Source of the DNA: an uncultured bacterium
GTDB lineage: Bacteria > Acidobacteriota > Thermoanaerobaculia > Thermoanaerobaculales > Thermoanaerobaculaceae
Direction: 5' to 3'
DNA: 64,000 bases
NCBI GenBank assembly: GCA_937924755.1
Contig: CALEVZ010000025.1
Coordinates: 1 to 64,000, forward strand
This document shows, in pieces, positions 1 to 64,000 of the stretch (position 1 is its first letter; each line of letters opens with the position of its first letter). The position numbers and the translations under genes are program-made. Below the pieces are notes generated by a model. That model saw only the letters and a list, made by a program, of their open reading frames with translations. It was not told the origin of the DNA and ran no database searches.

Positions 1-35
1 ATAACCACCAATTCCCTCTCCCGGAGCTTGGCCAT
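1..35 (-). CDS. Possible start of a CDS leaving the window (MAKLRERELVV...)
   Basis: ATG on minus strand at 35 preceded by a GGAGGGAG Shine-Dalgarno-like stretch; only 11 codons visible. Confidence 0.3.
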   Translation of the reverse strand, partial: MAKLRERELVV

Positions 36-269
36 CGATCTCCCTCCGCCTCTCAGGCGTCTTCTCGAGGAGTATCGACCAGCCCCCGCAGTCCAGAAAT
101 CTGGATGTCCCCTACGTCACCTTGTAGCCTGGTTTCCTACACCAGCGATGCGGGGGCCGTGCTCCTGCGTGAGGCTGAGGCCGCCGTGGGCGCCGTGCGG
201 CGGCTGGCGGCGTGCTTTGTGGATCACCGCAGCCCCGCGGCGATCGACGGCAGCAGCACGCAGCGCGGG

Positions 270-1238
270 CTACGCGCCGGCCTGGCGGAGGGCGGCGAGG
301 AGGGCGGCGATGTCGGCGGGCAGAGGGGCTTCGAAGGTGATCGGCGCACCGCTTTTCGGGTGGGCGATGGTCAGCCGCCAGGCGTGCAGCGCCTGGCGCG
401 GGAAGGCGCGGCAGGCGGCGGCGGCCGCCGCCGAGGGGAGGCTGCGCCACTGCCGGCCGGCGTACAGCGGGTCGCCCACCACGGCGTGACCGATGTGCGC
501 CAGGTGGACGCGGATCTGGTGGGTGCGGCCGGTGACCGGGCGGCACTCCACCAGCGAGGTGCCCGGCAGTGCTTCGCGCAGCGTCCACAGGGTGCGGGCG
601 GGGCGCCCCCCCGGCACCACGGCCATGCGCTGGCGCTCAATGGGGTGGCGGGCGATGGGGCGGTCGACGACCCCCTCGCCAGCCCCCATGGTGCCGTACA
701 CCACCGCCAGGTAGCGCTTGTCGGTGGTGCGCCAGCGAAAGGCCAACGAAAGGGCGCGGTGCGCGGCGTCGGACTTGGCGGCGATCAGCACGCCGGAGGT
801 GTCCTTGTCGAGGCGGTGGACGATGCCCGGCCGCTCCACGCCCCCCACGCCGGAGAGGTCGCGACAGTGGGCGAGCAGGGCGTTGACCAGGGTGCCGTCG
901 GGGTTGCCGGCGGCGGGGTGGATGACCAGACCCGGCGGTTTGTTCACGGCGATGAGGTACTCGTCTTCGAAGAGGATGTCCAGGGGAATGGCCTGGGGGA
1001 GTAGCTGGGCGGGGGCAATGGGAGGCGGGGTCACCTCCACCACGTCGCCGGCGCGGAGGAGGGCGCCCGGTTTGCTGGGGGCGCCGTTGCGGATGGCGTG
1101 GCCGTCGCGGATCCAGCGGGCCACCTGGGAGCGCGACCAGGCCGGGTTGGCTTCGGCCAGGAAACGGTCCAGGCGCAGCCCCTCCTGCTCGGGGGGAACG
1201 CGCCAGCGGTGGGGAGTGTCTACTTCCTCCGACGCCAT
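270..1238 (-). CDS. rluD: Ribosomal large subunit pseudouridine synthase, RluD family
   Basis: S4-like N-terminus (LDRFLAEANPAWSRSQVARWIRDG) and catalytic motif GIVHRLDKDTSGVLIAAKS; RTHQIRVHLAHIGH; start moved to MASEEVD. Confidence 0.9.
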   Translation of the reverse strand: MASEEVDTPHRWRVPPEQEGLRLDRFLAEANPAWSRSQVARWIRDGHAIRNGAPSKPGALLRAGDVVEVTPPPIAPAQLLPQAIPLDILFEDEYLIAVNKPPGLVIHPAAGNPDGTLVNALLAHCRDLSGVGGVERPGIVHRLDKDTSGVLIAAKSDAAHRALSLAFRWRTTDKRYLAVVYGTMGAGEGVVDRPIARHPIERQRMAVVPGGRPARTLWTLREALPGTSLVECRPVTGRTHQIRVHLAHIGHAVVGDPLYAGRQWRSLPSAAAAAACRAFPRQALHAWRLTIAHPKSGAPITFEAPLPADIAALLAALRQAGA

Positions 1239-1999
1239 GCCAGAGTCACCAGCGCCAGCCCTGCCGGGATCGCCACCGCGGCGATGGCCTGACTGGTGGA
1301 GAGGGCTTGCCAGAGGACGAACCCGCGGTCGGCGTCGCCGCGAAAGAACTCCAGGATGAACCGCGCCGCCCCGTAGGTGATGAGGTAGGTGCCCAACACG
1401 ATGCCCTCGGCACCCCGCGGCCGATGCGCGAACACCCAGGAAAGAACGAAAAAATTGAGCAGGTTGAAGGCCGCCTCGTACAGCTGCACCGGGTGCAGCG
1501 GCACCCCCAGGGGGGTGCCCGAGATCTCGGCGGCGTGCGGATCGGTGAAAACCACCGCCCACGGCCGCTCGCAGGCGTCACCGTAGCAACAACCGGCGGA
1601 AAAGCACCCCAGCCGGCCGAAAAAGTGCCCCAGCGCAACCGAAGGAGCCAACACGTCAGCGACCGGAAGAAAGGCCATCCGGTGGCGGCGCAAAACGATC
1701 ACCGCGGCCACGACGGCGCCGATCAGGCCGCCGTAAAACACTCCCCCGGCGCGCAGCAGCGACCAGAGACCCTGCAGGGAAGTGAGGTAGGAAGGATCGG
1801 TGATGACCAGCAGCACCTTGCCGCCGGCGAGGCCGCCGAGAACGACCCACAGCCCGGTGTCCACGACGTGGTTGCCGTCCAAGCCCGACCTGGCGGCGCG
1901 CCGGTGGGCGGTGAAGAGGCCGAGGCCGATGCCGATGAGCAGCATCACCCCGTAGGTGGGCAGCTGCAGCGGGCCCAGCTCAACGAGAATCGGATGCAT
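1220..1999 (-). CDS. lgt: Prolipoprotein diacylglyceryl transferase
   Basis: Lgt signature GHFFGRLGCFSAGCCYG and HPVQLYEA; start MHPILVELGPLQLPTYG. Confidence 0.93.
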   Translation of the reverse strand: MHPILVELGPLQLPTYGVMLLIGIGLGLFTAHRRAARSGLDGNHVVDTGLWVVLGGLAGGKVLLVITDPSYLTSLQGLWSLLRAGGVFYGGLIGAVVAAVIVLRRHRMAFLPVADVLAPSVALGHFFGRLGCFSAGCCYGDACERPWAVVFTDPHAAEISGTPLGVPLHPVQLYEAAFNLLNFFVLSWVFAHRPRGAEGIVLGTYLITYGAARFILEFFRGDADRGFVLWQALSTSQAIAAVAIPAGLALVTLAWRRRK

Positions 2000-2477
2000 G
2001 TTTCCCCCTGCGGGAGCGCAGCAGCTCCCCCACCACCACCATGCCGGCGCCGGTGGAGATGGCGGCGTCGGCGACGTTGAAGGCCGGCCAGGCCAGTTCG
2101 CCGCTAGCCGTGGTGATGAAGAAATAGAGGAAGTCGACGACCTCGCCGCGCAGCAGCCGGTCAGTGAGGTTGCCGGCCGCCCCTCCCAGCACCAGGGCCA
2201 GCCCGCCACCCACCCAGTGGTCATGGCTGCCCCGGACCAGGTGCACCAGGAGCACCACCACCACCCCCGCCACCAGGACCAGCAGGCCGATCTGCACCAG
2301 CGGTCCGCCGCCGTCGAGGAGGGAGAAGGCAATGCCGCGGTTGCGCACGTGGACGAGGCGGAACACGCCGGCCAGCGCTTCGCCGCGAAAGCCGAGCGGC
2401 AGGGTGCCGACGATCCACGCCTTGGTGAGCTGGTCGGCCGCCCACACGGCGGCGGCCAGCGGCAGTGCCGCCCGCAT
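1980..2477 (-). CDS. lspA: Lipoprotein signal peptidase II
   Basis: ADQLTKAW, RNRGIAFSLL, GGAAGNLTDRLLRGEVVDFLYF, AWPAFNVADAAI motifs. Confidence 0.95.
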   Translation of the reverse strand: MRAALPLAAAVWAADQLTKAWIVGTLPLGFRGEALAGVFRLVHVRNRGIAFSLLDGGGPLVQIGLLVLVAGVVVVLLVHLVRGSHDHWVGGGLALVLGGAAGNLTDRLLRGEVVDFLYFFITTASGELAWPAFNVADAAISTGAGMVVVGELLRSRRGKHASDSR

Positions 2478-2479
2478 CC

Positions 2480-5362
2480 TCACGCCGACTCCAGCGCCAG
2501 CACTACCTCGAGGCAGCGGGGGCACAGCTCGGGGTGGCTCGAGTGGCCGGAGGCAGCGGCGACGATCTGCCAGCAGCGCGGGCAGGCGGTGCCGGCGGCG
2601 CACCGCACCCCCAGGCGCAGGCCGGGGTAAGCCGCCGAGTCGATGGTCGCCTCGCCTTTGGTCACCTGCGAGACGATGAACAGCTCCTCCAGCCGCGCCC
2701 CGGTGTGCGCCGTGTCGGCCTCCAGGGCGGCACGGTCGCCGTCCAGAACCACCGCGGCCTCCAGGGACTTGCCGATCCCCCCCTGGCGGCGCAGCTCCTC
2801 GAGGGCGTGGTTGACCTCGTCCCGCAGCGTCAGCAACCGGTCGAAGGCCTCGTCGGCGGCGGCATCGTCGGGGACGTCGGCGAGCAGCTCGAACTCCTCC
2901 AGGTGCACCGAGTCGCCTGTCCCGGGCAGGTGCTCCCACGCCTCCTCGGCGGTGAAGGGCAACACCGGGGCAATCAGGGTGATGAGGCTGCGGGCGATGC
3001 GATAGAGGGCGGTCTGGGAGGAGCGCCGGCGGGGGGAGGCGGTGGCATCGCAGTACAGCCGGTCCTTGAGGATGTCCAGGTACACCGCCGAGAGGTCCAC
3101 CGCGCAGAAGGTGTTGAGGGCGTGGTAGACGGTGTGGAACTCGAAATCCTGGTAAGCCTTGAGCACCTTCTGGGCGAGCTTTCGGGCCCGCCGCAGGGCA
3201 AACGCGTCCAGACCGTCGAGCCGAGCGAAAGGCACGGCATCGCGCCCCGGGTCGAAGCTGCCCTCGGGCACGGCGTCGGCCAGGGCGGCCAGGAGAAACC
3301 GCACGGTGTTGCGGATCTTGCGGTAGGTCTCGGCGATGCGGGTCATGCTCTCGTCCGAGAAGGGCATGTCCTCGCGGAAGTCCACCGAGGCCGTCCACAG
3401 CCGTAGGACATCGGCGCCGTAGCGCTTGGTCACCTCCATGGGGGAGACGGCGTTGCCCAGCGACTTGGACATCTTGCGTCCGGAGGCGTCCAGCACGTGG
3501 CCGTGGGTGAGGACGGTGCGGTAGGGGGCGCCGCCGTGGGTGATGACCCCCACCAGCAGCGAGGCCTGGAACCACCCCCGGTATTGGTCGTGCCCCTCCA
3601 GGTAGAGGTCGGCGGGCCAGGCGAGCCCGGGGAAGCGGTCGTTGTCGCACACCGCCAGGTGCGAGGCGCCGGAGTCGAACCACACGTCCAGGATGTCGGC
3701 CTCCTTCTCCCACTCCTGGCCGCCGCAGCGGGGGCAGACGAGACCGGCGGGGGCGAAGTCGGTGACCGGCCGGGCGTACCAGGCGTCGGCCCCGTCGCGG
3801 GCGAAGTGCTCCTCGACGCGCGCGAAGAACCGCCGCGCCGCTTCGGGATCCCGGCCGTCCGGCCACACCGCCCGGCAGGCGGGGTTGGCGCACACCAGCA
3901 CGGTGATGGGGGAGCCCCAGCGGCGCTGCCGCGACACGCACCACTCGAAGCGCCCTTCCACCATGCCAGCGATGCGGGGCTGACCCCAGGGGGGGATCCA
4001 GGTCACCTCAGCGATCTGCTCCAGGGCCTTGGCCCGCAGGTCCACCTGCGCGGTGGGGGTGGCATCGGGGGTCAAGGCGATGAAGTACTGTTCGGTGGCC
4101 CGGAAGATCACCGGCTGGCGGCAGCGCCAGCAGTGGGGGTAGTCGTGGGCTCCTTTGCCTTCCGCCAAAAGCGCTTCGGCCTCGGCCAGAGCCGTGTTGA
4201 CACGTGGGTTGGCATCGAAGACCAGGGTTCCGGCGAGCTCGGCCACCTCGTCGGTGTAGCGTCCGCCGTCGTCGAGCGGCGAGACGATGGGTAAACCCTC
4301 TAGTTTGCCGGTGCGGAAGTCCTCCTCCCCGTGGCCGGGGGCGGTGTGCACCAACCCGGTGCCGGTGTCCAGGGTGACGTAGGCGGCGGGGACGATGCGG
4401 TGGACATCCGCACCCTCCGGCACCGCGGCCCGCAGGCCGGGGTTCAAGGGGTGGTGGTAGCGCTGCCCCACCAGGGCCTGCCCGGCGACTTCCCCGAGGG
4501 ACCGGGCGCTGCGTCCGATGTGGGTAAGAAAATCCCTCGCCAGCTTGCCGGCCACCACCCAGGCGCCACCCTCCCCTTCGAGCAACTGATAGGAAGCCTC
4601 CGGATGCACGGCGATGGCCAGGTTGGAGGGGATCGTCCACGGGGTAGTGGTCCAGATGACGAAGGCCACCGGCCCGTCGCCCCCGGCGCCGAAGAGGCGG
4701 CGCACGGCGGCAGAATCAGCGGCGGGGAAGGCCACCCAGATCTCCGGGTCCACCCGTTCGTGGTACTCCAGCTCCGCCTCGGCCAGGGCCGTGCGGCAGT
4801 GCCAGCACCAGCGGATGGCCTTGCGCTCCCGGTACAAGAGCCCCGCCTCCACCACCCGCCCGAGGGCGGCGGCGATGTCCGCCTCGTAGCGGGGGGACAT
4901 GGTCAGGTAGGGGGCCTCCCAGGTGCCGAAGCCGCCCAGGCGGCGAAATTCTTCCCGCTGGATGCCCACGAAGCGCTCGGCGTAAGCCCGGCAGGCGGCG
5001 CGGATCTCCAGCGCTGACATGGAACTCTTCTTCGCCCCCAGCTCGCGGTCCACTTTCTGCTCGATGGGCAGCCCGTGGCAGTCCCAGCCGGGCACGTAAG
5101 GGGCGTCGTACCCCATCATGGAGCGGGAGCGCACCACGAAGTCCTTCAGAATCTTGTTGAGGGCGGTGCCCATGTGGATGTGGTCGTTGGCGTAGGGGGG
5201 GCCGTCGTGGAGCACGTAGCGCGGGCGGCCGGCACGGGCGGCGCGGAGGCGGTCATAAATCCCCTGCGCCTGCCAGCGTTCCAGGCGCTCCACTTCGCGG
5301 CGGGCGGCATCGGCCCGCATGGGAAAGGCGGTTCGGGGAAGGTTAAGCGTATCCTTGTACAT
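2480..5362 (-). CDS. ileS: Isoleucyl-tRNA synthetase
   Basis: HIGH-type motif ([16 protein letters not shown]), KMSKSLGN, C-terminal zinc-binding CPRCW...LCPRCLE; start [15 protein letters not shown]. Confidence 0.96.
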
Positions 5363-5384
5363 AGGGTAAAACCCCTCTCTCACC

Positions 5385-5400
5385 GCCCCGCCGGCGGGGC
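5385..5400. repeat. 16-bp perfect palindrome GCCCCGCCGGCGGGGC between response regulator and ileS
   Basis: Direct reading of 5385-5400; lies in the short minus-strand gap between the 5423 stop and the 5362 start. Confidence 0.7.
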
Positions 5401-5422
5401 ACACCAGACGATCCCGACAAGG

Positions 5423-5812
5423 CTAGGCACCCTCGGCCGTGGCGTCAAGCTGACGTTGGACCTCCTCCAAGACGGCCTGGAGGGAAAAGGGCTTGGTGAT
5501 GTAGGCCCGCCCCCCCAGCTCGCGCCCTCGCCGCAGGTCCTGGGGCAGTGAGTGGGCGGTCAGGAAAATGATGGGGATGCGGCAGGTGCGCGGGTCGTCG
5601 GCGAGGTGTCGGGCGAAGTCGAAGCCGCTGGTGGGGGTGGCCAGCGACACGTCGAGCACGATGCAGTGCACCGGCGTGGAGGAGAGGATCGCCAGCGCCT
5701 CCTCGCTGGAGGTGGCCTCCAGCGCCACGTAGCCCGCCCGCCGCAGCTTGAAGGCTAGAATCTGCAGGATGTACGGCTCGTCATCGACGATAAGGACGCG
5801 CCGGGTGGCCAC
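5423..5812 (-). CDS. Single-domain (REC-only) response regulator
   Basis: VLIVDDEPYI, CIVLDVSL phosphoacceptor, IFLTAHS, YITKPFS. Confidence 0.9.
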   Translation of the reverse strand: MATRRVLIVDDEPYILQILAFKLRRAGYVALEATSSEEALAILSSTPVHCIVLDVSLATPTSGFDFARHLADDPRTCRIPIIFLTAHSLPQDLRRGRELGGRAYITKPFSLQAVLEEVQRQLDATAEGA

Positions 5813-5839
5813 CGTGGGAGTATACCCAAAGGGAGGCTG

Positions 5840-6205
5840 TCACCCCTCCAGGATCACCACCGCCACGGCGACGCCGGCGGCGTGGGAAATCGACAGGTGG
5901 GCGCGCTCCACCTTGAGCCCCGAGGCGCGAACGGCGGCGGCGCCGTGCAGGGTCAGCCTCGGAGTACCGGCGGCGTCGCGGGTGACCTCCACGCTGCGCC
6001 ACCCCACCCCCTCCCCCCAGCCGGTGCCCAGCGCCTTGAACGCCGCCTCCTTGGCGGCCAGGATGCCGGCCAGGTGCTCGCAATCGGCGGACCGGCGCGC
6101 CTCGCCGGCGCGCAGGCAGCGTCGCAGGAAGCGCTCCCCGTGGCGCTCCAGCAGTCCCTCCACCCGCGCCACCGCCACCACGTCCACCCCGATTCCGACG
6201 ATCAC
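5840..6205 (-). CDS. acpS: Holo-[acyl-carrier-protein] synthase
   Basis: IVGIGVDVVAVARVE, FAAKEAAFKALGTG-like motif (LAAKEAAFKALGTGWGEG), ISHAAGVAVAVV. Confidence 0.9.
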   Translation of the reverse strand: MIVGIGVDVVAVARVEGLLERHGERFLRRCLRAGEARRSADCEHLAGILAAKEAAFKALGTGWGEGVGWRSVEVTRDAAGTPRLTLHGAAAVRASGLKVERAHLSISHAAGVAVAVVILEG

Positions 6206-6450
6206 CGCTTCCTCCCCGCCTCCGCCAGCCACCCCGCCGCCACCGCGAAGTGCAGCACCCCGAACCCCGACAGGGCGCCCCGCACCGCCCCCCGCGACAG
6301 CCAGCGCATCAGCGGCCATGGCGCCGCGGGCACCACCACCTCGGTCCACACCGAGCTCCACGGCACCAGGATGAAGAACCACCCCGCCGCGCACAGGTAG
6401 AACACCATGGCGAAACCGACCACGGTGCGGGCGGCGGGGAGGAAACGCAC
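6202..6450 (-). CDS. Small hypothetical membrane protein (82 aa)
   Basis: ORF with two hydrophobic segments, end overlapping the acpS start. Confidence 0.6.
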   Translation of the reverse strand: MRFLPAARTVVGFAMVFYLCAAGWFFILVPWSSVWTEVVVPAAPWPLMRWLSRGAVRGALSGFGVLHFAVAAGWLAEAGRKR

Positions 6451-6511
6451 GGGGGAATTGTACGCGCTCTCGCACCGGGTCTCTTGTCACCGCAGTGTTT
6501 CGGCCCTAGAA

Positions 6512-6543
6512 TTCTTGCTGGACCAGCATGGCGACAGCAAGAA
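6512..6543. promoter_or_regulatory. Overlapping inverted repeats in the 5' leader of the 6561 ORF
   Basis: TTCTTGCTG(6512-6520)-14 nt-CAGCAAGAA(6535-6543), and the overlapping TGCTGG-A-CCAGCA; both share the same left arm. Confidence 0.5.
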
Positions 6544-6560
6544 AAAAGGGAGGCTAGACC

Positions 6561-6989
6561 ATGTCGGCAACACCAAACATCACTGTTCCGGTCACTTTCA
6601 ATCACCAGGCGGGGTGCCCCGAATGCCCACCCGAGAAGGAATGGGTTCATTGTTTCTGGAACCGTCCGGGCGAAGATACGATTCGCTGGACCTTCCATGG
6701 TTTTCCGAAAGAAATCTGCGATGTGGATCTGTTCTTCCTGCCCTTCATCCCTGGTAAGTATCGACAGGGTGTGAAAGGTTTCCTCCGCAACCATCCCTTC
6801 GCCGGAGTCTCCAGGGAAGAGTCCACCAGTGGTTCTCACCTGCCCGACCTGGTGACCTACAACATCCGACGGGCGAGAGGGTATTTTTGCTACGCCCTGG
6901 TGTTTTACGATTCGTCGAGGAACCAGGTGGCGGTGCTGGACCCGGGTGGAACCGTTGATCCCGATCCGCCAGAAAGCGGCCACCCGTAG
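6561..6989 (+). CDS. Hypothetical protein, no recognised family
   Basis: ORF with good Shine-Dalgarno (gggaggc), less GC-extreme codon usage than neighbours; MSATPNITVPVTFNHQAGCPECPPEKEW. Confidence 0.65.
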   Translation: MSATPNITVPVTFNHQAGCPECPPEKEWVHCFWNRPGEDTIRWTFHGFPKEICDVDLFFLPFIPGKYRQGVKGFLRNHPFAGVSREESTSGSHLPDLVTYNIRRARGYFCYALVFYDSSRNQVAVLDPGGTVDPDPPESGHP

Positions 6990-7027
6990 CTCTCTGCCGC
7001 GACGCGGCGAAGCCAAAGCCATGGCGA

Positions 7028-9568
7028 TCAACGCGGCCCTTCTAAGAGCGATGCGAATCGTGGGTCGCCGCGCAGCGGTGCAAACTCCGGGCCCGAAAAC
7101 CAGATGGCCGGGGCGTGGAGTTCCCGCGCCTTCCGCGCCCACACCAGCGCCGAGGTGGTGTCCCCCGTGATGGCGAACACCAGGGCAGCCACGAAGCGCG
7201 TCTGGGGCTGCTCGGGATGCTCGGCGAGGGCCTCGTTGATCGCCAGCACGGCCTCGGGGCCGCGTCCCAGGTGGGCGAGGCAACGGGCGCGGGTTTCCAG
7301 CACGTCGTGGCGGCGCAGCCCCAAGGCGAGCTCGGCTTCGGCCAGCTCCAGAGCGGCCAGGTAGGCGGCCTGGGCACCCACCTCGTCCCCCGACCACAGC
7401 AGTGCGTCGGCCAGGTTGGCGCGCGCCAGCGCCATGTTCGGCGCCAGCTCGGCGGCTTTTTCCCACGCCTGCCGCGCCTCGTCGTAGCGCCCCTGGAAGA
7501 AGACGCACATCCCCAGGTTGATGAAATCCCCCGGGGAGCCTCGCTCCTCGGCGAGTCGCCGGAAGATGCGCTCCGCCTCCGGGTGGTTACCGCTGAACAG
7601 CTCCGCCTCGGCCAGGCGCACCAGCGCCAGCAGGTCGTTGGGGTTGGCTGCCAGCAGCGGGGCCAGCAGCTGCCGCGCCCCCACGTAGTCGCCCCGCTGG
7701 ATGCGCGCCGCGATGCGGCTGCGCTGGGTAGCGGGGCTCGGGCGCAGGGACAGCGACCGCAGGTAGGCGCGCTCCGCCTCAGCGTGGCGCTGGGCGCGAT
7801 CCAGGGCGGCGGCGAGGAGGGCCCAGCTGGCGCTGTCCCCGGGGCGCGCCGCCACCAGGGTACGCGCCGTCTCCAGGGCGGCCTCCTCGTCGCCGGTGGC
7901 CAGCGCCAGACGGGCGCGGGCGCGCACCACGCCGGGGTCGCCGGGACGCAGGCGGGCAGCGTGCTCCAGCACCTCCGCGGCGCGCTGGCGGTGGGCGGCG
8001 CGCCGGTCGACTTCGAACAGGTAGCGGTGCAGCTCGGCCAGGGCCACCTGTGCCTCCAGAAAACGCGGCGCCAGTCGCGCCGCTCGCTCCAGCAACTCAA
8101 CCTCCTCCCGCAAGCCGTGTGACACCTGGCCGCCATCGAGACGGGCGCGGTACTCCAAAAAGGCGCGCAGCGCTTCCTCGCTGGCCTCCCGGGGCGGGGT
8201 CTCGGCGCTGAAGCCCAGTCCGCGGTAAGCGTCGGAAAGGGCGGTGGCGATGGCGTCCTGGAGCAGCAGCAGGTCGTCGGTCCCCACCTCCAACGTGGTG
8301 CTCCATAAAACCTTGCCCGTCTGGCCGGCGGCGCGGCTCAACGACACCCGTGCCGGTCCGCCGGCCTCACTCTGGGTGAAAGTGGTCTCGATGAGCTCCT
8401 TGACGCCCAGGGCGCGAGCAACGGCGGTAACGCTGTCATGCTCCCGGGCCGCCTGCCGCGCCTCGCGACCGGTCACCACCTCCAGACGTCCAACGCTAGC
8501 CAGCCGCGCCACGATGGCGTCGTGCACTGCCGCCGCCGCCAGGGAGGAGCCGGGGGGAGCCACCACCTCGGGTGGGAGAACCGCCACGGTAAGGGCGCGG
8601 GGCGGGGCAAAGACCCCCAGCCACACCGCTGCCCCCACCGCCCCGGTGACCAGCAGGGTGATCACCCCCACCAGCGCCCAGCGCCGCACCGGCCGGCGAA
8701 AGGACGACGTCATCCCCGCCAGTTCCAGTGCGCCTGTGAGGGAGCCGGCGGCGATGGGGCGCAGCGCTGCCGCCAGCGCCTGTGCCGAGGGAAAACGGTC
8801 GTCGGGCCTGAGTCGGAGGCAACGTTCAATCACCCGAACGAGTTCGGCGGGGAGATGGGGGGCGGCCTTTTCCAGGGGCTCATGTTCGGCGCGGGCCACC
8901 TTGAGCATGGTGTCCATGGGCGATTCCCCATGGAAAGCGGGACGCCCGGTGGCGCACTCGTAGAGCATGGAGCCCAGGGAGAAGAGGTCGGAGCGACCAT
9001 CCAGCGGCCGGTCGGTGGCCTGCTCCGGCGACATCGCCTTGCTGGTGCCCACCACCATCCCCTCGCTGGTGATGCGCTGGTCGGCGGGCAGCCCCACGGG
9101 CGAGTCCCAGCGGGCGAGGCCGAAGTCCAGCACCTTGACCCGTCCTGAGGAGGTGATCATCACGTTTTCCGTCTTGATGTCGCGGTGGATGATGCCCTTG
9201 GAGTGGGCCTCGGCGAGGGCCTCGGCCACCTCGGCGCCGATGCGGGCGATTTCCGCCGGGGGCAGCGGCCCCTCGTCCACGATGTCGGCCAGGGAACGGC
9301 CGTCCACGTACTCCATCACCACCCACTCCCGTTCCCCCTCGGTGATGATCTCGTAGATGTGAGTCACCGCCGGGTGGCTGAGCGAGGCCACCGCCATCGC
9401 TTCGCGCTCCAAGCGGCGGCGCCGCTCGGGGGTGGGGCGATCATGGAGGAGCCCCTTGATGGCCACCGGCCGGTGCAGCCGTTCGTCGAGCCCCTCGAAG
9501 ACTTCCCCCATGCCGCCGCGTCCCAGGCTGCGAACGATGCGGTAGCGGCCCACGCGTTCAGGGGGCAT
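7028..9568 (-). CDS. Ser/Thr protein kinase with TM segment and C-terminal TPR repeats
   Basis: YRIVRSLGRGGMGEVFEG, HRDIKTENVMI, DFGLARW; hydrophobic WALVGVITLLVTGAVGAAVWLGV; repeated TPR motifs. Confidence 0.92.
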   Translation of the reverse strand: MPPERVGRYRIVRSLGRGGMGEVFEGLDERLHRPVAIKGLLHDRPTPERRRRLEREAMAVASLSHPAVTHIYEIITEGEREWVVMEYVDGRSLADIVDEGPLPPAEIARIGAEVAEALAEAHSKGIIHRDIKTENVMITSSGRVKVLDFGLARWDSPVGLPADQRITSEGMVVGTSKAMSPEQATDRPLDGRSDLFSLGSMLYECATGRPAFHGESPMDTMLKVARAEHEPLEKAAPHLPAELVRVIERCLRLRPDDRFPSAQALAAALRPIAAGSLTGALELAGMTSSFRRPVRRWALVGVITLLVTGAVGAAVWLGVFAPPRALTVAVLPPEVVAPPGSSLAAAAVHDAIVARLASVGRLEVVTGREARQAAREHDSVTAVARALGVKELIETTFTQSEAGGPARVSLSRAAGQTGKVLWSTTLEVGTDDLLLLQDAIATALSDAYRGLGFSAETPPREASEEALRAFLEYRARLDGGQVSHGLREEVELLERAARLAPRFLEAQVALAELHRYLFEVDRRAAHRQRAAEVLEHAARLRPGDPGVVRARARLALATGDEEAALETARTLVAARPGDSASWALLAAALDRAQRHAEAERAYLRSLSLRPSPATQRSRIAARIQRGDYVGARQLLAPLLAANPNDLLALVRLAEAELFSGNHPEAERIFRRLAEERGSPGDFINLGMCVFFQGRYDEARQAWEKAAELAPNMALARANLADALLWSGDEVGAQAAYLAALELAEAELALGLRRHDVLETRARCLAHLGRGPEAVLAINEALAEHPEQPQTRFVAALVFAITGDTTSALVWARKARELHAPAIWFSGPEFAPLRGDPRFASLLEGPR

Positions 9569-9669
9569 GATTTTGCTAGTTTACTCGTCTTCAAGCCGCG
9601 TTGCGCCTTCCGCCAGTGCTTGTCCGGCCCGGCGGCGCCCGCACTGGCCCGTCGGTACGCCAGGCAGGC

Positions 9670-11136
9670 TCAGTTCTGACGCGGCGGGGTCAGCAGGGCC
9701 AGGACCCGCTCTCGCTCCACCTTGCCGCGGCCGCTGCGCGGCAATTCCTCGACCAGGACGACGCGGTGCGGCACCTTGTGGGGGGCCAGCTGGGCCCGGC
9801 AGTAGGCGAGAATTCGTTCGGCCGTGAGTTCGGCCGTCGGATCGACGGCCACCAGGGCCGCCACCAGGTCGCCGCGGTGACGCTCAGGCAGACCCACAAC
9901 GACCGCACCGCGAACCCCTGGGAGGCTCTCGATGGTGCGCCGGACCTCCTCCGGGTGGACCTTCTTGCCAGCAACGTTGAGGGCAGCGGTGGCCCGGCCA
10001 GTCAGCGTGAGATTCTGGCCAGGATCGAGCACGCCCACATCGGCGGTGAGGAACGTACGCCCCTGGATTGGGTTCGATCCGGAAACCGGCGGTACCAAGG
10101 CGAGCGCCACGGCGGGGGAGGTCACGCGTACCCGCCCCTCCACCCCGATCGGGCAGGCCCGTCCCCGCTCATCGACAACCTCCACCTGCACCCGCCACAG
10201 CGGCGTCCCCACCTTTCCCTTCTCTGTCACCTCGGTGTCGGTGCGGTCGTAGGTGATGCCGCCGCACTCGGAGGATCCGTAGAAGGCGTGCACCTTGACT
10301 CCGGTGCGAACAAAAAAAGCGGCCGCGTCGTCGGGATGAAGGGGGGCGCCGGCGGAGAGGCAGACGCGCAGGCGGGGCAACACCGGCAGGTCGACCATCT
10401 CCGCCAGGGTGCGGATCATCGCCGGCACGGCGGGGAAGTGGGTGATGCCGGCGCCCTCGAGCGCCGCGGCGAGGGCGCCGGGCAGATGAGACGCGGGAAA
10501 GACCAAAGGCGTTCCCAGCAGCAGCAGCGGCAGCAGGCAGGACCCGAAGCCGTAGGAGTGGGTGAGGGGGATGGCCGCCAGCGTCCTGTCGTCGCTGCGC
10601 AGCCCCATGGTGCGAATGATCTGGACGGCGTCGGCGGTCACCTGACGGACGTTCAGCGCCACTGCCTGGGGCAGACCGGTGGAGCCGGAGGTGAGCTTGA
10701 GCACGGCGGTGGCGGGGGGCAGGGCTACCGGACCGTGCTCGCTTGCCCGCCGGGTGATGGCAACACCGCTGACCACCTGCCCAGGGGCAGGGGACGCGGC
10801 GGCGGTCATGGTGACACCCGCCCCCACGGTGAAGGCACAGCGTTCCAGCTCGTGCGCCGGGGCGCTGGCGTCCACCAGGGCCACTTTGAGCCCCGCCAGC
10901 CGGGCGGCCAGGAACGCCGCCACGCACTCCCAAGAGTTGGGCAGGGACACGATCACCGTCTCTCCCGGCTCCGCCCGGGCCTGCCGCAGTTCTGTGATCA
11001 GCGCCAGGCTGCGCTCGAGGAGCTCATGGCGGGTGAGTACCGGGGTGCCGTCCGGGGCAATGATGGCGGGGGCGGCGGGAGCCTGACGGACAAGGCCGGC
11101 GAAACGCCGGCTCAGGGGGCAAGGCGGCCTAGCCAC
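9670..11136 (-). CDS. AMP-dependent synthetase/ligase (acyl-CoA synthetase-like)
   Basis: LKLTSGSTGLPQAV P-loop, FYGSSECGGITYDRT, ELPRSGRGKVERERV; GTG start chosen overlapping upstream stop. Confidence 0.85.
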   Translation of the reverse strand: MARPPCPLSRRFAGLVRQAPAAPAIIAPDGTPVLTRHELLERSLALITELRQARAEPGETVIVSLPNSWECVAAFLAARLAGLKVALVDASAPAHELERCAFTVGAGVTMTAAASPAPGQVVSGVAITRRASEHGPVALPPATAVLKLTSGSTGLPQAVALNVRQVTADAVQIIRTMGLRSDDRTLAAIPLTHSYGFGSCLLPLLLLGTPLVFPASHLPGALAAALEGAGITHFPAVPAMIRTLAEMVDLPVLPRLRVCLSAGAPLHPDDAAAFFVRTGVKVHAFYGSSECGGITYDRTDTEVTEKGKVGTPLWRVQVEVVDERGRACPIGVEGRVRVTSPAVALALVPPVSGSNPIQGRTFLTADVGVLDPGQNLTLTGRATAALNVAGKKVHPEEVRRTIESLPGVRGAVVVGLPERHRGDLVAALVAVDPTAELTAERILAYCRAQLAPHKVPHRVVLVEELPRSGRGKVERERVLALLTPPRQN

Positions 11137-12010
11137 GCTGGCGCCGCATGCGGGACAGCACCGCCTCGACGGTGGCATGCGCTCTCTCCTCATAGAACCT
11201 CTGGAGCAGGGCGCGCACCTCGGGGTGGGTGGCGGTGATCTGGTCCAGGTCGTCCTTGCTGACCTCGATGACGGTGACGGCGGTTTCCGCCACCACGGTG
11301 GCGGTGCGCGGGCGCCCGGTGAGGACCGAAACCTCGCCGAAGAACTCGCCGGGCCCTAACCGGGCGAGGGGGATGGTAGCCCCGGTGCTGTCGGTGGTGA
11401 GGACCTGCACGGTGCCACCCTCGATGAGAAACATAGAGCGCCCATCCTCCCCCTCTCGTACGAGCACCACCCCCGGCTGGAAGGTGTACACACAGGTGGA
11501 GTTGAGCAACTTCTCCAGGGCGTCGCGGGGGAACGCGCTGAAAAACGCCGCCTCCCCGCCGCGCGCGGGCAGCGGTCGAGTGGCGGGCTCTTCCGTTTCC
11601 CCCTCCGACTCTTTCGGCTGGCGCGGAGCAGGCTTGCCGGGCGGGCGGGTGAGAGATGGCCGCCGCCGCTTCTCCTCCTCCTCCTGGCGTCGAGCAATCT
11701 CGTCGGCGAGTTCGCGGGTCGCCTCGGTACGCGTCGGATCCAGACGCAGGATCTTGCTGTTGATGGCAATGGCGCGGGCATAGAAACCCTCGGCGACAAA
11801 GTGCCGGGCCAGCTTCTGGTACACCTCGATGGCCTCGTCGCGATCGCCGGCCAGCGCCAGGATCTCCGCCTGTCGCAGGAGCACGTTGAAGTTTTCTGGG
11901 CGGCGGCGCAGCTCCTCGGAGATCGCCTGCAGGGCGCCACGGTAGTCCCGCCGCGCCAGGTACTGGTCCAGTTGCTCGAACTTGGACTTGCTACGGAAAA
12001 TCATGACCAC
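11129..12010 (-). CDS. TPR-like N-terminus plus cyclic-nucleotide-binding domain protein
   Basis: cNBD: VLVREGEDGRSMFLIEGGTVQVL...LGPGEFFGEVSVLTGRPRTATVVAE; TPR-like helices at N-terminus; no HTH visible. Confidence 0.85.
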   Translation of the reverse strand: MVMIFRSKSKFEQLDQYLARRDYRGALQAISEELRRRPENFNVLLRQAEILALAGDRDEAIEVYQKLARHFVAEGFYARAIAINSKILRLDPTRTEATRELADEIARRQEEEEKRRRPSLTRPPGKPAPRQPKESEGETEEPATRPLPARGGEAAFFSAFPRDALEKLLNSTCVYTFQPGVVLVREGEDGRSMFLIEGGTVQVLTTDSTGATIPLARLGPGEFFGEVSVLTGRPRTATVVAETAVTVIEVSKDDLDQITATHPEVRALLQRFYEERAHATVEAVLSRMRRQRG

Positions 12011-13317
12011 CCCAGCCGTGCCGCCACCCGCGCGGCACTGGCGCGGGCGCGCCGGCGGATCTCCTCCGCCGGAGCGGTGAGCAGGGTGCGATCCCTCACC
12101 ACCAACTGGCCGTCCACGATGACGTGGCGAACCGCCTCAGGACCGGCGCCGAAAACGATCGCCGCGGCCGGGTCACCTCCCGGCTCCATGGCCCAGGGGG
12201 AAGACTCCAACACCACCACGTCGGCGGTCCAGCCAGGCTCGAGTCGTCCGACCTGATCCAACCCCATCGCCTGGGCCCCCCGCCAGGTGGCCAGCTCCAG
12301 CACCGTCCAGGGATCGATGGCTCCAGCTCCGTGCCGCAGGGTGTGCAGGGTGCCTGCCAGCGCCATCTCGTGGAAGATGGACAGGCGGTTGTTGCACGGC
12401 GGTCCATCGGCCCCCAGGCCGACCCTCACCCCGCGGGCCAGCAAACGGGGCAGATCAGCGATACCGGAGGCAAGTTTCAGGTTGGCCCCCGGGCAGTGGG
12501 CGACTCCCGTGCCCTGCTCGCCCAAAAGCGCGAATTCCTCCTCGTCCAGGTGAACGCAGTGGGCGAGGACGGCGCCCGGTCCGCCGATGCCCAGCTCGGC
12601 CAGGAAGGCGACGTTCCCCTTCCCCGTCCGCTGGCGCACCAGCTCGGTTTCACGGCGATTCTCGGCGGCGTGGGTGTGCAGTAGCCAGCCGTGCCGCTGG
12701 GCCAGCGCCACGGCGCCGGTCAGCAGCGCCGGCGTGCACGACAGCACGAAGCGGGGGGCCACGGCGTAGCGCAGGCGCCCCCCGGCGGTGCCGTGCCAAC
12801 GTTGTCCCAGCACCTCCGCCTGGGACAGCGAGGCCTCGGTGTCCTCGTGCAGCCGCGTCGCTACCCCGAGACCATCATCCATGTGGCACTTGCCCGAGGT
12901 GAACCGGATCCCCAGCTGCTCGGCCGCCGCGAAAACCTCGTCCTGGGAGTGGGTGGTCCCCATGTCCAGCGCGCTGGTGGTACCCCCGGCAAGCAGCTCG
13001 GCGATGCCCAGGCGGGCGGCATCGAAGACCTCCTCCGCGGCAAGGGCCGCCTCGTACGGCCAGATGCGCTGGGTGAGCCAGTCCAGAAGCTCCAGCCCGT
13101 CGGCGCGGTGCCGGGCGAGGGCCTGCACCACGTGCACGTGGGTCTGGACGAAGCCCGGCAGGATGAGGCAGCCGGAGGCATTCAGCTCCTTCTCGTCGGC
13201 TTGCAGCGCCAGGCGCTCCCCCACTTCGACGATCCGGCCGGCGGCCAGACGCAGGTCTCCGGCGAACCACTGCCCACGCTCACTCATGGGCAAGAGGGTG
13301 CCGCCGCGGATGAGCAT
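12001..13317 (-). CDS. Amidohydrolase, TRZ/ATZ (5'-deoxyadenosine/SAH deaminase-like) family
   Basis: LPGFVQTHVHVVQALARHRADGLELLDWL, HTHAAENRRE, VAHCPGANLKLASGIADLPRLL, GLGADGPPCNN. Confidence 0.85.
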   Translation of the reverse strand: MLIRGGTLLPMSERGQWFAGDLRLAAGRIVEVGERLALQADEKELNASGCLILPGFVQTHVHVVQALARHRADGLELLDWLTQRIWPYEAALAAEEVFDAARLGIAELLAGGTTSALDMGTTHSQDEVFAAAEQLGIRFTSGKCHMDDGLGVATRLHEDTEASLSQAEVLGQRWHGTAGGRLRYAVAPRFVLSCTPALLTGAVALAQRHGWLLHTHAAENRRETELVRQRTGKGNVAFLAELGIGGPGAVLAHCVHLDEEEFALLGEQGTGVAHCPGANLKLASGIADLPRLLARGVRVGLGADGPPCNNRLSIFHEMALAGTLHTLRHGAGAIDPWTVLELATWRGAQAMGLDQVGRLEPGWTADVVVLESSPWAMEPGGDPAAAIVFGAGPEAVRHVIVDGQLVVRDRTLLTAPAEEIRRRARASAARVAARLGWS

Positions 13318-13427
13318 GCCGGTTTCTCGCACCCTGCCCGATTGTCAAAAATGCGCCGCAGGATGTCAACACGGCTCCCTAGCGGGGATTGCCGGGACGC
13401 AGCGGTCAGGATTGTCCGGGTAACACC

Positions 13428-13449
13428 GCGCTGGTATGACTTCCAGCGC
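13428..13449. promoter_or_regulatory. Inverted repeat GCGCTGG-N8-CCAGCGC in divergent intergenic region
   Basis: 7-bp perfect arms at 13428-13434 and 13443-13449 between divergent amidohydrolase and usp genes. Confidence 0.45.
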
Positions 13450-13556
13450 CTCCCCCCCGCTTGCCCTCGGCCGAGTGCGGCCCTTCCTTGAAGGTGCCAC
13501 CTCGCGCTACGATGGGGTAGCCAATGGAAGACGAGACTTTTGGAGGAGGGCCGGCT

Positions 13557-14012
13557 ATGTTTTCCAAGATTCTCGTGCCTCAGGACTTCACAAATCTGGC
13601 CCGGCGCCCACTGGAACTGGCGAGAGACTTGGCGGCGGTCACGGGTGCAGAGGTCGTGGTGCTGGCAGTGGTGGACGATTCGTTCCCCAACCCGGACGTC
13701 TTCTCGTTCCAGATGCCGTGGGCGGATTACCACCGCCACCTGCGGGAGCTGGCGACGAAGAAGCTGAACGCGCTCGCGGAGCAGGTGGGGACGCCGCAGG
13801 TGAGGGTGCAGGTAGTGCGCGGCAAGCCGGCGGCCAAGATCGTCGAGTACGCCAGTGAAGAGCGCTGCGACCTCATCATCATGGCAACCCAGGGGACGCG
13901 CGGGCTGCGTCAGGCGCTGCTGGGTTCAGTGGCGCGCCGGGTGGTGCACGAGGCGCCTTGCCCGGTGATGCTGATCAGGCTGGCCGGGGAGGAGAGGGGC
14001 GAAGGGGAGTGA
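13557..14012 (+). CDS. Universal stress protein (UspA family)
   Basis: FSKILVPQDFTNLARRPLELA, LIIMATQGTRGLRQALLGSVARRVVHEAPCPVMLIR; strong SD ggaggaggg. Confidence 0.92.
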   Translation: MFSKILVPQDFTNLARRPLELARDLAAVTGAEVVVLAVVDDSFPNPDVFSFQMPWADYHRHLRELATKKLNALAEQVGTPQVRVQVVRGKPAAKIVEYASEERCDLIIMATQGTRGLRQALLGSVARRVVHEAPCPVMLIRLAGEERGEGE

Positions 14013-14041
14013 GACCGGGCTCATGGCCCCGGCCTCGTCTC
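14011..14041. terminator. Possible bidirectional terminator-like hairpin between convergent genes
   Basis: GAGACCGGG...CCCCGGcctcGTCTC imperfect inverted repeat between convergent stops. Confidence 0.35.
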
Positions 14042-14837
14042 ATTCCCCCCCCTCGTCCATTTCAGTCGTGCTCCAATCCGGCGGACGCTGGCGGGCCAGA
14101 AAAAAGCGGACCCCCTGCACGCATTCGGGGGTGCCCCGCTGCTCGGCGTTGACCCCGGCCGCGTAGGCGAGCTGCTGATCTAGATGGGGTAACGTCAGTT
14201 TCAGAGCCAGTCGCTTGGTGGCGGCCACGGCACTGGGCGCCGCCGCCGCGGCGACGGAAGCGGCGCGAGAAAGGGCGGCACCCAGGGGGTCTTCGCTCAC
14301 CTCGTCCACCAGGCCGGCGACGCGGGCCTCCTCGCCCGACAGAGGGCGCGGATCGAGGAAGAGCGCCATCAGGCGAGAGACCGGCAGGCGACGGGGGAGG
14401 AACACCGAGATCAAAGCCGGGACGAAGCCCAGTCGCACCTCGGAAAACATGAAGCGAGCCGTGGGCGAGGCGATGACCAGATCGCAGGCTCCCGCCAGGC
14501 CGGCTCCGCCACCGTAGGCAGCGCCGTGGACGGCGGCCACGGTGAGCAGGGGGCAGCGCAGGATGGCGGCGTACAGGGCAGCTAGGTGCTGGGCTTCGGC
14601 GACCCGCGCCGCAACCGGTGCCGTGGCGCCGGCGAGCAAGCCCCGCAGGTCAGCCCCGGCGCAGAAGTGCTTCCCCTCGCCGATGAGCACGATGGCGCGC
14701 GCTCCCCGACCTGGCGCTTCCACCACGGCGCGGGTGAGGTCGGCGATCAGCTCCTGGTCGAGGGCGTTGCCGCTGGCCGGGCGATCGAGGCGCAGGATGG
14801 CGGTGGCACCGCTGTGGCTGACCCGGACCGTGGCCAT
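14040..14837 (-). CDS. Enoyl-CoA hydratase/isomerase family protein
   Basis: HFCAGADLRGLL, AAVHGAAYGGGAGLAGACDLVIASPTARFMFSEVRLGFVPA crotonase motifs. Confidence 0.9.
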   Translation of the reverse strand: MATVRVSHSGATAILRLDRPASGNALDQELIADLTRAVVEAPGRGARAIVLIGEGKHFCAGADLRGLLAGATAPVAARVAEAQHLAALYAAILRCPLLTVAAVHGAAYGGGAGLAGACDLVIASPTARFMFSEVRLGFVPALISVFLPRRLPVSRLMALFLDPRPLSGEEARVAGLVDEVSEDPLGAALSRAASVAAAAAPSAVAATKRLALKLTLPHLDQQLAYAAGVNAEQRGTPECVQGVRFFLARQRPPDWSTTEMDEGGE

Positions 14838-14846
14838 GCCGTCATC

Positions 14847-15959
14847 CTACCACTCGAGGGTCAGCCGGCCGCCGGCCGGCTCCAGACTCCAGCCGCACGT
14901 CTGGATGTCTTGCAGGTGCTCTGCGACTGCCGCCAGCCGGGCGCGGGGGGGCAGGCCGGGCAGGCGGTCCAGGAGCGGCAGGGCGTTGGCCAAGGCGTGC
15001 GCCACCTCTTTCCCCCTTAGACACGCCCACTCACTCCCTAAAGCCGGCGCCGGCAGGCGCTCCAGCAGGGCGGGGTCGGTGGCGATGGCCGGTGCAGGCC
15101 CGCGGGACAGGTAGAACCTGCCGAAGGGGCTTTCCCAGGAGGCGAGAGGCGAATCGCCAACCGCGTTTCTTTGCCCGACCAGCGCCTGCAGTGTCCGTTC
15201 CACGGGGTTGCCCGGTGCCCCGCCGAGGCGCCCCGCCCAGCTGCCGTCGGGGGTGACCAGCAGGCTACTCGCCAGCACAGTGGGGGCGGAATACCCCGTC
15301 AGCAGTTGGGCGAGGCGAGTGGAGACGACGATGGTTTCCCCGCCGCACTCCGGCAGGCTGGGGGGCACGCCGGATTCTGCTTCCAGGCTGGAGCGAGCCA
15401 ATCGCAGGCGCCACCACCGGCCGTGCAGCCTAGTCAAGGCGGACCACGATCCCTCCAGGGGCGGCGGAGTGTGCTGGGAGGACTCCTGCCGGGGAGGAGG
15501 GGCACCGCGGAAAACCCAAACGCGGACGGCGTCCCCTTTCATCCGTTCCTCGGCCCAGCCGAGACCCTTTAGAGCGGCCAGGTGGCGCACGCCGACCACG
15601 TCGGTGGGAGAGACGGAGGCTGAGAAACCGCTGTTGTTCTTCCCCCACCAGGCCGCCAGGGGCCCCCGGGCGGTGCGCATCAACGGGGGCAACACCGACC
15701 GCAGCGGCTCGAAAGCGGAGGAGGCGTCGGGCGCCACCGCCAGCGCCAGGATGGCTACGGCGGGGCGGCGGGCGAGCCAGCGAGCCAGGCGCAGCGGCTC
15801 GGCGACGACGAGTACCCCCTCGGCCTCTGGCGGCACCGCCTCGGCGGCGGCGGCCAGGTCGGCTCCCCGGCCGCGGGGCGGCGCGGTCCACCACCACCAG
15901 CTCGCCGCGGCCACGCCGACAGTCAGCGCCGTAGCGACAGGGAGGAGCACTCGTGACAC
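14847..15959 (-). CDS. Hypothetical single-TM, probably extracytoplasmic protein
   Basis: N-terminal hydrophobic segment (VLLPVATALTVGVAAASWWWW); no recognised domain; start could be 15950. Confidence 0.7.
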   Translation of the reverse strand: MSRVLLPVATALTVGVAAASWWWWTAPPRGRGADLAAAAEAVPPEAEGVLVVAEPLRLARWLARRPAVAILALAVAPDASSAFEPLRSVLPPLMRTARGPLAAWWGKNNSGFSASVSPTDVVGVRHLAALKGLGWAEERMKGDAVRVWVFRGAPPPRQESSQHTPPPLEGSWSALTRLHGRWWRLRLARSSLEAESGVPPSLPECGGETIVVSTRLAQLLTGYSAPTVLASSLLVTPDGSWAGRLGGAPGNPVERTLQALVGQRNAVGDSPLASWESPFGRFYLSRGPAPAIATDPALLERLPAPALGSEWACLRGKEVAHALANALPLLDRLPGLPPRARLAAVAEHLQDIQTCGWSLEPAGGRLTLEW

Positions 15960-17284
15960 GGCCGATAGTGTACCCTTGGCGCCGCATGGGCCATCGCCTG
16001 GCGGTCACCGCTCGCTTCTTCGGCCACGTGCTCCGGGATGTGTTGGGGACGCTGCGCGCCCGGCTGGTGCGCTGGTATCGCCGGGTGGTCGAGGGCCACA
16101 ACGTGCTGGTGGTGGGGGTCGACATCTTTCCCTTCTTCGAGAAGATGACAGGCGTCGGCTGGTACGAATGGAATCTCCTCGCCCACCTCCCGGAGGTGGA
16201 TTCGGACCTGGAGCTCAACCTCTACGCCCACGCCTTCGCGGCCCCCGATGAACCGTCTCCACCGCCGCTTCCCGTCGCCGGGCCCCGGGCTCGCTTTCGC
16301 TTCCATCACATGCCGGAGGGCTTTTTGCTCCCCCCCGGAGCGACCATTCGCGCCCTGCGCGCCATCCTGGAACCGCTGCTGATGTTCTTAGACGGCAATG
16401 ACGTGTATTTCGCGCCCAACTTTTTCGTGCCGCGCCGTCACTGGCCGGCGGTCCGCCGGCTGGTGGCCACCGTGCACGACCTGGCGTTCGTGCGGCTGCC
16501 GGAGACGGTGCGGCAAGAGACCCTGGACAACCTGCGCCGCCACCTGCCGGGAGCCCTGTTTGCGGCGGATGCCCTGATTGCGGTTTCCCAGGCCACCGCG
16601 GAGGATCTGGCGGAGCTCGAGGGGGTGGCTCGCCGACGCATCCATATCATCCACGAAGGGGTAGACGCCACCTTCCTGGACGGTACGCCACCCGCGCCGC
16701 CTGCCGGTCTGCCCGCCCGCTACCTGCTCTTCGTGTCGACCCTGGAACCACGCAAGAACATCGTCGGGGTGCTGAGGGGCTTCGCCGCTGCCGCTAGAGC
16801 CGGCTATCCCGGCGCCCTGGTGCTGGTGGGACGTTGGGGGTGGCGCACGGAGGCGGCGCGGGCGGAGCTGGCCGCCTCCCCGGTGCGCGAGCGCATCTTC
16901 CACCTGGATTACGTGGATCGGGCCGAGCTCCGGGCGGTGCTGGCCGGTGCCGAGGCGTTGCTCTTTCCCTCCCTGCTCGAGGGTTTCGGCCTGCCGGTGG
17001 TGGAGGCCATGGCGTGTGGCGTGCCGGCGATCGTCTCCCGGGTCTCGTCGTTGCCCGAAGTGGCGGGCGAGGCGGGGGTATACGTAAATCCCTCAGATCC
17101 TCAGGACATTGCCCGCGCCATCCTGGTGGTCACCGGCGACAGGGGGGAACGGTGGCGCCTGGCAAACCTCGGCCGGGCGCGGGCGGCGCAGTTTTCCTGG
17201 CGGCGGGCGGCGGAGGCAACGGCGACGGTCTTCCGCCGGGTTGCCGGCCTCCCTCTCCGGTACGCGGATGCGTATCGGGTTTGA
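15953..17284 (+). CDS. Glycosyltransferase family 4 protein
   Basis: LFVSTLEPRKNIVGVLRGF, FPSLLEGFGLPVVEAMACGVPAIVS; start may be ATG at 15986. Confidence 0.9.
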   Translation: MTRPIVYPWRRMGHRLAVTARFFGHVLRDVLGTLRARLVRWYRRVVEGHNVLVVGVDIFPFFEKMTGVGWYEWNLLAHLPEVDSDLELNLYAHAFAAPDEPSPPPLPVAGPRARFRFHHMPEGFLLPPGATIRALRAILEPLLMFLDGNDVYFAPNFFVPRRHWPAVRRLVATVHDLAFVRLPETVRQETLDNLRRHLPGALFAADALIAVSQATAEDLAELEGVARRRIHIIHEGVDATFLDGTPPAPPAGLPARYLLFVSTLEPRKNIVGVLRGFAAAARAGYPGALVLVGRWGWRTEAARAELAASPVRERIFHLDYVDRAELRAVLAGAEALLFPSLLEGFGLPVVEAMACGVPAIVSRVSSLPEVAGEAGVYVNPSDPQDIARAILVVTGDRGERWRLANLGRARAAQFSWRRAAEATATVFRRVAGLPLRYADAYRV

Positions 17285-18467
17285 CGCCCGTCCGCTGGTC
17301 GGCCCACGCACCGGCGTGGGTGCCTGGCTCGAGGGGCTGCTGGGCGCTCTTGTCGCCTCGACCGATTGGAGCTTCGTCGGCTTTCTGCCGCGGCGAACTG
17401 AGATCGAGGTACCCGCCCCGGTGCGGCAGCGACTTCGGCTCTCCTCGCCCCCGCTGCCGCTGCCCGGGACGGTGTGGTTACACACCCTCGCCGCCGCCCA
17501 GATCAAGGGGAGCTGCGTCGATGTGTTTCTCGGCACCCTGGCCATCCTGCCGCGCCGGCTGGCAGTGCCCGGGGTGGCCGTGGTGCATGATCTCACCCCA
17601 CGCGCCCATGCCCGCCACCACACGGTGGCCAACCGCTTCTGTTTTAACGCCTACCTGGAGGAGTCGGTGCTCGCCGCCGACTCCGTGGTCTGCATCTCCC
17701 ACGCCACCCGCGCCCGCCTGGGCGAGGTACTGCCCGTCCAGGCGCGGGCCGCGGCGGTCATCCCGCCGGGCGTGGATCCCTTCTTTTTCCTCCCGGTGGT
17801 GACCCCCAGGCAGGCGACCCGGGGGCGCTTCTCCGGCGGAGCGCCCTTTCTCGTGCAGCTGGGCACCCTGGAGCCGCGCAAGGGGGTGGTCACGCTGCTG
17901 GAGGCCCACGGCCGACTCCTGCAGCGACACTCGACCTGCCCCGATCTGGTGCTGGCGGGGGGGCGAGGGTGGGGTGGAAACTGGCTGGAGAAGGCCCTGG
18001 CTCGCCACCCTGCGCCGGGGCGCGTGCACCTCCCGGGCTACGTGACAAGAGAGGAGGCTCGCGCCCTTCTTGCCCACGCCGAGGTGGTGGTGGTGGCGTC
18101 CGAGGAGGAGGGCTTCGGCTTGCCGTTGGCGGAGGCAATGGCCTGCGGGGCGGTCTGCGTGGCCAGCGATTCCCCGGCCCTGCGAGAGGTGGCTGGCGGG
18201 GCGGCCCGGCACTTTCCCCGGGGCAATGCCGAGGCCCTCGCCGCCACTTTGGAGGATGTGCTGCATTCCCCCGCGAGAGCCGAGCTCTCTGCCCATGCGA
18301 GGCAGCAAGCGCGCTGCTGGCTCTGGGAGGCCATCGCCCCCGCCTGGCGATCGCTCCTGATCGGAGTCGGCCTTGCGGGGCGGCACGCCAGTGGCGGCGG
18401 TTGCCTCCACCGGTCTTCGCCCGCAGCGAACTCGACCGCTCGCCGGGTCGGCTCACCGCCCCGGTAG
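17268..18467 (+). CDS. Glycosyltransferase family 4 protein
   Basis: MRIGFDARPLVGPRTGVGAWLEGLL, LGTLEPRKGVVTLLEAH, SEEEGFGLPLAEAMACGAVCVASD. Confidence 0.9.
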   Translation: MRIGFDARPLVGPRTGVGAWLEGLLGALVASTDWSFVGFLPRRTEIEVPAPVRQRLRLSSPPLPLPGTVWLHTLAAAQIKGSCVDVFLGTLAILPRRLAVPGVAVVHDLTPRAHARHHTVANRFCFNAYLEESVLAADSVVCISHATRARLGEVLPVQARAAAVIPPGVDPFFFLPVVTPRQATRGRFSGGAPFLVQLGTLEPRKGVVTLLEAHGRLLQRHSTCPDLVLAGGRGWGGNWLEKALARHPAPGRVHLPGYVTREEARALLAHAEVVVVASEEEGFGLPLAEAMACGAVCVASDSPALREVAGGAARHFPRGNAEALAATLEDVLHSPARAELSAHARQQARCWLWEAIAPAWRSLLIGVGLAGRHASGGGCLHRSSPAANSTARRVGSPPR

Positions 18468-18481
18468 AATGGGTTGGCGTC

Positions 18482-19597
18482 ATGAAGCGCTTGGGCATTG
18501 ACGCGCGCAAGCTGCCTGACTACGGCATCGGCACCTACCTGCAGGGACTTCTCGGGGGTCTGACGGCCCATGGGGATCTGGGGGAGGTGGTGGTCATGGT
18601 AACCCCTGCCGGCCGCAGGCTCTTGCCCGCCTTGCCGCCTTCTTGGCGCGTCGTCGAGGTGGAGGCCCCGGGGTATTCGATCAAGGAGCAGCTGGTGGTC
18701 CCGCTCGCCGCGGTGCGTGCCGGAGTAGGGGTACTTCACGTTCCCCACTACGTGATTCCCCTCCTGTATCCGGGCCGGCTGGTGGTGACCGTACATGACA
18801 TCATCCACGTGTTGTTTCCGGAGTTCCTGCCCTCGCGCCTGGGTCTTCCCTACGCCCGAACCATGATTCGCTGGGCAGTGCGGCGGGCGCGCCATGTCAT
18901 CGCCGCCTCGCAGACCACGGCGAATGACCTCAAGCGCTTTTTCGGCGCCGGTGAAGACCGGCTGAAGGTGGTTCCCAACGGGGTGCTGCCGGTGTTCTCG
19001 CGCCCGGCTGACCCGGCGGCCGAGGCGGCGCTGCGGGCGAGGCTCGGGGTGGCCGGGGAGTACCTCCTGCATGTGGGCAACCACAAACCCCACAAGAACG
19101 CGGAGGGGGTGCTGAAGGCCTACCAGATGCTGGTCCACGAGAAGCGCCAGGGAGTTCCGCCCATCCTTTTCGTCGGGGGTTTTCGCCCCGACGGGGCGCT
19201 CGCCAACCGCGCCCGCGCCATGGGCCTGGGATCGCTGGTTCGCTGTCTAGGGCATGTGGACTACGAGGAGCTGGCCGCCCTCTACCGCGGTGCCCGCTGC
19301 TTCGTGTACCCGACCCTGTACGAGGGGTTCGGGCTGCCAGTGCTGGAGGCAATGGCCAGCGGCACGCCGGTGCTGGCTGGGGACGTGGCGGCGGTGCGCG
19401 AGGTGGCCGGGGATGCGATCTTGCGGGTCAATCCCCGCGATACGGTGGCGCTGGCGGCGGCCATGCGCCGGCTGATCGAAGACGGAGAGCTGTGTGCAAC
19501 GCTGGTGGACAAGGGGCGGCGGCGCGCCGCGGCCTACCGCTGGAGCGAGGCGGCGGCGGCCACCGTAGCGCTGTACCGTTTGGCGAGGAAGGAGTAG
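18482..19597 (+). CDS. Glycosyltransferase family 4 protein
   Basis: MKRLGIDARKLPDYGIGTYLQGLL, LLHVGNHKPHKNAEGVLKAY, YPTLYEGFGLPVLEAMASGTPVLAGD. Confidence 0.92.
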   Translation: MKRLGIDARKLPDYGIGTYLQGLLGGLTAHGDLGEVVVMVTPAGRRLLPALPPSWRVVEVEAPGYSIKEQLVVPLAAVRAGVGVLHVPHYVIPLLYPGRLVVTVHDIIHVLFPEFLPSRLGLPYARTMIRWAVRRARHVIAASQTTANDLKRFFGAGEDRLKVVPNGVLPVFSRPADPAAEAALRARLGVAGEYLLHVGNHKPHKNAEGVLKAYQMLVHEKRQGVPPILFVGGFRPDGALANRARAMGLGSLVRCLGHVDYEELAALYRGARCFVYPTLYEGFGLPVLEAMASGTPVLAGDVAAVREVAGDAILRVNPRDTVALAAAMRRLIEDGELCATLVDKGRRRAAAYRWSEAAAATVALYRLARKE

Positions 19598-19600
19598 TGG

Positions 19601-20695
19601 ATGCGGGTGGCGCTGGTGCACGACTGGCTGACGGGGATGCGCGGCGGGGAGGCGGTACTGGCGGAAATCGCGACGTTTTTCCCCCAGGCGCCGATCTACA
19701 CCCTTTTTGTCCGCCCCGGCGCCATCGAGGGTGAACTGACCTCGCACCCGATCATCACCTCGTACCTGCAGCGGCTCACCCTGGGCGGGCGCTTTTACCG
19801 CGGGCTGCTCCGCTTGATGCCCGCGGCGGTGGCCGAGTTCAAGCTGGATGAGTACGATCTCATCGTTTCCTCCAGCCACTGCGTGGCCAAGGGGGTCATC
19901 CCCCCGCCGGAGGCGGTGCATCTGTGCTACTGCCACACGCCCATGCGCTACGCCTGGGACCAGCGCGAGGAGTACCTGCGACGGGTGCCGTTCTTTGCCC
20001 GCTCCCTGGTCCGCACACAGCTGGAGCGGCTGCGCACCTGGGACGTGATTTCCTCGGCCCGGGTCGACCACCTGGTGGCCAACTCCCAGCTGGTGGCGCG
20101 CCGCATCGAGCGCTACTGGCGGCGGCAGGCGGACGTGGTGCCGCCACCGGTGGATGTGGAGTTCTTCACCCCCGGCGGCAGCCGCGGCGGGCACCTGTTG
20201 ATGGTTGCCGCCCTGGTTCCGTACAAGAGGGTGGACGTGGGCATGGCGGTGGCGGCACGGCTCGGGCTACCCTTAAGGATCATCGGGGAGGGACCGCTCC
20301 GGCGGGAGTTGACCTGGCGCGCAGCGAGAGGCGTTACTTTCCTAGATCGGGTCAGCCGCGAGCGCCTGCGCGATGAGTACCGCAGCGCCGGTCTGCTCCT
20401 GGTTCCCAACGTGGAGGACTTCGGCATGGCGGCCGTAGAGGCCCTGGCCTGCGGGACCCCGGTGGTGGGTCTCCAGCACAGCGGCACCGCCGATGTGGTG
20501 GTCCACGGGCGTCACGGCGAGCTGACCCCCGACGGCTCGGTGGAGGCGCTGGCGGCGGCGTGCCGGCGGGTGCTGGCCAGCAGCTGGGACGCGGCGACCT
20601 TGCGGGCGCGAGCCGAGAGTTTTTCCCGCGAGCGTTTCCGCCGCCGCTTTCGTTACCTGCTGGAGCGCGTCGTGCCAGCGCGCCGGACCATCTGA
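19601..20695 (+). CDS. Glycosyltransferase family 4 protein (distinct WbaZ-like subtype)
   Basis: MRVALVHDWLTGMRGGEAVLAEIATFFPQAPIYTLF, CYCHTPMRYAWDQ, GCGTPVVGLQHSGTADVV-type donor site. Confidence 0.9.
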   Translation: MRVALVHDWLTGMRGGEAVLAEIATFFPQAPIYTLFVRPGAIEGELTSHPIITSYLQRLTLGGRFYRGLLRLMPAAVAEFKLDEYDLIVSSSHCVAKGVIPPPEAVHLCYCHTPMRYAWDQREEYLRRVPFFARSLVRTQLERLRTWDVISSARVDHLVANSQLVARRIERYWRRQADVVPPPVDVEFFTPGGSRGGHLLMVAALVPYKRVDVGMAVAARLGLPLRIIGEGPLRRELTWRAARGVTFLDRVSRERLRDEYRSAGLLLVPNVEDFGMAAVEALACGTPVVGLQHSGTADVVVHGRHGELTPDGSVEALAAACRRVLASSWDAATLRARAESFSRERFRRRFRYLLERVVPARRTI

Positions 20696-22098
20696 TGATC
20701 GGCGACAAGCTTCGCTTCAATCGGGCGTTGCTGGTGGTGGTCGATCTCCTTGCCACCTACGGGGCGTTGCTGTTGGCCTTCTACCTGCGTTTCGAACTGG
20801 AAGTGATGCCGGTCACCAAGGGGGTACCGCCCTTTGGGCCTTACCTCGCCCTGTTTCCCATCATCGCGCTGATCTGGCCGGTGGTGTTTTACTTCCGCGG
20901 TCTTCTCCAGGGCCGGCCGTCGCGCTCCCGGGTGGAGGAGGTATTTGCCGTGGCCACCGCGGTGTTGGTGGCCATGCTGGTGCTGGCGGCGGGGCTGGGG
21001 TTTTATCGCGAGTTCACCTACTCGCGACTCACCCTGGGGCTGTTCGCGGTGCTCGACGTAGTGCTGGTGAGCTTGGCGCGCCTCACTTTTTGGTCCGTGA
21101 TGGCGCGGGTGTGGGCGTCGCCGCGCCATCGCCAGCGAGTGCTCATCGCCGGCGCCGGAGAACTGGGGCGGGTGGTGGCGGAGAAGCTCGCCGGCCAGCG
21201 GGCGTTGGGCCTGGACGTGGTGGGTTTTTTGGACGATGACCCCGGCAAAGCCCACTCGGTCTTCCAGGGCTTTCCGGTGCTGGGAACACTGGACGAGCTG
21301 GACAGGGTGGTGCGCGAGCACAACGTGGGGGTGCTGTACATTGCCTTACCGCTGGGCACCCAGCACAAAGTCGTCAAGCTGCTCAAGCGTGCCGAACCCC
21401 TCATCCTGGACGTGCGGGTGGTCCCGGACCTGTTGCAGTATTACGTCCTGCGCGCCGGCGTCGAGGACCTCGATGGCTTGCCGGTGATCAACCTCAACAG
21501 CATTCCGCTGGAGGGCTGGAGCACCCTCATCAAGCGTCTGATGGACGTTTCCCTGGCGGGTTTGGCGCTGGCGCTCCTGTGGCCCCTGCTGACCATCGTC
21601 GCCATCGCCGTGTTTCTCGAGGACCGCGGTCCGGTGTTCTACCGCCAGCTGCGCATGGGACTAGACGGCAAGCCATTTCTCATCCTAAAGTTCCGCACCA
21701 TGATCCCAAACGCGGAGGCGGACACCGGCCCGCGCCTGGCGGCTCGCCGCGACCCCCGGGTGACCCGCGTGGGCGCCGTGCTGCGCCGCTTCTCTCTGGA
21801 CGAGCTGCCGCAGCTGGTCAACGTGCTGAAGGGAGAGATGTCACTGGTGGGGCCGCGACCGGAGCGCCCGGAGTTCGTCGCCCGCTTCCGCGAGCGCTAC
21901 CCCGAGTACATGGCCCGCCACCGCGTGCGCGCCGGCCTCACCGGCTGGGCGCAGGTGCACGATCTGCGCGGCCAAAGCTCCCTGCGCCGCCGCATCGCCC
22001 ATGATCTCTACTACATCGACAACTGGTCGCTGGCGCTGGACGTGAAGATCCTCTGGCTCACCCTGCTGCGCTTCTGGCGGCACCGCCACGCCTACTGA
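20695..22098 (+). CDS. Undecaprenyl-phosphate glycosylphosphotransferase (WcaJ/WbaP-type)
   Basis: N-terminal TMs, Rossmann segment VLIAGAGELGRVVAEKL, C-terminal bacterial sugar transferase (KRLMDVSLAGLALALLWPLL, GQSS, KFRTMIPNAEAD, LPQLVNVLKGEMSLVGPRPERPEF). Confidence 0.94.
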   Translation: MIGDKLRFNRALLVVVDLLATYGALLLAFYLRFELEVMPVTKGVPPFGPYLALFPIIALIWPVVFYFRGLLQGRPSRSRVEEVFAVATAVLVAMLVLAAGLGFYREFTYSRLTLGLFAVLDVVLVSLARLTFWSVMARVWASPRHRQRVLIAGAGELGRVVAEKLAGQRALGLDVVGFLDDDPGKAHSVFQGFPVLGTLDELDRVVREHNVGVLYIALPLGTQHKVVKLLKRAEPLILDVRVVPDLLQYYVLRAGVEDLDGLPVINLNSIPLEGWSTLIKRLMDVSLAGLALALLWPLLTIVAIAVFLEDRGPVFYRQLRMGLDGKPFLILKFRTMIPNAEADTGPRLAARRDPRVTRVGAVLRRFSLDELPQLVNVLKGEMSLVGPRPERPEFVARFRERYPEYMARHRVRAGLTGWAQVHDLRGQSSLRRRIAHDLYYIDNWSLALDVKILWLTLLRFWRHRHAY

Positions 22099-22445
22099 TC
22101 GTTCTGGGAAGAGATGGCACGGCAGGCCTCGCAGGGGCAGGCGCGGCGCAGCCAATCCAGTCGGTAAATTCCGTACTGGTGGCCATCACCCCAGTGAACC
22201 TGCATGCCGTAGTTGCCGACCAGGCTCGCCGCGACGGGGTGGAATGCGCCCTCGGCGTAGGGCTTCAAGGTGGGCAAGGTGGCGCGCCCGAACAGGTGCC
22301 GCTCTCCCTGGCAGGAGGCGCAGGTGCAGGCGCGCCGGAGGTCCTCGCCACGATAGTACGATTCGTGCCCATCTCCCCACACCACCGCCACTTCATCACC
22401 CACCGCCACGAGGTTGGTCACCTGGAAGCGAGGATCCGCGGCCAT
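22092..22445 (-). CDS. DUF971 protein (gamma-butyrobetaine hydroxylase-like N-terminal domain)
   Basis: VVWGDGHESYYRGEDLRRACTCASCQGE ... NYGMQVHWGDGHQYGIYRLDWLRRACPCEAC. Confidence 0.88.
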   Translation of the reverse strand: MAADPRFQVTNLVAVGDEVAVVWGDGHESYYRGEDLRRACTCASCQGERHLFGRATLPTLKPYAEGAFHPVAASLVGNYGMQVHWGDGHQYGIYRLDWLRRACPCEACRAISSQNDQ

Positions 22446-22532
22446 CGCGTGCTCTCCCCTCCCCACTGACAAGGCAGCGGCTTAATCGCCTATTCCTGCC
22501 GGCATTCCCGCCTCCGAGCGAGCTATTCTGAC

Positions 22533-23180
22533 ATGGTGGGAAGATGGGTGATCGTCGCCAATGCGCCCTGGCGTTGGCAGCAGTGGTCGGTGCAGCTGGT
22601 CCGCGCCGCCGACGGGGTGGTCGCCGCCGACGGCGGCGCCAATCACCTCGCTCGCATCGGCGTGCGACCCACGGCGGTGGTAGGGGATCTGGATTCCATC
22701 CGGGCGGGGGTGCGAGAGTGGATCGGCGCCGACCGGATGGTTGTCCGGATCGATCAAGATTTTACGGATCTGCACAAGACCCTCGCCTATGCGGTGGATG
22801 AACTCCATGTGCGGCGCGCCCTCATCCTTGCCGCCACCGGCGGATGCCAGGACCACGCCCTGGAGGCGCTGGGGGTGGTGGCGCGGTGGGCACAGCGGAG
22901 ATCGATCGAGCTCGTGGACGACAACTGCAGGATCGTGCCCCTTCTCGGGCGGCGAGTCTTTGCCACCTGGCCCGGGCAAGTGGTATCTCTCTTGCCCTGG
23001 GGTCGCTGCGAGGGGGTGTCCACCACTGGGCTGCACTGGGGGCTCGCCGGCGAACCCCTCGATCTCATGGAGAGAACAGGGGTATCCAATCGGGCCGTGG
23101 GCCGTCGGGTGGTGATAGAAGTTGCCTCGGGTACCCTGCTGGTGTTCCTGCATCGGGCCAAGGGGCAGGGGAGGCGCTAG
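22533..23180 (+). CDS. Thiamine diphosphokinase
   Basis: VAADGGANHLARIGVRPTAVVGDLDSI, QDFTDLHKTLAYAV, LAATGGCQDHALEAL. Confidence 0.85.
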   Translation: MVGRWVIVANAPWRWQQWSVQLVRAADGVVAADGGANHLARIGVRPTAVVGDLDSIRAGVREWIGADRMVVRIDQDFTDLHKTLAYAVDELHVRRALILAATGGCQDHALEALGVVARWAQRRSIELVDDNCRIVPLLGRRVFATWPGQVVSLLPWGRCEGVSTTGLHWGLAGEPLDLMERTGVSNRAVGRRVVIEVASGTLLVFLHRAKGQGRR

Positions 23181-23189
23181 AATTCCCGC

Positions 23190-24122
23190 GTGCAAGCGCG
23201 GATGGCGGGCTCCCCTCGCCTCGTCCAGGTGTTCTACCGTCTATACTTCGGGTTCTGGATACCGACACTGGTGTGGGCCTCGACCCGCTGGCCGGTGGAG
23301 CTGATGTACTGGATGGCGCGCTGGCTGGTGATTGCCCCTTTCGTCCTGCTGCGGCCCAAGTACATGCGGGCCGTGCGAGGAAACTGCGCACGCATTCTCG
23401 GCCTGCCGCGGGCGCATCCGGATGTCCGCCGCACCGCCTGGCGCATGATGTTCGAACACGCCTACCACTGGATCGACTTCTTCCGCTGGTCGCAGCAGCC
23501 CGCAGAAACGCTCTCCGAGGCGGTGGCGGCCGTCGAAGGGGGTGAGTTCTACGAGGCAGCCCGCGCCAGCGGCCGCGGAACGCTGCTGCTCACCGCCCAT
23601 TTTGGCAATCCGGAGGTGGGGGCGGTGGCCCTGGGAAAGACCAGAGAGCCAATCGCGGTGCTTTACTGGCGCGATCGTTTCGCCACCGCCGAGGAGTTTC
23701 GCGCCCGCATGCGGGCGCTGGGTCGGGTAAAGGGCATTCCGGTAGATGCCTCGCCATTCTCGGTGGTGCCAGCCCTGCGAGTGCTTCGCGAGGGAGGGGT
23801 GCTGGCGGCCCACGGCGATCGGGATTTCAACAACACCGGCTGGGCGTTGCCCTTTTTCGGCGAACCCGCGCGCTTCCCACCGGGACCGTTCCTGCTCGCC
23901 TCCCGGGCCAACGCGGTGATCGTGCCGGTATTCTTTGTGCTCGAGCCGGATCGCCGCTTTCGGGTGGTCTACGAGCCGCCCATCGTGATCGATGGCGAGG
24001 AGGGGGAAGAGGAGAATGTACGGCGGGCGATGGCGCGCTGGGTGAACGTGCTCGAGCGCCGCGTGGCCCAATTGCCGCATCAGTGGTACTGCTTCTACCC
24101 CTTCTGGGAGCCGGCGCCGTGA
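23190..24122 (+). CDS. Lysophospholipid/lipid A acyltransferase (LpxL/HtrB family)
   Basis: TAHFGNPEVGAVAL, HGDRDFNNTGWALPFFGEPARFPPGPFLLASRANAVIVPVF, HQWYCFYPFWE. Confidence 0.9.
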   Translation: MQARMAGSPRLVQVFYRLYFGFWIPTLVWASTRWPVELMYWMARWLVIAPFVLLRPKYMRAVRGNCARILGLPRAHPDVRRTAWRMMFEHAYHWIDFFRWSQQPAETLSEAVAAVEGGEFYEAARASGRGTLLLTAHFGNPEVGAVALGKTREPIAVLYWRDRFATAEEFRARMRALGRVKGIPVDASPFSVVPALRVLREGGVLAAHGDRDFNNTGWALPFFGEPARFPPGPFLLASRANAVIVPVFFVLEPDRRFRVVYEPPIVIDGEEGEEENVRRAMARWVNVLERRVAQLPHQWYCFYPFWEPAP

Positions 24123-24133
24123 CGTCAGCGCCG

Positions 24134-25110
24134 TCAGTACTCGGCCAGCAACCACCACGCCTCATCGCAGGCAGCGTCCATCTGCAGGGCGCGCTTGAGA
24201 TGCGCCACCATCCGCGGGCGCCAGCGCTCGTGCTGGATTGCCCAGCGCGCCAGGTCCACCTGTACCGCGGCGGAGGGAGCCAGGTTGGCGGCGCGGGTGA
24301 GGAGTCGCTACGTCACCTTTTCGTCCTCCCCCTCCGCCAGTATGCGCAGGGCCGTGCGCCGGAAGGACTCTCCCTTGCGGCGGTTGAAGGTCTCTCTCGG
24401 CTGCGCCGAAGCGCCGGAGTATCTGGCCATGGCCTCGAGCTCCACCTCTTCCAGGCGAGCCAGCAACTCCTTCACGCGGGGGCTGGCCGGCGGCAGAACC
24501 CGGGCGCTGGCGGGGCCGGTGGCGGCGGGCGGGGACTGCGCATGGATCGCCGTATCGACCACCGATGACGGCTTTCGTTGTGGTGCGGCCAGCTCCGTGG
24601 CGACCAGCACCGCCAGCGCCCGCACGGTGTCGAGGAACTGATCCGGTGCCAGGGCGCGAAGAGCATCGAGGGTCGTGGCCGGGGTCAGCTGGTCGAGCAC
24701 GAATCGTTCCAAGCCGCCGGGCTCGAATCCCTTGTCGATCCCGACGGTGGCCGGCACGGCTTCCCAGCGGGCTCCGCCGCCCAGGAGTCGTTTCAGTACC
24801 TCCACGTCGGGCACCCGACGCACCCCGGCGGCGAAGAGGGCGCGCAGAGAGCGATCCACGGTTTCCCTGCCCGCCGGCACGGCCGGGCCCGTTGTCGCCG
24901 CGAAGCTTCCGTCAGCGACGACAATCCTGGCGGCCAGGGCCAGGCTCAGCTCCTCCAGTTCCACCTGCAGGCGCAGGGGATTGAGCTCGCCGCTGCGAAC
25001 CAAAGCGGCACCCAACGGCTCGCCCTGCGCACGGGAGTTGAGGGCGGGGGCGAGCACCGGTCCGCTCACCAGTCCCCCTGGTGAGGAGCCAGGTGCCAAG
25101 GCGGCCCCTC
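24134..25110 (-). pseudogene. Probable decayed DUF4388/J-domain/TPR-like gene with in-frame amber stop
   Basis: ORF ends at TAG 24308-24310 but the same frame continues 57 codons (RLLTRAANLAPSAAVQVDLARWAIQHERWRPRMVAHLKRALQMDAACDEAWWLLAEY*), TPR-like; 5' part looks truncated and J-domain region shortened; upstream boundary approximate. Confidence 0.6.
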
Positions 25111-25397
25111 GCCGCTGCGAAGAACCGGTGCAGCTGCTTCTCTCGACAGCATGCCGCTTGCAGCGTGGACACCCCCCGTGGCGGCGCGGTTCAGCGACAG
25201 TCGGCGGAGGCCGCTTCTCCAGCCGCCATCGCGGACGTGTCGGGCCCCGGCAAGACTGCCGCGGGCAACCCCCTTTCGCCGTCAATCCTACAGCCTGGCC
25301 GGAGCGGGACGCGCACGGGCTTTGCTTCAACCTGCCGGTTCTGCTGGCAAGCTTCAAACGATGCGAACCTTGGCGCCAGGACTGCGGGCGGGCGCAG

Positions 25398-27032
25398 CTA
25401 ATTCTTGTGAATCTCGAACACCCTCAAAGATCCCGGCGTTGTCCGCCCATCGGAGGACATGACGACCAGGCCTTTGCCGCCGCCAGCGAGGGGAACCAGC
25501 GCGAAATCATTGATGTAGGCATCCCCGAATTCCAGCTCTGCGGCCCGCTCCCGGTAAAGAGTCCCATCGGTTCCCTGTAGGTAGATGTCCATTCCTCCAT
25601 TCTGCCGGCCGAGCACGAGATCGAGGCGGCCGTCGCCGTCCAGATCGAGAAGCCGAGCGGTCGTGAAACGGTCGAAATCGGCATGCTCGGCGTGCAGCAG
25701 GTCGCGACTCACCACCACGTCGTCCCCCTGCTGGGAGATGCGGAAAATGGCCACCGCGTTCATGGGGTGCTGGCGTCCGCCGGAGCGGGGGCTCTGGGCA
25801 AAACCGACCACCGCCTCGTCGCCCTCCTCGCCATCCAGGTTTCCGGCGGCCACTGCCAGGCCATAGGCCAGGTAGGGGAACTCCGGGCTGGACACCGGGC
25901 GGAAGGTGCGGCCGTCGCCCGAGTTGAGATAGATCCAGTAGGGAAACACGTTCTTGTGGGACGAAACGAGGATGTCCGGGGCTCCGTCACCGTTGAAATC
26001 CCCCACCGCCACCTTGTCACCGTAGAGGTTGGGCGTGGACCCGGAGACGTCCACATTGACCCACCCATCGGCACGGTTGAGAACCACCTGCAGCAGCCCG
26101 TTGGCAAGCCCCTGGCTGGTCCCGAGGTCGATATCCAGTTCCGCCAAGAGCGCCACATCGGTGCGACCATCGCGGTCGAAGTCGGCCAGCGCCAGGGCCC
26201 GCGACGACACCATCATGTTCGCCCGCGGCAGCTCCACGAAACGAGTGAAGTCGCCCTTGCCGTTGCCGTACATCACCCAGGCGCGCTTGAAGTGGCTGGT
26301 GAGGACGATGTCCAGGTGGCCGTCGCCATCGAAGTCAGCCACGCCCACGTCGCCGTAGTCCATGGAGATGGATGGCCAGCGCGCCTCTCGCCACAGGCGC
26401 CACCCGGTTTTCGTCTGCAATGCCACCGAAGGCCGCCCGTCACCGAGACGCGGTGGCGGGAGCACCAGGTCGGCGAGCCCGTCGCCGTCGAGGTCAGCGA
26501 CCGCCAAGCCCATCTGCCAACGCCCCTCCTTGGGCAGCCCCTCGCTGCGCTCGACAAAGCGCAGCCGATCGGTGAAGGGCGGCGGCACGTACACCTCGGA
26601 AACGTTGAGGACGAAGTTGGCGTCGCTGTGTTCCTTCTGCATGATCGCCATGGCTTCCATCTGCTCCCGCGCCAGCCAGGCGTTGTGGGCGCCCGATTCG
26701 GGATCCTCGATGGGTAGATTGCGGAGATAGAGGAACTCCTCGTCCTCGTCGACGACCTCCATCTTGATCTTTATCACCGGATGGGGCCAGGCAAACTGCT
26801 GCGACAGACGGATTGCCTTGGCCTTGGGGACCTTGTGGACGTTGTAGTACTCCTTCATGAACTCTGCCCACTCGTCGACCACGGGGGCCTCGGCCGCAGG
26901 CGTGGGGGTGGCAGGAACCGGCATTTGTGGCAACGGCATGGGCGGCCGCGGTGCTGGCGGCGGCGATTGCGCTCCCGCCTGCGTAGCGACCACCACGAGC
27001 CCTGCAAGTAGCACGAAGGTACGAACCGACAT
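25398..27032 (-). CDS. Secreted FG-GAP/VCBS-repeat protein
   Basis: Signal peptide MSVRTFVLLAGLVVVATQAGAQ; repeats DLDGDGLADLVLP, DFDGDGHLDIVLT, DFDRDGRTDVALL, DFNGDGAPDILVS, DLDGDGRLDLVLG. Confidence 0.92.
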   Translation of the reverse strand: MSVRTFVLLAGLVVVATQAGAQSPPPAPRPPMPLPQMPVPATPTPAAEAPVVDEWAEFMKEYYNVHKVPKAKAIRLSQQFAWPHPVIKIKMEVVDEDEEFLYLRNLPIEDPESGAHNAWLAREQMEAMAIMQKEHSDANFVLNVSEVYVPPPFTDRLRFVERSEGLPKEGRWQMGLAVADLDGDGLADLVLPPPRLGDGRPSVALQTKTGWRLWREARWPSISMDYGDVGVADFDGDGHLDIVLTSHFKRAWVMYGNGKGDFTRFVELPRANMMVSSRALALADFDRDGRTDVALLAELDIDLGTSQGLANGLLQVVLNRADGWVNVDVSGSTPNLYGDKVAVGDFNGDGAPDILVSSHKNVFPYWIYLNSGDGRTFRPVSSPEFPYLAYGLAVAAGNLDGEEGDEAVVGFAQSPRSGGRQHPMNAVAIFRISQQGDDVVVSRDLLHAEHADFDRFTTARLLDLDGDGRLDLVLGRQNGGMDIYLQGTDGTLYRERAAELEFGDAYINDFALVPLAGGGKGLVVMSSDGRTTPGSLRVFEIHKN

Positions 27033-27067
27033 CACATCCTCCTTCCACGATACGAACGCCATTTTGG

Positions 27068-27872
27068 TTACACGAGATCGCGGACCGCTGCGGCGCGGCG
27101 GGCGAAGACCGTTGCCCCCATCAGCAGGCCCGCAAAAGAGACTCCCAAAAACGTTCCCAGCCGCGGCAGCGACACGCTGGACCCCATGGTGGCAGCGCGG
27201 AAAACCTCCACCATTCCAGTGAGCGGGTTGAGGAACAACCAACTCGCCCAAGGGCCGGGCACCACGCTCTCCGGGTACAGCACCGGGGTGGCGAAGAGCA
27301 TTACCATCATGCCAAGGCCGACCACCCGGCCGAGATCCGGAAGGAACGCCCCCGCCGGCACCAACACCAGGGCGCCGCCGAAGCTTCCGAAGAGAAACGT
27401 CATTACCCCCAGCATGAGCCAGCCCACTCCGCCCACGACCGCCGGAGTACTCACCACGGCGTACGCCACCACCAGCGCCAGCGCAATCCCGTAGCGCGCC
27501 ATCACCGCGAGGTGCGTCCCCGCCAACATCACCTCCAGTGGCACGCTGACGTGTCGCACCAGCTGCGCCTGGGCGCGGGCCAACTCCACCGCCCTTCCCC
27601 ACACCTCTTGCAGGGCGAGAAACGGCACCAGTCCACTGACCAGGTAGAGACCGAAACCTGCCACCCCCGGCCTTCCTTCAAGACGCATGCCAAGCAGCAC
27701 CGAGAACACGGTGAGATAAAGACCGAACTGGATGACCGGTTCCAGCACCGCCCAGGCTGCCCCCAGCGCCGAGCCCGCGTACCGAACCTTGAACTCGCGC
27801 CACGCCAGCTGCTTCACCAGCCTGCGCCAGCGCCACAGGTTCCCCAGCACTCGAACGAGGTGCACGTTCATC
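27068..27872 (-). CDS. ABC-2 type transporter permease (polysaccharide-export type)
   Basis: LAWREFKVRYAGSALGAAWAVLEPVIQFGLYLTVF, six hydrophobic segments, FLNPLTGMVEVFRAA. Confidence 0.88.
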
Positions 27873-27994
27873 TCCCGACCGGCCGGGGGCCATCCCGCTC
27901 GACGCCCACGACCCTTGACACCCGCCCCATGCGAACCTAGCATAAGAACAGGCTTCCGAGAACCGTCGCAGCAGGTTGCGGAAGCCGCTAGGTA

Positions 27995-28357
27995 GTGATG
28001 AGTCAGGCGACAATGCCCCTCATGCCCGCCTCGGCGGTTGGACGGCGTATCCGACAGGAGCGCCTGGAGCGGAACCTCACCCAGACGGAGCTGGCGCGCC
28101 AAATCGGCATTCAACAGTCCGATCTGTCGCGCATGGAAAAGGGGGAGTACCGCGTCCCTCTGGACGTTCTCTTCCGCATCCTGCAGACGTTCCAGATCTC
28201 CTTTTCCGAGTTTTTCGAGGACGGGCGGCGGGGCTTGACGGAACGGGAATCAGCGCTGCTACGCTCCTTTCGTATGCTCAGCGAGGATGCACAGGCAGAA
28301 GTCGAGGCCTTCGTGGAGTTCAAGATCGCCCGTGAGTCGGGTGGGAGTGCCCGCTAG
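27995..28357 (+). CDS. XRE-family helix-turn-helix regulator
   Basis: RRIRQERLERNLTQTELARQIGIQQSDLSRMEKGEYRVPLDVLFRILQTFQISFSEFF. Confidence 0.92.
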   Translation: MMSQATMPLMPASAVGRRIRQERLERNLTQTELARQIGIQQSDLSRMEKGEYRVPLDVLFRILQTFQISFSEFFEDGRRGLTERESALLRSFRMLSEDAQAEVEAFVEFKIARESGGSAR

Positions 28358-29254
28358 ATGGCTCCGACGGAACGTTATCTGCGGCTGACCGCCCTGGCTC
28401 AACGCGCCTTCTCCCGTGGACGGCTCGAGCGCTCGCTGCGCCTGTTCGAGGCGGCCGAGGCGGAGGCGAGGCGAGGCGGCGACCGGGAGCTGGTCGACCG
28501 GGCCTTCTGCAACCGCTGCGTCGTCCTCGCCGAGCTGGACCGACTGGATTCGGTCTCGGTCGAACTCAAGCACATCCTCATGCGCAGCCGCGATCCCTTC
28601 ACCGCCTGGATGGCTGCCTACTACACTTCCCAGGCGTACGAAGCGGAGGGCGTCCTTTCGCGCGCGCTGGCCTACGCCCGCCGCGCTTCCGAGCTGGCCG
28701 AGATCTGCGGACAGCCCCGCAGCCTCGCCGCTTCGGGCAACCAGCAGGGCGTGCTGGCGCTCAAGGAGTCAAAGTTCGCCGAGGCGGCGCAGTGCTTCGA
28801 AATGGTCCTCCGGCTCGAGGCCGAGCACTCGGAGGATGTTATTGGCAGCGCCATTACCCGCGATAACCTGGGGTATTGCCTGATGTGCACCGGGCGGGTC
28901 AGCGAGGGCATGGCGCTGTGTTGCGAGGCCGCCGCGGCGATCGAGAGCGTCGGCGCCCGCCAGTATCTTCCCGAAATCTATCAGGACATCTGCTACGGTG
29001 CATTGCAGCTGCAGCGGTACGCCGAGGGGCGTATGTGGGGTGAGAAGGCCCTGGCTCTGGCGCGCGAGTACAATCACCAGGGAGTGGAACGGAACACCCT
29101 CATGCTGCTCGCCGACGCTGCCATGGACGAGGGGGACGAGGAGGCCGGGGAGAAATACCTCGACCTGCTCGCCAGCCATTACCCCGACCTCAAGGGCATG
29201 AAGAGCTTTTTCGCCGCCTTCAATGTCCGCGAGGTCATCAACCTGAAGGCGTGA
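28358..29254 (+). CDS. TPR-repeat protein, in frame with and directly after the XRE gene
   Basis: Tandem helical repeats (RSLRLFEAAEAEARRGGDRELVDRAFCNRCVVL, ASGNQQGVLALKESKFAEAAQCFEMVLRLE); TAG then ATG junction. Confidence 0.88.
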   Translation: MAPTERYLRLTALAQRAFSRGRLERSLRLFEAAEAEARRGGDRELVDRAFCNRCVVLAELDRLDSVSVELKHILMRSRDPFTAWMAAYYTSQAYEAEGVLSRALAYARRASELAEICGQPRSLAASGNQQGVLALKESKFAEAAQCFEMVLRLEAEHSEDVIGSAITRDNLGYCLMCTGRVSEGMALCCEAAAAIESVGARQYLPEIYQDICYGALQLQRYAEGRMWGEKALALAREYNHQGVERNTLMLLADAAMDEGDEEAGEKYLDLLASHYPDLKGMKSFFAAFNVREVINLKA

Positions 29255-30282
29255 GGCCAGCGATGCGAAGACTGCTGTCAGTGGTCGCGCTTGGGGTCGC
29301 GGTTGCCGGCACTGGCTGGGCGGCGACGCCCTTTTACCTGGACCGCAGCGGCGTGCTCTGGAAAGCCACCGCCGAACCCACGGGCCTGGTCCTCAGCGCC
29401 GAGCGCGGCGGCGTCAACCTCCTCACCAGCACGGTTCCTTTCATCGTGGGCATTCCCGGGTCCAACGACACCGAGATCCAGGTGGCGGCCGACGAGGTGA
29501 CCGGCAAGGTCGCCGTGGTCTGGCAGCGCAACTGGGGCGAGGGGCTTTCGGAAATTCTCGCCGCGGTGTGGCACGGTGGGGAGTGGGAGCAGCTGGTGCG
29601 GCTGTCGGGCGACTTCTGGACCAATCCCCGCTTCCCGACCATCCGCCTTTCCCAGGTGACGACGGTCGTTGCCGACCCGGAGGATCCCGAAGCCACCGTC
29701 ACCATTCGCGACAGCTTCCTGCACGTCATGTGGTGGGAAGGGCTCGGCGAGGCGCAGGACGCCTCCTACGCCCTGCTGCGCCTCACCGCCGAGCCGGCCG
29801 AAGACGATCGCCTGCGCACGCGCAACCTCGGCGAATTTGCCGCCTCCAGGATTCCCTGCGAGATCGATCCCCCTGCCAGCGTCGTCGAACACCCACTGTT
29901 CGCCTCCCAGCCGACCCACGATCGCGCCCTGCTGTTCTTTGCCACCCCCCGGGTTTGCCTGTTCCATCTTGTGGAGGTGGGATTCGAGCTGGAGCCTCCT
30001 CCCAACGGCGAGGGCGGCTTGGTGGGCACGGTGCAGCGCCGCCGACATCGGCCGGTTTTCGGGGTTCGTACCGTCTTCCCCACCCCTGGGGCCATCTCCC
30101 TGGCTGGGGCGCGGGTGGTTCTGGGCCCCAACCTCTCCCCGGTTGCCTACCGCGTGGTCGGGAGCGAGCTGGAGTACATCGTGGCGCGGCCCCAGGGATG
30201 GAGCGAGAAGAGGACACTCCAGCTCGCCCATGGACTGACCATCGACCAGGCGATTCCCCTGGTGGAGAACCTGGCCCGCTAG
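29251..30282 (+). CDS. Secreted hypothetical protein, possibly beta-propeller-like
   Basis: Signal peptide MRRLLSVVALGVAVAGTGWA; GTGA start/stop overlap with TPR gene; start may be ATG 29263. Confidence 0.75.
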   Translation: MRPAMRRLLSVVALGVAVAGTGWAATPFYLDRSGVLWKATAEPTGLVLSAERGGVNLLTSTVPFIVGIPGSNDTEIQVAADEVTGKVAVVWQRNWGEGLSEILAAVWHGGEWEQLVRLSGDFWTNPRFPTIRLSQVTTVVADPEDPEATVTIRDSFLHVMWWEGLGEAQDASYALLRLTAEPAEDDRLRTRNLGEFAASRIPCEIDPPASVVEHPLFASQPTHDRALLFFATPRVCLFHLVEVGFELEPPPNGEGGLVGTVQRRRHRPVFGVRTVFPTPGAISLAGARVVLGPNLSPVAYRVVGSELEYIVARPQGWSEKRTLQLAHGLTIDQAIPLVENLAR

Positions 30283-30309
30283 TGCGCGGCCTTCAATCCT
30301 CACCTTTCA

Positions 30310-31299
30310 TCAACTACGAGACTCGAGCGAGCGCGGCAAGCCGCTGCGGGGATCTTGGCTGTACAGCTCGGCCACCCGGCGAGCGACCTCCCTGCCGGCC
30401 GGTGAGACCACCTTGGGCACCACCACCTTTACCGTGTAGTAGTGGTCGCCGTTGACCCCGGTGCGGACGTTGCGAATGCCCTTGCCTCGCAAGCGAAAAC
30501 GTTGCCCCGATTGAGTTCCCGGAGGGATGCGGGCACGCACCGGCCCGTGTACCGTACCGATCTCGATCTCGCTGCCCAAGTACGCCTCGCTGAAGGTCAC
30601 TGGCACCTCGGTGTAGATGTCATCGCCCTTGCGATCGAAATAGGGGTCGGGCCTCACCCGCACGGTCACCGACACTTCTCGACCAGCTCCGTCCTTCACC
30701 CGCACCCGGTCGCCGTCCCCCACCCCCTGGGGCAGGCGCACCCGCAGTCGATCGGTGCGAATGAGTATCCCGGTGCCGCGGCAGCGCGGACACGCCTCGC
30801 CGTTACGCACCCCACCCCCGGCGCACTCCTCGCACTCCACCTCGGTGCGCACCGGCACCACGACCGTCGCACCCGCCACGGCCTGCGCCAGGTCGAGCTC
30901 CGCCACCGCCTCGGCCGGTGGCCGACTGCGGCGGCGCGAGGCGGTGGAAAAGCCGCGGAAAACATCGCCGAACAACTCGCCCATGTCGGGGAATCCGGCG
31001 AAGGACCCACCATCGAAGTGGAAGCGGACGCCCCGCGAAGATCTCTGGCGACGCACCCGCTCTTGGTGGGCGGCCAGCTCCGCCTCGTCCACGGTGCCGA
31101 ACTGGTCGTACTGTGCCCGCTTGGTCGGGTCTGAGAGAACCGCATAGGCCTCCTGGATCTCCTTGAAACGCTTCTCCGCCGCCGGGTTGCCGGGGTTGAC
31201 ATCGGGATGGAAACGGCGCGCCAGCTTGCGGTACGCCTTCTTGATCTCCTCCGGGGAGGCGTTCTTGCTGACCCCCAGCGCTGCGTACAAGTCCTTCAT
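30310..31299 (-). CDS. dnaJ: DnaJ-family chaperone
   Basis: J-domain [37 protein letters not shown]; reduced zinc region CEECAGGG...CPRCRGTG; C-terminal substrate domain. Confidence 0.9.
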
Positions 31300-31333
31300 G
31301 CACGACCTCACGTGGCGAAAACCGCCGAGACAA

Positions 31334-31362
31334 AATATGAGCGACTTCTAATAAACTTTCAA
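31334..31362 (-). promoter_or_regulatory. Putative sigma70-type promoter for dnaJ: TTGAAA-N17-CATATT
   Basis: -35 at 31357-31362, -10 at 31334-31339 (minus strand) in an AT-rich gap. Confidence 0.5.
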
Positions 31363-31441
31363 CCCCCTCCGCAGGGCTCTTTCAAGCGTCTCTGCTTTGC
31401 CTGCGGTCGCCTCCCCGCTGCCGGCCCGCTAGAATTACAAA

Positions 31442-33907
31442 ATGGTCCACGCGCCGGTGGTGCTCCTCGTCCCGGTCGTGCTGCTCCTGTCCCGCGGAGG
31501 GCGAGCCATGCTGGGCCTTCTCGGTGGGGTGCTGCTGGCCTGGATGAATCTCTGGTGGGTGTTGCCCCTCCTCGAGGTGCCCATCCAGCCCTCGGCGTGG
31601 TTTGTCCTCATGGATTTGCCGCGGCAGTGGTGGGTCAACTCCCTCATCTACCCGGCTGCTCTTCTGGCGCTGCTGGCGGCGCTGGGCGTCTTTTCACCGG
31701 CCGTCGGCAGTCTCGCTCACCAGGCCGCCCAGGCGGCCCGGCGCGGCGACCATTTCGCGGCCGGCGAGCTGCTCCTGCAGGCGGGGCGCCCGCGCCGTGC
31801 TCTGCGTCACTTCCTGCGCGCCCGGGCCTGGGAACGCGCTGGAGAGGTGGCCCGCAGTCTGGGGCACACCCGCCGCGCCGCTGAGATGTTCAAGCGGGCC
31901 GGCGGATCTGCCCTGGCCCAGGCCGCCCAGGCCATGAGCCGGCTGGGAGACACCCACCAGGCGAACCAGTTGTGGCTGCGCTACGGCCAGCATCTGGTGG
32001 AGTCGGGGCAACCCGAACTGGCGATTGACGCTTTTCTCAAGGGCAATGACCCGCGGCGCGCCGCTCGCGCGGTGGAACTGGCGCTGCGCGCCCAGAGGCT
32101 CTCCCCGCCGCTGGCCGATACGGCGCTCCGGGCGGCCAGGCTCGCCCATTCGCCGGATCTGGGGGCCCAGGTGGCCCTGGCCTGCGGGCGCCTGCGCGAG
32201 GCGGGGGACCTCTTCCTGGCTGCCGGCCAACCGGAATCGGCGGCGCGGGCGTTCGAGCGCGCCGGCGAGCCGCTCCGGGCCGCCGACGCCTTGCGCCAGG
32301 CGGGTCAAGGCAAGCAGGCGGCGAGGATGCGAGGTCGTTACCTGGAGTCCACCGGCCAGTTCGAGGCCGCCGTTTTGGAGTACGAACAGGCAGATCTCCA
32401 CGCCGAGGCAGCCGTTGCGCTGGTCCACCTCGGCCGCTGGCAGGAGGCCATCGAGCGCTTTCGCGCCGCCGGTATGGTGGCCGACGCCGCCCAGGTGGCG
32501 CGTACCAGCGGCGATGTGCGCCTGGCCGCCGAGCTCTACCAGGAGATCGAAGAGTGGGAGCTGGCGGGCGAGTGCTGGCTGGCCGCCCGCGAGTACGGTG
32601 CGGCGGCGCAGGCCTTCGAACGCTGCGGGGACTACGAGCGAGCGATGGAGATGCTGGCGCGGGGCGGGCTCACCGAGCACCGCGCCCACCTGATGGCGCG
32701 CCTCGGCCGGGTGGAAGAGGCGCTCGCCACCCTGGTCCATGCAGGCCATCTGGAGGCTGCCCATGAGATGCTACGCCGCTTTGGCGGCTCCTTCCCGCAC
32801 CTGGCGGAGGAACTGGCGCGCATCAGCGACTGGCTGCAGAGCGCCGGCGAAACCACCAGTGCCATTGCCGTCCTGCAGCGGGCCACCGCCGGAGCGCCGG
32901 TGACCAGGGAGCTGCTGCCCGTGCTGTATCGCCAGGGGGTGCTGCTGGAGCGGCGCGGCGACCTCCGCAACGCCGAGATCGTCTTCCAGCGCGTGGCCGA
33001 TTTCGACTACGCCTACCGCGATGCCGCCGAGCGCGCGCAGCGCCTGTCGGCACGTCGCACCTCCAAGGCCGCGGACGACGTCCATCCCCCCTCGCCGGAG
33101 GCCAGCGACGCCGCCAGCCGCTACATCCTCGAGGAGGAGCTGGGCCGGGGGGGGATGGGCGTGGTGTACCGCGCCACCGACCTGCGACTGCGACGCACCG
33201 TCGCCATCAAGATCTTAAACCCCCTCCAGCACACCGAGGAGGCCATGGCGCGCTTCGAGCGCGAAGCGCGCGCCGCTGCCGTTCTATCCCATCCGGGGAT
33301 CGTGCACATCTACGACTTCTCGAAAGGCTTCGGTTCGACCTTCATCTCGATGGAGTTCGTCGAGGGGCACACCTTAAACCACCTGCTGCGCACCGACCCC
33401 GATCTGGTGCGCGAGCAGCTCCTGCCGTTCATGCTGCAAATCGCTGACGCTGTCGGCTATGCCCATGCCCGCGGTGTGATCCACCGGGATCTCAAACCGG
33501 CCAACATGGTGGTCTCCCAGCAGCGGGTGGTGAAGATCCTCGACTTCGGCATCGCCCGTCGGCTCGACGACGTCGAGCCTGACCTTTCCGGCGCCACCGG
33601 CACGCCCTACTACATGGCCCCCGAGCAAATCCTCGGCGAGCCGCCGGACCAGCGCAGCGACATCTACTCCCTGGGGGTGACCTTCTTCCAGATGGCGACT
33701 GCCGTGCTCCCCTTTACCACCGGCAACATCCTGCGCGCCCACATCGAGCAGGAGCCGCCCGACCCGGCCGCCTTGAACCCCGCCCTGCCGCCCGCCCTTG
33801 CGGCTCTCATCCGGCGCTGCATGGCCAAGGACCCGGCCGCCCGGCCTGCCGATGGGACGGCCCTGTACGCCGCCCTGGCGGCGGCGGCGCGGATCGACGC
33901 GCCATGA
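31442..33907 (+). CDS. Membrane protein with TPR-rich N-terminus and C-terminal Ser/Thr kinase domain
   Basis: N-terminal TMs; long TPR region; kinase: YILEEELGRGGMGVVYRATDLRLRRTVAIKIL, HRDLKPANMVV, DFGIARR, GTPYYMAPEQIL. Confidence 0.92.
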   Translation: MVHAPVVLLVPVVLLLSRGGRAMLGLLGGVLLAWMNLWWVLPLLEVPIQPSAWFVLMDLPRQWWVNSLIYPAALLALLAALGVFSPAVGSLAHQAAQAARRGDHFAAGELLLQAGRPRRALRHFLRARAWERAGEVARSLGHTRRAAEMFKRAGGSALAQAAQAMSRLGDTHQANQLWLRYGQHLVESGQPELAIDAFLKGNDPRRAARAVELALRAQRLSPPLADTALRAARLAHSPDLGAQVALACGRLREAGDLFLAAGQPESAARAFERAGEPLRAADALRQAGQGKQAARMRGRYLESTGQFEAAVLEYEQADLHAEAAVALVHLGRWQEAIERFRAAGMVADAAQVARTSGDVRLAAELYQEIEEWELAGECWLAAREYGAAAQAFERCGDYERAMEMLARGGLTEHRAHLMARLGRVEEALATLVHAGHLEAAHEMLRRFGGSFPHLAEELARISDWLQSAGETTSAIAVLQRATAGAPVTRELLPVLYRQGVLLERRGDLRNAEIVFQRVADFDYAYRDAAERAQRLSARRTSKAADDVHPPSPEASDAASRYILEEELGRGGMGVVYRATDLRLRRTVAIKILNPLQHTEEAMARFEREARAAAVLSHPGIVHIYDFSKGFGSTFISMEFVEGHTLNHLLRTDPDLVREQLLPFMLQIADAVGYAHARGVIHRDLKPANMVVSQQRVVKILDFGIARRLDDVEPDLSGATGTPYYMAPEQILGEPPDQRSDIYSLGVTFFQMATAVLPFTTGNILRAHIEQEPPDPAALNPALPPALAALIRRCMAKDPAARPADGTALYAALAAAARIDAP

Positions 33908-34488
33908 AACTGGCGTTGATCGGCACCCACGGGGTGGGCAAGACCACCCTGTGCTTCGAGCTCGCGGCTCGGCTGAAACGTCGCGACGTGGATGTGGAGC
34001 TGGTGCGCGAGGTGGCCAGGCGCTGCCCCCTCCCCATCAACCGGGACACCAGCCGGGACGCCCAGGCGTGGATCCTGCACACCCAGATGGCGTGGGAGCT
34101 GGAGGCGCAGGCGACCCACGCGGTGGTGCTGTGCGATCGCTCCGTGCTCGACAACTTTTGCTACCTGCTGTACGCGGCAGGGCCGCAGCCGGCCTGGGAG
34201 CCCCTGCTGGCCGCCTGGTTGGCCACCTACGACGTGCTGGTCAAGGTGCCCCTGTGGACCACTCCACGCTGGGACGGCGTGCGCGACACCGACGTCCTGT
34301 TTCAAAAGGCCATCGACGACCTGCTGGACGAGCAGCTCCGGCGGCGGGGGCTAGCGCATGTGGCCCTCGACCCGGCCCGGCGGGACTGCTGGGGGGAGCA
34401 GGTCCTCGCCCTCCTGGAGCCGCGCCTTAGTCCCATGCCCCTCCTGTTTCCCGACCCCGAGCCGGAGGCCGGGCCGGGTCGGGGGTGA
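33904..34488 (+). CDS. P-loop ATPase/kinase (NadR-like AAA family)
   Basis: Walker A LIGTHGVGKTTLCFEL; VVLCDRSVLDNFCYLLYA; ATGA overlap with kinase gene. Confidence 0.8.
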   Translation: MKLALIGTHGVGKTTLCFELAARLKRRDVDVELVREVARRCPLPINRDTSRDAQAWILHTQMAWELEAQATHAVVLCDRSVLDNFCYLLYAAGPQPAWEPLLAAWLATYDVLVKVPLWTTPRWDGVRDTDVLFQKAIDDLLDEQLRRRGLAHVALDPARRDCWGEQVLALLEPRLSPMPLLFPDPEPEAGPGRG

Positions 34489-34490
34489 AC

Positions 34491-35546
34491 CTACCCGGGC
34501 TGCGCCGCACCACAGGACGGGCAGAATCGCGCCCCGGCCGGCAGCGGCTGCCCGCACGCCGAACAGGAGGCGGCAGCCACCGGCGCTCCACACGTCGGGC
34601 AGAAGCGGGCTTTCGCCGGCAAAGCGCCGCCGCAGGCGGAACAGAACCCCGCCCCGGCCACCCCACCACCGGCCCCCGCCGGCGCCGAGCCGCCGCGCAT
34701 TGTCTGCGCCACCGCCGAGGCCATCTGTGCGCCGAAACCTGCTCCCAGACCGACTCCCAGGCCGGCGGCGGCGCCACTTCCCCCCTCGCCGGCGCTGGCC
34801 GCATCCCCCAGCGCCACCGCCGCCTTGAAACGGGTGTAGGCTTCCAGATTACCCACCGCGCCCATGCCCGCCCGCTCGTCCAGGCGCGCCAGCACCTCCT
34901 CGGGAGGTGTAATGGAGGTAATGTAGAAATCCGAGAGATCGGCGCCGTACTTGCCGAAGTCCTCCACCAGCCGCGACCGCACGAGCCCGCCCAGCTCGTC
35001 GTACAAGGCGGGTAAATCCAAAATGGAGGAGAGGTTTTCGCCCAGCACATCGTTGAGCCGGCTGATGATGACGTCGCGGTAGAAGTCCTCCAGGCGCTGC
35101 GTGTCGAACTGGCCCAGGGAGCCCACCACAGCGTTGACAAAGGTGCGGGAGTCGCTGATCCGGTACGCGTACGAGCCGAAGGCGCGCAGTCGCACCACGC
35201 CCAGCTCGCGGTCACGAAACACCACCGGCTCCCGCGTCCCCCACTTCTGATCCAGGAAAGTGCGTTTGGAGACAAACACCACCTGCACGCGGAAGGGGGA
35301 GGTGAACCCGAAGGGCAAGGAGAGCGCCTTGGTCAGCAAAGGGATGTTCTGGGTAGTGAGGGTATGACGGCCGGGGGGAAAGACGTCCAGCCCTCGCCCG
35401 TCCCGGTAAAACACCGCCTCCTGCGCCTGATGGACGATCAGCTGGGCGCCCAGCTTGACCTCGGCCGACCCCACCGGCGGCAGTCGATAGGCGATCTCCC
35501 GTCCGCTCTGGTCGTAGTGCTCCAGAACTTCCAGGAACTGGCTCAT
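34491..35546 (-). CDS. SPFH-domain / double zinc-ribbon protein (YdjI-like)
   Basis: SPFH-like core (QEAVFYRDGRGLDVFPPGRHTLTTQNIPLLTK ... RAFGSYAYRISD); C-terminal CSACGGALPAKARFCPTCG and CSACGQPLPAGARFCPSCG. Confidence 0.87.
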   Translation of the reverse strand: MSQFLEVLEHYDQSGREIAYRLPPVGSAEVKLGAQLIVHQAQEAVFYRDGRGLDVFPPGRHTLTTQNIPLLTKALSLPFGFTSPFRVQVVFVSKRTFLDQKWGTREPVVFRDRELGVVRLRAFGSYAYRISDSRTFVNAVVGSLGQFDTQRLEDFYRDVIISRLNDVLGENLSSILDLPALYDELGGLVRSRLVEDFGKYGADLSDFYITSITPPEEVLARLDERAGMGAVGNLEAYTRFKAAVALGDAASAGEGGSGAAAGLGVGLGAGFGAQMASAVAQTMRGGSAPAGAGGGVAGAGFCSACGGALPAKARFCPTCGAPVAAASCSACGQPLPAGARFCPSCGAAQPG

Positions 35547-36052
35547 GCGCTCCTCCCGGCATTCAGCACGTCGCGAACCACCCCTAGCCGCGCCTCGATC
35601 GCCTGTCGCAACCGCTCCGCCAGGCGCTCGGCCTCCCCCTCCCACCCCTCCTTCCGACCTTCCATCACCGCCACCAGCTCCTCGGCGGTTTCGGCAAGGT
35701 CCAGATCCACGGCGTAGAGTTGCTCCAGCTGTTCCTCCTTCACCTTGAAGGCGTCGAAGAGTCCGGCGTAGCCGGCCCCCGCCGCGCGCAGCCGCTGCGC
35801 CAGGCTATCGAGGCGCATCGCCAGGGCGTTGAGCTGCGTCACCTTGGTGCTCTCCCGCAAGGTCAAGGCAGCGACCCGGGTGGCCACCTGCCGCCGCGCC
35901 ACATCGAGGCGATCCGCCACGTGGCGACGGAGAAGCTCGTCCACCTCCCGGCGCAACTCGCGGTCCAGGTACCCGGACAACCCCGGAATGCGAGATCCCA
36001 GCCGCTCCAGCAGGGAACGCGCCCGTCGTGCTCGATCCACCGCCCCGCTCAT
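35543..36052 (-). CDS. Helical/coiled-coil hypothetical protein, operonic with SPFH gene
   Basis: Charged amphipathic helices throughout; TGATG overlap with next gene. Confidence 0.75.
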   Translation of the reverse strand: MSGAVDRARRARSLLERLGSRIPGLSGYLDRELRREVDELLRRHVADRLDVARRQVATRVAALTLRESTKVTQLNALAMRLDSLAQRLRAAGAGYAGLFDAFKVKEEQLEQLYAVDLDLAETAEELVAVMEGRKEGWEGEAERLAERLRQAIEARLGVVRDVLNAGRSA

Positions 36053-36137
36053 CGCCCACCTCCAGCCGTGCCTCAGATGCTACCTCTTACGAGCCGGGGA
36101 CGAAAGAGTTTCCCTCTCCTCTGCCATACTGTCGGCC

Positions 36138-36632
36138 GTGCTGCTGCTGCTCGGTCTGGGCGGGAACCTCCCCAAAACACCCGAGGCGTTCGTAGGGGTG
36201 ATCCATCACCTTGAGCACCACGCCCACCTGCGGGCCCTGTCCCGGGTGTGGTGCACCCCGGCGGTGGGCCCCCCGCAGCCCGAGTACCTCAACGCCGCGG
36301 CCGTGTTGGAGGTGAAGACCCACCCTCTGGTGCTCCTGCGGCTGTGTCAGCGGCTCGAAGCCCTGGCGGGACGGGATCGCAGCAGAGAGCAGCGCTGGGG
36401 GCCGCGGGTGTTGGACTTGGATCTCCTCCTGGCACCGGGAGTGGTTCTCCAGCACCCCGAACTGGCGTTGCCCCACCCGCGCCTGCACCAGCGCGCCTTT
36501 GCCCTCGCCCCGGCGTGCGAGGTGGCGGCCGGATGGCAGCACCCCCGTCTGTTCCTCACCCTGGCGGAGCTGCTCCGTACGGTGGACGCTGGCGGATGCT
36601 CACCGGTCCAGCTCCCGGGCTGGCCGGGCTAG
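36138..36632 (+). CDS. folK: 2-amino-4-hydroxy-6-hydroxymethyldihydropteridine pyrophosphokinase
   Basis: LGLGGNLPKTPEAF, RWGPRVLDLDLLLAPGVVLQHPELALPHPRLHQRAFALAP; GTG start. Confidence 0.92.
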   Translation: MLLLLGLGGNLPKTPEAFVGVIHHLEHHAHLRALSRVWCTPAVGPPQPEYLNAAAVLEVKTHPLVLLRLCQRLEALAGRDRSREQRWGPRVLDLDLLLAPGVVLQHPELALPHPRLHQRAFALAPACEVAAGWQHPRLFLTLAELLRTVDAGGCSPVQLPGWPG

Positions 36633-36641
36633 GGCCCCCAG

Positions 36642-38726
36642 CTACGGCGCCAGCCGGAGGCGAACATCCACGGCCACGCACCCTCGCCCCTGGTCGAGCA
36701 CGAACAGGGGGTTGATATCACCTTCGGCGAGCTCGGGAACCGCCGCCGCCAGGGCCCCCAGCCGGGCGGCCGCCGCGGCCAGAGACGCCACGTCACCGGC
36801 CGGCCGGCCGCGGAATTCGCCCAGAAGCGGCGCACCCCGTAGCGCCTCGATCATCTCCCGAGCCTCCCCCGTCGTCACCGGGGCCGGCCGGAAGACCACG
36901 TCCTTCCACACCTCCACGGCGATCCCTCCCAGCCCCACCATGAGCAGGGGACCCACCGCCGGATCTCGGTTCACCCCCAGGATCACCTCCCGGCCGCCCG
37001 GCACCAGCCGCTGTACGATGAAGCCGTCCAGCTGCAATCCAGCCGCGGCCAAGCGATCCGCCATCCCCAGGGCGGCCTGCCGCACCGCCGCCGGCGAGGA
37101 CAGGTTCACCTGCACGGCCCCCATTTCGCTCTTGTGCACCAGAGCTTTCCCCTCTCCCTTGAGCACCAGCGGGAAACCGAGTTCCTCGGCGGCCTGCACC
37201 GCTGCCTCGAGGTCTGGGGCGAAACGCCATGGTGCCACCGGGAGGCCGATCTCCTCCAGGACCGCGAACGCCTCGGCCTGGGGAAGATAGCCCCAGCGCG
37301 CGCGGGCAACGGCCCCCTGGAGAGTGGGCGAAGCAACAACGGGAACCTCGCCCTCCCGCTCATGCCGGCGTTCACTGTGGCGCACCAGCGCCGCCAGGGA
37401 GCGCACCCCCCACTCGGGGTAGCGGTACACCGGCGGCATGCCGGGGACGCGGTGGGCCTGGGGGTAGAAGTGGGCCGCGGTCATGAACACCGCCACCACG
37501 GGCTTGGCACATTCACGCGCCTGGGAGGCGATGGCCTCCGCCACCTCCAGCGCAGAGCCCTGGGGCGGAGTTACCGCAATGGCCACCACCGCGTCCACCC
37601 CCTCGTCGGCCAGCACTGACCCCAACGCTCGACGATAATCCTCCGGGCGCGCCGAGGGCAGCATGTCCACGGGGTCTCGCACCGCCGCTTCGGCCGGTAG
37701 GAACGAGCGGATCTCCGCCTGGGTCGCAGCCGTCAAGGGAGCCAGCTCCAGACCGTGGGTCGCCAAGGCATCGGCCGCCACGATGGCCGGCCCGCCGGCG
37801 TTGGTCACCACCGCCACGCGCCTGCCCCGGGGGGCGGGGCAGCTCTGCGCCGCCAGCGCCACGTCGAACATCTCCTTGAGGGTGGTGACGCGCAGCACGC
37901 CGGCCTGGGCGAGGAGGGCATCCACCGCCGTGTCAGCCGCCGCCAGCGCCCCCGTATGGGAGCTGGCGGCGCGCTGCCCGGCCGCGGTGCGGCCCGCCTT
38001 GAGGGCGATCACCGGCATCCGCGCCGAAAGGCGCGAGGCCACCTTTAGGAACCGTCGCGGCTCGTCCAGCGACTCCAGGTACAGCATCACCGCGCGGGTG
38101 CGCTCATCGTGCTCCCAATACTCCAGCACATCGTTGACGTTGACATCGGCGCTGTTACCCACCGACACGAACTGGGAAAAGCCCAGGCCAGCCTCCGCCG
38201 CCGCCTCCAGTACCGCCACCCCCAGCGCCCCCGAGTGCGAGGCAAAAGCGACCGGTCCAGGCAGTGCCGGGGTAGGGGAAAAGGTGGCGTCCAGCCGCAC
38301 GTCAGGGGCGGTGTTGATCACTCCCATGCAGTTGGGCCCCACCATGCGCACGCCGCCGGCGCGCAACCGGGACACCAGCTGCCGCTCCAAACCCGCCCCC
38401 TCTTCACCCCCCTCGCGAAACCCGGCGGTGATCACTACCACCCCGCCCACGCCCGCAGCCAGACACTCCTCCACCGTGGGGATCACCAGGTCTCGGGGCA
38501 CCATCAGCACCGCCAGATCCACTGGGGCGCCGATGGCCGTCACCGAGGGGTGGCAGGGCAGCTCCCGAATGGAGCCGGCGCGGGGGTTGACCGGGTAGAT
38601 CTTGCCCGTGAACCCCGCAGCGAGGAGGTTGTCCAGCAGCTTGATCGACAGGGAGTCGGGCCGGGAGGAAACCCCGGCCAGGGCAATAGAGCGCGGTGCG
38701 AGAATGGGCTTCAAGGACGCTGTCAC
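36642..38726 (-). CDS. Acetyl/acyl-CoA synthetase, ADP-forming type (CoA-binding plus ATP-grasp)
   Basis: PRSIALAGVSSRPDSLSIKLLDNLL, GPNCMGVINTAPDVRLDATF, SSHTGALAAADTAVDALLAQAGVLRV, ATP-grasp FPLVLKGEGKALVHKSEMGAVQVNL. Confidence 0.92.
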   Translation of the reverse strand: MTASLKPILAPRSIALAGVSSRPDSLSIKLLDNLLAAGFTGKIYPVNPRAGSIRELPCHPSVTAIGAPVDLAVLMVPRDLVIPTVEECLAAGVGGVVVITAGFREGGEEGAGLERQLVSRLRAGGVRMVGPNCMGVINTAPDVRLDATFSPTPALPGPVAFASHSGALGVAVLEAAAEAGLGFSQFVSVGNSADVNVNDVLEYWEHDERTRAVMLYLESLDEPRRFLKVASRLSARMPVIALKAGRTAAGQRAASSHTGALAAADTAVDALLAQAGVLRVTTLKEMFDVALAAQSCPAPRGRRVAVVTNAGGPAIVAADALATHGLELAPLTAATQAEIRSFLPAEAAVRDPVDMLPSARPEDYRRALGSVLADEGVDAVVAIAVTPPQGSALEVAEAIASQARECAKPVVAVFMTAAHFYPQAHRVPGMPPVYRYPEWGVRSLAALVRHSERRHEREGEVPVVASPTLQGAVARARWGYLPQAEAFAVLEEIGLPVAPWRFAPDLEAAVQAAEELGFPLVLKGEGKALVHKSEMGAVQVNLSSPAAVRQAALGMADRLAAAGLQLDGFIVQRLVPGGREVILGVNRDPAVGPLLMVGLGGIAVEVWKDVVFRPAPVTTGEAREMIEALRGAPLLGEFRGRPAGDVASLAAAAARLGALAAAVPELAEGDINPLFVLDQGRGCVAVDVRLRLAP

Positions 38727-38767
38727 CGAGACCTCCGGCGGGCATCGGTCGGCCACGCCGGGGGATG

Positions 38768-39691
38768 CTAACACGCCCGTGACACCGCCATGGCCTCCGT
38801 CATCACCGGCTGCGGGCCTGCCGGCGGCAGCACCCACAGGCGTTCTCCCGAGGCCCGCGCCACCACCGGCAAATACCCCACCGCATCGCCATCCAGCTGG
38901 TAAGGGACTTCTTCGCGTGCCTGCAGTTTCACTTCGGCGGCGAGGAAGCGATTCACCCCGGGGCGAGCGAGGTGTCTCCCACTGGGAATGGCGAAGAAGA
39001 ACGGCACCACGTGTCGCCGTCCGTGTCTGGTCAGGACCACTGCCTCCAGCCCCGGCGAGAAGGGGTCGGCGCCGGGGGTGGCGGCGAACGGACCGCCGTA
39101 GTAGCGGGAGTTGCCGACGATGCACCACGCCGCCGAGTGCTCCACCCCGTTCACAGCCACCTGAAAGCGGGGCAGGCGGCCGTGGAAAAACTCCAGCACC
39201 GCCTGCACGGTGACGCCTACCTTGCCGGCGTAGCGTTTCCAGCTCTCCGGCAGCTTGGCGAGGATGGTGGAATCGGGCCCGGCCGAGAGCATCAGCAAGA
39301 AGAGCTCCCCCCGATCGGTGCGGGCCAGGGACATGGCTCGCCGCCTCGCCTGCAGTTGGCTTGCCAGTGCTCCCACCGGGTCCCGCGGCACCCCCAGCTC
39401 GTAGGCCAGCACCGAGGTGGTGCCTCCGGGCAGCAGCAGCATGGCCGTCTCGGTGTCAACCAGCCCTCGCGCCGCCTCGTTATAAGTACCATCCCCGCCC
39501 CACACCGCCAGCACCGGGCACCCATCCCGGGCAGCCCGGCGAGCCAGCTCCTGGGCGTGACCGGGAGCGGCCGTCTCCCACCACTCTAGGGTCACTCCCA
39601 GCTCCCGCCCAACTCGTTCCAGTTGTCGCCGGGGCGGGTGACATCGACCGCCCCGCGCCACCGGGTTGTAAATCACCGGCAATCGGCTCAT
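38768..39691 (-). CDS. Diacylglycerol/lipid kinase family protein
   Basis: [46 protein letters not shown]. Confidence 0.9.
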
Positions 39692-40716
39692 CCCTCGTCC
39701 ACCCCGAACAGCGACCCCTGTCGACAGTCCCCGAACCCCAGGTGGCGCCGGGCCAGTGCGGTGGCCACCCTCCCCCGCGGGGTACGCTGCAGGAAGCCGT
39801 GCTGCAGCAAGAACGGCTCGTAAATATCTTCCAGCGTCCCCTGATCCTCGCCCAGGGTGGCGGCCAGCGCCTTCAGGCCCACCGGCCCGCCCCCGTAGTG
39901 CTCGATGACCGTGATCAGCAAGCGGCGATCCAGATCATCGAGGCCGTAGGAGTCCACCTCCAGGCGCTCCAGCCCCCACCGGGCGGCGTCCACGGTGATG
40001 CGCTCCTCGCCGCGCACGTGGGCGAAATCGCGCACCCGCCGCAGCAGCCGGTTGGCAATGCGCGGCGTGCCGCGCGCCCGGCGGGCCAGCTCGGCGGTGG
40101 CGTCCGGGTCAATGGCCACCCCGAGGATGCCCGCCGAGCGATCGACGATGCGCTCCAGGGAGGGCGGATCGTAGAAGTCCAGGCGGTGCACGATGCCGAA
40201 GCGGTCGCGCAGCGGCGGCGGCAACAAACCGGCGCGGGTGGTGGCGCCCACCAGGGTGAAGCGCGGCAAGGCCAGGCGCATGGTGCGCGCCGCCGGTCCC
40301 TGGCCAATCACCAGGTCCAACGCGAAATCCTCCAGCGCCGGGTAGAGAACCTCCGCCACCGTCGCCCCCAGGCGGTGGATCTCGTCGACGAACAGCACCC
40401 CCCCTGGCTCCAAATTGGTGAGAATGGCCGCCAGATCGCCGGGCCGCTCCAGCACCGGTCCGGAGGTGACCTGGATCGGCGCCCCCATTTCTGCGGCAAT
40501 AATGTGCGCTAGCGTGGTCTTGCCCAGCCCCGGCGGCCCGAACAGCAGCACGTGGTCCAGCGCCTCGCCGCGCGCCCTCGCCGCCTGGAGGAACACCGCC
40601 AGGTTGGCCACCACCTTCTCCTGGCCGATGTACTCGGACAACCGGCGGGGGCGCAGGCTCTCCTCGAAGGGAGCCTCGTCGGGCCCACGCTGGGGGAGAA
40701 GCACGTGATCGGCCAC
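39688..40716 (-). CDS. ruvB: Holliday junction helicase RuvB
   Basis: [63 protein letters not shown]. Confidence 0.97.
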
Positions 40717-40753
40717 GGCCCTATTGTAGGCGCCCCGGCGCCGGGCTGGCGAG

Positions 40754-41320
40754 CTACCGGACGAGGGCCTTGAGGGCGCGGGGGAGCAGTTCGGTGAGGG
40801 ACAGAGTGGGGTCCTCCCGCAGCACCGCCGCCACCACCTCCTCGGCGGCGCGCGGCGAGTACCCCAGGTTGACCAGCGCCGACACCGCATCCTCGCGGGC
40901 GGGGGCCAGCGGTGCTCGAGGGGCCGCCAGCGAGCCCTTCAGCTCGACGATCAGCCGCTCCGCCGTGCGCTTGCCGATCCCCGGGAGGGCGGCCAGCCGC
41001 CGCCACTGCCCGCCCTCCACGGCCTCGGCGATCTCCCCGGGCGTCAAGCCGGAGAGCACGGCGACGGCGGTGCGCGGACCCACTCCGGCCACGCCGATGA
41101 GGGAGCGGAAGGTGTCGCGCTCCACCAGTGAGGGAAAGCCGTACAGGGTGATCTGGTCCTCGCGCACGTGGGTGTGAATGTAGAGCGAGACCTCCTGGTG
41201 CCCGCTGAGGAGGCGATAGGCGGACAACGGCACGCGCACCTCGTAGCCGACGCCACCCACCTCCAGCAGGACGACGCCTGGCTGCACCGCCAGCGGCCGG
41301 CCCGTGAGGTGCCCGATCAT
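40754..41320 (-). CDS. ruvA: Holliday junction helicase RuvA
   Basis: [59 protein letters not shown]. Confidence 0.96.
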
Positions 41321-43266
41321 CCCCGCCGCGGCTTGTAGCGGTCCACCACCTCGGCGTTCACGGTCACCTTGTGATTCCGGCGGGCCTGCGCCACGAAGGA
41401 CGAGATGACTTTTTGAACCTCGTCCTGCAGCATCGACTCGCGCAGGCTGCTCTTCTCGCGGGCAAACGCCTGCGGATCGATCTCTTTCTTGGAGTTCACC
41501 CGGGCAAAGGCCACCCCGCGCTCGCCGATGGCCACCACCGGCGTGACGCCACCCACGGGAGTCGCGAACACCGCCTCCTCCAGAGCCGGCGCCATCCCCA
41601 CACCGGGAATCGGCGCCCCACGCCGATGATCGGTGACCGCCTGCACCCGCCCGCCCAGGCGGGCAGCAACGGCCGCTAGCCCGTCTCCAACGACGCCAGT
41701 GGTCGCCTCGGCCACCCGCTGGCGCAGCAGCGCCACCGCCTGGCGGCGGCGCACAGCCTCCATCGCGCTCTCCTTGGCTTCTTCGAAGGGCAGCACGCCG
41801 GCCTTGCGCACCTGCGACACCCGATAGACGATCCAGCCCCGACTGGAGCGCCGCGGCCCGCCAACGAACCCCTCCTTGGCCATGCTCACCTCGGCCAGGA
41901 GCTCCGGATCGCGGCCGAGGCCGGGAATCATCGGGTCGGTGACGCCGAACAGCGGGGTGACGTTGGAAGACACCACCTCATCGGCCACTGCCAGTTCCTG
42001 CCACTGCTCGGCGGTCTTCAGCTTGGCGGCATCGATCTTCTCCCGCAGGGCCTGGGCGCGACGACTGCCCTCGCCCTCCGCCAACCCCTCGGCGAGGCGC
42101 TGGCGGATGATCTCCCGCACCTCCTCCAGACTCTGCTGGCCGGCGCCGCGCCGATCCGTGAGCTTGATGACGTGAAAACCGAACTGACTCTCCACCGGCT
42201 GCGACACCTCGCCGACCTTGAGGGCGAACACCGCCTCCTCGAACTCCTTGACCATGCGACCGCGGCCGAACCAACCCAGGTCTCCGCCGCTGTCCTTGCT
42301 GCCGGGATCATCCGAGGCCTCCCTGGCCAGGGCGGCAAAGTCAGCCCCGGGGGCAATCGCCCGGGCGTACAGGGCGCGAGCACGAGCGGCGGCCGCCCGC
42401 CTTGCCTCCTCGCCCTCGCCCGCGGGCCCCACCAGGATATGGCTCGCCCGGACCTCCTCGGCGCGCTGGAACTCATTGGCGTGGGCGGCGTAGTACTCGG
42501 CGATCTGGGCATCGCTGATGGTCAATGCCCGGCGCAGGCGAGCGTCGTCGACCAGCAGGTACTGCAGCGCCCGTTGTTCGGGTCGGTCGAACTCCTGCCG
42601 GTGCTCGTCATAGTAGCGGCGTACGTCGGCGTCCGAGACGCTCACCTCATTGATCACCGTCTCGATACCCACGAACCCCACCTCGAAGTTGGCGCTTTCG
42701 TTGCGTTTGCGGTACTCGCGCTCCACCTCGGCGTCGGGGAGGCTGATGCCGGCGGTGAATGCCTGCTGCAGCTTCTCGATCAGCATGTCGCGGCGCAACG
42801 AGGCCTCGAACTCCTCGGGTGAAGTGTTGTTGACGCGGAGGATGCGATTGTACAGCTCCTCACCGACAAAGGACCCGTCCTCGCGGCGAAACACTTCAAA
42901 GGACAGAATGCGGTCCAGCACTTCTTTGTCGCTCACCGCCAGGCCCATGGCCCGCGCCTTCTTGACCAGTAGCTCCCGATCGATGAGGTTCTGCACCGTC
43001 AGGGTGGCGAAGTCGATCTGATCGCGAACCGTTTCGAACTGCTGGCCGTACATCTGGCGGTAGCGATCCTCGGTGCTGCGTAGCTCCTTGAGGAACTGCG
43101 CCTCGGTAACGATCACATCCCCCACCTGGGCCGCGAAATTGGCCATGCCGCGGCCGCTTTGGCGGCCCGTACCCCAGTCGACGAAGATCAGCAGGACAAA
43201 AACGACCACCACGAACCACAGGACTATCTTGAGATTCTTGAACTGATCCCGCATCAATTTCAGCAC
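41317..43266 (-). CDS. Membrane-anchored peptidyl-prolyl isomerase (PpiD/SurA-like)
   Basis: N-terminal TM, SurA-N-like region, parvulin domain [31 protein letters not shown]...[33 protein letters not shown] start. Confidence 0.93.
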
Positions 43267-43355
43267 CGAACGCCTCCCCCCGCACCCCCTCGTGCAGGGC
43301 GCCGTGGATTGTAGCCCACTTGGTGCCGGTGAGCAAGTTGAGACGCTAGCTGGCG

Positions 43356-43385
43356 TTGCACTGCACCTGAGGGGGGTGCTATAAG
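43356..43385 (+). promoter_or_regulatory. Putative sigma70-type promoter TTGCAC-N18-TATAAG upstream of the FecR/mre operon
   Basis: -35 at 43356-43361, -10 at 43380-43385, about 16 nt before the ATG at 43402. Confidence 0.5.
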
Positions 43386-43401
43386 AGCTGATGGAGTAGA
43401 C

Positions 43402-44853
43402 ATGCCTTCCGTACCCCCGCGACCATCCGCCCGCCGTTTCGAAATTGACTGGGTGGTGGTGTCGCTGGAGGGGATGCGGCGGTGGGGACTGCGGGCATTC
43501 CTGCTGGTGGTGGCGGGCGGCGCCCTGCTCGTCGGCCTGTACCTGCTGCACGAACCGACCGAGCGTCGCGCCGAGCGGGCGCTGCGCCGGGCGACCGCGC
43601 TGCAGAGCACCCTGCGCAACGCCGGCTTGCCATCGGGGCTGTTCCAGGAGTTCGAGCTTGCCTCCAACATCCTCGCCGAGGCGCGAGTGCACTTCGAACG
43701 GCGCGATTTCTCTCCCTCCCTGATGCGGGCCGAAGATGCCCTGCGCCGCTTCGAGCTGCTCGCCGGCCTGGCCAACCAGGAGTTCGTGGGCTCCGGTCAA
43801 ATCATCTCGGTGGAAGGCCGGGTCGAGGTCCAGCGGACGAACCAGACCCGCTGGGAGCGGGCGCGGGAGAAGCAGCCTCTGTATAACGGCGACTTCGTCA
43901 AAACCGGCAGCGACGGCAGCGCGGAGATCATGTTCGCCGACGGCACGGTGTTCCGGGTGGCACCCGACTCGCTGCTGGAGGTACACCGCGAGGCTCGCGG
44001 CAGCGGCGCCTCCGCCCCCGGTGAAGTGCGCGTCAAGGTGGGCCAGGTGAACGTCTACACCGCCAGCCAACCTTCTCTGGTCGTCACCGACGCGGTGCGG
44101 GCCGATGTCCAGCGCGACAGCCGTGTGGGCGTGGAGGTAGCCGAGGATTCTTCCACCACCGTTGCCACCTATACGGGGCGCGCCTCGGTCTCTTCGGCGG
44201 CAGGTGGCCGGGTGGAACTCACCTCCCGGCAGGCAGTGATCTCCTCTCCGCAGGGCACCCTGGGGCCGCGCCGGCCCGTCCCGGAACCGCCGGTCCTGCT
44301 CGCCCCCCCCTCGGGGCACGCGGTCAACCTCGACGAAACCGATCGCCTCGCCATCTCATGGCGACCGGTGCCGGGCGCACCCTCGTACATTCTGCAGGTC
44401 AGTCGCTCGCGCCTCTTCAAGGCCGGCACCATCGACCTGGAAACCCCCCCCCGCGCCACCACCCAGGCCAACCTGCGAGTCGTCCTTCCCGGCTCGTACT
44501 TCTGGCGGGTCGCCGCCCTGAGTGAGGGGGGCATCCGGTCAGAGTGGAGCGCTGCCCGCTCCTTTCGTGCCACTTACGGCATCGGCATGGAAGAACTGGC
44601 CGACACCACCCCGCCCCGCCTGGAGGTCCAGCGCGCCACCCAGATGGGCAACCTGGTGCTAATCCAGGGAGTCACCGAGCCGGGCGCGACGGTCACCGTG
44701 CACGGCGAGGGGGTGGAGGTTGCCGCCGACGGGCGCTTCATCAAGACCGTTGCCATCGGTCAGGAGGGACGGACTACAATCGTCATCCGCGCCATCGACC
44801 CGGCCGGCAACGTCACCGAGCACCGAGAGACGATCGTGTTGGAAGTTTTTTAG
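43402..44853 (+). CDS. Membrane-anchored FecR-domain protein with C-terminal Ig/FN3-like segments
   Basis: TM near N-terminus; FecR core [38 protein letters not shown]-terminal [22 protein letters not shown] and AIDPAGN Ig-like motifs. Confidence 0.85.
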
Positions 44854-44860
44854 GAGGCAT

Positions 44861-45886
44861 ATGGCCTTGACATCGATTCTTTCGCTCTTCTCCTCCGACC
44901 TCGCCGTCGATTTGGGCACGGCAACGACGCTGGTGTTCACCCGCCCGCGGGGGATCGTGGTGTTCGAGCCCTCCATCGTGGCCGTCAACCGCGTCCTCAA
45001 CCGCGTCGAGGCGGTGGGAGCCTCAGCCAAGGAAATGCTCGGCAAGACGCCGGGCAACATCGTCGCCATCCGACCCATGAAAGACGGCGTCATCGCCGAT
45101 TTCGAAGTCACCGAGAAGATGCTCGAGTACTTCATCCGCAAGGCCCACGGTCGCAGCTTCCTGGTACGCCCCCGCATCGTCATCTCGGTGCCGTCGGAGA
45201 TCACCCCGGTGGAAAAGCGGGCGGTGCGCGACTCCGCCCTGCGCGCCGGTGCCAGCGAAGTCTACCTCATCGAGCAGGCCATGGCCGCGGCCATCGGCGC
45301 CGGCCTGCCCATCACCGAACCGACCGGCAACATGATCGTGGACATCGGCGGTGGCACCACTGACGTGGCGGTCATCTCCCTGGCCGGCATCGTCTTCGCG
45401 CGCTCGGTTCGCGTCGCCGGCAACGAGATGGACGAAGCGATCATTTCGTACATCAAGCGCAAGTACAACATGTTGATCGGCGAACGAACCGCGGAGGCGA
45501 TCAAGATCGAGCTGGGCAACGCCTGGCCAGCCGATACCATCACCACCATGGAGGTGAAGGGCCGCGACCTGGTGGAAGGGGTGCCGAAGACGCTCACCAT
45601 CACCGACGAGGAGATCCGCGAGGCCCTCGCAGAGACCGTCAACGTCATCGTGGACACGGTTCGCACCGCTCTCGAGCGGACCCCCCCGGAGCTCTCCGCC
45701 GACATCATGGACAAAGGGATCGTTCTGGCCGGCGGCGGTTCCCTGCTCAAACGCCTCGACCAGCGACTCCGCGAAGAGACCGGTATTCCCGTGTCCCACT
45801 GCGAGGACCCAGTTTCGGCGGTGGTGCGGGGCACCGGTACCATGCTCACCAACATGGCGCTGCTGAGGCGCATTTCCCTCGATTGA
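44861..45886 (+). CDS. mreB: Rod shape-determining protein MreB
   Basis: DLAVDLGTATTLVF, NMIVDIGGGTTDVAVISLAGIV, GIVLAGGGSLLKRLD; SD aggaggc. Confidence 0.98.
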   Translation: MALTSILSLFSSDLAVDLGTATTLVFTRPRGIVVFEPSIVAVNRVLNRVEAVGASAKEMLGKTPGNIVAIRPMKDGVIADFEVTEKMLEYFIRKAHGRSFLVRPRIVISVPSEITPVEKRAVRDSALRAGASEVYLIEQAMAAAIGAGLPITEPTGNMIVDIGGGTTDVAVISLAGIVFARSVRVAGNEMDEAIISYIKRKYNMLIGERTAEAIKIELGNAWPADTITTMEVKGRDLVEGVPKTLTITDEEIREALAETVNVIVDTVRTALERTPPELSADIMDKGIVLAGGGSLLKRLDQRLREETGIPVSHCEDPVSAVVRGTGTMLTNMALLRRISLD

Positions 45887-45887
45887 C

Positions 45888-46694
45888 GTGGCCACGCTGC
45901 GGGTACGGCCGGGAGTCTCCCTCGCGTTCGCCTGCCTGGCCCTTTACCTTGCCGCAGCCGCCCAGATCCGCCACCCGCAAGGATCGTCGCTGAGCGTGGC
46001 GGTGGCCTCCCTGGCCCGGCCGGCGTACCGGGCCACCGAGGCGATGGGCACAGCCCTGGCCGCCCTGCGCGAGGGCTGGCGCGACGCCGCCGCCACCCGC
46101 GTCCAACTCCGCCAGGCGCAGGCAGAAATCGAGGAGCTGCGCCGGGTGAACCAACTCCTCGCCGTCGAGGTCACCGTCTTGCGCGAATCCGATCGGCTCA
46201 TCGCCAGCCTACCGCCCACCGTCGACCGGGTGGTTCTGGCCCGGGTGGTGGCGCGCGATGCGGTGGGAGAACACGTCGCCATCATCGATCGTGGGCGGCG
46301 CCACGGGATCGTCCGCGACGCCCCCGTGCTGGCTGCCGCAGGGGTGGTGGGACGGGTGGAACGGGTTGGCGAGGAGGTCGCGCGGGTGCAACTCCTGTCC
46401 CACCCCCAGGCGGCGGCGGCGGCGCGGGTCAACGGCAGCGAGCTGGAGGTCCTGCTCACTGGCGGCCACTGGCCGACAATCACGGGCCTGCCGGCAGGAA
46501 CGGTCCTCGCCGACGGCACCCCCATCTTCACCACCGGGGCGGAGGGGATTTACCCTCCCGGGCTACTGCTTGCCTTCACCCGCGCGGTGACGGTGGAGAG
46601 CGTGCTCACGCCGATACCCATTCAGCTGGCCGTTCGCGCTGTGGGGGTGACGGTGGTGGCGGTCCTGCCACCGCCGCCCCGGGGTCGGCCGTGA
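45888..46694 (+). CDS. mreC: Rod shape-determining protein MreC
   Basis: TM, coiled coil, MreC beta-domain (VVGRVERVGEEVARVQLLSHP); position after mreB. Confidence 0.9.
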   Translation: MATLRVRPGVSLAFACLALYLAAAAQIRHPQGSSLSVAVASLARPAYRATEAMGTALAALREGWRDAAATRVQLRQAQAEIEELRRVNQLLAVEVTVLRESDRLIASLPPTVDRVVLARVVARDAVGEHVAIIDRGRRHGIVRDAPVLAAAGVVGRVERVGEEVARVQLLSHPQAAAAARVNGSELEVLLTGGHWPTITGLPAGTVLADGTPIFTTGAEGIYPPGLLLAFTRAVTVESVLTPIPIQLAVRAVGVTVVAVLPPPPRGRP

Positions 46695-47194
46695 CCCTCG
46701 CCCTCGCCGTCGTCGCCGCCGTCGTCGCCCATCTGATGGTGCGCAGCGCCTCCATCTGGTGGCTGCTGGGAGCCATGCAGCCGCTGCTGCTGGTGGCCGC
46801 GGCCGGAACCCGCCGGCTGCCACCGGCCCGCGCCGGCTGGCTGGGGCTGGGGTGCGGACTCCTCATCGATGCCTTAAACGGCGGTCCGATCGGGCCCGCC
46901 GCCATTGCCGTCGCGGCTGCCGCCGCCATCGTGGCCGCCGTCGTGGCGCGTCTGGAGCTCACCGGTCCCCTCTTCTGGGTAGCATCGACCCTGCTCCTTG
47001 CCGCCCTCTTCGAAACGCTCCTGCTGGCCATCGTGATGTCCCTCGGCGCAACCCCGAGCCATGCCCTGTTGGGAGTTCTGGCGGCGGTGGCGACGGCCGG
47101 CGTGGGCGGGCTGGCGATTGCCGTTGGTGAACGTCTGTGGCACTGGTGGCGCTCCCCCGAGCGAAGGCGTCGGCGGGCTCTCCGGAGGCGCTGA
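46691..47194 (+). CDS. mreD: Rod shape-determining protein MreD
   Basis: Multi-TM protein overlapping the mreC end; position and size. Confidence 0.75.
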   Translation: MTLALAVVAAVVAHLMVRSASIWWLLGAMQPLLLVAAAGTRRLPPARAGWLGLGCGLLIDALNGGPIGPAAIAVAAAAAIVAAVVARLELTGPLFWVASTLLLAALFETLLLAIVMSLGATPSHALLGVLAAVATAGVGGLAIAVGERLWHWWRSPERRRRRALRRR

Positions 47195-47286
47195 GAGACT
47201 GTGAAGCGCTCCGACCGGCCCTGCACTGCCGCCGCGCCCGCCCTCTTTGACCCCGGCGGTCGCCAGCGCCGGGAGCGCGAGGGGTC

Positions 47287-49143
47287 ATGACGCTCGTTCG
47301 GGATGACCTGCGGCCCGTGCAGCGGCGCACCGCCATCCTGCTGGTCCTCTGCGTGGCAGCCTTCTTCGCCCTGCTGGCACGGCTGTGGGTCTTGCAGGTC
47401 ATTCAAGGAGACCGCTGGCAGAAGCTCGCCGAATCCAACCGCCTGCGCCGTCTACCGCTGGAGGCGCCGCGCGGCGAGATCACCGACGTGCACGGTGAGC
47501 CCATCGTGAGTAACCGTCCGGCGTTCCAGCTCCTGCTGTTCCCGGAAGAAATCCGCGATCAAGAGGAGTCGATCCGCTTTCTCACCAACCTCGGCATCGC
47601 CGATGAGGCGGCGGTGCGGGAACGAGTGGCACGGGCCATGCGCACGTCGCATCTCCCCGCAGTGATCGCCGACAACCTCTCGTGGGCGCAAATGGCCGCG
47701 GTGGCTGCCCACCGCCTGGAGTACCGGGAGCTGGAGGTGCACCAGACCACCCGGCGCAGTTTTCCCCTAGGACCGGCCGCCGCCCACCTGGTGGGCCAGC
47801 TCGGCGAGGTGGGGCCGGAGCAGCTCGGTCGCGACGACAACCTCAGACCCGGCCAGCTGGTCGGACGGTCCGGGCTGGAGAAGACGTACCAACACATTCT
47901 CGGCGGCACCATGGGCAACCTGGTGGTCATGGTGGATGCCCTCGGCCGACAGGTCTCCAAGCTCTCCGAAGAGAAACCGTTGCCGGGCAAGCCGCTGCGC
48001 ACCTCCATCGACGCCGCCGTCCAGCGCGCCGCCGCCGAGGCCATGACCGGCCAGGTGGGCGCGGTGGTGGCGCTGGATCCCCGCAGCGGGGCGGTGCGCG
48101 CCCTCCTCTCGTACCCGGCTTTCGATCCGGAACGGTTCGCTGGTTTCCTGGAGCCCGCCTACTGGCGGCAGCTCGTCGCCGATCCTCTCCACCCCTTGAC
48201 CAATCGCGCCGTGCAGGCGCTCTACCCCCCCGGCTCGACGATCAAACCGCTGCTGGCCGCCGGCGCCCTGGCCGACGGGTCACGAGCACCCGGCGACTCC
48301 GTCTACTGTACCGGCCAGGTGCAGATCTACGGGCACCCCTACCGCTGCTGGCGGGCCAGCGGCCATGGCCGGGTGGATGTGGAGGCCGCCATCGAGATGT
48401 CCTGCGACTCCTACTTCTATTACCTGGCCCGGGACGTGGGGCTGGAGCGGTTGACCGCGTGGATGCGCACCTTTGGCCTGGGTCGACCGACCGGCATCGA
48501 CCTGCCGGGGGAGGCAGCCGGGCTGGTCCCCAGCGACGAGTGGAGCCGTCGCGTGCGGGGACAGAAGTGGTATGCCGGCGAGACAATCTCGGTTGGCATT
48601 GGCCAGGGGCCCATCCTCGCCACCCCCATTCAGCTCGCCGTCGCCTACGCCGCCCTGGTCAACGGTGGTTTCCTGGTGCGCCCCCACCTGGTCCCCGCTG
48701 CCGCGCAGCCGCCCCGACCCACCGGCCTGCCGGCCACTGCCCTCGCCCGGGTACAGGCGGGAATGCTAAAGGTCGTCCACGGGGAGCGGGGAACCGCCCG
48801 CCGCTTGGCTGCCCAGGCGCCGCCCATCATGGCTGGCAAGACCGGGACGACCCAAGTGGTGCGCAAACGGGAAGGGGTGCGCTGGCAAGATTTGCCCTGG
48901 GAGCAACGGCACCACGCCCTCTTCGTTGGTTACGCACCGGCGGAGCGACCGGAAATCGTCGTCGCCGTGGTGGTGGAACACGGCGGCGAGGGCGGCTCGG
49001 TGGCCGCCCCCATTGCCGGCAAGGTGCTGGCCGCCGCCCTCGGCGGGGCAGCGGAGGGCTTAACACCCGCCGGCATGTCGGAGGAGGCGGGCGAGCCTCC
49101 TTCCCTTCCCCCTGCCGAAATGGTCGGAGGGCGCCAAGAATGA
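47287..49143 (+). CDS. mrdA: Penicillin-binding protein 2
   Basis: Dimerisation domain; STIK (YPPGSTIKPLLAAGAL), SCD (EMSCDSYFYYLA), KTG (MAGKTGTTQVV). Confidence 0.95.
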   Translation: MTLVRDDLRPVQRRTAILLVLCVAAFFALLARLWVLQVIQGDRWQKLAESNRLRRLPLEAPRGEITDVHGEPIVSNRPAFQLLLFPEEIRDQEESIRFLTNLGIADEAAVRERVARAMRTSHLPAVIADNLSWAQMAAVAAHRLEYRELEVHQTTRRSFPLGPAAAHLVGQLGEVGPEQLGRDDNLRPGQLVGRSGLEKTYQHILGGTMGNLVVMVDALGRQVSKLSEEKPLPGKPLRTSIDAAVQRAAAEAMTGQVGAVVALDPRSGAVRALLSYPAFDPERFAGFLEPAYWRQLVADPLHPLTNRAVQALYPPGSTIKPLLAAGALADGSRAPGDSVYCTGQVQIYGHPYRCWRASGHGRVDVEAAIEMSCDSYFYYLARDVGLERLTAWMRTFGLGRPTGIDLPGEAAGLVPSDEWSRRVRGQKWYAGETISVGIGQGPILATPIQLAVAYAALVNGGFLVRPHLVPAAAQPPRPTGLPATALARVQAGMLKVVHGERGTARRLAAQAPPIMAGKTGTTQVVRKREGVRWQDLPWEQRHHALFVGYAPAERPEIVVAVVVEHGGEGGSVAAPIAGKVLAAALGGAAEGLTPAGMSEEAGEPPSLPPAEMVGGRQE

Positions 49144-50222
49144 TCCTTCGCCGCCTCGACCCCTGGCTTTCCGCTGCCTTCGCCGTGGTCGCCGTGTGCT
49201 CCTATCTGGCCCAGGACTCCACCGCCCAGGCTCTGGACTCTCCGGCCTACTCCAGCCGGCAACTGGTGTGGCTCCTCCTCGGCGCCGCCACCATGGTGGC
49301 GGTAGGGTTCTCGGACTATCGCGTCTGGGCGCGCCTTGCCCCTGCCCTCTACGGACTTTCCCTAGTCGTTCTCCTGGGCATGCTGGTGCTCGCTCCGGTG
49401 CGCGCCGGCGCGCGATCCTGGATCGGTATCGGCTCCTTCGGAGGTCAACCCTCGGAGCTGGTCCGGGTGGTGGTGATCCTCCTGGTTGGACTGCTGGCCG
49501 CCGAACACCGCCAGCGCCGGTCCGATCTGGCCGGCGTGCTTCGCCTCTCCGCCGTCGTCGCGGCCCCCATGGCGCTCATCGCCCTGCAGCCGGACCTCGG
49601 CGTGGCGCTCACCTTCCTGCCCGCCCTGCTGGCAGCCCTGTGGCTGGGGGGACTGCCGTGGCGCCTGTGGACGGCACTCCTGCTGGCCGCCCTGGCCCTG
49701 GCGGGTGCCGGCTGGGCCTGGTACCTCAAGCCCTACCAGCGGGAACGGATTCTCACCTTCCTGGACAGCGATCGCGCCCCCCTGGCCGCCGGCTACCAGC
49801 AACGGCAGTCCCGCATCGCCGTGGGCGCCGGCGGTCTCACCGGCCGCGGCCTGAAATCCGGGACGCAGTCCCAGCTTCGCTTCCTGCCCGCCCAGCACAC
49901 CGACTTCATCTTCGCCGTGTGGGCCGAGGAGACCGGCTTTGTCGGCGCCACTCTCCTGCTCGCCGCCTACGCCGTCCTGCTGATCCGTCTCTTCCTCATC
50001 GCCCTGGCCGCCCGCGATCGGCTCGGAGCGGTGGTGGCCGGGTGCATCGGCGCCTGGCTGAGCGCTCAAACAGTCTTCAACTTGGCCATGGTCTTGGGGC
50101 TTGCCCCCACCACCGGCATCACGCTCCCGCTGCTCTCCTACGGTGGCTCCTCCATTCTTGCCACCTCCATCGCCCTCGGTCTGGCCCAGAGCGTGTGGCG
50201 CTTGCGCTTTGCCAACGTCTGA
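49140..50222 (+). CDS. rodA: RodA/FtsW-family peptidoglycan glycosyltransferase
   Basis: GARSWIGIGSFGGQPSELVRV, SGTQSQLRFLPAQHTDFIFAVWAEETGFVG, GITLPLLSYGGSS. Confidence 0.95.
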   Translation: MILRRLDPWLSAAFAVVAVCSYLAQDSTAQALDSPAYSSRQLVWLLLGAATMVAVGFSDYRVWARLAPALYGLSLVVLLGMLVLAPVRAGARSWIGIGSFGGQPSELVRVVVILLVGLLAAEHRQRRSDLAGVLRLSAVVAAPMALIALQPDLGVALTFLPALLAALWLGGLPWRLWTALLLAALALAGAGWAWYLKPYQRERILTFLDSDRAPLAAGYQQRQSRIAVGAGGLTGRGLKSGTQSQLRFLPAQHTDFIFAVWAEETGFVGATLLLAAYAVLLIRLFLIALAARDRLGAVVAGCIGAWLSAQTVFNLAMVLGLAPTTGITLPLLSYGGSSILATSIALGLAQSVWRLRFANV

Positions 50223-50350
50223 CGGGGAGGACGTGGGGAGCGAGGAGTTGGCCCCCTTTCAGCGCCAGCCGCGGCGACGATGAAGTCCGCCTCCTGGACA
50301 ACGTAGGATGGGATGGGCACGGCGGTGGTTGCGGGAGCAGGAGGGCGGCA

Positions 50351-51085
50351 ATGGCGATCTGGCAAGAAACCTTCACGGCACGTTCGTTCGACGTCGACGG
50401 GCGCGGCAGCCTCACCCCCCTGGCGCTGCTGGCGTGGATGCTGGAGGCGGCAGGCCGCCACGCCGTCGCGCTCGGGTGGGGGATTCACGAGCTGCACCAA
50501 CGGGGAATGACCTGGATGCTGTCACAACTCCGCCTGGCCGTCGCCGCTCTCCCGGGCTGGGGCGCAACGGTCAGCATACGCACCTGGCCGTCAGGGGTCG
50601 ACCGCCTCTTCGCCCTGCGAGAGCTGGAGCTGCTCGACGGCGATGGGGGGGTGCTGGCCCACGCCCGCACCGCCTGGCTCCTGCTCGACCTCGGCACGCG
50701 GCGCCCCCTGCGCCCCGGCGCCGAACTGGCATCCCTGAGCGAGGCCACCTCCAGCCAGAGGGAGCACGGTGCCGCCGAGGCGCTCCCCCACCTGGCGGCG
50801 GCCGGCGGCGCGTCCACCTTCCTGGCGCGCCCCTTCGATCTGGACGTCAACGGTCACGTCACCGCCGCCACTCTGGCCAGATGGGTGCTGGAAAGCCTGC
50901 CCGCCCCCACCCTCACGGGCAGCCGCCTGCAATCCCTGGATCTGGATTTCCGCGCCGAGGTACTGCTGGGCGACGAAGTGGTCGGCGAGTACGAAAGCCG
51001 TGGGAGCTTCCACCTGCATCGCCTGCGTCGCACCGGCGACGGCCGCGAGGTGCTGCGCGGCCGCAGCTGCTTCGCCCCGATCTGA
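50351..51085 (+). CDS. Acyl-ACP thioesterase family protein (double hotdog)
   Basis: ARSFDVDGRGSLTPLALLAWMLEAAGRHA ... FDLDVNGHVTAATLARWVLESLP. Confidence 0.82.
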   Translation: MAIWQETFTARSFDVDGRGSLTPLALLAWMLEAAGRHAVALGWGIHELHQRGMTWMLSQLRLAVAALPGWGATVSIRTWPSGVDRLFALRELELLDGDGGVLAHARTAWLLLDLGTRRPLRPGAELASLSEATSSQREHGAAEALPHLAAAGGASTFLARPFDLDVNGHVTAATLARWVLESLPAPTLTGSRLQSLDLDFRAEVLLGDEVVGEYESRGSFHLHRLRRTGDGREVLRGRSCFAPI

Positions 51086-51173
51086 GAAATTCCCCCCGAC
51101 AGGGGGCAAGGTATGCTAGATCGGGCAGACGGCGACGGCACCGGGAAGTGATGTGCGCCGTGGGGAGGCGAGG

Positions 51174-51956
51174 ATGGCCGTGTTTATCGTCCACGGACGT
51201 GACCGCAAGGGCGAAGCTTTCCGCCGCCGCTTCGAGGCGCCGTCCGAAACCGACCTGACCATGTTCCTGGCCGCCCGGTCGCTGCACCCCACCTCGGTGA
51301 GGGCGCTGCCCCTGTCGTCCTGGCCGTTCTCGCGGATCCCTTTCGTAATGATGATCTTCCCCCTCTTTGCCTGGGGAGTGATCAGCTTCGGCGGCGCGTT
51401 GGCCAGCGCCGGCCTGACCCTGGCGCGCGAGAGGGACAACCAGCAGGTGTACGAGACGCTGGCGCAGGAAGGCATCGCCGCAGAGGGCCGCGTGACGGCT
51501 CTGCGGGAGCTGCCGCAACGCCGGGGAAAACCCCTGCTGGTCATCGAATACCAGTACCGCGACGGGGACGGCTGGGTGCACCACGGGGAACTCGCCGCCC
51601 GGCCCGGGCATGCCCGGAAAGGAAGGCACGACCTCTCACTACTCCCGGCCACGGAGCTGGCGGAAGGTGATCGGCTCGAGGTGGTCGTTCACCCCCGGAC
51701 CCCCCTCCTGCACGCCCCGTTTTCCCTCGACGAGGAGTTCCTCGCCCGCCACCAGGCCTTGCTCGAGGGCCGGTTGCGGACGCTGCTGCTCTCCCTGGCT
51801 GGGTTTCTGGTCTGCGGGTGGCTGGTGTGGAACGTGAGCCTGCGGCTCGGATCCCAAATCGAGCACTCCAGCGATCCGCGCATCGTCGAGATCGCCTCCG
51901 GGCGCTCGGTGCTCGCCGAGGAGACCGAGGAGGAACCGGCCGAGGCGGCGCATTAG
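51174..51956 (+). CDS. DUF3592-like membrane protein
   Basis: Two TM regions with intervening YQYRDGDGWVHHGEL ... EGDRLEVVVHPRTPLLHAPF. Confidence 0.7.
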   Translation: MAVFIVHGRDRKGEAFRRRFEAPSETDLTMFLAARSLHPTSVRALPLSSWPFSRIPFVMMIFPLFAWGVISFGGALASAGLTLARERDNQQVYETLAQEGIAAEGRVTALRELPQRRGKPLLVIEYQYRDGDGWVHHGELAARPGHARKGRHDLSLLPATELAEGDRLEVVVHPRTPLLHAPFSLDEEFLARHQALLEGRLRTLLLSLAGFLVCGWLVWNVSLRLGSQIEHSSDPRIVEIASGRSVLAEETEEEPAEAAH

Positions 51957-51968
51957 GGTTAACCGGCG

Positions 51969-54602
51969 CTACCAGCGCCGGGGATCGGCGCCCGAGAAGA
52001 GCATCAACTCGCCGTAGAAGCCGCGGTGGATGAGCACCAGCTCCCCGGTGGTGGGGTCGACGCTCAGCGGCAGGTGCTCGGCGTGCACGGCGGGAGCGCC
52101 GGGAAGCGGAATCGCTCCCAGACGACGGAACTGCCACTCCCCTGGTGCAGCGGACCACAACTCCAACCCCGTTGGCCCCCGCCGTACCTGCCACAGCGCC
52201 TCGCCCCGGGGAGCCCAGGCCAGGGCGGTGGGGACGCTCGCTACCTGGCGCGGCTTCCCCCCCGCCGCCGGCACCACCCAGGCTCCCTGGGCGGGATCGG
52301 CGACGTCGGTCCACACCACGTAGGCGATCCAACGGCCATCGGGGCTCCACACGGGGTAATCACCCCCCGCGGTGGTGACCTGCCGCGGTGACGCCCCCCC
52401 CGCCGACACCACCCACACATTCACCGGGTCGCCGGCGGCGTAGGCGACGAAACGGCCGTCCGGCGACCATGAAGGCAACTCCGCAGGTTCGACGCCCTCC
52501 GCCAGCAGCACCGATTCGCCGCCGGTGACGGCCACGGCGCGCAGCTCCGTGCCCGTTACCGTCTTCACCAGATAGGCCACCCGGAACCCGTCGGGGGAGA
52601 ACGACGGACAGGAGGCGTCCTCCCCGGCCGGGGAGAGAAAGCTCTCCTCCCCTCCCGGCCGGCGCAGCACCAGCCGCCGTGACTGTCCGTCCTGGCGGCG
52701 ATAGGCGATCGCGCCCCCGGGTCCGACGCTGCCCCAGCCGGCGTTGCGCACGCCGCAGAGGACGCAACGGACATCGCCGCGCCCCGGCGAGAAGGCCACC
52801 AGGTCAGTCTGCGCCTCCCGCCGCGTCCAGGCTATGGTTCGCCCATCGGGCGATAGCGCCGCACCGCCGATGGGTGTCACCTCGGGCAACAGAGGGTGCG
52901 ATCTGCCGTCCCGCAACAGGTGCAGCTGGCCGCCTATGGACGCCACCATGGCCCTTCCATCGGGAGTCCAGGTGTAGCCGGTCACCGGCCGGGGCGCCGC
53001 CGTCCATGGGCGGGGATCCCCGCCCGCAGCGTTCATCACGAACACCCGCACGGCTATGTCCGAGGCCCCCCCCAGGAGGGCCAGGCCGCCACCTGGGCGG
53101 GGCTTGGCCTCCCACCAGGAAACGTCCCCGCCGGGCATCACGAACTGCTCCTCGACCCCGCTGGCCAGGTGTAACACCCAGATGGCGTTGCGCGCCCCCG
53201 CGGGACGGGTGAAGAGGACTCTCTGTTCATCGAGCCAGGTGGCATGGTCGGCGCCGGGGATGCTGGCCAGCACTGCTCCCCCGGTTGCCGGAAGGATCCG
53301 GACCTCCTGGGTTCCAGCGGCGATAAAGGTGAGCGCCAGTCGCCGCCCGTCGGGGGAAAACCGCGGCCTGGCCAGCACCGCCCCCTCCCCCGCACGGGCC
53401 ACCACCCGGGGTGTGGGGTCGGCCAGTTCCTGCACCAGGATTTCCGCCATCTCCCCGTGGTTGCGCTCGAAGGCGAGGGCAGTCCCGCGACGATTCCAGT
53501 CTGGAGCCTGCACCCATCCGGGCCCCCCGAAGAGCTGCCGCACCTCCCACCTTCCCGGGTCGGGTCGTTCTCGCTCCCAACCGATTCGGCCCAGGTATAC
53601 CCCCAGCGAGCCCATGAGGGCAGTCAATCCCGCTGCCATCGCGGCCCAGGTGAGAAACCGGCGCCGACGTCGGTGCCGCAGCGCCCGCACCGAGGCCCGG
53701 GTGAAGCTGCGGGTCGGCGACAGGGATGTCGCCACCTCCAGCTCCTCTCGCAGCCGCACCAGCTCGTCATGCAGGGCGGCACCATCCCGGTACCGCCGCT
53801 CGGGATCGCGGGCGAGACACTGGTCGACGACGGCGGTCAGGGCCGGTGGAACATCCGACATCACCTCGCCGAGAGGGGTGTAGCGCCCATTGGCCACCCG
53901 GCGCAGCACCGCCACCGGGTTCGGCCCCTCGAAGGGCTTCACCCCGGCCAGCGCCTCGTACAGGATGACGCCGCAGGAAAAGACGTCGCTGGCGGGCACG
54001 GCGCGATCACCGCTTGCCTGCTCCGGGGCCATGTAGGCGCACGAACCCAGCACCGCCCCCGAGGTGGTCAGCGACTCCAGGCTGCGCCACACCCCCTCCC
54101 GCTGCAGCAGGCGAGCCAGCCCGAAGTCCACCACACTGACGTGGTCTTCCTCACCGATCAGGATGTTGGAGGGCTTGAGGTCGCGGTGCACCACGCCGGC
54201 GCGATGGGCGGCGGCCAGCGCCCGCGCTACTTGCTCCAGCACCGCCACCGCCCGCCGCGGCGGCAGCGGCCCGCGCCGCACCTCCTCGGCGAACGATCTC
54301 CCCCGCACCAGCTCCATGACCAGGTAGGGGACCTCCTCGCCGCTGGGGCTACTGTAACTTCCCACATCGTACACCTTGACCACGTTGGGGTGGGCCAGGC
54401 GCGCCAGCACCAGCGCCTCGCGCCGGAAGCGCTCCCGCCCCTCGTCGTCCAGCCCCCCCAGCTGCGACGCCACCTTGACCGCTACCTCCCGCTCCAGGGA
54501 GCTGTCCAGTGCTGCCCACACCTCACCCATGCCGCCCACCCCCAGCCGCCGCACCAGGCGGTAACGGCCCAGCAGCACCCCGGGACCCAGGTTCAGTGCC
54601 AT
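51969..54602 (-). CDS. Ser/Thr protein kinase with C-terminal TolB/WD40-like beta-propeller
   Basis: YRLVRRLGVGGMGEVWAALD, HRDLKPSNILI, DFGLARL; repeated FSPDGRRLALT / WTPDGRAMVAS / SPDGRTIAWTR / WSPDGRFVAYA. Confidence 0.94.
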   Translation of the reverse strand: MALNLGPGVLLGRYRLVRRLGVGGMGEVWAALDSSLEREVAVKVASQLGGLDDEGRERFRREALVLARLAHPNVVKVYDVGSYSSPSGEEVPYLVMELVRGRSFAEEVRRGPLPPRRAVAVLEQVARALAAAHRAGVVHRDLKPSNILIGEEDHVSVVDFGLARLLQREGVWRSLESLTTSGAVLGSCAYMAPEQASGDRAVPASDVFSCGVILYEALAGVKPFEGPNPVAVLRRVANGRYTPLGEVMSDVPPALTAVVDQCLARDPERRYRDGAALHDELVRLREELEVATSLSPTRSFTRASVRALRHRRRRRFLTWAAMAAGLTALMGSLGVYLGRIGWERERPDPGRWEVRQLFGGPGWVQAPDWNRRGTALAFERNHGEMAEILVQELADPTPRVVARAGEGAVLARPRFSPDGRRLALTFIAAGTQEVRILPATGGAVLASIPGADHATWLDEQRVLFTRPAGARNAIWVLHLASGVEEQFVMPGGDVSWWEAKPRPGGGLALLGGASDIAVRVFVMNAAGGDPRPWTAAPRPVTGYTWTPDGRAMVASIGGQLHLLRDGRSHPLLPEVTPIGGAALSPDGRTIAWTRREAQTDLVAFSPGRGDVRCVLCGVRNAGWGSVGPGGAIAYRRQDGQSRRLVLRRPGGEESFLSPAGEDASCPSFSPDGFRVAYLVKTVTGTELRAVAVTGGESVLLAEGVEPAELPSWSPDGRFVAYAAGDPVNVWVVSAGGASPRQVTTAGGDYPVWSPDGRWIAYVVWTDVADPAQGAWVVPAAGGKPRQVASVPTALAWAPRGEALWQVRRGPTGLELWSAAPGEWQFRRLGAIPLPGAPAVHAEHLPLSVDPTTGELVLIHRGFYGELMLFSGADPRRW

Positions 54603-54617
54603 CGTCCAGCTGCCAGT

Positions 54618-55325
54618 TTACCTGTCAGCGTTGGGCCGGATCTCCAGTTGCAGCAGCCGCCCGCGGGGGGAGCGCGTGGCGGCGAAGAGCAAGGCGTGGC
54701 CGATCTCCTCCGGATCCACCCAGAGCTTGGGATCCACCCCCGGCATTTCGGCGCGGTTCCTCGGAGTATCGACGGGCCCGAAGGGGTACACCACGGCCAC
54801 GTGGATCCCTTCCTTCCCCACCTCCGCCTCCACGGCGCGCAAGTAGGCGGACACCGCCCCTTTGGCCGCCGCGTACAAGGCCATGCCGGCGCCACCTCCG
54901 GTGAGAACCACCGAGGACGAAATCCCGGCGAGAAACCCAGAGCGGCGCGCCAAAAGCTCCGGGAGCACAGCCCGCACGGCACAGAAAAGGGTGCGCAGGT
55001 TGACGTCCAGCATGAGGTCGAAGTGCACCATGTCGGCGCGGTGGGCGGCGGTCATGGCGAAGCCGCCGGCGGTGTGAATGAGCCCGTCCACTTGCCCGTA
55101 CAGCCCGGCGGTCTCCGCCACCATGCGCTCGGCGCCTCCCAGGGTGCCCAGGTCGGCCTCCACCGCCTGCGCCCCCAACTCCACCGCCCGTCGCGCCACC
55201 GAGCTTTCCGGCAGATCGGCGAGTACCACCCGCGCCCCCGCCTCGAGGAACACCCGGGCAATGGCTCCGGCAATGGCTCCGGCGCCGCCGGTGATGATGA
55301 AAACCCCATCGGTTCGGCACTCCAT
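54618..55325 (-). CDS. SDR-family oxidoreductase
   Basis: FIITGGAGAIAGAIARVFLEAGARVVLADL; GISSSVVLTGGGAGMALYAAAKGAVSAYLRA. Confidence 0.88.
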   Translation of the reverse strand: MECRTDGVFIITGGAGAIAGAIARVFLEAGARVVLADLPESSVARRAVELGAQAVEADLGTLGGAERMVAETAGLYGQVDGLIHTAGGFAMTAAHRADMVHFDLMLDVNLRTLFCAVRAVLPELLARRSGFLAGISSSVVLTGGGAGMALYAAAKGAVSAYLRAVEAEVGKEGIHVAVVYPFGPVDTPRNRAEMPGVDPKLWVDPEEIGHALLFAATRSPRGRLLQLEIRPNADR

Positions 55326-55369
55326 GGCGATCTCTCCTCCTCGCCCCAGCAACCCCTGGCGGCCTCGAG

Positions 55370-56611
55370 CTATGCCGGCGTTTTCTCGACCACGCCCGAG
55401 GCCTCGGTACAGATGCGGTTACGGCCGGCCGCCTTGGCCCGGTACAGCGCCGCGTCGGCGGCGCGGACCACGTCCAGGGCGCTGCGCTTCGCCCCCCGCT
55501 CCGCCGCCGACACCCCCATGCTTACCGTGACCGGTACCTCAGCCGCCCCCCCCTGTCTGGGCGGCACCTGCCGGGGACGGCGGCGGGGACGGTCAGCGCC
55601 CCGGACGCGAAACGGGGTTGAGGCGATCGCCCGATGAACCGCTTCCAGAAACGGCAGCGTGGTGCTCAAGGTGCGGTTCGCGAACAGGATCAAGAACTCC
55701 TCGCCGCCCCAGCGGAAGGCCCGCCCCCCCCCGCCCACCTCCGCCAGTCTGGCCGCCACCAGGCGCAGGACCTGATCCCCCGTGGCGTGGCCGTGTCGGT
55801 CGTTGATGCGCTTGAAGTGGTCGATGTCCACCATGGCGATGGTGAACTCCTCCCCCAGCTGGGTGATGGCCTCCTCCCCCGCCCGACGGCCGGGCAACCC
55901 CGTCAGCGCATCGCAAAACGCCCACCGGGCCGAGGCCGACACCAGCGACACCACCACCGCCAGGGCGGCAGCGGCCAGCCACAGCTGCATCGTCGCCGAC
56001 TCTGGCCCCCCCGTCAGAGCCCAGAAGGACGCCACCAGAGCGAACAGCACGCCCCCGTCTAAGGGGTCGCCACCCCGGGCGACTCGAATCGACAGCACGA
56101 GGAACGCCAAAGTGAACGCCACCGGGGAGGCGTCCGGCAGTCGCCCCGAAAACGCCCAGTCAACAGAAAAGATCGTCGTCCACGGCAAGGAGAAGAACCC
56201 GGGCAGGTAGGCATGCCAGGCGAACACCGCCAGGAGCGGCTGGCCTACGACCAGCGCCACCCCCGCCAGTCCCGCTATCGACCATGGGGAGCGCTCCCGG
56301 CACACCCCCAGCGCCAGGAAGTTGGCCGGCAGCAGTACGGCCGTGACACCCACCGCCGAACGGGCCAGCTCCTCGTCGGCGGCGCCGGCCAGCCGCCCCG
56401 CCCAGGTCGCCACACCCACGATCAGCAGGGCGTACAGCGCGCGCCGGCGGCGGTAGACGAGGGCCAGCAGCGCCCCCACCCCGGTGAGCAGAAACGGGTA
56501 GGCGACGAGAAAGGCCGCCACCGACTCCCGCACCGCCGGCAGCAGTGCCGCCGCCAGCGCCGCCAGCAGCGCCGAGGCACCCGGGAGCAACGCTGTGGTC
56601 AGGTATCCCAC
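55370..56611 (-). CDS. Membrane-bound diguanylate cyclase (GGDEF domain)
   Basis: Multi-TM N-terminus; DALTGLPGRRAGEEAI, DIDHFKRINDRHGHATGDQVL, FRWGGEEFLILF; GTG start. Confidence 0.9.
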   Translation of the reverse strand: MGYLTTALLPGASALLAALAAALLPAVRESVAAFLVAYPFLLTGVGALLALVYRRRRALYALLIVGVATWAGRLAGAADEELARSAVGVTAVLLPANFLALGVCRERSPWSIAGLAGVALVVGQPLLAVFAWHAYLPGFFSLPWTTIFSVDWAFSGRLPDASPVAFTLAFLVLSIRVARGGDPLDGGVLFALVASFWALTGGPESATMQLWLAAAALAVVVSLVSASARWAFCDALTGLPGRRAGEEAITQLGEEFTIAMVDIDHFKRINDRHGHATGDQVLRLVAARLAEVGGGGRAFRWGGEEFLILFANRTLSTTLPFLEAVHRAIASTPFRVRGADRPRRRPRQVPPRQGGAAEVPVTVSMGVSAAERGAKRSALDVVRAADAALYRAKAAGRNRICTEASGVVEKTPA

Positions 56612-56714
56612 GTCAGCAGCTGGATGATACCGCGGTCGGACCAACCGATTACGGCACCGCACCGCACCCGGCGATCCTTCACGGCGACGCCCCTGGCGCC
56701 GCGGTTTCCCTTTC

Positions 56715-57533
56715 CTACTGCACCACCGGCCTGGCTCCGGAGGAGCCCACCTCCACCAGGGGCGGCCGCGTGAACCGCACCAACCCCCAGCCCAGCAGCA
56801 AACCCAGCACCCCCTGCAGCACGCCTCCCGCCACCACCGCCACGCCGAGCTCGCGCGAGGTCGCCAGGTGCGGAACCACTCCCCCGGCGATGGCCAACAG
56901 CGCTCCCACCCCCGCGCCGTTCTTAACTCGTCGCCCGAACAAAGAGAAAGCCAGAGGCGCCGCGCAGGCCACCATCAGGGCTCCCCGCCCCATCCCGCTG
57001 GCCAGCAGCACCCCGACCCCCGGTGATTCTGCGTCCCGGTAACTCATACCAGCCCTGGTCAGCGCGGCCACCACACCCGTGTAGCCCAGGGCGTAGGCCA
57101 GCGCCAGGGCGCCCGCCGTCGGCGCCGCTACCAGCGACTCCCGCCACCCGAGGCGCGAGGGAGACCGCTGCCAGTTTCGCGCCAGCGCCACGATGAGGAC
57201 AGTCCCGGCGAGCAGAAGACCGCCTTCGATGGCGAGAGGCGGCACCAACCCGACTGGCGAAGCCCCCAGGAGGGCGCGCTCCCACCCCTCGGCCAGCACG
57301 CGCGCCCCGCCAGCCGCCAGCGCCGCCGCCAGCGCCAGCCACCACCCGTCCAGCGCCGAGCGCAGGACCAGGAACGCCAACGGCAACAACACCGCCAGGT
57401 GAGACAGGAAAAGCACCGCCAGGCTGGCGGTCTCGGACCGCAACGGAGGAGTGGCACCTGCCATCGCCGCCCCCACCGATAGGAGCAGCGCCACGAACAT
57501 CAACTCGATCCACAACCCCCGCAGCCAGCGCAT
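56715..57533 (-). CDS. Hypothetical multi-TM membrane protein
   Basis: About eight hydrophobic segments; no recognised family. Confidence 0.7.
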   Translation of the reverse strand: MRWLRGLWIELMFVALLLSVGAAMAGATPPLRSETASLAVLFLSHLAVLLPLAFLVLRSALDGWWLALAAALAAGGARVLAEGWERALLGASPVGLVPPLAIEGGLLLAGTVLIVALARNWQRSPSRLGWRESLVAAPTAGALALAYALGYTGVVAALTRAGMSYRDAESPGVGVLLASGMGRGALMVACAAPLAFSLFGRRVKNGAGVGALLAIAGGVVPHLATSRELGVAVVAGGVLQGVLGLLLGWGLVRFTRPPLVEVGSSGARPVVQ

Positions 57534-57607
57534 TCGTGCCTCCGCGCCACTTCGCTCCCCAAAAAGGAGCTTTCGCGGACCCCGCCCCCGCCATCTAGGC
57601 AACCGAT

Positions 57608-57660
57608 CCTTGGCGGCAAGCACCGACGACGGTAGCGCAGCCGCCCCGTCGGTGCCAAGG
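57608..57660. repeat. Bulged inverted repeat in divergent intergenic region
   Basis: CCTTGG(57608-57613)+CACCGACG(57621-57628) pair with CGTCGGTGCCAAGG(57647-57660); 7-nt bulge. Confidence 0.6.
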
Positions 57661-57708
57661 CGGAGGCCAACGGGCGTGCGCTACCATGCCGCCTCGAGGG
57701 ACCTCGGC

Positions 57709-58476
57709 ATGCGCATCGCCACTTGGAACGTCAACTCCGTGCGGGCCCGCCTAGAGCGGGTGGTGGCGTGGCTCGGCCGCCAGCGCCCGGACGTGGTATG
57801 CCTGCAGGAAACCAAGGTGGAGGACGCGCTCTTTCCGACCGAAGCGTTTACCGAGCTGGGGTATCGCTGCCTCAGCTACGGCCAGAAGACCTACAACGGC
57901 GTAGCCATCCTCTCCCTCGCCGAGCCCCGGGAGGTCGTCCGCGGGTTTCCAGGAGAGGCCGTCGAGCCGGGCAAGCGGCTGCTGGCCGCGCGCCTCGCCG
58001 GGGTGCGGGTGGTCAACGTCTACGTCCCCAACGGCGGCGAGGTGGGGTTGCCCGCCTATCACGCCAAGCTGGCGTGGCTCGAGGCCCTGCGGCAGTGGCT
58101 GGCGGCCACCGCCGACCCTGCGGAAGAACTGGCGCTGTGCGGCGATTTCAACGTGGCCCCCGAGGACCGCGACGTCTGGGACCCGGAGCTGTGGCGCGAC
58201 CGCATCCTCTTTTCTCAACCGGAAAAGCAGGCGCTCGCCCGCCTCATCGCTTGGGGTCTGGTGGACACCCTGCGGCTGCATCATCAGGAAAGCGGCATCT
58301 TCACCTGGTGGGACTACCGGGCCGGGGCGTTCCATCGGGGCTGGGGGCTGCGCATCGACCACGTTTTCGCCACGGCACCCCTGGCGGCGCGCTGCACGGA
58401 GGTCGTCGTGGACCGCAACGAACGGAAGGGAGACAAGCCCTCCGACCACGCCCCGGTGATCGCTACCTTCGCTTGA
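57709..58476 (+). CDS. xthA: Exodeoxyribonuclease III
   Basis: MRIATWNVNSVRARLERVVAWLGRQRPDVVCLQETKVED; LCGDFNVAPEDRDVWDP; LRIDHVFAT; SDHAPV. Confidence 0.95.
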   Translation: MRIATWNVNSVRARLERVVAWLGRQRPDVVCLQETKVEDALFPTEAFTELGYRCLSYGQKTYNGVAILSLAEPREVVRGFPGEAVEPGKRLLAARLAGVRVVNVYVPNGGEVGLPAYHAKLAWLEALRQWLAATADPAEELALCGDFNVAPEDRDVWDPELWRDRILFSQPEKQALARLIAWGLVDTLRLHHQESGIFTWWDYRAGAFHRGWGLRIDHVFATAPLAARCTEVVVDRNERKGDKPSDHAPVIATFA

Positions 58477-59752
58477 CGTTCGCCGCTCGCGCCACCGCCA
58501 CCCCCACTCCCGCTACCACCACCAGGAACACGGCCACCACCACCCCCGGCGATGGGGGGGGACGAGACAGCGCCCAGGCCACGGCGCGCAACATCCCGGT
58601 GACACCCAGCAGCACCGCCACCGCCGTGGCCACGGCCATGGCGGCGTTGCTCCAGGCACCGTTGCGACCCGCCTCCCCCACCACCTCCGGATCGTTGACC
58701 ACCACCAGCAGAAACGCCGCCACCAGGGGCAGCAGCACGCCGTTGAACGCCTGCGCTGCAATGATGGCGGGAACCGGCGGCACTCCGGCCACCCCGAACC
58801 CCACCCCCACCGCCATGACCCCGGTCCAGACGGCGCGAAAACGCCCTTCCCCCTCCCCCCACCCGCCGCTGGCGCCGAACAGGCTGCGCGCCGTCAGGGC
58901 GGCGGCCAGCGGGGCGGTGATGGCCGAGGTGAAGCCGGCGGCGAAGAGGCCCACCGCGAACAGCGTCCTCGCCCACCCCCCGAGCCGCCCTCCCAGCAGG
59001 TCGGCCAGGGCGTGGTAAGAAAACTCTCCGGGAAGCGCCGCACCCACCACCAGGATGGCCATCGACACCAACCCGCCCAGGCCCACCGACACCGCCAGGC
59101 CGAAGCGCACCTCGCCCAGGCGCTGGCCACCGGCCAACCCCGAGCCCAGGAACAGGTTGTAGGGCACCACGGTGGTACCCACTAGGGCCAGCGCCAGCAG
59201 CCCCCCGCCGGCGGGAACCACGGGCACCAGCGCCCCGCGCAGCAGCTCGGCCAGGGGAGGTCGTACCAGCACCGCGGTGAGAAGAAACGCCACCCCCATC
59301 ACCCCCACCAGCGCCGACAACACCCTCACCGCCCCCCGCACCCGCCCCACCCCCAGCACCAGCGCCGCTGCGCCGCCCACCAGCAGGGCCAGCCACGGAC
59401 CAGGGACGCGGACGACCAGCGCCGCCCCGGCCACCGCCCCGAGAATGTTCCCCGCCTGGTAGGCCGCACACCCCAGAATCACGGCCCCCAGCACCAGCGC
59501 CGTCACTGCCGCCCCCGCCACCCCGCCGGCGAATCGGCGCCGCAGCGCCTGGCCCAGGGTGAGGCCCGAGGTCACCGTCACCCGCGCCGCCGCCTCCTGC
59601 AGCGCCAGACACGCCAGGGTCGAGAAGGTGAGGGCCCACAGCAGGGTCGGTCCAAACGCCGCACCTGAAGAGGCGCAGCTCGTTACCGTGCCCGGGCCGA
59701 TGAAGGCAGCGGCGATCACTGACCAGAGGGCCACCGCGGCCAGGCGTTTCAC
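58463..59752 (-). CDS. Nramp-family-like transporter lacking canonical metal-site motifs
   Basis: LWSVIAAAFIGPGTVTSCASSGAAFG and TTVVPYNLFLGSGLAGGQRLGEVRFG; 10-11 hydrophobic segments; overlaps oxoprolinase stop. Confidence 0.85.
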   Translation of the reverse strand: MKRLAAVALWSVIAAAFIGPGTVTSCASSGAAFGPTLLWALTFSTLACLALQEAAARVTVTSGLTLGQALRRRFAGGVAGAAVTALVLGAVILGCAAYQAGNILGAVAGAALVVRVPGPWLALLVGGAAALVLGVGRVRGAVRVLSALVGVMGVAFLLTAVLVRPPLAELLRGALVPVVPAGGGLLALALVGTTVVPYNLFLGSGLAGGQRLGEVRFGLAVSVGLGGLVSMAILVVGAALPGEFSYHALADLLGGRLGGWARTLFAVGLFAAGFTSAITAPLAAALTARSLFGASGGWGEGEGRFRAVWTGVMAVGVGFGVAGVPPVPAIIAAQAFNGVLLPLVAAFLLVVVNDPEVVGEAGRNGAWSNAAMAVATAVAVLLGVTGMLRAVAWALSRPPPSPGVVVAVFLVVVAGVGVAVARAANVKRR

Positions 59753-62700
59753 GTGCTCTCCGGCGGCCACCCCCAGCCGCCGCCCCCCGGGGTCTCCAGC
59801 ACCAGGGTGTCTCCGGGTTCCACCCGCCGCTGGTCGATGGCGGCCAGCTCCTCGACCCTGCCATCCGCCCGTCGCAACAGCTGTCGTCCGGGAGCACCGG
59901 GACACCCGCCGTTGGCCCCGTAGGGCCCCTCCCGCCGGTGCTGGGTGAGGAGCGACAGCTCCAGCGGCGCGAGAAAGGTCAGCTCGCGCACCGCGCCGTT
60001 GCCGCCGGGGTGGCGACCCCGCCCCCCCGAGCCCCGGCGGATGGCGAACCGCTGCACCCGGACCGGATGGCGCAGCTCCAGCACCTCGGCATCGGTAATG
60101 CGGGTGTTGGTCATGTGGGAGTGCACCGCGTCGGCGCCCGCCCAGGTAGGCCCGGCCCCGGAGCCGCCGCCCACCGTCTCGTAGTAACTGCTCTCAACGT
60201 CCCCGAACACCACGTTGTTCATGGTCCCCTGGCTGCAGGCGGCGAGGCGCAAGGCCTTCAACAGCGTGTCCACGAGGCGTTGGCTGGTCTCCACGTTGCC
60301 GCCCACCACCGCCGGCGCCAGCGTCGGATCGGCCGGGAAAGGCGGATTGAGCAGGCCGGAAGGCAGGATGATGCGAATGCTGTCGAGCATCCCTTCATTG
60401 AGGGGGAGGTCCTCGTTGAGCAGCAGGCGCAGCACGTACAGCACCACCGAGCGCACGATGGCCGGGGTGGCGTTGAGGTTGCCGGGATGCACCCCACCGC
60501 TGCCGCTGAAATCGACGATCGTCTCGCCACCCGCACGCCGCACGGCAACTCGCAACGGTGTGCCGTCATCCAGCTCTTCCGCCGCCTCCCAGGGACCCGG
60601 CCCCAGCCGGCCGAGCGCCTCGGCCACCCGCCGGGCCGAGAGGTCCACCAGTCCCGCCATGGCCAGAACGATCTCCGCCGCCCCGTGCATCCGGGCCAGC
60701 GAGATCAGCGCGTCGGCACCGTGGCGATTGGCGGCCAGCTGCGCGCGCACGTCGGCGAGGTTTTCGGCCACCGCCCGGGAGGGGTAGGGAGCCCGCTCCA
60801 GAACCCGATGAAGATCGTCCCACCGAGCCTCGCCGTCGCGCACCAACAGCATCGGCGGGATCACCACCCCCTCCTCGGCCAGGCAGCGGGCGGCCGGGGG
60901 CATGGAGCCGGGGCGAATCCCCCCAAGCTCGGCGTGATGGGCACGGCTGGCCACGTACCCCAGCCGTCGGCCGTCCGCCGTGTCCACCGCGGTGACGACC
61001 GTCACGTCGGGCAGGTGTGAGCCACCGTAGGCCGGGTGGTTGGTCACCACCGTGTCTCCCGGCTGCATCGGGAGGGCCTCGATTATCGCCCGCACACACT
61101 CCCCCAGGGACCCCAGGTGCACCGGGATGTGCGGCGCGTTCACCACCAAACACCCCTGGCCATCCAGCAGGGCACAGGAGAAATCCAACCTCTCCTTGAT
61201 GTTGGTGGAAATGGCGGTGCGCCGCAGCAACTCGCCCATCTCGGCGGCAATGGCCTCCAGACGGTTGGAGAACAGCTCGAGGCGAACCGCCAGCGGAGGC
61301 GGGGCGGTCGGCCCACCCCCCGGACGATTCCGCTTTAGAATCAGGGCCCCGCCCTCGTGCAGCATCGCCCGCCAGCTTTCCTCCACCAACGTGGTGGTGT
61401 GCGCCTCCACCACCAGCGCCGGACCATCCACCCGCCACCCTGGCGCCAGCGTCTCCCGGCGGAACACCGGGAGCGAACACCACCGCCCCCTGAGATACAC
61501 GGGTCGCTGGCTCACCGCACCACCGGGCGCGGCAGGAGGTGCGAGGCGCATTCCCTTCACCGGCCGGGGCCGGCTGGAGGCCACCACCCGGATGGATTCC
61601 AGCTCGACGTCGCGAGGCGGTGGCCGGTAGCCGTACTGCGCCTCGTAGGCGCGCGCAAACTCCGCCTCCAGGTTCGCCCCGGGCCGCCAGCACACCTCCA
61701 GCGTCGATTCCTGACCCAGAAACCGCAGGAAGGCGAGCCAGCGGCGGATGTCGATCTCGTCTCTGCAGGTCCCTTCGGCCTCCACCGCCCGGCGCGCCTG
61801 CGCCGCCAGCTCCGCGAACCAGCCCGGCAGATCGCTCTCGCTCTGGCGCAGCGGCCGCAGCACCTGGCGCTCGGCGAAGCGCTCCACCACCGCCTGCCCG
61901 AGGCCCAGGGCGGAGAGCAGGCTGGCGTCGGCGGGTACGATGACGCGGGGAATCCCCAGCAGCGTCGCCACCGCACAAGCGTGCTGGCCCCCGGCGCCGC
62001 CAAAGGCCACCAAGGCGTACTCCGCCGGGTCGTAGCCGCGCCGCACGGAGATGCGCCGGATGGCGTCCGCCATCCGCTCGTTGGCAATGTCCACGAACCC
62101 CTGCAGCAGCGCCTCCCGGCTGGCTGCCTCCGGCCCCTCCGCGCCGAGACGGGCCAGCACCGCGGACAACGCCGCCTCCGCCGCCGCGAGATCCACGGGG
62201 ATCTGGAAACTGTGGGGATCCAGCCGGCCCAGCAGCAGGTTGACGTCGGTGATGGTGAGCGGACCACCGACACCGTAGCAGGCCGGACCCGGCACGGCTC
62301 CGGCGCTCTCCGGACCCACCCGCAAGCGCACCCCGTCGCACGAGCACACCGAGCCGCCGCCGGCGGCCACGCTCTCCACCGCCAGCGCCGGTGCCTTCAG
62401 GAGGGCATCGCCGACCCGGTGCTCGAAGACGTACTCGTACTCGCCGTCAACCCGCGCCACATCCGTGGAGGTGCCCCCCATGTCGAAGCTGATCACCCGC
62501 TGCCTCCCGGCCAGCCGACCGGCCAGGGCGGCCCCCACCACGCCCCCGGCGGGCCCGGAGAGGAGGGAGTCCTTGGGCACGAACTCGCGGTCGCGCACCA
62601 GCCCCCCGGCCGAGGTCATGACGTGCAGCGTCCCGCCGTTCAGGCCTTCCCTCACCCGCCTGAGATAGGCCGCGACGATCGGCGCCAGGGTGGCGTCCAC

Positions 62701-63555
62701 CACGGCGGTATGTGCCCGCGACAGAACCCCGATGGTGGGGGACAGGAGCGCCGAGCATGAGACGTGGAGGAATCCCACCCGCCGCAAGGCCGCTGCCACC
62801 AGCTCTTCGTGGCGGGGGTTACGGTAACTGTGCAGCAGCGCCACCGCCGCCGTCGTCACCCCCTGCGCCACCAGCGCCGCCGCCGCCCGCTCCACACGCG
62901 CCAGGTCGGGTGCCCGGAGCACTCCCCCGTCGGCGGCCAGGCGCTCGTCCACCTCCAGCACGTGGCAGTAGAGAGGCCGCGGTTTGTCGATGCGCAGTCG
63001 AAAGAGGTGGGGACGCTGCTGGGTGCCGATGCACAGCAGGTCGGCAAACCCCTTGGTGACGCACAGCAGCGTGGGAGCCCCGGTGCCCTCCAGCAGGGCG
63101 TTGGTGCCGCGCGTCGTCGCCAGGCGCAGCGCCAGGGGCGGCAGCGCCGCGCCGGCTGGCGTCCCGGTCACCAATCGCGCCGCCAGGATCGGCGCCTCCT
63201 CCGGCGAGGCCAGTTCGCACCAGGTGCCCACCGCCACACCCTCCGGTGCATCGACGCCCAGCAACAGTTCGCCGTTGCCGTCGTCGGCGGTCACGATGAG
63301 TGACCCACCCTCCCGGCCGACCGTCAAGGAAAAGCCCTCGAAAAAACCGGGAGGGGTCGCCTGCGCCACGCTGACGGCCAGCCGCCGCCGTTCGAGCACC
63401 CCCCTCACGCGGCCGCGCAGGGCCGAGGAGGACAACACCTTGGCCCGGCGTACCCCGCCGCCGGGATCCACCGCCACACAGTCGGTGAAGGTCCCGCCGG
63501 TATCCACCCACACCTGCCACATCGCCGGGCCGTCAGCGCCGGCAGGGGCACTCAC
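59749..63555 (-). CDS. Fused hydantoinase A/B (ATP-dependent 5-oxoprolinase-type) protein
   Basis: HyuA: WVDTGGTFTDCVAVDPGG, ISFDMGGTSTDVA, FGGAGGQHACAVA; HyuB: NIKERLDFSCALLDGQGCLVVNAPHIPVHLGS, NHPAYGGSHLPDVTVV, HHAELGG. Confidence 0.93.
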   Translation of the reverse strand: MSAPAGADGPAMWQVWVDTGGTFTDCVAVDPGGGVRRAKVLSSSALRGRVRGVLERRRLAVSVAQATPPGFFEGFSLTVGREGGSLIVTADDGNGELLLGVDAPEGVAVGTWCELASPEEAPILAARLVTGTPAGAALPPLALRLATTRGTNALLEGTGAPTLLCVTKGFADLLCIGTQQRPHLFRLRIDKPRPLYCHVLEVDERLAADGGVLRAPDLARVERAAAALVAQGVTTAAVALLHSYRNPRHEELVAAALRRVGFLHVSCSALLSPTIGVLSRAHTAVVDATLAPIVAAYLRRVREGLNGGTLHVMTSAGGLVRDREFVPKDSLLSGPAGGVVGAALAGRLAGRQRVISFDMGGTSTDVARVDGEYEYVFEHRVGDALLKAPALAVESVAAGGGSVCSCDGVRLRVGPESAGAVPGPACYGVGGPLTITDVNLLLGRLDPHSFQIPVDLAAAEAALSAVLARLGAEGPEAASREALLQGFVDIANERMADAIRRISVRRGYDPAEYALVAFGGAGGQHACAVATLLGIPRVIVPADASLLSALGLGQAVVERFAERQVLRPLRQSESDLPGWFAELAAQARRAVEAEGTCRDEIDIRRWLAFLRFLGQESTLEVCWRPGANLEAEFARAYEAQYGYRPPPRDVELESIRVVASSRPRPVKGMRLAPPAAPGGAVSQRPVYLRGRWCSLPVFRRETLAPGWRVDGPALVVEAHTTTLVEESWRAMLHEGGALILKRNRPGGGPTAPPPLAVRLELFSNRLEAIAAEMGELLRRTAISTNIKERLDFSCALLDGQGCLVVNAPHIPVHLGSLGECVRAIIEALPMQPGDTVVTNHPAYGGSHLPDVTVVTAVDTADGRRLGYVASRAHHAELGGIRPGSMPPAARCLAEEGVVIPPMLLVRDGEARWDDLHRVLERAPYPSRAVAENLADVRAQLAANRHGADALISLARMHGAAEIVLAMAGLVDLSARRVAEALGRLGPGPWEAAEELDDGTPLRVAVRRAGGETIVDFSGSGGVHPGNLNATPAIVRSVVLYVLRLLLNEDLPLNEGMLDSIRIILPSGLLNPPFPADPTLAPAVVGGNVETSQRLVDTLLKALRLAACSQGTMNNVVFGDVESSYYETVGGGSGAGPTWAGADAVHSHMTNTRITDAEVLELRHPVRVQRFAIRRGSGGRGRHPGGNGAVRELTFLAPLELSLLTQHRREGPYGANGGCPGAPGRQLLRRADGRVEELAAIDQRRVEPGDTLVLETPGGGGWGWPPEST

Positions 63556-63582
63556 CGTGGTACCTCCCCCCGCACCGCCGCC

Positions 63583-64000
63583 CTACCGCGCCAGAAACGC
63601 CGCCAGCCGCGTCCGCATCTCCTCCGAGGCCAAGCGCGCCAGCACCGCCTCGCGCTCCCGACGCATCGCCTCCTCCAGAGCCGGCAGCAGGTGGGCGTCC
63701 AGCAACCCTTTGGCGGCGTCGAGGGATCCCGCCGGCAACCCCGCCAGACGTTGCGCCAGCTCCCGAGCACGAGTCCTGACCTGCTCGTCGTCGCACACCT
63801 CGTTGACCAGCCCCCAGGCGAGCGCCCGCTCCGCGGCCACCGGGGCATCTAGGAACAGCATCTCGGTCGCCCGCGCCACGCCCACTAGGCGTGGCACCAG
63901 CCAGCTCCACCCCCCGTCTGGGGCCAGGCCGATCTCGGTGTAGGCGGCCTTGAAGGTGGCCGAGCGGGCCGCCACCCGCAGGTCGCAGGCGGCGGCCAGA
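63583..64000 (-). CDS. Enoyl-CoA hydratase/isomerase family protein, truncated by window end
   Basis: KAAYTEIGLAPDGGWSWLVPRLVGVARATEMLFLDAPVAAERALAWGLVNEV. Confidence 0.88.
   Translation of the reverse strand, partial: LAAACDLRVAARSATFKAAYTEIGLAPDGGWSWLVPRLVGVARATEMLFLDAPVAAERALAWGLVNEVCDDEQVRTRARELAQRLAGLPAGSLDAAKGLLDAHLLPALEEAMRREREAVLARLASEEMRTRLAAFLAR

Follow-up and report, generated by a model that had tools for sequence, protein, structure and literature searches.

The window analysed here, a 64,000-nucleotide stretch of DNA, contains a three-gene operon that encodes an XRE HTH protein, a TPR protein and a secreted protein. Computational analysis shows that the HTH and TPR genes are separate, that the operon is conserved, and that an operator-like dyad is linked to the HTH gene. 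No description of an HTH-TPR-secreted operon was found in our literature search, and as far as the searched literature goes it is apparently undescribed. What had been suspected to be a recoding event is replaced by a conserved regulatory operon found across the Acidobacteriota, a phylum in which regulation has been little studied. Our preferred model, to which we assign a probability of roughly 55%, is that the HTH protein is an autorepressor acting on the dyad, that a separate TPR partner modulates this repressor, and that the output is expression of the exported propeller. The features of the locus are as follows.

25398-27037 (start codon approximate), minus strand: secreted protein with FG-GAP/VCBS repeats, encoded downstream of the permease; its cluster is found in 50/81 class loci
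27068-27871, minus strand: ABC-2 permease (Pfam ABC2_membrane, E=5e-14), divergent from the operon and sharing a 126-base intergenic region with it
27915-27943, plus strand: sigma70-like promoter of the operon, read in the sequence (TTGACA 27915-27920, 17-base spacer, TAGCAT 27938-27943)
27928-27944, no strand assigned: predicted operator (dyad C-ATG-N9-CAT-A) that overlaps both spacer and -10 box
27998-28357, plus strand: XRE/Cro-C1 HTH protein of 119 aa (Pfam HTH_3, E=4.8e-14), predicted local autorepressor; GTG 27995 is an alternative start and TAG 28355-28357 the stop
28340-28347, plus strand: possible Shine-Dalgarno sequence GGTGGGAG for the TPR gene, read in the sequence within the 3' end of the HTH gene, 10 bases before ATG 28358
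28358-29254, plus strand: TPR superhelix protein of 298 aa (AF2 model, conserved ladder), predicted to serve the HTH repressor as partner and sensor
29251-30282, plus strand: secreted protein, 339 aa from ATG 29263, with a signal peptide and a beta-propeller-like fold; GTG 29251 overlaps the TPR stop

The junction between the HTH and TPR genes

A single frame holds the XRE open reading frame, the TAG at 28355-28357, the ATG at 28358 and a 298-aa open reading frame ending in TGA 29252-29254. Translation of 27995-29254 therefore bears out the initial annotation's observation that the two genes meet in the same frame with zero gap. The annotation had further proposed that the pair might be a fused regulator made by programmed amber readthrough. 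The DNA around 112 TPR loci was read across the Acidobacteriota, and an HTH gene of the same family lies directly upstream on the same strand in 86/112 (66 pairs from the class of the window and 20 from outgroups).

The two genes are separate in every pair (0/86 fused). The TPR gene is in a different frame from the HTH gene in 81/86 pairs and in the same frame in 5/86, where about one third would be expected at random. HTH genes end in TGA (61 pairs), TAG (16) or TAA (9). With just 5/86 pairs sharing a frame, separated by 0, 6, 9, about 117 and about 150 bases and with HTH stops of both TAG and TGA, the in-frame, zero-gap TAG-ATG of the window appears to be a matter of chance. The two genes are joined most often by a 4-base overlap (ATGA or GTGA), the usual arrangement of translationally coupled genes. 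We are close to certain that HTH and TPR are two such separate, coupled genes.

Readthrough of the amber codon would yield a fused HTH-TPR regulator of ~46 kDa besides the two separate proteins, and the gapless in-frame TAG-ATG speaks for it. Against it stand the 86 unfused pairs, 81 of them out of frame, the use of TGA, TAG and TAA alike at the end of the HTH gene, and the SD-like GGTGGGAG ahead of the TPR start. A conserved in-frame stop followed by a conserved downstream frame was not seen among the 86 pairs, in which TAG itself occurs in 16/86. In addition, no amber suppressor with a CUA anticodon was found among the 44 tRNAs detected in the genome (97% complete), a test that does not extend to readthrough by near-cognate tRNAs. 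Because no pair is fused, neither frames nor stops are kept, and none of the 44 tRNAs reads UAG, we reject programmed readthrough, whose probability we consider negligible. A constant fusion in relatives, in which the TAG here would be a sequencing error or mutation, was likewise ruled out by the 0/86 fused pairs and the varying frames and stops.

The promoter and its predicted operator

The pattern TTGACA-N8-ATG-N6-TAnCATA, which joins promoter and dyad, is found again, with at most one mismatch, at this locus in 9 more genomes of the family. More broadly, ATG-N9-CAT is present upstream of the HTH gene in 33/66 class pairs, often as CTATG-N9-CATAG, against a mean of 1.6 and a maximum of 5 in 300 shuffles. 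These counts are supportive rather than exact, because the shuffles preserve base composition only and kinship was left uncorrected, 10 of the 33 dyad loci coming from the window's own family. The count tops all 1,024 combinations of three-base half-site and gap. The 64-kb window contains one strict copy of the dyad, at the operon promoter; it is rare in coding DNA, at 0.011 per 220 bp, and a genome-wide operator search in the family, made as a match to the promoter-dyad pattern with 0-1 mismatch, returned one site per genome, at the operon.

At many of the 33 loci the dyad overlaps the -35/-10 region, and its position relative to the promoter differs among lineages. It lies over the spacer and -10 box in the window family, and in other families it contains or abuts TTGACA (L072, L083, L122, L081 and L095). 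That the dyad is conserved as its register to the promoter shifts speaks for a site of protein binding and against a feature of the promoter itself. Among TPR loci with no recognisable HTH gene, the dyad occurs at 1/21, compared with 33/66 of HTH-linked loci (Fisher P=2e-4), and at L072, L083 and L122, where HTH-less TPR paralogues lie beside an HTH copy, the dyad is present. Its occurrence thus follows the HTH gene, which ties it to the HTH protein. The exact dyad is missing in half of the class pairs and in outgroups.

Two other sets of elements were noted in relatives. L057-L063, L066 and L075 mostly lack ATG-N9-CAT, and several carry CATACTATA- and GGTACTA-like elements 3' of TTGACG; in these order-level relatives the elements are perhaps a diverged operator. 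A CAA-N7-TTG repeat in outgroups (12/20) was also considered as an operator and appears to be the reverse strand of the TTGACA box.

We consider it probable that the HTH protein acts locally on the dyad. Computationally, the locus has the form of an XRE protein with an operator over its local promoter, as the dyad lies on the -35/-10 region and is linked to the HTH gene, and the sequence evidence points to a local autorepressor of the operon as the most likely role of this protein. It would bind ATG-N9-CAT on the operon's own promoter, and repression rather than activation would be expected because the dyad overlaps the promoter. The ABC-2 permease gene may also be affected, since the dyad sits within the 126-base divergent region. 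A concrete predicted operator sequence opens the claim of DNA binding to a single gel shift.

Conservation of the operon and the role of the TPR protein

The TPR protein is present in 119/149 genomes of the class and, by profile search, in other Acidobacteriota classes as well. The secreted gene follows the TPR gene in 103/105 loci with room to see it, including 18/20 in outgroups. Its product has a hydrophobic signal peptide followed by a predicted all-beta, propeller-like fold (AF2 pLDDT 90.8, pTM 0.88), which in structure comparison weakly matches propeller lectins, GH43 and sialidases (TM-score <=0.4). The HTH family is conserved, with invariant HTH residues (family A3). At every examined locus with this HTH family, the HTH gene adjoins a co-directional TPR gene, and none was found apart from one. 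TPR genes with no recognisable HTH account for 26/112 loci, mostly in one genus and mostly still with the secreted gene; inspection by eye upstream of these genes revealed N-terminal extensions only and no obvious alternative HTH.

Several features of the surroundings are worth recording. The divergent ABC-2 permease is found at most class loci and was not detected at outgroup loci; indeed, the FG-GAP protein and permease together (25398-27871) are kept in most of the class and unseen in outgroups, often with genes for further secreted proteins after them. The HTH-less TPR-secreted pairs of one genus (family f12, g53; L088, L090, L092, L098, L104, L107-L109, L111, L113, L114, L116, L120 and L124) lack the dyad, several being N-terminally extended, and have as neighbours an ECF sigma factor gene and a peptidase-like gene (X6). 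The HTH-TPR-secreted unit or its TPR-secreted part is duplicated, in tandem or divergently, at L081, L091, L119, L072, L083 and L122, and in divergent duplicates the dyads sit in the common intergenic region. Near the operon, and conserved there in the family, is a single-chain protein with a TPR array and a C-terminal Ser/Thr kinase (31442-33907 in the window). A toxin-antitoxin or defence system was also considered and set aside: the HTH protein matches many XRE families at scores below the NCBIfam cut-offs, and PADLOC gave no match to either the TPR or the secreted protein.

Pfam supports the assignment of the TPR protein weakly (TPR_12, E=5e-4, below cut-off); the predicted fold makes it clear, with helical hairpins arrayed in a regular superhelix. 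The AF2 model was made of HTH and TPR joined as one chain, with the TAG read as Q and with unpaired rows (pLDDT 93.6, pTM 0.76); it establishes neither the relative orientation of HTH and TPR nor an interface between them. An Asn/Asp ladder runs through the first helices of successive hairpins, with N52 conserved at 70%, N128 at 93%, N170 at 98%, D210 at 87% and N246 at 88%. The closest folds are LGN-type (eukaryotic) TPRs, and PlcR and RapI rank lower. LGN-type TPRs bind extended peptides.

In the favoured model, one operon would specify an XRE repressor, a TPR protein and a secreted beta-propeller, all translated separately, with translation of the TPR protein started through re-initiation coupled to the HTH stop. 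The TPR protein would be a separate partner whose Asn-lined groove binds a peptide or protein segment in extended form, and by this binding it would modulate the repressor. The output would be adjusted expression of the exported propeller and, in the class, perhaps also of neighbouring export or surface genes. We regard direct modulation of the HTH protein by the TPR protein as an even bet.

Alternatively, the autorepressor operon may be kept as described while the TPR protein serves the secreted propeller as a cytoplasmic chaperone, adaptor or assembly factor, the HTH protein merely controlling the pair. Indeed, the linkage of the TPR gene to the secreted gene (103/105) is tighter than to the HTH gene (86/112), and the TPR-secreted pair is also kept where an HTH is missing. 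The absence of a recognisable HTH from 26/112 loci implies that the TPR protein has some role independent of the HTH and is not merely the detached half of a regulator, and because these HTH-less genes mostly keep the secreted gene, a further or different role, in which it handles the secreted protein, is favoured. This reading is, however, at odds with the failure to find an HTH of the window family without a TPR gene, with the tight HTH-TPR junctions that most lineages keep, and with the collinear alignment to single-chain XRE-TPR proteins described below; as the whole explanation, we hold it to be possible but rather unlikely.

Comparison with known systems

Single-chain XRE-TPR proteins of ~400-430 aa occur in several other Acidobacteriota families (L166-L178, L180-L182; alignment A6). 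They form a distinct family with its own conserved C-terminal motif (FGRLRHLRS...F.EV..FD), for which no named family was found beyond generic HTH and TPR models, and they are an instance of RRNPP-like architecture from a diderm phylum. In other classes, several are encoded at loci of their own in genomes where a split pair is also present. Like the operon, they have an HTH followed by a TPR, in collinear order; unlike it, they are one polypeptide. Of the families compared, the single-chain proteins give the split TPR its best profile match, through their TPR part (E=2e-27, collinear over the full length, versus 4e-16 and 2e-5 for control TPR families), and the split HTH matches the single-chain N-terminus at E=2e-7. 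Because the matches are collinear for both TPR and HTH, the split and single-chain forms are probably related.

The coexistence of both forms in one phylum provides a case for the building of TPR-sensor regulators by fusion or fission outside Gram-positives. It is tempting to go further and propose a two-chain XRE-TPR sensor, widespread in a diderm phylum and related to the single-chain form by fission or fusion, whose groove would read an extended peptide and release the repressor as a switch for export status or peptide. The source of the peptide would perhaps be the secreted propeller expressed alongside, or the pathway that exports it. We regard this broader proposal as speculative and distinctly improbable.

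The initial annotation had described the pair as a split RRNPP-like regulator. The two-subunit HTH-TPR architecture finds support, the genes being adjacent, co-directional and collinear with single-chain XRE-TPR proteins; membership in RRNPP does not. The operon resembles the RRNPP/RRNPPA proteins (PlcR, Rgg, NprR, PrgX, AimR, Rap) in combining an XRE HTH with a TPR superhelix, which at 298 aa, with its ladder conserved along the predicted groove, is within the receptor range of 250-500 aa, and in its weak profile match to RapF (E=1.2e-5) and its fold match to PlcR (Foldseek E=5.7e-6) and RapI. It differs in having two chains, no adjacent small propeptide gene and a poor full-length superposition on PlcR (TM-score 0.34). 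The single chain with N-terminal HTH and C-terminal TPR typical of RRNPP, to which the HTH-less Rap subgroup is an exception, is replaced by separate genes in 86/86 pairs. RRNPP receptors are further defined by an adjacent gene for a small secreted propeptide of 10-100 aa (PMC10075063), and no gene of this type was seen beside the receptor here; the HTH, TPR and secreted genes follow one another without gaps.

A genuine RRNPP quorum-sensing receptor in two pieces, sensing a secreted peptide pheromone, would account for the size of the TPR protein, its Asn ladder, the RapF profile match at about E=1e-5, the PlcR fold match and the XRE HTH gene upstream. The HTH-TPR and TPR-secreted joins, however, leave no space for a propeptide gene, the adjacent secreted product of 339 aa is well beyond the 10-100 aa expected (PMC10075063), and the published RRNPP family comes from Gram-positive Firmicutes. 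We therefore consider such a receptor highly unlikely.

A parallel for the favoured model is Rap/Rco of the Bacillus plasmid pLS20, in which Rap(pLS20) binds the repressor Rco directly as an antirepressor and relieves repression (PMC7430634). Here too, a separate TPR protein is paired with an HTH repressor at a local promoter, with the TPR protein as the predicted modulator; it is most likely a separate regulatory partner of the HTH protein, which it would modulate as Rap(pLS20) does Rco. Unlike Rap/Rco, the operon has no Phr-like peptide gene, closely joins its HTH and TPR genes to that of a secreted propeller, and belongs to a different phylum with no sequence-level membership apparent, the HTH-TPR contact here being a predicted one. 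The operon is a variant of a type of regulation already known, in which the two-subunit idea is plausible and now comes with a testable operator.
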